Shown here: positions 1-35,205 of the stretch, in pieces
Position numbering within the stretch: the stretch's first letter is position 1
Layout: each line of letters starts with the position of its first letter
Source: Lachnospira sp.
Lineage (GTDB): Bacteria; Bacillota; Clostridia; Lachnospirales; Lachnospiraceae
Direction of reading: 5' to 3'
NCBI GenBank assembly: GCA_028693195.1
Contig: JAQUVV010000004.1
Location: 1-35,205 of the forward strand
DNA: 35,205 nt
Position numbers and translations under genes: made by a program
The notes under the pieces: model-generated
Seen by the model: only the letters and a program-made list of their open reading frames with translations
Database searches by the model: none
What the model was told of the DNA's origin: nothing

Positions 1-107
1 TTATCTCAAATAAGAAAAACCATCGCAAAAAATATGATTCAAAGCAAACATAATGCTGCGCATATGACAGTTTTTGAGGAGGTGGAAATTAGTGAGCTTG
101 ATAAAGA
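1..107 (+). pseudogene. Fragment of a 2-oxoacid dehydrogenase E2 (dihydrolipoamide acyltransferase) catalytic domain, fused out of frame to prs
   Basis: Frame 1 reads LSQIRKTIAKNMIQSKHNAAHMTVFEEVEISELDKE, which resembles the start of the E2 catalytic domain (RKxIAxxMxxSKxxAPHVTxxDEVEVxxL). Homology to E2 stops near 105. Confidence 0.6.
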
Positions 108-788
108 AATATTATTACCTTTGATGCTCACGACCCACGTGTACAGAACGCAATTCCTTTGAAGGGCTTTGAATCTGTTTCATGTACTTATCAGTTCATT
201 AAGTATCTTTTACTTGGTGTAGACGACCTTCACATTGATGCGGAGCATATGATGGTCATCAGTCCAGACGAAGGCGGTATGGGACGTGCTGTTTACTTTG
301 CGAACGTTCTTGGTCTTGATATGGGTATGTTCTACAAGAGACGTGATTATACGAAAATCGTCAACGGACGTAATCCAATTGTTGCTCATGAATTCTTAGG
401 TTCTAACGTAGAAGGTAAGGATGTTATCATCATTGATGATATGATTTCTTCTGGTGAATCTATGATTGATGTAGCTGCTGAATTAAAGAGACGTAAGGCA
501 AACAGAGTCTTCTGTGCAACAACTTTCGGTCTGTTCACCAACGGATTAAAGAAGTTCGATGAAGCTTATGAGAATGGTATTATCGATAAGGTTCTTACAA
601 CAAACCTGGTTTACCAGACACCAGAGCTTCTTACTAAGCCATGGTATATTGATGTTGATATGAGCAAGTACATTGCTTTACTTGTAGATACATTGAACCA
701 TGATTCATCTATCAGCAATCTTCTGAATCCTGTTGACAGAATCCAGAAGAGAGTAAAGGATTATAACGAAACACATTACGGCAAGTAA
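108..788 (+). CDS. prs: Ribose-phosphate pyrophosphokinase, 5'-truncated at the fusion junction
   Basis: Frame 3 from ~108 reads NIITFDAHDPRVQNAIPLKGFESV... and contains the PRPP-binding loop DVIIIDDMISSGESM. Stop codons lie immediately upstream in this frame, so the N-terminal part is missing. The ORF track begins at a TTG at 159. Confidence 0.85.
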   Translation, partial: NIITFDAHDPRVQNAIPLKGFESVSCTYQFIKYLLLGVDDLHIDAEHMMVISPDEGGMGRAVYFANVLGLDMGMFYKRRDYTKIVNGRNPIVAHEFLGSNVEGKDVIIIDDMISSGESMIDVAAELKRRKANRVFCATTFGLFTNGLKKFDEAYENGIIDKVLTTNLVYQTPELLTKPWYIDVDMSKYIALLVDTLNHDSSISNLLNPVDRIQKRVKDYNETHYGK

Positions 789-801
789 CATATATTATTT
801 C

Positions 802-835
802 AAAAAGAGAATCGGCAATGCCGATTCTCTTTTTT
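802..835. terminator. Bidirectional intrinsic terminator between convergent prs and PBP genes
   Basis: AAAAAGAGAATCGGC-AAT-GCCGATTCTCTTTTT: perfect 15-bp stem, 3-nt loop, A and T tracts on either side. It overlaps the stop codon of the PBP gene. Confidence 0.92.
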
Positions 836-3071
836 ACCAATCCCCGCCTTGTATTGTTGCATCTGCATCCGGATCTACATCCGTTCTGATTCCTGCATCC
901 CACTCACCTTGCGGATAAGTTGGCGCTGGTGTCGCTGGCTGAGTCATATTTCCATTGTTTCCGCTGTTCCCATTATTTCCTGTTGTTGACTGCTGGTTTC
1001 CGGCAGTTGTTGGTGTTGCCGTTACTGATGGCGTCGGTGTCTCTTCTTCTGGCACCGCAGTTGTCGTCTCCTGTTCTGCTTTCGTTGGGGTCTGCGTTTC
1101 CTGTTCTTTTATAGCTTCTTTATATGGTTCAAAGTCTTTCTTGCTAAGGTTCTCATGAGCAGCCGTCATATAATCCTTCCAGATACTTCCGGAATATGAC
1201 GATCCGTTCGCCTCTGTCTTGGGAATATCATCTCCTACCCACACCGCTGTTGTATAATAGCGACTGAATCCACAAAACCAGAAATCCTTATCATCATTGG
1301 TTGTACCTGTCTTACCAGCTACGATTGCATTATCAACCTGTGCCCTCACACCTGTTCCACTCTCCATAACTGTTTTCATCATATCTGTCATCATTCGGCA
1401 GGAATTGATATCGTATATCTTTACTGTACCTCGAATTGTTTCATCCACCACTGTTTTTCCTGCGGCGTTGATAATTCTTTGGATACAGGTCGGTTTACGA
1501 TATGCGCCTTCATTTGCAATTGTCGCATATGCGCCCGCCATTTCTACTGGAGAAACACCATAGGTAAAGCCTCCCAGAGACAAGGCATTGTAATCCTTAT
1601 CCACCCATGCCTTGTGGAATCCCATGTTAATGAGAAATGAACACCCCACCTTTGGGGTCAAATCCTGATAGATGTTCCATGCCACAGTATTTCTAGACCA
1701 CTTAACCGCTTCTCTTAATGTAATGGTTCCTGAATATGTTCCATCTGCATTCTTAGGTCCACCCTCTATTGGAAAATCATCCACCTTCGTGTCTGGTGTA
1801 TTTCCCTTCTGCAAAAATGGTGTATACACAATCAGCGGCTTAATACTACTACCTGGCTGACGATAACTCTGATATGCACGATTTAACGTATAACCTGACA
1901 GTTCCTGACTTCTTGCCCCCACAATTGCCACGACATTTCCCGTGGCATTATCCACGCAGACTCCCGCTGACTGTAACTCATATACACCTTCACTGGATTG
2001 TTCTGTTCGGGACTTCAGATTATCATCAATGGCCTGTTGGAGCTTATTCTGCAGATTCATATCAATAGAGGTATAGATTGTATATCCCCCTGACAGCAAT
2101 TTGCTTTCATTCATCGTATAACTATCGTAATAGGCATCCATATAAGCCTCATATTCTTCATCACTGTTAAAGTTATTCATAAATACAAACCCCGAGGCAC
2201 TCATCATCGATTCCGTCGCACAATATCTCGCATAAGTCTCCACTGAATTATTCTTTGTAACCACTGGCTGATCTAATACGATTTCCTCCCCCAGTGCAGT
2301 GTAATAATTCATAGAATTTATATAATCATTTCCATACATTTCATTCAATATCAGATTTCTCCGATTCATCGCATGCTCCATCTGGGTAAATGGATCATTT
2401 CTCGACGGATTATTGGGAATTCCTGCTATGAATGCCTGCTGAGACAATGTCAATTCCGATACGCTCTTATTAAAGTACCCTCTTGCAGCTGCCTCAACAC
2501 CATAATATCCATTTCCAAAGTATATATTATTCAGATAGAACTCTAAAATCTGATCCTTGGAGTACATTTTCTCTAATTCCTGTGCAAGAAACATTTCCTC
2601 TATCTTTCGTTCCCAGGTCACATCCATTGTTAGAAAGATATTTCTTGCCAGCTGCTGGGTAATCGTTGACGCACCCTGCTCAATTTCATTGCTTTTTTGA
2701 TTTACAATGATTGCCCGGATAATCGCCTTATAATCAATACCTCCATGATTATAAAAGTCCCGATCCTCCATGACGATAAATGCATTCTGAAGGGTTTTAG
2801 GAATCTGGTCAAAGGAAACATAATACATATCTCGATCATTCTTCATGGTACACAGCTGATTCCCATTGGCATCATATATAATTGTAGTTTTCGCATCCTT
2901 GAATGTACTGGTTGTACTAGTTGCTGCATATGCTTTCGCATCTCTGTAAAGCTTCATAACCTTAATAATCTTGGGGCTTAAGAATATCAAAGCCCCAAGA
3001 ATAATCGTTGCAATCACAAGCAAAACAATTCGCTTAATCTTCTTTTTTCTCTTACGCGATAATTTCGCCAT
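834..3071 (-). CDS. Class A penicillin-binding protein (GT51 transglycosylase plus transpeptidase), PBP1A-like, with a Thr/Pro/Asn-rich C-terminal tail
   Basis: N-terminal TM segment. GT51 motif EDRDFYNHGG. Transpeptidase motifs GSSIKP, SRN, KTGTT. Confidence 0.95.
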   Translation of the reverse strand: MAKLSRKRKKKIKRIVLLVIATIILGALIFLSPKIIKVMKLYRDAKAYAATSTTSTFKDAKTTIIYDANGNQLCTMKNDRDMYYVSFDQIPKTLQNAFIVMEDRDFYNHGGIDYKAIIRAIIVNQKSNEIEQGASTITQQLARNIFLTMDVTWERKIEEMFLAQELEKMYSKDQILEFYLNNIYFGNGYYGVEAAARGYFNKSVSELTLSQQAFIAGIPNNPSRNDPFTQMEHAMNRRNLILNEMYGNDYINSMNYYTALGEEIVLDQPVVTKNNSVETYARYCATESMMSASGFVFMNNFNSDEEYEAYMDAYYDSYTMNESKLLSGGYTIYTSIDMNLQNKLQQAIDDNLKSRTEQSSEGVYELQSAGVCVDNATGNVVAIVGARSQELSGYTLNRAYQSYRQPGSSIKPLIVYTPFLQKGNTPDTKVDDFPIEGGPKNADGTYSGTITLREAVKWSRNTVAWNIYQDLTPKVGCSFLINMGFHKAWVDKDYNALSLGGFTYGVSPVEMAGAYATIANEGAYRKPTCIQRIINAAGKTVVDETIRGTVKIYDINSCRMMTDMMKTVMESGTGVRAQVDNAIVAGKTGTTNDDKDFWFCGFSRYYTTAVWVGDDIPKTEANGSSYSGSIWKDYMTAAHENLSKKDFEPYKEAIKEQETQTPTKAEQETTTAVPEEETPTPSVTATPTTAGNQQSTTGNNGNSGNNGNMTQPATPAPTYPQGEWDAGIRTDVDPDADATIQGGDW

Positions 3072-3111
3072 AAAGAATTCTCCCGTTAAAGTACACTGAT
3101 CAATTCCATTC

Positions 3112-3141
3112 GTAACTGTTCAGTACCTTCTAAACAGTTAC
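3112..3141. repeat. Palindromic intergenic repeat copy a
   Basis: gtaactgttcagtaccttctaaacagttac: 9-bp arms gtaactgtt/aacagttac. Related sequences at 8517, 24687, 25304 and 31532. Confidence 0.7.
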
Positions 3142-3148
3142 TTCCATT

Positions 3149-5695
3149 CTATCTATAATACGTAATAAATACATTCTCCCACAGCGCAAATATTTTGTTT
3201 GCATCTGCAACTTTTTTGGAAACTGTATTTCCCGTCTCCATATCAATATAACTGATATCTGTCGTATCATAACCGGTAATGATTACATAGGAATCTGCCC
3301 CATCCCTTGCAATCACTGGCTGCCCAGCGCTGATAAAGCTCAGCATCTTCTCTACCGAAACGCCCTTTACAACAATTGTCTGATCCTTTGCTACATGTTC
3401 CAAGGCCGCCTTTGCAGTTGTTCCTGCATTCATAAGCGCCACCATGTCTTCTCTATTTCCAGCGTAAGTCGCTACCGCTGCGACCGCATATTCCAAGCTC
3501 TCTGCACTGTCTACTGCTGTCACCGATAATCCACTAATTCCTGCTGTTGCTGTTTTGTAACGATTCCATATCTCACGCCCATTATAATCCATGACCATAC
3601 CATAAGTATCGTATGCTTTATTAATTGCACTTTCCATACTGGTATAACTTCCACAGAAACGTCCATATCCATATACATAATATCGATTCTGTCCTGTGAA
3701 CTTATAATCCATATCTGGTGTCGTATCCAGATTAAATACTACTTCTCTTGATACGCGCAGAGACACTCCATCAATTCCATCGATTGCCTTCATCAACACG
3801 ATATATAATTCCTGCTGACGCGCCGTTGTCGTTCCGATTTCTGATAATAAACCTTCCTCTGCATTATTCTCATCTCGATTAATCAATTGATCGATACTAG
3901 TACTGCTATAAGTCCCATCATCATTTTTAGCAATTCTAGACAATGTAATTCTCATCTTTTCAACAACAGCATCACTGACATAAGCTCCACCCTGTGGCGT
4001 GTATTCCTTAATAATCTGATAATCCACGTCCATGATGTTAACCTGATAGATTGGAAATGTGATGATTCCGCTCTGTTCCTCCAGTATATCTGATTGATGT
4101 GCCATTCCATAAATAAAATCTGTTCCTACAAACCCAAGTGCCTTCAGATAATCTCCATCTGCTGCCTTCACAAAGTAATCCGTGCGTCGTTCCATATTAA
4201 ACACTCGGATTTCTGGTGATTGGTTCATTGAACCATTGGTGCTATATGCAATCATACTTCCATTTTCTGATGTTGCAAATGTTCCATCTACCAGACCAGA
4301 GACCTCCACCATAACCTCTTTACTAATTAAGTCAATAGAATATAGTGTATCATCCATTAGAAGATAGAAATCATTTCCAGACAAATTAGAAACTGCGCCT
4401 ACATTGTCCTCAAGAATTTCGTATGGCACATCTACCGGAAGAAATAGTCGTTCGACCACCTGATTCTGTTCATACGAATAACTACATAAGGAAACGCCTA
4501 CATTCCCCTCATGTTCTCCACGGTTCATATATCCATAAACCAGGAAATCACAGTCACCGCTGTCTGTCACATTCATAATCTTAAAATTATGACTGCCATA
4601 TAATTCTCTTACATTATCTGATTCATCTGATGTAAATGTGAATACATTGGTAAATGCTTTCGTCGCTGAATTAAATCCCCAAAGTGTACCTTCATTGACA
4701 AAATAAGTGTTCACTCCTGTTTGATCTGCCATCATATTAACATCCGTGTCTGGATGAATTCCTAAATTAATCTTGGAACTTGATGTCAGGTCATTCTTAC
4801 CATCAAAGACCTGATTTGCTTCTCTTTCAAAGTTCAGCAGATACATATCTGTAGATGTCTGACGCCGTCTATAATATTCACTAACATGATAGGTGTCATA
4901 GGAATCATATTCATTCTCTGCTCCCATGGTATATTCCAGATAAAGAATCACAACATCATTCGATATATCCTTAACTGTCGCTTTAATCTGACTTTCTACC
5001 ACTGGTTTCAGATTTCCCCATGAAATCTGTGACTGTGTGCAATTGATATTGACCTTTCCATAATTCGTGTTATTTCCTTCCGGACTGGTTTCAATATATT
5101 CCAGCATGTTATTGGATAAGTCACTATTAAAACAATAGCTGTTAAATTCCTTTGCGAACTTCACCTTATCTGCTAATTTCATATCAGCACCACTAACGAT
5201 TCTTGTATAGTAGCTGATTGTTTCATGCTCCTCTGTCGACAGAATAATTTCAAGTGAATACTGTGTATTATCGTCAATCAGGTTCTTGATATTCAACACG
5301 GCATCTACCGTATTATCTGACTGTGTAAAGCTTGATACTTCTGTATTCTCAATCAAGGAATGATCTGTCAGACTTCTGACCTTATATGCAATTTTCTCAA
5401 TCTGACTGCCATAAGTATTCACTGCGATTCCCAGCTTCTTATCAGTGGGCAATGGTGTCAGCGATTCATTAATCAGAGAATCATCCACTGCAGAAGTATA
5501 ACCTCTCAGCTGATTATATCTGATTCCAGTATCTGCGACCATCTCAACTACTGGAAGTGTTGCCGATTTCATGGTTGTTGTGTACATCTCAGATGCCTCA
5601 AAGTTCATTGAGATAAACGTAATAATTGCTGTCCCAATAAATGCAGCAATCAGAATCAGGACTTTCGATTCTGTCAATTTACTCTTGCTCTTCAT
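3149..5695 (-). CDS. Large membrane-anchored extracytoplasmic protein; beta-propeller-like middle region and C-terminal C39-peptidase-like domain lacking obvious catalytic residues
   Basis: 848 aa with a single N-terminal TM. Tail QPVIARDGADSYVIITGYDTTDISYIDMETG resembles the C39-like GxxHxVVITGYD...DP.xG pattern, but without the His. Confidence 0.6.
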   Translation of the reverse strand: MKSKSKLTESKVLILIAAFIGTAIITFISMNFEASEMYTTTMKSATLPVVEMVADTGIRYNQLRGYTSAVDDSLINESLTPLPTDKKLGIAVNTYGSQIEKIAYKVRSLTDHSLIENTEVSSFTQSDNTVDAVLNIKNLIDDNTQYSLEIILSTEEHETISYYTRIVSGADMKLADKVKFAKEFNSYCFNSDLSNNMLEYIETSPEGNNTNYGKVNINCTQSQISWGNLKPVVESQIKATVKDISNDVVILYLEYTMGAENEYDSYDTYHVSEYYRRRQTSTDMYLLNFEREANQVFDGKNDLTSSSKINLGIHPDTDVNMMADQTGVNTYFVNEGTLWGFNSATKAFTNVFTFTSDESDNVRELYGSHNFKIMNVTDSGDCDFLVYGYMNRGEHEGNVGVSLCSYSYEQNQVVERLFLPVDVPYEILEDNVGAVSNLSGNDFYLLMDDTLYSIDLISKEVMVEVSGLVDGTFATSENGSMIAYSTNGSMNQSPEIRVFNMERRTDYFVKAADGDYLKALGFVGTDFIYGMAHQSDILEEQSGIITFPIYQVNIMDVDYQIIKEYTPQGGAYVSDAVVEKMRITLSRIAKNDDGTYSSTSIDQLINRDENNAEEGLLSEIGTTTARQQELYIVLMKAIDGIDGVSLRVSREVVFNLDTTPDMDYKFTGQNRYYVYGYGRFCGSYTSMESAINKAYDTYGMVMDYNGREIWNRYKTATAGISGLSVTAVDSAESLEYAVAAVATYAGNREDMVALMNAGTTAKAALEHVAKDQTIVVKGVSVEKMLSFISAGQPVIARDGADSYVIITGYDTTDISYIDMETGNTVSKKVADANKIFALWENVFITYYR

Positions 5696-5817
5696 AAATC
5701 ATTATGCTCCTTATATATTACTGTTCACTCCGTTCACAGCAATCCTGATATTCCTGAATGTGTCTAGTACATCATTTCTAAATTAACTACCACATACACT
5801 ATGTCTGCACTTTCAGC

Positions 5818-6966
5818 TTAATCCAGCAGTGAATTTAATGTCAAATCCACATGCAGTGCCTTCTGCATATCTGCGGCCGATTTTCCTGCTTCCAGATTCT
5901 TCTTTCCGTCCCATACAGCACGAATTAGCAGATTCTTTGGTGTATGCTCCATGTCGATAAACTCTAAAATCTGTGTACGGTAACCATGTGCCTCCAGCAA
6001 TTCTGCTCTAGTCGCATCCGTTATAATTGCTGCCATTCTCTCTTTCAGGATTCCATATTTCATCACTGGTGCCATCATCTCATTCTCAATAGTCTTGTTT
6101 GCCTCATGCTGACAGCACGGTACAGACAAAATCACCTTCGCGCCCCATTTTACAGCCTTTCCCAGCGCATAATCAGTTGCTGTATCACAAGCATGAAGTG
6201 TTACCACCATGTCCACATGAGTCACATCCTCATAGGATGCGATATCTCCTATATAGAAATTCAGCTTATCATATCCATAAGCATCCTTTAATTCATTACA
6301 TTTACGGATTACATCATCCTTCAAATCCAGTCCAATCACTCGAATATCATATCCTTTCAAGACCTTCAAATAATAGTACATCGCAAATGTCAAATATGAC
6401 TTTCCACATCCAAAATCAATAATCGTCTGTTCTTGATTCTTATCTAACTGTGGAAGAATATCCTCTATGAATTCCAGAAAACGGTTAATCTGTCTGTACT
6501 TGTCGTACTTCGCATGAACAATTTTTCCGTCCTTGGTCATGACTCCCAGATCAATGAGGAATCCTACAGGAATCCCCTCTTCCAGAATATATTTCTTACT
6601 TCGATTATGGGAAAGCTCCTTCTGCTGTCTGCACTCCTGACACTTCTTGAACTTCACCGTCTTATTTCCATTCTTCCCCGCCAATACAGTTGCCGTCGCA
6701 TTGGTCATGGTAAACTGAGCCTGCTTAAAATCCTGTTCCAGATATTCTGTAATCACAGTTCTTAATTCCTGTTCCTTATAATTCTTATGGAACACTTTCG
6801 TGCCAATATATTCTGACACCTGAAACTCCATACCTTCCTTCAGAATCACTGGACGTACTTTCACCTTAGCAGGTACATTCTCATCCGTCTTATTCCTCTT
6901 CCCACTAATGGTCAGATCAATCAATTCCTCATTGAGGCATTTATCATAAAGTTCTTCTATATTCAT
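5818..6966 (-). CDS. Class I SAM-dependent methyltransferase, Methyltransf_32 type
   Basis: DFGCGKSYLTFAMYYYL (motif I), VTLHACDTATDYAL, and SVPCCQHE. Confidence 0.85.
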   Translation of the reverse strand: MNIEELYDKCLNEELIDLTISGKRNKTDENVPAKVKVRPVILKEGMEFQVSEYIGTKVFHKNYKEQELRTVITEYLEQDFKQAQFTMTNATATVLAGKNGNKTVKFKKCQECRQQKELSHNRSKKYILEEGIPVGFLIDLGVMTKDGKIVHAKYDKYRQINRFLEFIEDILPQLDKNQEQTIIDFGCGKSYLTFAMYYYLKVLKGYDIRVIGLDLKDDVIRKCNELKDAYGYDKLNFYIGDIASYEDVTHVDMVVTLHACDTATDYALGKAVKWGAKVILSVPCCQHEANKTIENEMMAPVMKYGILKERMAAIITDATRAELLEAHGYRTQILEFIDMEHTPKNLLIRAVWDGKKNLEAGKSAADMQKALHVDLTLNSLLD

Positions 6967-7036
6967 AAGGTATTCTCCTTGTCGTTTCGTTCTAAAATCA
7001 GGGGTAAATGTATATATCTTACTTTGTCTAAGGTCA

Positions 7037-7464
7037 CAGAGTATATATTACGCCAACGCAGGCACGCTTTCGCTACACCTCGCTCGTTGCGTTACATAAG
7101 CGACCATGACGAACTTCGTTCATCTAATACGGTCGCAAAGTAACGACGGCTCACTAGTACCTGCTTATGGCATAACACATACTCTGCGACATATACGAAA
7201 AGCAAGATTGCACGAAAAGCACGGCTATCGCAGTGTGGACTGGCGAATCACACAGGAAGTGTTTTGTTTTATGACTCGGGAGATATTTAGAAAGTCTTAC
7301 CTTGATGCTTTGGTGTCAGTAACAATCAGACACGATGTCTGATTGAAGTGTCACTGAGCCATGGATGGCGAATGGCACTGTTTACGTAAATAAAGAACAC
7401 ATTGCTCATCAAGGTTAGAGTTTCTTAATATCGGACGCCGGAATAAAACGGAACACTTCCTGTG
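7037..7464. other. Highly self-complementary intergenic element (candidate structured ncRNA or MITE-like insertion)
   Basis: Three blocks of complementary segments: nested helices at 7037-7186, hairpins at 7184-7253, and a ~57-bp imperfect inverted repeat (7251-7307 with 7407-7464) enclosing a perfect 10-bp hairpin. No convincing ORF. Confidence 0.75.
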
Positions 7465-7581
7465 GGATTTGCCTAAGACACATTTCACCCTAATTTATCA
7501 TAATTAGTATATAACACTGTTAACACCCCTATTTTAATCTGTTTCCCCCAAAATCACAAGCTTTTCGCGTAATTATCCTGC

Positions 7582-8433
7582 TCAATAATCCCTGTTATTA
7601 ATTGGAGTCGACAGGTGAATCAATGTCTGGTCCTTATTTTCATCATAAGACATGGTAATATTAATATTAACCTTCTCTTTCCCTATGGATATTGCCGTAT
7701 CAATGTCCTTGTCATATCCGTAGACCGTATACAAATCCTCTGTCATCTTCTCTGTTCGTACAACGCCTCCAATTTCTCTCATAATACTGTCTCTAAAGTC
7801 CTTCATGCTGCTCTCCGCCATCCTTCCGGCTGTCTTTCCAGAAAGATCTACTGTCACAATTGTGTCCAGATGATAATCCCCCACAATCTGCTTCATAAGC
7901 TTTCGATACGTATCTGTCGATGCAATGGAGTTTTTTAATTGAATATTCATACAAAGATACTGATTCTGAGCAACAATCTCTGTGTCTGCATTTTCATTGA
8001 CGGTGACCATCTTTAACAATACATTTCCATTAGGAGAGTTCTGCTCCAGCACTGTACTTCCTTCCCCATTTGATTGAATTGTATAACGATTGATTCCTAT
8101 CTTCTCCGCTATTTCTTCGAGAATAATATACTTGGCGTTCTCCGTCAGTGCCATATCTCCAAAATATCCGTTGGCTGTAATATCCGCTGTCACATCAGAA
8201 TAGACGACCTCGGAAAATGCATCAACGACATCTACCTTTTGCCTGTACCCACGCCACGTACTGATGCATAGATTCAGTGCTGCCACCGTCCACAAAGCAA
8301 GCGCTGCAAAAACAATTCCTTTTGTGCGAATTTCCCGCATCCTTTTTCTTCGTTTTATATGAGTCTTCTTTGCTTCTCGATCATCCCCATTACTTCTTCT
8401 ATATTCATCATTCTCTTCTCTCGGTCTTAACAT
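7582..8433 (-). CDS. YwmB-like protein (DUF1779/TATA-box-binding-fold family), single N-terminal TM
   Basis: TM near the N-terminus and a soluble alpha/beta region. Located immediately downstream of atpC, the usual place for ywmB in Firmicutes. Confidence 0.6.
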   Translation of the reverse strand: MLRPREENDEYRRSNGDDREAKKTHIKRRKRMREIRTKGIVFAALALWTVAALNLCISTWRGYRQKVDVVDAFSEVVYSDVTADITANGYFGDMALTENAKYIILEEIAEKIGINRYTIQSNGEGSTVLEQNSPNGNVLLKMVTVNENADTEIVAQNQYLCMNIQLKNSIASTDTYRKLMKQIVGDYHLDTIVTVDLSGKTAGRMAESSMKDFRDSIMREIGGVVRTEKMTEDLYTVYGYDKDIDTAISIGKEKVNINITMSYDENKDQTLIHLSTPINNRDY

Positions 8434-8516
8434 AAAAATAACCTCCCATCCACTGATATCTAATGATTACCAGTAAATGGAAGGTTTATTCATTTATCAA
8501 AATAATTTGATAGTTA

Positions 8517-8546
8517 GTAACCATTCAGACAATACTGAACAGTTAC
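8517..8546. repeat. Palindromic intergenic repeat copy b (reverse orientation)
   Basis: gtaaccattcagacaatactgaacagttac. Its reverse complement, gtaactgttcagtattgtctgaatggttac, aligns with copies a and d. Confidence 0.65.
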
Positions 8547-8554
8547 GATCGTTA

Positions 8555-8950
8555 TTAATCTACAGTATTGAGTCGTGCCAACGAACGCTTTAACGCTAAT
8601 TCAGCACGTCCAATATCCGTACAGCTGTCATGACTTGCCAATAATCTCTCCGCACGGATCTTTGCTTCATTCGCTCTGTTGACATCAATCTCTTCAGGCC
8701 ACTCAGCGATTTCGGCAAGAACCGTTACCTTATCCTTCAATACTTCAACGATTCCACCGTGAACGGCAGCTTTATGCACTTCGCCCTCCTGATGAATCCT
8801 CAAAACACATGGAACAAGAACCGCGGTCAACGGTATATGATCAGCATATACACCAATTTCTCCCTCACTTGTAGCAAGTTCGACCATGGTGACATCTTCA
8901 TGGTAAAACACACGGTCAGGTGTATTCACCAACAACTTGAATGTTTTCAT
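8555..8950 (-). CDS. atpC: F1Fo ATP synthase epsilon subunit
   Basis: FKLLVNTPDRVFYHEDVTMVELATSEGEIGVYADHIPLTAVL; last gene of the atp operon. Confidence 0.97.
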   Translation of the reverse strand: MKTFKLLVNTPDRVFYHEDVTMVELATSEGEIGVYADHIPLTAVLVPCVLRIHQEGEVHKAAVHGGIVEVLKDKVTVLAEIAEWPEEIDVNRANEAKIRAERLLASHDSCTDIGRAELALKRSLARLNTVD

Positions 8951-8965
8951 ATTCAGCCTCCTTGC

Positions 8966-10381
<1,416 letters not shown>

Positions 10382-10385
10382 TTAC

Positions 10386-11246
10386 TTACTCGATTGCATT
10401 TGCACCGGCTACAATTTCTGTTAATTCCTGAGTAATTGCTGCCTGACGGGCTCTGTTATACTTCAGGGACAGATCGGAAATCATATCCTCTGCATTGCTT
10501 GTGGCATTATCCATTGCCTGCATACGTGCACCATTCTCACTGGCCACAGCTTCGATTAAGCCGCCATAAATCAGACTACACATATACTTTGGTATAATCA
10601 GATTCAGTGCCTCATCTTCCTCTGGCTCGTAATTCATTGGTGCCATGTCTGCATCACTGCTTTCTTTCGCGTCTGCTTCGATTGGAAGCAGCTTGATCAG
10701 CTGTGGTTCGTGAACAACTGTGTTCTTGAATGATGTATAGGCTAAGTAGATTTCTCCCACTTCTCCTTCTGCAAATGCATTCAGCACATCTTCACAGATT
10801 ACCTTGGCATCAGAATACATAGGTTCCTCAATCACTTCAGAATAATCCTTTGCGATTGTGTAATTCTTTCTTGCTAAAGTATCTCTTCCCTTAGAACCGA
10901 TGGTATATAGCACCACATCTTCCTTCGGGATGTCGCCATTGGTAATCAGCTTTGTGATATTGGAATTATATCCACCTGCAAGACCTCTGTTTCCAGTAAT
11001 CATAATGACTGCCTTCTTCGTTGAATCTCCTGCCTTCAGATACTTATGATTGATATTACCAGACTTTGCAAGCATGCTTGACACAGTCTCATACATCAAA
11101 TCAAAGTAAGGCTTGGTGTTCTCTGCCTTTCCCTTAGCTTTCTGTAACTTAACAGTTGATACGAGCTTCATGGCTTTGGTAATCTGGCCGGTACTTTGAA
11201 TACTGTCTCTACGCCTTTTTATGTCTCTCATTGAGGCCATAAACAA
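10386..11246 (-). CDS. atpG: F1Fo ATP synthase gamma subunit
   Basis: MRDIKRRRDSIQSTGQITKAMKLVSTVKLQKA N-terminus; AITQELTEIVAGANAI C-terminus. Confidence 0.98.
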   Translation of the reverse strand: MFMASMRDIKRRRDSIQSTGQITKAMKLVSTVKLQKAKGKAENTKPYFDLMYETVSSMLAKSGNINHKYLKAGDSTKKAVIMITGNRGLAGGYNSNITKLITNGDIPKEDVVLYTIGSKGRDTLARKNYTIAKDYSEVIEEPMYSDAKVICEDVLNAFAEGEVGEIYLAYTSFKNTVVHEPQLIKLLPIEADAKESSDADMAPMNYEPEEDEALNLIIPKYMCSLIYGGLIEAVASENGARMQAMDNATSNAEDMISDLSLKYNRARQAAITQELTEIVAGANAIE

Positions 11247-11260
11247 TTACCTCCCATTCG

Positions 11261-13388
<2,128 letters not shown>

Positions 13389-13401
<13 letters not shown>

Positions 13402-13940
13402 GTTTTCTCACCCATTTCATTCAGAGTCTCTTCAATCAGAGCATCATTATCATTGTCATCCATTGATTTAGCGACCAGCTTCGCTGCCATAACTGATGCA
13501 ACTGCAACAATCTGCTGCTTCACATCATCTGCAACCTTCTGTTTCTCGAGTTCTGCTTCTGTATTCGCTCTTGCGATAATTCGAGCAGCCTCTTCCTTCG
13601 CCTCATCAACAATCTTTGCTTCGTTGTGCATTGCTGTCTTGCGTGCATCGCTTAAGATCGCTTCTGCTTCCTTATTCGCTGCCTTCAGCTTTTCTTCATA
13701 TTCCTGCTTCAAAGCCAGTGCCTCAGCCTTATCTGTTTCTGCTGATTCCCTGTCATTGGTGATCTTATCCTGTCTCTTCTTCAACATATTTCTTACCGGA
13801 TTGATAAGAATAAATGAAAGAAGGATGAATAATAAGAATACGTTAAATGCTGTAACTGCTGCGTCAAATAGAAGCTGATAATCAAGACCAAATAAACGAC
13901 CGCTTTCAAGAGCAATCATTGTACTTCCTGCGAAATTCAA
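13389..13940 (-). CDS. atpF: F1Fo ATP synthase b subunit
   Basis: N-terminal TM, then a long charged helix (NPVRNMLKKRQDKITNDRESAETDKAEA...). Overlaps atpH by 13 bp. Confidence 0.95.
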
Positions 13941-13987
13941 GTTTTTAGCCTCCTTCCTATCAGCTTAAATGCTGTTCTGCCTGCAAT

Positions 13988-14242
13988 TTACTTAAATGGC
14001 TGAACGAACATTAAGATAATAGCTACGGCGAAACCGTAAAGACCTGTTGTCTCGGCTACGGCCTGACCCAGTAACATTGTTGATGTAATATCTGACTTTG
14101 CACCTGGATTACGTCCAACTGCTGCTGCACCATGTCCAGCTGCGATACCCTGACCTACACCAGGACCTACACCTGCGATCATCGCGATACCTGCACCAAT
14201 TGCTGACATAGCCTGAATAAATTCCTGTCCACTAATATTCAT
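13988..14242 (-). CDS. atpE: F1Fo ATP synthase c subunit, with a Na+-type ion-binding motif
   Basis: 84 aa, two TM helices; [11 protein letters not shown] in helix 1 and [12 protein letters not shown] in helix 2. Confidence 0.97.
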
Positions 14243-14288
14243 GTTTTTTGTCCTCCATTAAATAGAATATAATAATTATTTGTGCCGA

Positions 14289-15017
14289 TTAATCTTCGGC
14301 AATCTTGTCGTTAACGTAAACCATCGTCAACATACAGAATACATACGCCTGAATGCAACCTGAAAACAGGTCCAGATATCCATGCAGGAAAGCTGGGATC
14401 ACCAATGCAAATCGACCTACCAAATCGTAGATCAGTCCCATCAGAACGGTTCCTGACATGATATTACCAAACAAACGCAGTGATAAAGACAACGGAACTG
14501 CAAATTCACCAATAATATTAATTGGTGTTAATGGCAGCGGTTTACACATTGCCGTAAAATGTTTCACACCCTTTGCTTTGATTCCACAGAAATGAACCAT
14601 AACAAATGTAATGACACCCAGTGCAACAGTAACTCCGTAGTCTGCGGTAGGTGGTCTAAGACCGAAAAGTCCGGCTAGATTCGAACATATGATAAAGATA
14701 AACAATGCTGTGATATAGTTCACAAAACGCGTTGCATTCTTCCCCATGATACCGTCTACCATGTTTCCAAGCATCTCAATAATCAATTCAATTGTACATT
14801 GAAATTTCCCCGGCGTATCTGTCGCATTGACTTTACTGATCTTCACTCTTGCAATGATTGCCATCACAATGATAAAGACAGACACAATCAGCATGGCAAC
14901 ATGTGTTGTATCCAGCTGAAAGGTATAATCAATACCCGGGATGTGAAATTCGTACAATGACTTAATCATAAAGCTGCTGTCGCAAGCCACCAATGAAGTC
15001 ATCATTGAGCCTCCCAC
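14289..15017 (-). CDS. atpB: F1Fo ATP synthase a subunit
   Basis: Multi-TM protein with PLSLSLRLFGNIMSGTVLMGLI, the conserved Arg-containing motif. Confidence 0.97.
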   Translation of the reverse strand: MGGSMMTSLVACDSSFMIKSLYEFHIPGIDYTFQLDTTHVAMLIVSVFIIVMAIIARVKISKVNATDTPGKFQCTIELIIEMLGNMVDGIMGKNATRFVNYITALFIFIICSNLAGLFGLRPPTADYGVTVALGVITFVMVHFCGIKAKGVKHFTAMCKPLPLTPINIIGEFAVPLSLSLRLFGNIMSGTVLMGLIYDLVGRFALVIPAFLHGYLDLFSGCIQAYVFCMLTMVYVNDKIAED

Positions 15018-15021
15018 CTTT

Positions 15022-15468
15022 TCACCTTCCTTTTTTCGTTATTTTTGATAAAAATTTATTAGTAAACGGCTGTGAATAGGCCGCTACTTTCATAGAAAAC
15101 ATGCCGATAAGGGCGGCTAACATATCTCCCACACCTGTCAGATATAACGTGACAAGTATTGCGAGCAGGACGCCCAATCGTATAAAATATCCCACAAGTA
15201 AAGTTACCGTAGTATTGCCACCACCATAAACCACCTTACGGATTCTAAAACTCAACTGAAATGCTCCAAACATGGAATAGATGACACCTGCCAAAAATCC
15301 AACGGCCCAAGGTCCCTTCCAAGCGTCTGGTACCACAAGAAGAATGATACCCTCTCCCAGAAGCAGATATACCATATCGATAAATAACATCTCTGGCAGT
15401 GCTTCATTCAATTCTCTTAACTTATCTATCATACAACACCTTACCAATTTATTCTTCTTAAAATTCAT
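15022..15468 (-). CDS. ATP synthase subunit I-like membrane protein
   Basis: Four predicted TM segments; sits immediately upstream of atpB, the atpI position. Confidence 0.7.
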   Translation of the reverse strand: MNFKKNKLVRCCMIDKLRELNEALPEMLFIDMVYLLLGEGIILLVVPDAWKGPWAVGFLAGVIYSMFGAFQLSFRIRKVVYGGGNTTVTLLVGYFIRLGVLLAILVTLYLTGVGDMLAALIGMFSMKVAAYSQPFTNKFLSKITKKGR

Positions 15469-15480
15469 TAAGAATTCATG

Positions 15481-15783
15481 CTATCTTCTCAATTCTTCGT
15501 CAATCTTTTTCTGATTGGCACGCTTAACCTTTTCTTGAATCTCCTTCTCTTGCTGACGTTTCCGTCTTCGTTCATCCTGACGAATGACATCTCTGGCAAG
15601 GACAAAGGCATTTCTGGCTCCTGCTGCCATTCCGAGTACTAATAATGGAATCGTGAACCAGGTCTCAAACTTCTTATCCAGCCATATTCCCAGCGCTAGG
15701 CAAACAAAAGTAGGAACCATTACATGAATAGCTATTTGAGATATCAACACGACATTTTTGTACATGTCCCCTTTTCCACTCAT
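15481..15783 (-). CDS. AtpZ/AtpI-family small membrane protein
   Basis: Two TM segments (VVLISQIAIHVMVPTFVCLALGIWLDKKF...IPLLVLGMAAGARNAF) with a charged tail; first gene of the atp operon. Confidence 0.75.
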   Translation of the reverse strand: MSGKGDMYKNVVLISQIAIHVMVPTFVCLALGIWLDKKFETWFTIPLLVLGMAAGARNAFVLARDVIRQDERRRKRQQEKEIQEKVKRANQKKIDEELRR

Positions 15784-16142
15784 TGCTCTTGGTTCTCCAT
15801 TTCACAAAAGTTTGATTTTATTGTAACATTTTACTGATAAGTTGTTTATTTATTTAGGTAATTTTAACATTTCCATTTCATGCCATTTTATTCACAAGTT
15901 GTAGTATATCTGTTTTTTCTATTCCTTCCTATTATAATTATTTCAAAACTGTTCTATACCTTTTAAACAATGATACTATATTAATATCATCCATATAATT
16001 TTCATAATGAAATAAACTGACTGCAACCACAGTGATATTGTATCTCCATGATTGCAGTCTCAGCGTTCCTGTTTACTCTGTTCCACGCAATATACTAGTA
16101 TATGTGTGAACAATCCCGTTTCAGTCACTAATTATTCGTATT

Positions 16143-16616
16143 TTATGATTTCTTTACTACTTTCTTCTCCAGGTAGCTAATAAATTCAGCTCTCTTCCCT
16201 CCCAGTGTATGATTGTTCAGCACATATCCATGCACTGCATCAGAATAGATGATGACCATTGTTGGAAGCTTGGCGAACTTTTGAATCTTATCCCATGAAA
16301 GATCCTGAGTCTGATCTTCTACCTGAATATGCATCCCCTGCTCTGAGAAAGCAAGCTTTGTTGTAAATGTAATGAGCTTTGCACGCTTATTGGCATTCTT
16401 CCACATAATCAGCGGCTGGAAAACAACAAACCAGCAGCTTGCAAGAATCAGTATCACGTGAAGAATGGTAGCTGTATCCTTCCACGTTCCAATGGTCAGC
16501 GCAATCATAACAGCCGTAAAGAGAACATTAATAAATCCTGTCCAGTTGCTATAGGTATAATACATGGCCATCTGCCATAAATCTGATGCTTCGGTTTTAT
16601 ATGAAAATTCGTACAT
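16143..16616 (-). CDS. YcxB-like membrane protein
   Basis: Likely start MYEFSYKTEASD at 16616 after GTAAGGAG. Two TM segments, then a YcxB-like soluble domain (LAFSEQGMHIQVEDQTQDLSWDKIQKFAKLPTMVIIY). Confidence 0.6.
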   Translation of the reverse strand: MYEFSYKTEASDLWQMAMYYTYSNWTGFINVLFTAVMIALTIGTWKDTATILHVILILASCWFVVFQPLIMWKNANKRAKLITFTTKLAFSEQGMHIQVEDQTQDLSWDKIQKFAKLPTMVIIYSDAVHGYVLNNHTLGGKRAEFISYLEKKVVKKS

Positions 16617-16645
16617 AAGCCAGCTCCTTACAATAATTATATCAT

Positions 16646-17941
16646 TTACTTTCCAAACAGGTTCGGAATACACATACTAATCTGTGGTACGAAGGTTACC
16701 AGTAATAAGCAGATAATCATGCACATATAGAATGGTAATGTCGCCTTAACGACCTTCTCCATAGGTTCCTTCGCCACAGCTGAACCGATGAACAATACCG
16801 CACCAACTGGTGGTGTCAGCAGACCAATACCACAGTTTAAGATTACCATAATACCAAACTGAATTGGATTAATTCCAATTGAAGTTGCAATTGGAAGCAG
16901 GATTGGTGTCGCAATCAGAATGATTGGGGACATATCCATAATCATACCAAGTACCAGCAAAATAACATTTAACAGAATTGCAATGATAATTGGATTGCTT
17001 GTAAGTCCTGTAATTCCCTTAGCTGCCAGATCTGGAACATGCAGTGTTGTCAGGCAATAGCCAAATATACTGGATGTTGCAATCAGAATCAGTACGATAG
17101 AAAGCGTATTCACACATTCAGATAATGCATCCCATACACCCTTCCAGTTCAATCCCTTATAGATAAACACACTGACAAATAAACTGTAGATAACTGCAAT
17201 AGCTGCGGACTCTGTTGCTGTGAACACACCAGCTACTACACCGACTACAACAATAATAACTGCTGCCAGTGCCCAGAATGACGTGAGCAGCTGCTTAAGA
17301 AGTCTTAAGATGCTGAACCTATCCCCCTTTGGATAATGTCTCTTCACAGAAATAATATAAGAACCAATCATCAGTGATACTGCCAATAATGCCCCTGGAA
17401 GATATCCTGCCAAGAACAAACTTCCTACTGAGATTCCACCTGCTGTTGTTGCATAGATGACCATGTTGTGACTTGGAGGAACTAACAATCCCTCACAAGC
17501 GGATGTAATGGTAACTGCTGTTGAGAAGTCAGCATCGTATCCCTGATCCACCATCATCGGAATCATAATTGCACCAATGGATGCAGTATCTGCTGCTGCA
17601 GAACCTGAGATTCCTCCAAAGAAATAGGATGCAACGATGTTAACCATTGCCATACCACCACGCATCCATCCTACACACGCATTGGCCAGACCAATCAGCT
17701 TCTCTGAAATTCCACCAGATCCCATGAGAACACCCATGGTAATAAAGAATGGAACAGCCATCAAGCTGAAGGAACTAATTCCTTTTACCATCTGCTGACA
17801 TACAACTGCCAACGGTCTTCCCTGCGATAGCAGGCACAGAATAGAAGAAAGTGCAACTGCATATGCAATTGGAAATCTTAAGAAAATCATTACAAAAAAG
17901 CTGACCAGCAGCACTGTGATTGCTAATGTATTTACGCTCAT
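16646..17941 (-). CDS. TRAP transporter large permease (DctM-like)
   Basis: 431 aa, multi-TM; FFGGISGSAAADTASIGAIMIPMM and AGYLPGALLA are DctM-like. Confidence 0.95.
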   Translation of the reverse strand: MSVNTLAITVLLVSFFVMIFLRFPIAYAVALSSILCLLSQGRPLAVVCQQMVKGISSFSLMAVPFFITMGVLMGSGGISEKLIGLANACVGWMRGGMAMVNIVASYFFGGISGSAAADTASIGAIMIPMMVDQGYDADFSTAVTITSACEGLLVPPSHNMVIYATTAGGISVGSLFLAGYLPGALLAVSLMIGSYIISVKRHYPKGDRFSILRLLKQLLTSFWALAAVIIVVVGVVAGVFTATESAAIAVIYSLFVSVFIYKGLNWKGVWDALSECVNTLSIVLILIATSSIFGYCLTTLHVPDLAAKGITGLTSNPIIIAILLNVILLVLGMIMDMSPIILIATPILLPIATSIGINPIQFGIMVILNCGIGLLTPPVGAVLFIGSAVAKEPMEKVVKATLPFYMCMIICLLLVTFVPQISMCIPNLFGK

Positions 17942-18465
17942 GCTTTCACTTCCTCCTTTACAAAGAATGCTTTAAAATGTGTATATACTGCTTCAATTTC
18001 AAAGATAATCATAACAATACCCGCCAACGGAATTGGGAAATACTGCCAGAACTTTGACAGCCATGGCATGCTGACATATGTACCCTTTGAACCAATCTTC
18101 ATGGCATATGTCAATCCAACCGTAAGCATAACCACACCAAGTGCCATTACTGCAATATCTGCAAGTAAATCCAAGGCAATAACAACCTTCTTTGGCAAAT
18201 ATTTATCTAACGCTGTCATTCTAATATGTGCACCTCTCCTGATTGCAAGTGCTGCAGATAATACTGCCATATAAGACATACATGTCAGTACCACTTCCTC
18301 ACTCCATGCTGGATCTGGAACAAATGATACATATCTTCCGATTACTGCCATGGTCGTAATTCCAATATCAATAATCAGAAGAAGCTTACATATAAACATG
18401 ATAATCTTGAATACCCAGTCGTAGACTGGCTTCACCTTATCAACCTTACTAAAAAACCCTTCCAT
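17938..18465 (-). CDS. TRAP transporter small permease (DctQ-like)
   Basis: 175 aa, four TM; WSEEVVLTCMSYMAVLSAALAIRRGAHIRM matches the DctQ pattern. Overlaps dctM by 4 bp. Confidence 0.92.
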   Translation of the reverse strand: MEGFFSKVDKVKPVYDWVFKIIMFICKLLLIIDIGITTMAVIGRYVSFVPDPAWSEEVVLTCMSYMAVLSAALAIRRGAHIRMTALDKYLPKKVVIALDLLADIAVMALGVVMLTVGLTYAMKIGSKGTYVSMPWLSKFWQYFPIPLAGIVMIIFEIEAVYTHFKAFFVKEEVKA

Positions 18466-18503
18466 CTTTTCATCTCCTTTTGGATCACTCTGTCCATAAA
18501 TTC

Positions 18504-18560
18504 AAAAACACACATGATTGGCAGGACTGATATGAACATATCCCTGCGCAATCCTGTGTG
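18504..18560 (-). terminator. Strong hairpin between the TRAP binding-protein gene and the permease genes (attenuator or mRNA-stabilising structure)
   Basis: Minus strand: CACACAGGATTGCGCAGGG ... CCTGCCAATCATGTGTG followed by TTTTTG. Confidence 0.75.
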
Positions 18561-18598
18561 CCTTTCTTTATCAAAAACATCTTCTGTTTTGTTCTACC

Positions 18599-19639
18599 TT
18601 ACTTTGCAAGATCAAGAATCTTCTGGTAAAGAGCTTCATTTCCCTTAATAGCGGAAGCTGTAACGTCCTTACAAGCATCCTGCCATGGCTTCTTATCTGT
18701 AACTTCTGTTACTTTACAACCACTTGCCTTTAATTCATCTAATACCTTGTTCTCTTCTGATTCTGAAAGCTTAGCGTTGAAATCTTCTGCGTAGCTTGCT
18801 GCTTCCATAACTGCTTTCTGCTGGTTCTCTGTTAACTTATCCCATGCATCATCAGAGATAATAACTTCGATTGCACCTAATGTATGACCATCAAGGATCA
18901 GGTTGTTTGCAACTTCTGGGAAAGCATTTGATTTGTAGTTTGCGATTGGCTGTTCTGCGCCATCAACAACACCTGTATTCAAAGCTGAGTATAACTCGTT
19001 GAATGCTACAACTGTTGGGTTTGCACCAAGTGCCTTAACCATTCCTGTCATAACTGGGTCATTAGATACTCTTAACTTCATTCCCTTTAAGTCGTCCATA
19101 GACTTTACTTCTGACTTTGTGAAGAAGTGTCTGAATCCTTCTTCTCCGTAGAACAGACCTCTTACACCAAGTCCGATATCATGTGGCTCCATGAGGAAGT
19201 CATCTGATAAATCACTCTTAACAAAGTTCCAGTAATGAGCTCTGTTTGTAAATGTATATGGTACTGAAAGTAATGATGACTTTGCTGCACCGTAGCTTGT
19301 TAATGCGAAAGCTGAAATTCTTGAAACATCAATTGTTCCGCCACCGCCAAGCATCGTATCAAGTACATCGTTCTCTGAACCAAGGACACCACTTGCCTGT
19401 AAATCAATCTTAACAGAACCACCTGTCAATTCCTCAACTTTTTCTTTGAATGCGCTATCTGTCTGACCTACAATGGTATCCAGTGGGTTAACCTCTGCCA
19501 TAACCAGTGTTACCTGTGGATCATCTTTTACGTTTCCTGTGCCACCGTCTGTTGCTGCTTTTTCACCACTGCCACATGCTGCAAGTGACAATACCATCAT
19601 AGATGACATAGCCACAGCCATTAATTTCTTTAATCTCAT
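18599..19639 (-). CDS. TRAP transporter substrate-binding lipoprotein (DctP family)
   Basis: Lipobox SLAAC. DctP-type motif MKLRVSNDPVMTGMVKALGANPTVVAFNELYSALNTGVVDGAEQPIANY. Confidence 0.95.
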   Translation of the reverse strand: MRLKKLMAVAMSSMMVLSLAACGSGEKAATDGGTGNVKDDPQVTLVMAEVNPLDTIVGQTDSAFKEKVEELTGGSVKIDLQASGVLGSENDVLDTMLGGGGTIDVSRISAFALTSYGAAKSSLLSVPYTFTNRAHYWNFVKSDLSDDFLMEPHDIGLGVRGLFYGEEGFRHFFTKSEVKSMDDLKGMKLRVSNDPVMTGMVKALGANPTVVAFNELYSALNTGVVDGAEQPIANYKSNAFPEVANNLILDGHTLGAIEVIISDDAWDKLTENQQKAVMEAASYAEDFNAKLSESEENKVLDELKASGCKVTEVTDKKPWQDACKDVTASAIKGNEALYQKILDLAK

Positions 19640-19701
19640 AATACGTCCTCCTGTTTACTTCCGCCCCCGCGGGCTCTTTATTTGATGAACTAAGGATAAC
19701 A

Positions 19702-19765
19702 TGTCAGAAAAAAGTCTGCTATTTACATATTCTACTTTTCATATGTAAATTTCAGACTTATGACA
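19702..19765. promoter_or_regulatory. Large nested palindrome upstream of dctP: terminator of the TCS operon and/or operator
   Basis: TGTCA...AAGTCTG-CT-ATTTACATAT-N10-ATATGTAAAT-TT-CAGACTT.TGACA. On the minus strand the stem is followed by a T6 tract. Confidence 0.8.
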
Positions 19766-19842
19766 GAAAATGTTTATATTATTTTCATATTTGTTTATAT
19801 TTCACCTCATGCAGCGACTTATTTTCAGGAATCAGCTAATGG

Positions 19843-21336
19843 CTATACCAGCGACTCTTTATATTCTGCTGGTGTCATACCTGTCACCTTTTTAAATGCC
19901 TTATAAAAATACTGACCATCTGCTGCATATCCAACAAGCTCTGCCAAATCAGCAGTCTTAAGCTTTATATCAAACTGCATCAGCTGCTGAGACATCTTGA
20001 TTCTTCGGTCTACAAGGAAATCTGTAAATTTCATATCAAAAAGCTTTGTGAATTTTCTTCCAAAATAATCCACATTCATAAAAAACACTTCTTTTGCAAG
20101 ATACTGAATATTAAGCTCTGGATTCTGAATGTTCTGATAAATTGCCTGCAAGATCAATCTTCTTCGCTTCTCCTCCTCATCCTTTGCGCCCAACTTCTTC
20201 TCACTCACAATCTGACCCACCACATATTCCATATATGTCCAAGACGTTAAGAAATTCTGATTCTCCTCCGGACTAATATGAAACATCAGCTTTAACATGA
20301 CTTCACACATCTTCATCTTCTGATTTAGTGTATATTCCAGCAAATCCATCTTCTGAAATGCAATGACCATTTCAAAAAGAATCTCTTCAAAATCTTTACT
20401 CTCCTTTAGCTGTGTATATGCAAGAATGTGTGGCATACCATCATTGAGGTTCTGGAATAGATCATCACTAAGCAGTCCACTTAAGTTTTCTACCTCTCCC
20501 ATACGAAACAATTCCTGAATTCTCTTATACATCTCACCTGCTGTTTCAATCTTACCGCTCTCACTGATTGCTGCTTGAAGCTCCATGGTAAAGATTTCGC
20601 GATAAACCTCTCCTGCCCGATCATACATGTCCTTCACAATGTTTCTTGTCTCTTCCTTTAAAAGAAATATCATCTGATCTTCAATATGGGTGGACAACAC
20701 CACATTCTCCTCCCCCATCAGTTCATGAAAGATATTTCCCAGGGAAAACTGCTCAATGGTATTAAATCCACCTTCTGTGCGGAATGCCATCATATAATAA
20801 TTGTGCATTGTACTTTCCATTTCATCCAGAAAATACATATATTCATCCTTTACATTTGCATGATCAATGAGGATATTGCGGAAAATCTGTTCCTTTGCCT
20901 TTGGAAGGAGACGATGCACGGTTCTTTTATACTTATTCTCTTCATCTGCCTTCTGGCGCTTTGCCGCAATCTCCGCCTTCACATCCTGCAGAACCTTCGC
21001 AATCTTCATCTCATCAGACGGCTTTAAGATATAATGCTTCACACCTTCTTCCATTGCTCTGGAAGTATATTCATACTCTCCATAGCCTGACAGCACAATA
21101 TAGCTAATATCTCTATACATCTTCTGTGCCTTCTCAATCATCTCAATTCCATCCATGACAGGCATCTTCACATCTGTAATCACAATATCCGGTCTGTATG
21201 CATTAATCAGCACCAGTCCTTCCTGACCATTCTGCGCTGTTCCAATCAATTCTACATCATATTCATTCCAGGGAATCAGCTCTGCCATTCCCTTACGTTC
21301 TATCTCTTCATCATCCACAAGCAGTAATCTATACAT
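19843..21336 (-). CDS. Response regulator, REC plus AraC-type HTH (YesN-like)
   Basis: N-terminal LLVDDEEIERKG...DIVITDVKMPVMDGIEM; C-terminal AraC HTH ending GYAADGQYFYKAFKKVTGMTPAEYKES. Confidence 0.95.
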   Translation of the reverse strand: MYRLLLVDDEEIERKGMAELIPWNEYDVELIGTAQNGQEGLVLINAYRPDIVITDVKMPVMDGIEMIEKAQKMYRDISYIVLSGYGEYEYTSRAMEEGVKHYILKPSDEMKIAKVLQDVKAEIAAKRQKADEENKYKRTVHRLLPKAKEQIFRNILIDHANVKDEYMYFLDEMESTMHNYYMMAFRTEGGFNTIEQFSLGNIFHELMGEENVVLSTHIEDQMIFLLKEETRNIVKDMYDRAGEVYREIFTMELQAAISESGKIETAGEMYKRIQELFRMGEVENLSGLLSDDLFQNLNDGMPHILAYTQLKESKDFEEILFEMVIAFQKMDLLEYTLNQKMKMCEVMLKLMFHISPEENQNFLTSWTYMEYVVGQIVSEKKLGAKDEEEKRRRLILQAIYQNIQNPELNIQYLAKEVFFMNVDYFGRKFTKLFDMKFTDFLVDRRIKMSQQLMQFDIKLKTADLAELVGYAADGQYFYKAFKKVTGMTPAEYKESLV

Positions 21337-23137
21337 TGATTTCCCCTTCCTTCAATTTCGGAACTTTAATTGATATGACCGTTCCTTTTCCCTCTTCACT
21401 ATTTATGTGAAATTGGTAGCTTTCATATATCAGCTCCAGACGTTCTTTGATATTCTTTAGTCCTATTCCGTGTCCCTTTGGTGTAAATGTCATATTCCGT
21501 ATCTGCTCCAGCTCTTGTGGACTCATTCCTGTTCCTGTATCACTCACACGGATAGCAATCCACTGTTCTTCTTCACAGACCTCTACTCTAATTCTGCATT
21601 TTTCAAATGCATTCTCTAAGCCATAGGCAATAGAGTTCTCTACCAATGGCTGAATCATCATTCTCGGCACGCAGTATTCTGATAAATCTCCCTGTCTTTC
21701 CAATTCAAATTCCAGCTTATTCTGATAACGGAACTGCTGGATCGTAATATAACTCTTGATAATACCGATTTCTTCCTCAACTGTTGCCAAAGGTCTCTGT
21801 GCAAATGTAGCATGCAGCAGGTTGCCCAGCTCTATATTCATCAGTCCAGCTTCTTCATTTCTTCTTGCTTTAATCATCCAGTTAATCGCATTCAGCGTAT
21901 TATAGAGAAAATGAGGATTGATCTGCGCCTGAAGCAGACGGTACTTGGTTTCCTGAATCACTGCCTGCTTTTCATAGTTTGTTCGAATCAGTGTATTAAT
22001 CTGTTCCAGCATTGACTTGAATTCTTCTGTTATTTCACCGACCTCATCTCCATAGGTCTCCTTTGGCAGAATCTCCATGGCTTGATCAAAGTCTCCCTTC
22101 ATGACGACCTGCATGGAATCCGAAAGGGTGGATAAGGGTGTGGTAATCAGTCTGGACATTTTACGCATACAGAAAATCATCAATCCAAACAAAATCAGAA
22201 AACATCCAATGAGAATATATCGGACAATCATAATCTCACCAAATATCTTCGTATAAGGGAACATATTCACATAGGTCCATCCCGTCTTATCCGACTTCAA
22301 ATAGCACATGAAATATCGTTCTCCCTGATAACGAATAATCTTGTGTCCTTTGTTTTCTGTTGCCTGTGGAATATACTTTGCTATTTTCTCTTCATTAAAG
22401 TTACTGTAGACAATATTCTCCCCTGAATAAACTGCAACATTGGAATCCTCTCCCTGAAGACTGGATATCCCATTATAAAAGATGCTATTGGTATTGCTGA
22501 CCAAAACAATGGTTCCCAGGTAATCCAGACTGGCATAGGTCGCCTCTCTGATATCTCTGGCTGCAAGTAAATATGGATAGTCCTTACTAGGCGCAGTATA
22601 TACATAACTTCCTGTTTCCGCATGTGCTCTTCCCAAAAGATCTGACATTCGCTCTGAATCCACTTTTCCCGTATCAATTCCTGTCTTAAATCGAATACTG
22701 TTAAAGTAATAATAAGAGGTGCTAAGGACTTCCGGATATTCGGTCATTTTCTCGTAAATGTTTCTTCTAACACCTGTCATCTTGTAGGAATAAGCATCGG
22801 AAGGATATAAGAATTCCTTGGAATCCATCAGTTGCTGCTGAATATCCTTATCCAAAACCGTGGTATAGGAATAGGTCTCAATCTTAGACATATTCTCATC
22901 AACCCTGCTAATATAAAAACTTAATTCTTCTATGGAATTCTCATACAGCTTGGAATCATAAATATCCAGACTTGTCTGCAATGCAAGAACTGATGCCACA
23001 CAGGTAATACCCGCAAACAGCACATAAATCAGGATAATCTTCTTAGACAGACTGGACTGACGTAGTCTGCTTTTTATTTTCTCTTTAAGCTGTACAATTC
23101 TGTCTTTTCCTTTATGATTCCCACTATGGTTCTTCAT
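21329..23137 (-). CDS. Sensor histidine kinase (YesM/LytS-type) with an extracytoplasmic sensor region
   Basis: Two TM flank a ~260-aa external region. HAMP, then QINPHFLYNTLNAINWM (His_kinase family) and HATPase DTGTGMSPQEL...GIGLKNIKERL. Overlaps the RR gene by 8 bp. Confidence 0.95.
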   Translation of the reverse strand: MKNHSGNHKGKDRIVQLKEKIKSRLRQSSLSKKIILIYVLFAGITCVASVLALQTSLDIYDSKLYENSIEELSFYISRVDENMSKIETYSYTTVLDKDIQQQLMDSKEFLYPSDAYSYKMTGVRRNIYEKMTEYPEVLSTSYYYFNSIRFKTGIDTGKVDSERMSDLLGRAHAETGSYVYTAPSKDYPYLLAARDIREATYASLDYLGTIVLVSNTNSIFYNGISSLQGEDSNVAVYSGENIVYSNFNEEKIAKYIPQATENKGHKIIRYQGERYFMCYLKSDKTGWTYVNMFPYTKIFGEIMIVRYILIGCFLILFGLMIFCMRKMSRLITTPLSTLSDSMQVVMKGDFDQAMEILPKETYGDEVGEITEEFKSMLEQINTLIRTNYEKQAVIQETKYRLLQAQINPHFLYNTLNAINWMIKARRNEEAGLMNIELGNLLHATFAQRPLATVEEEIGIIKSYITIQQFRYQNKLEFELERQGDLSEYCVPRMMIQPLVENSIAYGLENAFEKCRIRVEVCEEEQWIAIRVSDTGTGMSPQELEQIRNMTFTPKGHGIGLKNIKERLELIYESYQFHINSEEGKGTVISIKVPKLKEGEINV

Positions 23138-23200
23138 ACTGCTTCTGCCTGCCCTTTTCTCCGAATTTTTCTATCAGCTTATCTTATCCATTTCTAATTT

Positions 23201-24550
23201 TTACTTGTATTTTTTGGGTTTATTCTTCGCCAGTACCTTGTTGGCAGCCTCCATAAATTCTCTCGCTGCTTCCTGTGCTGTCTGCTGTCCATGAAATACT
23301 GAGTTTCCCGCATTCATAAATAACTTATTAATCTCCATAACTCCGCAAGGCTCTGGCGCAACCACCGTACCAATTAAATTCTTTTCTTTCTCTGTATAAT
23401 GAAACATCTCTGCCTGCTGTTTTGACAGATTTCCAGATTCCAAAAGAACATCTCTGATTTTAGAAGAAACCGGAATTCCACGTTCTGCATTGATAATATA
23501 ATTCGCTTCCTCTGAATTAATAAACCAGTTGATAAATTCTGCTGCTTCCTTCTTCACTGTTGATTTCTCAGAAATCGAAAGCAGCTGTCCTGGTTTCACC
23601 CATAACGCCTGATTATCTGACCCTTCAGCAAGTGGAGGCGTAATCATTCCAATGGTATCGTTATACTCTGCAACACTTGTTGCATAGTTATCCCAGTCAA
23701 AGCAGAATGCAGCCTCTCCCGTAGCCACTGGTCCTCCCGACTGGCCAAGACTTTCAATCTGCGCGAATTCATCTGGGTCAGGATAGAGATTATTATTAAT
23801 CATGTTATTCCATAAATCCAGATAACCTGCAATAATTGACTCATCCGTAAATCCCAGTTCTGTTCCGTCATCACTGTATAGCTGCTCCCCATGCTGCCTT
23901 ACCCAATAGTTTAAAAGCGTTGTATTTCCAACTGCACCAGAAGACACCACTGCCCCTGCTTTTCCGGTAACCTTGGTCACCTCTGCACTCATATTCACGA
24001 AATCCTCCCATGTCCAATCCTTGGTTGGAAGATTAACTCCCGCATCATTTAACACACTCATATTATATCCAACTGCCATGGTTGTCGTAGAGCATACCAT
24101 TCCTGTCAGTTCTCCATCGACCACACCCATATTCATAACATCTACGTCAATATTGGATGTATCAATGGTTCCGTCTTCTATATACTTTGTCATATCTGCC
24201 AAAGAGTTATTTTTACTATAGGTATTCAGATACATGTAATCCATCTGCACAATATCTGGCATTGCCCCCGTTGCCGCCTGAGTTGATAATCTGTCGAAAT
24301 ATCCATCCCATCCCGTAGGATTTGCCTCAAAGACAATATTCGGATGTAGCTTCGTGTATAAATCCAGAAGCTCCTGTGTATACTCATTCCTATTATCCGT
24401 TCCCCACCACTCAAACCGAATCGTGATTTTACTTTCCTCTGTAACTCCACCTGTCGGTTCCATACATGCTACAATCGACAACATCATCATAACCGCAATT
24501 TGAAGTGCTGCGATTCGCTTGATATAGTGATATCTCTCCTTTAAAATCAT
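23201..24550 (-). CDS. ABC-type extracellular solute-binding lipoprotein (family 1, sugar-type)
   Basis: Lipobox SIVAC. ITIRFEWWGTDNRNEYTQELLDLYTKLHPNIVFEANPTGWDGYFDRLSTQAATGAMPDIVQMD is typical of SBP family 1. Likely start at 24550 (MILKERYHY). Confidence 0.92.
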   Translation of the reverse strand: MILKERYHYIKRIAALQIAVMMMLSIVACMEPTGGVTEESKITIRFEWWGTDNRNEYTQELLDLYTKLHPNIVFEANPTGWDGYFDRLSTQAATGAMPDIVQMDYMYLNTYSKNNSLADMTKYIEDGTIDTSNIDVDVMNMGVVDGELTGMVCSTTTMAVGYNMSVLNDAGVNLPTKDWTWEDFVNMSAEVTKVTGKAGAVVSSGAVGNTTLLNYWVRQHGEQLYSDDGTELGFTDESIIAGYLDLWNNMINNNLYPDPDEFAQIESLGQSGGPVATGEAAFCFDWDNYATSVAEYNDTIGMITPPLAEGSDNQALWVKPGQLLSISEKSTVKKEAAEFINWFINSEEANYIINAERGIPVSSKIRDVLLESGNLSKQQAEMFHYTEKEKNLIGTVVAPEPCGVMEINKLFMNAGNSVFHGQQTAQEAAREFMEAANKVLAKNKPKKYK

Positions 24551-24686
24551 ACCTGCCACCCTTTTCTTTTCTACACGGCTCAAAACATACGTTATAGTTA
24601 AGTATACAAAATTATACGTATCAAATCAAATGATTGTAATTTTTTTATAAAACTGATATAATTTTTCTATTAACTTTAAGTAATAT

Positions 24687-24713
24687 ATAACTATAAAGGT
24701 ACTGAACAGTTAC
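24687..24713. repeat. Degenerate palindromic intergenic repeat copy c
   Basis: ataactataaaggtactgaacagttac: one arm matches the family, the other is degenerate. Confidence 0.5.
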
Positions 24714-24757
24714 AACGTTTTATATAAATGACGCCAATGAATATGGGGAGGATTATT

Positions 24758-25225
24758 ATGTCTACTCTTTTTCGCAAACGCCTGATTCCAGCAGAATGTA
24801 TTAGTCTGAAAGATGATCACATTATTCATATGGAATCAGATATGATTATTACTAAATGGAAGACCTTTCGTCCTAAGCCTGACTTTTCCCATGGAATTTC
24901 ATATTATGTTTTAGACAAGGGCTGGAAGATTAGTAAGTTCTTCAAAGAGGACGGCTCTCTGGCTTATATTTACTGTGATATCATTGATACCAGTTATAAT
25001 GAAGTCAATGACACCTATATCTTCACAGATTTACTTGCAGATGTGATTATTATTGGCGACCAGGTGAAGGTAGTCGATTTGGATGAATTAGGCGATGCCT
25101 GCAGCGAGGGTCTGATCAGTAACGAGATGCTAGTCGCTTCTCTGCATAAGCTAAATAATCTGCTGACAATTATCTATGATGGTGAATTTCAGAACTACCT
25201 GAATGTGTTAGACCAGTATTGTTAG
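24758..25225 (+). CDS. DUF402-domain protein
   Basis: Start MSTLFRKRLIPAEC after GGGGAGGA. DUF402-like pattern W.TF.P..DF..G.S.Y.L..GW.ISKF....G....Y.DI. Confidence 0.75.
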   Translation: MSTLFRKRLIPAECISLKDDHIIHMESDMIITKWKTFRPKPDFSHGISYYVLDKGWKISKFFKEDGSLAYIYCDIIDTSYNEVNDTYIFTDLLADVIIIGDQVKVVDLDELGDACSEGLISNEMLVASLHKLNNLLTIIYDGEFQNYLNVLDQYC

Positions 25226-25236
25226 TTCTATAAATT

Positions 25237-25290
25237 AAAAAATGTGCCAGAACCACAGAGAAATTCTCTGTCATTCTGACACATTTTCTT
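25237..25290. terminator. Bidirectional intrinsic terminator between DUF402 and comEB-like genes
   Basis: AAAATGTGCCAGAACCACAGAG-AAATT-CTCTGTCATTCTGACACATTTTC: long stem with A/T flanks. Confidence 0.88.
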
Positions 25291-25303
25291 TTATTATTTA
25301 GCG

Positions 25304-25333
25304 GTAACAGTTCAGTACCTTCTGAATAGCTGC
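25304..25333. repeat. Palindromic intergenic repeat copy d
   Basis: gtaacagttcagtaccttctgaatagctgc. Confidence 0.65.
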
Positions 25334-25335
25334 AT

Positions 25336-25821
25336 TTAGAGCTCAATCTCAATTTTTCTTTCAGTCTCCTGATACTTATAGTAGCGAACTCCAGCTGCGT
25401 TGAGCATTCTCTTAGAACCGATGACCGAATCCGTGGTCGAATACTTATCACAGTCATATACAATTGTCTTGATTCCCGCCTGAATAATTGCTTTCGCACA
25501 TTCGTTACAAGGGAACAATGTCACATACATCTTGGCATTATCCAAACTTCCACCGCGATAATTAAGAATTGCATTCAACTCACTATGTGCGGTGTAAAGA
25601 TACTTATTATCCAGCGGATCTCCCTCTCTTGACCATGGGAACTCATCATCAGAACAGCCTCTTGGCAATCCATTATATCCCATGGAAAGAATCTTATTAT
25701 CCTCACTGACAATACATGCTCCCACCTGAGTATTCGGATCTTTGGAGCGCATTGCAGAGAGCTTTGCTACTCCCATGAAATATTCATCCCATGATATGTA
25801 ATCTTTTCTCTTCTGATTCAT
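25336..25821 (-). CDS. comEB: Deoxycytidylate (dCMP) deaminase, ComEB-like
   Basis: TAHSELNAI and PCNECAKAI zinc-binding motifs; VGACIVSEDNKILSMGYNGLPRGCSD. Confidence 0.9.
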   Translation of the reverse strand: MNQKRKDYISWDEYFMGVAKLSAMRSKDPNTQVGACIVSEDNKILSMGYNGLPRGCSDDEFPWSREGDPLDNKYLYTAHSELNAILNYRGGSLDNAKMYVTLFPCNECAKAIIQAGIKTIVYDCDKYSTTDSVIGSKRMLNAAGVRYYKYQETERKIEIEL

Positions 25822-25832
25822 ATTTCCCTCTA

Positions 25833-26462
25833 TTACTTCGTTCCGAAGATTCTGTCTCCTGCATCACCAAGACCAGGAATAATGTACTTGTTCTCATTTA
25901 ACTTCTCATCCAATGCGCCAATATAAATATCTACATCTGGATGATCCTTTCTTAGTCTTTCCAGACCTTCTGGAGCAGCGATGATACACATAAAATGAAC
26001 ATTCTTTGCTCCTCTGTTCTTGATCATTGTAATTGCTGCTGATGCAGAACCACCTGTTGCAAGCATCGGATCAACAACGAATACTTCTCTTTCAGAAATA
26101 TCCTCTGGCATCTTACAGTAATACTCTACTGGTTCATGAGTTGTCTCATCTCTGAATAACCCAATATGTCCAACCTTAGCAGCTGGAATCATAGAAAGCA
26201 TTCCATCAACCATACCAAGACCTGCACGAAGAATTGGCACAACTGCCAGTTTCTTTCCCTTTAATTCCTGTACAGTTGTCTTGCAGATAGGTGTCTCAAT
26301 TTCAACATCATGTAACTGTAAATCTCTTGTTGCCTCATAACACATCAGCATAGCAACCTCGCTGATGAGCTGTCTAAAATCCTTAGATCCTGTCTCTAAT
26401 CTTCTTGCGATACCAATCTTGTGCTTAATCAGTGGGTGTTCCATAATAACAACATTTGCCAT
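25833..26462 (-). CDS. upp: Uracil phosphoribosyltransferase
   Basis: [57 protein letters not shown]. Confidence 0.98.
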
Positions 26463-26506
26463 TGTTCCTTCTCCTTATATTATAAAAATTTGTTTTTAGA
26501 TCCTTA

Positions 26507-26935
26507 TTAATCTTCTAACTTATTAATTCTTCTGATATGTCTTTCCTCATTAGAGAACTTCGAATCTAAAAATGTATCTGCAATTCTAAATGCCAATTCT
26601 GATCCAATCACTCTAGCGCCCATACATAATACATTCGCATTATTATGTTCCTTTGTCATCTGTGCACTAAAACAGTCTCCACAAAGTGCAGCACGAATGC
26701 CCTTCACCTTGTTTGCTGCGATACTCATGCCAATTCCTGTTCCACAGAGCAGAATTCCCTCTGTGCATTCTCCAGAAAGCACCAAATCTGTCACTTTATG
26801 TGCATATTCAGGATAATCACAGGAATCCTCTGTATAGGTTCCTACATCCTTGCACTCAATTCCTCTTTTTTTCAAATGTTCCACGAGCTGATTCTTTAAA
26901 TCCAGCGCGCCATGATCGCAGCCAATTGCTATCAT
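26507..26935 (-). CDS. rpiB: Ribose-5-phosphate isomerase B
   Basis: MIAIGCDHGALDLKNQL, GILLCGTGIGMSIAANK, CMGARVIG. Confidence 0.97.
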   Translation of the reverse strand: MIAIGCDHGALDLKNQLVEHLKKRGIECKDVGTYTEDSCDYPEYAHKVTDLVLSGECTEGILLCGTGIGMSIAANKVKGIRAALCGDCFSAQMTKEHNNANVLCMGARVIGSELAFRIADTFLDSKFSNEERHIRRINKLED

Positions 26936-26947
26936 ATAATCCTCCTT

Positions 26948-27403
26948 TTATTCTTCTGTTTCATTCTTTAGGATTGCTGCGGCTTTCTCAATCAGTCTGT
27001 ACAGCGCTTCAAAGCATTTGTTATATTCCCCTATGCCCTTGCCATACGGATCTGCGACTTCCACCTCCGGTTCTCCTGCAAATTCTCCCAGGGTATATAC
27101 ATTAATCGCTTCTGTAAATGTATCATAAATCTTATGTTTCATGGTCCCACTCATAACCAGTACCAACGTATCATTGGCAAAATCCTCCCCCGAAAGTTCC
27201 ATGGCGCAGTTACTGGGCATAATCATATTATGCCTGGACGCGACCGCTACGGCCTTGGGGTTATAAGGTTCTGGAAACAGCACCACCATTCCTCTTGACT
27301 CCACAAGAATCTCTGGAATAAAAGCATGCATGATTGTTGCTGACATTGGGCTTCTGCATGTATTGCCCATGCAGACAAAAATAATCTTATTAAAACGATT
27401 CAT
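26948..27403 (-). CDS. Low-molecular-weight protein tyrosine phosphatase (YwlE-like)
   Basis: P-loop VCMGNTCRSPM and C-terminal DPYGKG. Preferred start MNRFNK at 27403, since the upstream ATG overlaps the GGAG ribosome-binding site. Confidence 0.92.
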   Translation of the reverse strand: MNRFNKIIFVCMGNTCRSPMSATIMHAFIPEILVESRGMVVLFPEPYNPKAVAVASRHNMIMPSNCAMELSGEDFANDTLVLVMSGTMKHKIYDTFTEAINVYTLGEFAGEPEVEVADPYGKGIGEYNKCFEALYRLIEKAAAILKNETEE

Positions 27404-27442
27404 ATTAATCTCCATGCTGCCTGTGTATTGAATATCAATACA

Positions 27443-28504
27443 CTATACTTCTATTATAGTATGTCCTGCTGCCTTAATCAACCGATTCATGACAGCTTGT
27501 CCAACATTATTCGTGGAAAAACTTTCCGAATAAATGTATTGAACTCCCATCTGGTCAAATTCTCTAAGCAGCGCATACAAATTGTGAGCAACACTTGCTT
27601 CGCTGTTTCTGCTTCCAACAGACCGAATTTCTCCTGTATGATACAAGTTCTTTGTCTCATCTGTTGCCATAATTCCCACAGAGAATCCTTGTGCTTCCTT
27701 CTTTGCTGCTGCATCATTGATATATGAAATCACATGTTCCATCTGGCCTTCTACTATGGCAAGATCTGCATTGGGTGCGTAATGCTTGTACTTCATACCT
27801 GGTGCCTTCGGAACAACGCCCGGTTTTAATGATCCTTCAATTGCTGGATCAATCCGTACCTCTCCCAGCACCTCACAAAGCATCTCCTGTGTAATATATC
27901 CTGGTCTTAGTATGGTCGGAATTTCCTCACTTAAATCAACAATTGTTGATTCCACACCAATATCCACAGTATCATCCTCAATAATCATATCTATTTTTCC
28001 AGACAAATCATTGATGACATGCTCCGCCTTGGTTGGACTTGGCTTTCCAGATGTATTCGCACTTGGTGCTGCAATATATACACCCGATGTCCGAATCAAC
28101 TCTGCTGCCACTGGATGACTTGGCATTCTGATTGCAACCGTTCCAAGACCTCCAGTAATGGAATTGGGAACAATATCCTTCTTCTTTAAAATCATCGTCA
28201 ATGGACCTGGCCAGAACTTTTCAGCCAGCTTTAATGCCTTCTCATTCACATCACAGGAAAGTTCATACAAATCCTTTTGATCTGCAATGTGCACAATCAG
28301 CGGGTTATCGGATGGTCTTCCCTTGGCTGCATAGATCTTTGCAGAAGCTTTCTCATCCAGTGCATCTCCTCCCAGTCCATAAACTGTCTCTGTTGGAAAT
28401 GCAACCAGACCCCCACTTCTTAAAATCTGCCCAGCCTTCTCGTAAATCAGCCGATTTTCCTTCTCTTGATCCTTTTGTATCTTTCCTATGATTGTTTCCA
28501 TCAT
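27443..28504 (-). CDS. L-threonylcarbamoyladenylate synthase (Sua5/YwlC type)
   Basis: GGLVAFPTETVYGLGGDAL, KGRPSDNPLIVHI, PSANTSGKPSPT, plus a C-terminal Sua5 domain (PGMKYKHYAP). The start could be internal Met 15 or 16. Confidence 0.93.
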   Translation of the reverse strand: MMETIIGKIQKDQEKENRLIYEKAGQILRSGGLVAFPTETVYGLGGDALDEKASAKIYAAKGRPSDNPLIVHIADQKDLYELSCDVNEKALKLAEKFWPGPLTMILKKKDIVPNSITGGLGTVAIRMPSHPVAAELIRTSGVYIAAPSANTSGKPSPTKAEHVINDLSGKIDMIIEDDTVDIGVESTIVDLSEEIPTILRPGYITQEMLCEVLGEVRIDPAIEGSLKPGVVPKAPGMKYKHYAPNADLAIVEGQMEHVISYINDAAAKKEAQGFSVGIMATDETKNLYHTGEIRSVGSRNSEASVAHNLYALLREFDQMGVQYIYSESFSTNNVGQAVMNRLIKAAGHTIIEV

Positions 28505-28595
28505 TCTTACCTTCTTCATTATGCATGTTCTACAGCTTCTGCTCATAAATTTGTAATATATCCTTACACTGTTAGTGTTCGAATCCCGTTGCTGT

Positions 28596-29333
28596 TCACA
28601 GCGTAGCTAAATATTTCAAAACACCTTCATATAAAGCCTGTGCAATTTTTTGTTGATATTCCTCTGTACACAGAAGCGTCTTTTCCTCTTGATTTGAGAG
28701 AAATCCACATTCTGCAATGACCGTTGGAATTTTGGTATGTAGAAGCAGATAATACGTATTATCCTCTTTTGCCACACGCTTATTTCCATTGTCCAGACTT
28801 TCAATCAACTGATTCTGTAGTATACCTGCGATTTTCTTTCCATCTGCCGAATACTTATAATAGAACACCTGAGCTCCTTTTACAAGCCCACTTTGAAAAC
28901 TATTTTGATGAATGCTAACAACTAGATTTCCACCACTGTTATTAATGATCTCACATCGCTTCTTCATATCTGCGATTTTCTTATTGCTATCATTATCGTC
29001 ATACAGCCCATTATCTGTAGTTCGCGTCATGACCACTTTGATCTGTGCCGCTTCCAGCAAATCTTTTAGCTTCATCGCAATGGCAAGATTAATATCCTTT
29101 TCCAGTACGCCATCGCTGCTCTCCTTACCCGGGTCAATTCCTCCATGTCCACTGTCAATCACGACACATTTATCCGAATAATTCACAGATATATTTTCAT
29201 CCTCTGGCTCATTCTTACTGCTCTCATTCCAAGTCTCTCTGCTCCCCGCACTGGGAAGCACCACATTTGTCGCAATATAGACCGTCACCAGCATCAACAC
29301 AGACATTACAGAAATCAGAATCCTTCTCTTCAT
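28596..29333 (-). CDS. N-acetylmuramoyl-L-alanine amidase (Amidase_3, CwlD-like)
   Basis: N-terminal TM; VVIDSGHGGIDPGK; SIHQNSF; VIAECGFLSN. Confidence 0.9.
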   Translation of the reverse strand: MKRRILISVMSVLMLVTVYIATNVVLPSAGSRETWNESSKNEPEDENISVNYSDKCVVIDSGHGGIDPGKESSDGVLEKDINLAIAMKLKDLLEAAQIKVVMTRTTDNGLYDDNDSNKKIADMKKRCEIINNSGGNLVVSIHQNSFQSGLVKGAQVFYYKYSADGKKIAGILQNQLIESLDNGNKRVAKEDNTYYLLLHTKIPTVIAECGFLSNQEEKTLLCTEEYQQKIAQALYEGVLKYLATL

Positions 29334-29426
29334 ACCATCCGCCCAGAAGTCCCATTTGTATCAGTATATGAAAAATTAAATTGTAATATGCTATCATTCA
29401 GATTCATGAAGCAATATCAGAAAGTC

Positions 29427-31343
29427 TTACTGCAAATACTGGTTAATCACATTCCATACAGATGCCTTTTCCAGTCCCAGTCTCCACTCTGCGACGCCTG
29501 CCAGACCATACTGCTGAATCTTCTTCATCTTCTCTTCCACAGAGCGATCCTCTTCAAACCAGATTTCGACAGTACCACCATTCCCCTGAACAGACATACA
29601 ATATTGTCCTGCGTCCTCAGACCAGATTGCTGATGTATTATAGACACTCAGCTGATCCAATGCTGCCTGCATTCCAACTGCTACACTTGTGGTTCCAGAC
29701 GTTGTTGTGGTCCACACTCTTGTATAAAATGGAATTGCTGTAATCACCTGTTCCTTTGGAACCTGCTTTAACATATCCTGAATTCCCTCTTCCACAAATG
29801 AAAGCGATGCAACCGAACCTGCTTTCTCAGAGCCAGCATAATGCTCATCATATGCCATCAGAATACAGTAATCTACGAATACCGCCTGTTCCTTCAAGCG
29901 ATAACATGAATTATAACTCTCCGGTTTGTAATTATCTGTCGAGAGTACCAATCCCTTCTCCTCACAGACAACTGACAGTTCTCTCAAGAATTGCAGGAAA
30001 TCTCTACTATAATCTGTACGAATATTTTCAAAGTCAATATTAACTCCATCATATCCATAGACAGCCGCATCACCCACCAGACGCTGAATCATATTTGTTC
30101 TGGCTGTCTTGCTCGAATAAAGAGCCTTAAAATCTACATTTGTATTAAAATCACTAATCAGCGGCCATACCTCCATGCCCTGCTGATGCATATTATTGAC
30201 AAAATCACTGGTTGCGAAGCAGTCCATATTCCCTAATGCATCTGTAATGGTATACCAGGTCGGAGAAATCGTTGTAATTCCTGATGTCTGTGTCAGATAA
30301 TCATCAATATAACTGTTTCCATATTCACTTGCCACCTGAAACCAGACCAGAGAAACCTTGCCCTTGTTGATGGTCTGGTAACTTTCTACAAATGTATCCT
30401 CTGGAATCTCAGTTACCTGCTCTGAAATCGCTCCGTTCTTAATATAGCCTGTGTAGCCAGATGGTGTAATAACTCTGGACCAATCATCGATTCCATCTAC
30501 ATAAATCAGCTTGGTCCCACTATCAACCTCTTCCAGAACCGGACTCTTGATTCCTGCTCTGAAACGAACTGCTGATTTCTTCGTGGCAGTGACTGTCGTC
30601 ATCTCATCCTGAATCATATTAATGCTGACTCTTGCAGGACTGGTTCCATATTCATACGTACAATTTGTATGGGCACCCACAAATTCCCAATTCAGATAAA
30701 GCTCCTGCTCCTGCATAAGTGCAACTGGATGTTCTGATGTATATGTACCACCCTTGCTGTCCTGATATCCAGTCTGCCCAATCGTAAATGTATAGGTCTT
30801 CGTAGAATCTGTATAAAGCACTGCCTGGCTTTCTGTATCATAGTAGTATCTCACATTCAGATTCGATGCAACAAAATCCTGTGGCAGATAAAGCTGCCCC
30901 TCTACATAGATTCCTGTATCTGGATAACTGGTATCATCTAGAATCACCAGATTCTGTTCCTCTTTCGATACTCCAAAATACTCGTAGCCATTCATCTTCT
31001 CTTTTGTTGGCATATTTCTCTGAATAAAGAATCCTGCCACCAGCACCGCCAGAAGACCTGCTGCCACCAGCATGCCAATTCCTATAGGCGAAACTCCTCT
31101 CTTTCTTCGTCTAGCGCCGCCTCTATGATTTGCTTTCTTTCTAGCTGTATTTCTCTGCGCCTTTTCTCTCTCCCGCGCAAACATTCTATCATCAAAATCT
31201 CGAAGTTCATCATATGCCGCAGCATCATCAAGCTCATAATCTATATCATCATAATCTGACGCCTCTCCACCGATTTCAGTGTCGATATCTTCCATTTCCA
31301 GATCAAGTTCGTCCTCATCATATTCGCTATCGTTGTATTTCAT
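29427..31343 (-). CDS. Membrane-anchored SH3-domain and glycoside hydrolase family 18 protein
   Basis: Acidic cytoplasmic N-terminus, one TM, SH3-like segment (VRFRAGIKSPVLEEVDSGTKLIYVDGIDDWSRVITPSGYTGYIKN), GH18 catalytic motif YDGVNIDFENI. Likely start at 31343 after GGAG. Confidence 0.88.
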   Translation of the reverse strand: MKYNDSEYDEDELDLEMEDIDTEIGGEASDYDDIDYELDDAAAYDELRDFDDRMFAREREKAQRNTARKKANHRGGARRRKRGVSPIGIGMLVAAGLLAVLVAGFFIQRNMPTKEKMNGYEYFGVSKEEQNLVILDDTSYPDTGIYVEGQLYLPQDFVASNLNVRYYYDTESQAVLYTDSTKTYTFTIGQTGYQDSKGGTYTSEHPVALMQEQELYLNWEFVGAHTNCTYEYGTSPARVSINMIQDEMTTVTATKKSAVRFRAGIKSPVLEEVDSGTKLIYVDGIDDWSRVITPSGYTGYIKNGAISEQVTEIPEDTFVESYQTINKGKVSLVWFQVASEYGNSYIDDYLTQTSGITTISPTWYTITDALGNMDCFATSDFVNNMHQQGMEVWPLISDFNTNVDFKALYSSKTARTNMIQRLVGDAAVYGYDGVNIDFENIRTDYSRDFLQFLRELSVVCEEKGLVLSTDNYKPESYNSCYRLKEQAVFVDYCILMAYDEHYAGSEKAGSVASLSFVEEGIQDMLKQVPKEQVITAIPFYTRVWTTTTSGTTSVAVGMQAALDQLSVYNTSAIWSEDAGQYCMSVQGNGGTVEIWFEEDRSVEEKMKKIQQYGLAGVAEWRLGLEKASVWNVINQYLQ

Positions 31344-31449
31344 ATTGATCTCCATTCTTTCTATCCTAAATCATAAGGTCCTCATAAACCATGTACCTAA
31401 CCCTAAAAATTATATCTAATTTCCTATAGAAACACAATCAATTTGTCAC

Positions 31450-31486
31450 AAAAAAGCTGCCACAGTGTTCCACATCTGCAGCAGCT
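31450..31486 (-). terminator. Intrinsic terminator downstream of the ParA-like gene
   Basis: Minus strand AGCTGC...GCAGCTTTTTTG. Confidence 0.75.
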
Positions 31487-31531
31487 CTCCGTATACGAAG
31501 GGAATCCGTATCTTTTCTTGTTTTATTTTTC

Positions 31532-31561
31532 GTAACTGCTCAGTACTTCACCGTAAAACCG
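31532..31561. repeat. Degenerate palindromic intergenic repeat copy e (half-site)
   Basis: gtaactgctcagtacttcaccgtaaaaccg: left half matches the family, right half is diverged. Confidence 0.45.
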
Positions 31562-31721
31562 TAGAAGCACTTTACTCAATATGGTTTTCGAAGCAGCCAC
31601 TATTTTGTTGTTATGTGATATATACTTATACTTCACCAGTTCTGGTGTGTTACTGCTGTTCCAGATTACTCATCCTTTCAGCAATATATTGCCCTGTCTT
31701 TTCAGGGTATATTCAGTTCAT

Positions 31722-32348
31722 TCACTCTTCCAGCAGCCTATAGAGCCATGGAATCGTTTCTGCTTTGATATGGAATGGATCTGGTTCCCATGGAATCTGA
31801 AGTACCTTCTCATTTTTTCTATAAGCTGCATCCGTCATTGATACAGTCTTCAGTCTTTTCTTCTCTACTGTCTCCATTAGCCGATTCTGCTTCCAGATGC
31901 ATTCTTTCCATTTCCATGGAACCATTGAAATTACTGCAATTCTCATATCTGCCTGCCACAATTCAGCCGCTTCTTCTATAGAAATGAACTGATTCGCCCT
32001 TAGGCTCTGATCAATAATAATTACATCATAATTTTCACGCAAAATTCCAATCGCTCCACTCTGATAGATACTTTGATAAAAATCAATTCCATAGGCGGAA
32101 AACCCGTGTTCTGCCAGCGCTTTCGTGGATAACCTGACCCTCTTATACTTCATGACATTCTTCATCTGTTCATAGCTTCCATGTTGTCCATATTCCACGA
32201 CTGCCACCCTGCAATGTCTTCCATTTGTAAGATACGTTGCTAACATGACTGCTAGATGTGTTGTTCCAACTCCCTGTGCAAGCCCCGTTACTGCAACAAT
32301 TTTCTTATTTTTTATGAAACCAGTGTAATATCTTTTTAGTTTCAACAC
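31722..32348 (-). CDS. ParA/MinD-like P-loop protein with an atypical Walker A motif
   Basis: IVAVTGLAQGVGTTHLAVMLATYL and YDVIIIDQS. The canonical GK[ST] Lys is absent. Overlaps the upstream kinase gene by 44 bp. Confidence 0.7.
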   Translation of the reverse strand: MLKLKRYYTGFIKNKKIVAVTGLAQGVGTTHLAVMLATYLTNGRHCRVAVVEYGQHGSYEQMKNVMKYKRVRLSTKALAEHGFSAYGIDFYQSIYQSGAIGILRENYDVIIIDQSLRANQFISIEEAAELWQADMRIAVISMVPWKWKECIWKQNRLMETVEKKRLKTVSMTDAAYRKNEKVLQIPWEPDPFHIKAETIPWLYRLLEE

Positions 32349-33729
32349 ATACCTCTCTCATTCCGTTCTTATGATCCGTAATAAGTACCTCTGGCGCAAA
32401 TTCTTCTATCCATCTCTGTATATTTTCTTCAAACAATCTACCAGGTCTGTTCCATTGATAAATACAGGGAATTGCGTAGCATGTGACCTTTTCCTTGAGA
32501 TTTCTGCAATATCTGTAAAACTGCATGCCATTCATATGATTTACAAATATTACATTTCTCTGATTCTCTCTGGCAAATAGCTTCTGCTCATTCTCCGCCC
32601 CATACTTTCCATCTACAACCAATACACAAATCACTTCGTATTGCCCCGATATGCAGCGTTCCTTCCAGATTTTCTCAGACTGGCAAGGCTTTTTATAAGC
32701 GCCTTCATCCACAATAATAACCTGATATGCTTCTGGCTTGCATACAACTCTCCCATGATAATCAGGAAGAATTGATATCCCATGGCATTCATAGATTCCA
32801 TTGGACTGCGGTTTGCCTTCCCCACTTGCTAAGAATAGATGCTGGTTATAGGACGCATCAACGCAGAGCACTGAAAGTCCTTGTTTGCGAAAACATTTTG
32901 CCATAGACAAACATAAATGCGTTGCACCTATACCATGTCTCGCACCTTTGATACGAATTACAATTGAGTGTTCACTGCCGTTTCTCTTCTGCTTTAAATA
33001 CTTCTCTTGTAGCATCTCCATCTCCCTGCGAACGTCTGACACCTGTTGATAGCGCTCTGCTGGATTATGATGCATACATTTTTTTATAATTGGATATAAC
33101 ATGTGTTGACGAATACCATCAACACCAGATTGTACATTTTTCTCATTAAACATGTACAAAAACAACATTCCCAGACTATAAATATCCGCCCGCTGATCCA
33201 GTTCCAGCCTGTGATACTGTTCTGGCGCAGCATAGAATACTGTTCCTTCACATTGACCTTTTTTCTGGTCTCCATTCACCGCATTATCAAAATCAATCAG
33301 CCACACCTGCTTCAGCTCATCAATCATAATATGTTCAGGCTTCAGATCCAAATGAATAATGCCATATTCTCCAAACCCATGAATATACTCAAGAATTTTA
33401 CAAATTTCAATTAATAAATGGAAAATAATGTCAGGTTGAAGTGATTTACTCTGTTTCACGTACTCACTCAAAGATTTACCAGAAATATATTCTTCGATTA
33501 TACAGATACTATTACTATCTTCTTCAATATCATATATTAATGGAATTCCGGGATGTTTCAGATTCTTAATTAGATTCGCTTCCTGCATCAATCGATCTGC
33601 ATTCTGCTCCTTTTTAGAAATGATCTTGGCAGTTCTTAAGACTTCGAGCCTCTTATGCCGTATCAACAGCACTTGAGAATGCTCTGATTCACCAAGTTCT
33701 TTTATTACTTCATACTTTTCAGATAACAG
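32305..33729 (-). CDS. Ser/Thr protein kinase (degenerate motifs) fused to a C-terminal ParA-like P-loop domain
   Basis: AKII Lys, HLDLKPEH, LIDFD, YAAPEQ kinase motifs; then GARHGIGATHLCLSMAKCFRKQGLSVLCVDAS. The in-frame sequence LSEKYEVIKELGESEHSQ lies upstream of the called GTG (33672). Confidence 0.78.
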   Translation of the reverse strand: MLSEKYEVIKELGESEHSQVLLIRHKRLEVLRTAKIISKKEQNADRLMQEANLIKNLKHPGIPLIYDIEEDSNSICIIEEYISGKSLSEYVKQSKSLQPDIIFHLLIEICKILEYIHGFGEYGIIHLDLKPEHIMIDELKQVWLIDFDNAVNGDQKKGQCEGTVFYAAPEQYHRLELDQRADIYSLGMLFLYMFNEKNVQSGVDGIRQHMLYPIIKKCMHHNPAERYQQVSDVRREMEMLQEKYLKQKRNGSEHSIVIRIKGARHGIGATHLCLSMAKCFRKQGLSVLCVDASYNQHLFLASGEGKPQSNGIYECHGISILPDYHGRVVCKPEAYQVIIVDEGAYKKPCQSEKIWKERCISGQYEVICVLVVDGKYGAENEQKLFARENQRNVIFVNHMNGMQFYRYCRNLKEKVTCYAIPCIYQWNRPGRLFEENIQRWIEEFAPEVLITDHKNGMREVCVETKKILHWFHKK

Positions 33730-33986
33730 TTTCTTTCCTGGGCACCTCCTTTACTCACTGCACTGAACAACTCATAGCACTATCATATACTATCATTCAA
33801 ACATTTGCAATATATTTTTGATATGATAAATGTATTTTATTCAGTCGCACTAGATTCGACATTTTCTCTTAATAATTTCTTTACTTTTTCTTTACGGGAA
33901 CTCGTCCATAAAATCTTTACATATCCCACAAAAATGAGTATTATTAAAAGAGATATGTATACCTTTATATGATTGGAAGTGATATT

Positions 33987-34901
33987 ATGAAAATCGAACG
34001 ATTAAGTGAAAACCAGATACGCTGTACCCTGAATAAATCGGATCTTGCATCCAGACAATTAAAGATTAGCGAACTCGCCTATGGCAGTGAGAAAGCAAGA
34101 GAATTATTCCGTGATATGATGCAGCAGGCTTCACATGAGCTCGGCTTTGAAGCAGACGATATTCCTCTGATGATTGAGGCAATTCCTGTATCTTCAGACT
34201 GTATTGTTCTCATTGTCACGAAGGTCGACGACCCAGAAGAGCTTGATACCAGATTTTCTAAGTTCTCCCCTTCCAGTATGGATGACTACGATGATGACTA
34301 TCCATATGGAGATGATATGGAAGTAATTGAGTCAGATAACTATGAACTTCCAACCGCCAGTGATGAACTTGATGCTTTGGAGGCCAACCAGCAGCCAGCT
34401 GCATCTGCCAGCCAAAAGGATGAGGATTCCTCTAGTGACATCCTTAATCTTTTCAGCAAAGTAAAGGATTACCTCAATCAAAGTATAACCGATACGGATT
34501 CAAATCATACAAAGCCTTTTATTCCTTTAGGACAGACGCTCTCCCAGAAGAAAGATTCTACTTCTGCTTCTGCAGAGCCTACAGAACCTGCACCACCAAC
34601 AGATAACACGATTATTCGTGTATTTCAGTTTCAAACTCTGGATGCTGTTTCAGAAGCATCCCGTGCTGTTCAGTCTGTATATAACGATTATAGTTCTGTT
34701 TTCAAGAAACAAAAGGATGGAAAGTATTATCTTGTGTTAAAAAGAACTAACTGTCCAGCAGTGAATTTTAATAAGACCTGTAATATTCTTTCTGAATTCG
34801 GAACACGTGTCTCTTCTAATCCAGCATCACTCAGTTATTTTGAAGAGCATGCAGAATGTATTTCAAGTAAACATGCCATTCAGATTATGGCAAGATTATA
34901 A
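33987..34901 (+). CDS. mecA: MecA-like adaptor protein (negative regulator of competence; ClpC adaptor)
   Basis: MKIERLSENQIRCTLNKSDLASRQLKISELAYGSEKARELFRDMMQQA; C-terminal conserved MecA region; acidic linker. Start at 33987 after GGAAGTG. Confidence 0.88.
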   Translation: MKIERLSENQIRCTLNKSDLASRQLKISELAYGSEKARELFRDMMQQASHELGFEADDIPLMIEAIPVSSDCIVLIVTKVDDPEELDTRFSKFSPSSMDDYDDDYPYGDDMEVIESDNYELPTASDELDALEANQQPAASASQKDEDSSSDILNLFSKVKDYLNQSITDTDSNHTKPFIPLGQTLSQKKDSTSASAEPTEPAPPTDNTIIRVFQFQTLDAVSEASRAVQSVYNDYSSVFKKQKDGKYYLVLKRTNCPAVNFNKTCNILSEFGTRVSSNPASLSYFEEHAECISSKHAIQIMARL

Positions 34902-34944
34902 CCCAAAAGAATAAAGTGTTTACCAGCAGTACCTATAAATTAAA

Positions 34945-34985
34945 AAACCGGCATCCATCAGTAATATCTGATAGATACCGGTTTC
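34945..34985 (+). terminator. Intrinsic terminator downstream of mecA
   Basis: AAACCGGCATCCATCAG-TAATAT-CTGATAGATACCGGTTTCTTTG. Confidence 0.85.
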
Positions 34986-35046
34986 TTTGTTTTCATATTC
35001 ATATCACTAAAACTGATGAACAGCCTCTGTAATACAATCCACTGAC

Positions 35047-35205
35047 TTAGCCAACTGACTGCATGTAATTCTGAATCTCTTCAACTAACATATCGCAATC
35101 AATTCCATGAACCATAGCAGCTTCTTCAATTGTCTCACCAGCTGATGATGGACAACCTACACAGTGCATTCCTGAGCCCATAAGAATTGGAATAATTCCA
35201 GCGTC
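35047..35205 (-). CDS. DUF1858-domain protein (partial, runs off the window)
   Basis: Minus-strand translation DAGIIPILMGSGMHCVGCPSSAGETIEEAAMVHGIDCDMLVEEIQNYMQSVG*. Confidence 0.85.
   Translation of the reverse strand, partial: DAGIIPILMGSGMHCVGCPSSAGETIEEAAMVHGIDCDMLVEEIQNYMQSVG

What the first reader, a model, noticed from the sequence alone, without database searches (positions are those of the whole stretch)
7037..7253. Nested, multi-helix fold in a non-coding gap (first half of a possible large structured RNA)
Complementary segments nest consistently: cagagtat (7037-7044)/atactctg (7179-7186); gcca (7052-7055)/tggc (7168-7171); gcaggcac (7058-7065)/gtacctgc (7157-7164, one mismatch); cgttac (7090-7095)/gtaacg (7140-7145); gcgacc (7100-7105)/ggtcgc (7131-7136). 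They are followed by ctgcga (7184-7189)/tcgcag (7228-7233) and gtgtg (7233-7237)/cacac (7249-7253). Five properly nested helices in 150 nt is hard to get by chance, and the local composition differs from the AT-rich flanks. I do not recognise a known RNA class.
Basis: seen in the sequence. Interest (0 to 1): 0.65.

Follow-up and report, generated by a model that had tools for sequence, protein, structure and literature searches.

The report
Nested mobile repeat with RNA-like fold
The folded stretch is one of about 32 scattered copies of a small, protein-free, jumping-gene-like repeat in this bacterium, and its inner fold is kept by matched base changes across one bacterial family although the RNA library searched here does not list it.

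Summary
The five nested helices exist at the stated coordinates. They are not a single-locus RNA: they are the core and inner arms of a dispersed palindromic repeat. A covariance model of the core (7053-7170) finds 32 copies in the host genome, copies in 16 of 22 genomes of the genus (host included) and, among 391 genomes of the class, only members of one family (named hits: mostly Lachnospiraceae). Most paired positions carry compensatory changes; Rfam 15 has no match for the core. The presumed 'second half' is the known Rfam family TwoAYGGAY (7275-7439, 114 bits). Core and TwoAYGGAY also occur apart in this genome, so here they are two modules of one composite of about 506 bp (6993-7498). 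Eight related genomes have the same gene pair without the element: the site was probably empty. In sister genomes, core-bearing copies have TAGGCRWTTGCGAAAC terminal inverted repeats and 10-12 bp target-site duplications; core-less deletion derivatives have duplications too. This fits a non-autonomous, MITE-like mobile element. The mobilising enzyme, and whether the fold acts as RNA or single-stranded DNA, remain unknown; no duplication was seen for the window's own end type.

The parts
6993..7498 (.). whole composite palindromic element; imperfect terminal inverted repeat TAAAATCAGGGGTAAATG (6993) / CATTTCACCCTAATTTA (to 7497); ends approximate
   Evidence: ends judged from arm complementarity and from sibling copies with the same end type, L002, L003, L005, L009, L012; same gene pair without the element in 8 relatives
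7033..7190 (+). core with inner arms GTCACAGAGTATATATTACGCCA / TGGCATAACACATACTCTGCGAC, shared by many copies
   Evidence: inverted repeat I3; many copies match about 7015-7221
7053..7170 (+). conserved covarying core as modelled by covariance model R1
   Evidence: 103.8 bits in the window copy
7058..7065 (+). P1, 5' strand (gcaggcac), pairs with 7157-7164 (gtacctgc), one mismatch
7066..7073 (+). tiny hairpin GC-TTTC-GC inside the most conserved stretch ACGCTYTCGCT
7082..7087 (+).
   Evidence: changes on both sides at the P2 pairs; longer in 19 of 77 relatives
7090..7095 (+). P3, 5' strand (cgttac), pairs with 7140-7145 (gtaacg)
   Evidence: all six pairs change on both sides among relatives
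7100..7105 (+). P4 hairpin, 5' strand (gcgacc), pairs with 7131-7136 (ggtcgc); sequence differs freely between copies
7267..7448 (+). TwoAYGGAY module; the same stretch occurs without the core in L008, L010, L011
7275..7439 (+). Rfam RF01731 TwoAYGGAY, 114.2 bits (cut-off 43)
7242..7473 (.). 31-bp inverted repeat (7242-7272 / 7443-7473) around the TwoAYGGAY module
7531..7559 (-). promoter-like TTGTGA-17-TAAAAT, similar sequence in relatives; outside the element, upstream of the methyltransferase gene (start 6966)
   Evidence: a consensus match, not proof of activity

Best explanation
The region is one copy of a non-autonomous, MITE-like palindromic mobile repeat of Lachnospiraceae-type bacteria. 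Outer arms that differ between subfamilies surround a conserved covarying core of about 115 nt; in this copy a second palindromic module carrying TwoAYGGAY lies beside the core inside the same outer ends. The copies examined hold no transposase gene, so the element must be moved in trans by an enzyme acting on its ends. Shown: dispersal, related genomes without the element at this site, terminal inverted repeats with 10-12 bp target duplications in a sister-genome subfamily, and duplications around core-less derivatives. Inferred: the enzyme (one that makes staggered cuts, for the TAGGC subfamily); that the window subfamily moves in a comparable way; and the role of the core, which is kept as a folded single strand (RNA when a copy is read through, or extruded or lagging-strand DNA) and most likely limits harm to neighbouring transcripts or binds a protein factor. 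At this site the element would be transcribed from the minus strand as a leader of about 500 nt of the methyltransferase mRNA.
For: 46 matches to the region and 36 to the inner 114 bp in the own genome; 32 model matches there; copies between genes; eight relatives with the same gene pair and a short gap without the element; terminal repeats TAGGCRWTTGCGAAAC with perfect 10-12 bp duplications in 6 of 11 copies, two more at 92% and 83%, against at most 80% in mixed pairs; core-less forms with duplications; covariation of the core; no gene of transposase type in the loci inspected.
Against: No target duplication found for the window's own end type or its siblings, one ambiguous case apart. No autonomous partner found. 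Several ends touch stop codons exactly, which an ordinary MITE model does not predict. The window genome is incomplete (324 contigs, 86% complete), so a partner may be missing from the assembly.
Confidence: 0.8

Rival explanations
1. The core is a functional RNA (trans-acting small RNA or protein-binding RNA), selected as the + strand transcript, that uses MITEs as vehicles.
For: Conserved unpaired bases between freely changing stems and strong covariation; 18 U-G at one P3 pair with UA and CG as the other forms; core shared by several end types.
Against: With model-free stem alignment G-T does not exceed A-C overall (20 to 14 and 9 to 16); orientation to genes is mixed; no transcript data.
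Confidence: 0.3
2. The element is a single-stranded-DNA hairpin repeat moved by a Y1/HUH transposase (REP/RAYT or IS200/IS605 manner), and the fold is read as DNA.
For: Almost pure Watson-Crick covariation with few wobble pairs; the window end type has no detectable duplication; hairpins within hairpins; one IS605-type Y1 gene in the genome.
Against: The best-resolved subfamily has 10-12 bp duplications, which single-strand transposition does not make; the ends of the one Y1/TnpB element found are unrelated; core-less forms have duplications too.
Confidence: 0.12
3. A cis-acting regulator or terminator kept at gene ends for the host's benefit.
For: Clusters just behind stop codons; none between divergent genes in the own genome; some relatives have T-runs after the arm.
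Against: Both orientations occur; no terminator-like site in the window copy; the window copy lies before a gene start; homologous gene pairs in relatives lack it.
Confidence: 0.1
4. Chance complementarity without any function.
For: Fold z-score of only -2.36.
Against: Covariation over 77 distinct sequences, 0 of 500 shuffles reach it, and the score collapses when partners are slid.
Confidence: 0.01

Closest known systems
bcr1-bcr3 MITE-like repeats of the Bacillus cereus group (PMC3446304)
   Same: High-copy intergenic repeats without genes, MITE-like, often within untranslated regions; some bcr families have conserved secondary structure.
   Different: No sequence comparison with bcr repeats was made here. 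Different host group; here one core is shared by several sets of ends and is missing from some copies that carry duplications.
TwoAYGGAY RNA (Rfam RF01731; listed in PMC2864571 as probably an RNA, not cis-regulatory)
   Same: Present at 7275-7439; palindromic, several copies in the own genome.
   Different: It is the neighbour, not the core: the core does not match it or any other Rfam family. In this genome TwoAYGGAY is itself inside repeats, one kind with 23-bp ends GGATTCAGGTGTCAAAAGGTGCT.
Bacterial MITEs in general, such as Correia, RUP, YPAL/RU-2 and CIR repeats (PMC2229807)
   Same: Terminal inverted repeats, no gene, target duplications in one subfamily, folded interior.
   Different: Larger composite (about 506 bp); no partner transposon identified.
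REP / BIME palindromes with RAYT transposases (PMC2817692, PMC3116915)
   Same: Extragenic palindromes in many copies, with some adjacent inverted pairs in relatives.
   Different: Much larger; duplications in one subfamily; no RAYT association seen (one IS605-type Y1 gene with unrelated ends).

Membership tests
Bacterial MITE (non-autonomous DNA transposon) | short dispersed copies at non-homologous sites in one genome | tested here: met
Bacterial MITE (non-autonomous DNA transposon) | terminal inverted repeats | tested here: met
   clear for the TAGGCRWTTGCGAAAC subfamily; imperfect for the window end type
Bacterial MITE (non-autonomous DNA transposon) | target-site duplication | tested here: inconclusive
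   met in the G013/G014 subfamily, 10-12 bp; not seen for the window end type
Bacterial MITE (non-autonomous DNA transposon) | sites with and without the element | tested here: met
   eight genomes of the genus with the same gene pair and no element; no same-species strains available
Bacterial MITE (non-autonomous DNA transposon) | autonomous transposon with the same ends | tested here: not met
   none found; a common gap for MITEs, and the assembly is incomplete, so I claim 'MITE-like' rather than a MITE of a named transposon family
TwoAYGGAY (RF01731) | score above the gathering cut-off | tested here: met
   7275-7439, 114.2 bits; for 7275-7439 only
TwoAYGGAY (RF01731) | match of the reported stretch 7037-7253 | tested here: not met
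   no Rfam match to the core up to E = 5 except one far below its cut-off at 7015-7048
REP/RAYT or IS200/IS605 derived repeat | insertion without target duplication, ends related to a Y1 transposase element | tested here: not met
   duplications in one subfamily; the IS605-type element found has unrelated ends
Structured RNA gene or cis-regulator | covariation supporting the fold | tested here: met
   (the second alignment is fitted to the model)
Structured RNA gene or cis-regulator | strand-specific signature (G-U over A-C) or fixed orientation | tested here: inconclusive
Structured RNA gene or cis-regulator | transcript | not testable with these tools
   no expression data

The most novel reading that the evidence does not exclude
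The core is a structured RNA (or single-stranded DNA) module, conserved across genera of one bacterial family, that lives inside several MITE families with different ends. It is not needed for their movement, so it does another job, such as sparing the host transcript or acting in trans. TwoAYGGAY would be a second such module.
Probability: 0.3. Interest if true: 0.8.

Novelty: new variant of a known kind. Interest (0 to 1): 0.55.

Why it matters
It adds an unlisted, strongly covarying structured family, spread through one family of bacteria, that can be placed on mobile DNA. It shows that a listed RNA family (TwoAYGGAY, typed Cis-reg in Rfam) can be a passenger of dispersed palindromic repeats. 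A conserved fold shared by several sets of ends, yet absent from some copies that still carry target duplications, gives a direct way to ask what the structured interiors of bacterial MITEs do.

Tried and rejected
A single RNA of about 430 nt: the modules occur apart. Inverted pairs of copies in relatives as the two ends of a transposon: between and beside them are ordinary neighbours (for example genes that read by eye as an aspartyl-tRNA synthetase C-terminus and gatC/gatA), no transposase. Outer arms as site-specific terminator stems with the core inserted in the loop: rejected because arms are shared between copies within a genome. Core-less copies as pre-insertion sites: their junctions look like deletions between short direct repeats (TTGCA, GCTTGC; read by eye). 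The IS605-type element on contig C54 as mobiliser: unrelated ends. An autonomous relative of the 23-bp TwoAYGGAY-repeat ends: only solitary ends or short forms. Plasmids and phages: no match; one IMG/VR contig, not followed up. Strand test by wobble pairs: inconclusive; a G-U excess in the model-fitted alignment largely disappeared when stems were re-aligned without the model.

Full report
Observation. The complementary segments are present as listed. The region lies in a 615-bp gap between a methyltransferase gene (start at 6966, minus strand) and a DUF1779 gene (stop at 7582, minus strand). Folding of 7020-7270 gives -70.7 kcal/mol, z = -2.36.

What lies beside it. Rfam places TwoAYGGAY (RF01731) at 7275-7439 with 114.2 bits against a cut-off of 43. 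Apart from one chance microRNA match far below its cut-off at 7015-7048, nothing in Rfam matches the reported stretch up to E = 5. TwoAYGGAY sits inside a 31-bp inverted repeat, 7242-7272/7443-7473.

It is a repeat. A search of the own genome with 6990-7520 gives 46 matches: a few composite copies, many with only the first part and some with only TwoAYGGAY. The inner 114 bp alone has 36 matches. The core GCAGGCACGCTTTCGCTACACCTCGCTCGTTGCGTTAC...GTAACGACGGCTCACTAGTACCTGC is surrounded by at least three sets of arms: the window type (ends about TAAATCAGGGTTTATC), a type with ends ATTCTAATYTAAACATG and the same inner arm, and a type with arms AGATGTACACTAATAATATAGTTT and AATTGCGAAAC ends. The hairpin inside the core differs between copies by matched changes (GCGACC/GGTCGC, GCTGAT/ATCAGC, TGCACC/GGTGCA, CATACC/GGTATG), and some copies carry additional small hairpins.

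Relatives and covariation. Divergent homologues in sister species were aligned by MAFFT with own copies and a covariance model was built with a structure that I wrote from that alignment. On it 92.7% of cells pair and 12 of 30 pairs change on both sides. The model finds the element in 16 of 22 genomes of the genus, host included. In a sample of 391 genomes of the class it finds the host and 10 of 15 other members of the same family and nothing outside that family at E <= 1e-5, under the stricter filters used for large searches. Ninety-four matches in fetched loci of other genomes, 77 distinct, give 29 of 30 pairs with changes on both sides and a covariation score of 0.63 against 0.18 for shuffles; this second alignment is fitted to the model and leans to it. 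Conserved unpaired bases (ACGCTYTCGCT, the bulge in P2, TAA and CTAAG beside P3) stand between stems that change freely. In 19 of 77 sequences P2 is longer, with at least 5 of 6 pairs outward from its inner part Watson-Crick, against 2% in mixed pairs.

Mobility. Eight genomes of the genus keep the DUF1779-methyltransferase pair with roughly 70-130 bp between the genes and no element. Most of these gaps hold a promoter-like sequence similar to the window's TTGTGA-17-TAAAAT at 7559-7531, which lies upstream of the element. The site was therefore probably empty, and the element now lies in the leader of the methyltransferase transcript, read from the minus strand (inference). In G013 and G014, copies of a related subfamily end in TAGGCRWTTGCGAAAC. 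Of 11 scored copies, six have perfect 10-12 bp direct repeats outside the ends and two more reach 92% and 83%; the maximum among mixed pairs was 80%. Core-less forms of 66-139 bp with the same ends have duplications or near-duplications too, and one core-less junction is present at two sites (L368, L374). Movement therefore does not seem to need the core. For the window's own end type and its siblings no duplication was seen, one ambiguous case apart.

Which molecule folds? If the + strand RNA were the selected form, G-T should exceed A-C mismatches. The model-fitted alignment showed this in P2-P4, but re-alignment of the stems with symmetric scoring gave 20 to 14 in P2+P3 (18 of the 20 at a single P3 pair) and 9 to 16 in P4. 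Outer arms gave 153 G-T to 275 A-C, much of it from related own-genome copies. Orientation relative to genes is mixed: in the own genome 11 parallel, 4 antiparallel, 6 between convergent genes and none between divergent genes; in other genomes 24, 26, 14 and 9 (genes called by a simple ORF rule). I call the strand undecided.

Placement. In the own genome, distances from the core to a facing stop codon cluster at 43-72 nt, and the ends of several copies touch the stop codon (TAA, TAG or TGA) of the upstream gene exactly. Distances to gene starts are more spread. This may reflect selection for harmless sites, target choice, or both.

Mobiliser. No transposase was recognised between inverted pairs of copies or next to solitary ends. 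DDE_Tnp_1 was not found in G000, G013 or G012. The only Y1 gene found in the own genome belongs to an IS605-like pair with unrelated ends.

Verdict. The finding is real as a fold, wrong as half of one large RNA, and best read as a composite MITE-like repeat with a conserved structured core that Rfam does not list. Close analogues are the bcr repeats of Bacillus cereus (PMC3446304) and other bacterial MITEs (PMC2229807). My literature searches found no description of this element, but the library holds open-access papers only and no search by sequence is possible there.

Noticed in passing
L014, L015, L018, L019, L020, L021, L023, L027 (own genome): Copies with ATTCTAAT-type ends begin directly at a stop codon (TAA, TAG or TGA) of the upstream gene, and L013 and L021 end against a TTA that reads as the stop codon of a gene on the other strand; no target duplication is visible. 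The cause is unexplained.
   Followed up: partly
L008, L010, L011, L324 (own genome): TwoAYGGAY in a separate repeat of about 300 bp with 23-bp inverted ends GGATTCAGGTGTCAAAAGGTGCT; a form of about 107 bp lacks TwoAYGGAY and several solitary ends exist.
   Followed up: partly
L015, L017, L019, L020, L024 (own genome), right of the element: A further palindromic module (GGGGGAGAATCAGCAAAATGCTGATTCTCCCCC within longer arms) follows directly on the element's right end in several copies.
   Followed up: no
L002 right end; L017 and L024 left end: Another palindromic unit (CGATAGAACGTAGTTCTATC...CACGGCATTCGCCGTATA) replaces one normal end of the element.
   Followed up: no
L143, L144, L147, L148, L149: In five species of the genus an inverted pair of copies lies between the same two genes, which read by eye as an aspartyl-tRNA synthetase and gatC; this could be old shared insertions.
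   Followed up: no
L384: One IMG/VR viral contig carries the core pattern near its end; it may be a prophage edge.
   Followed up: no
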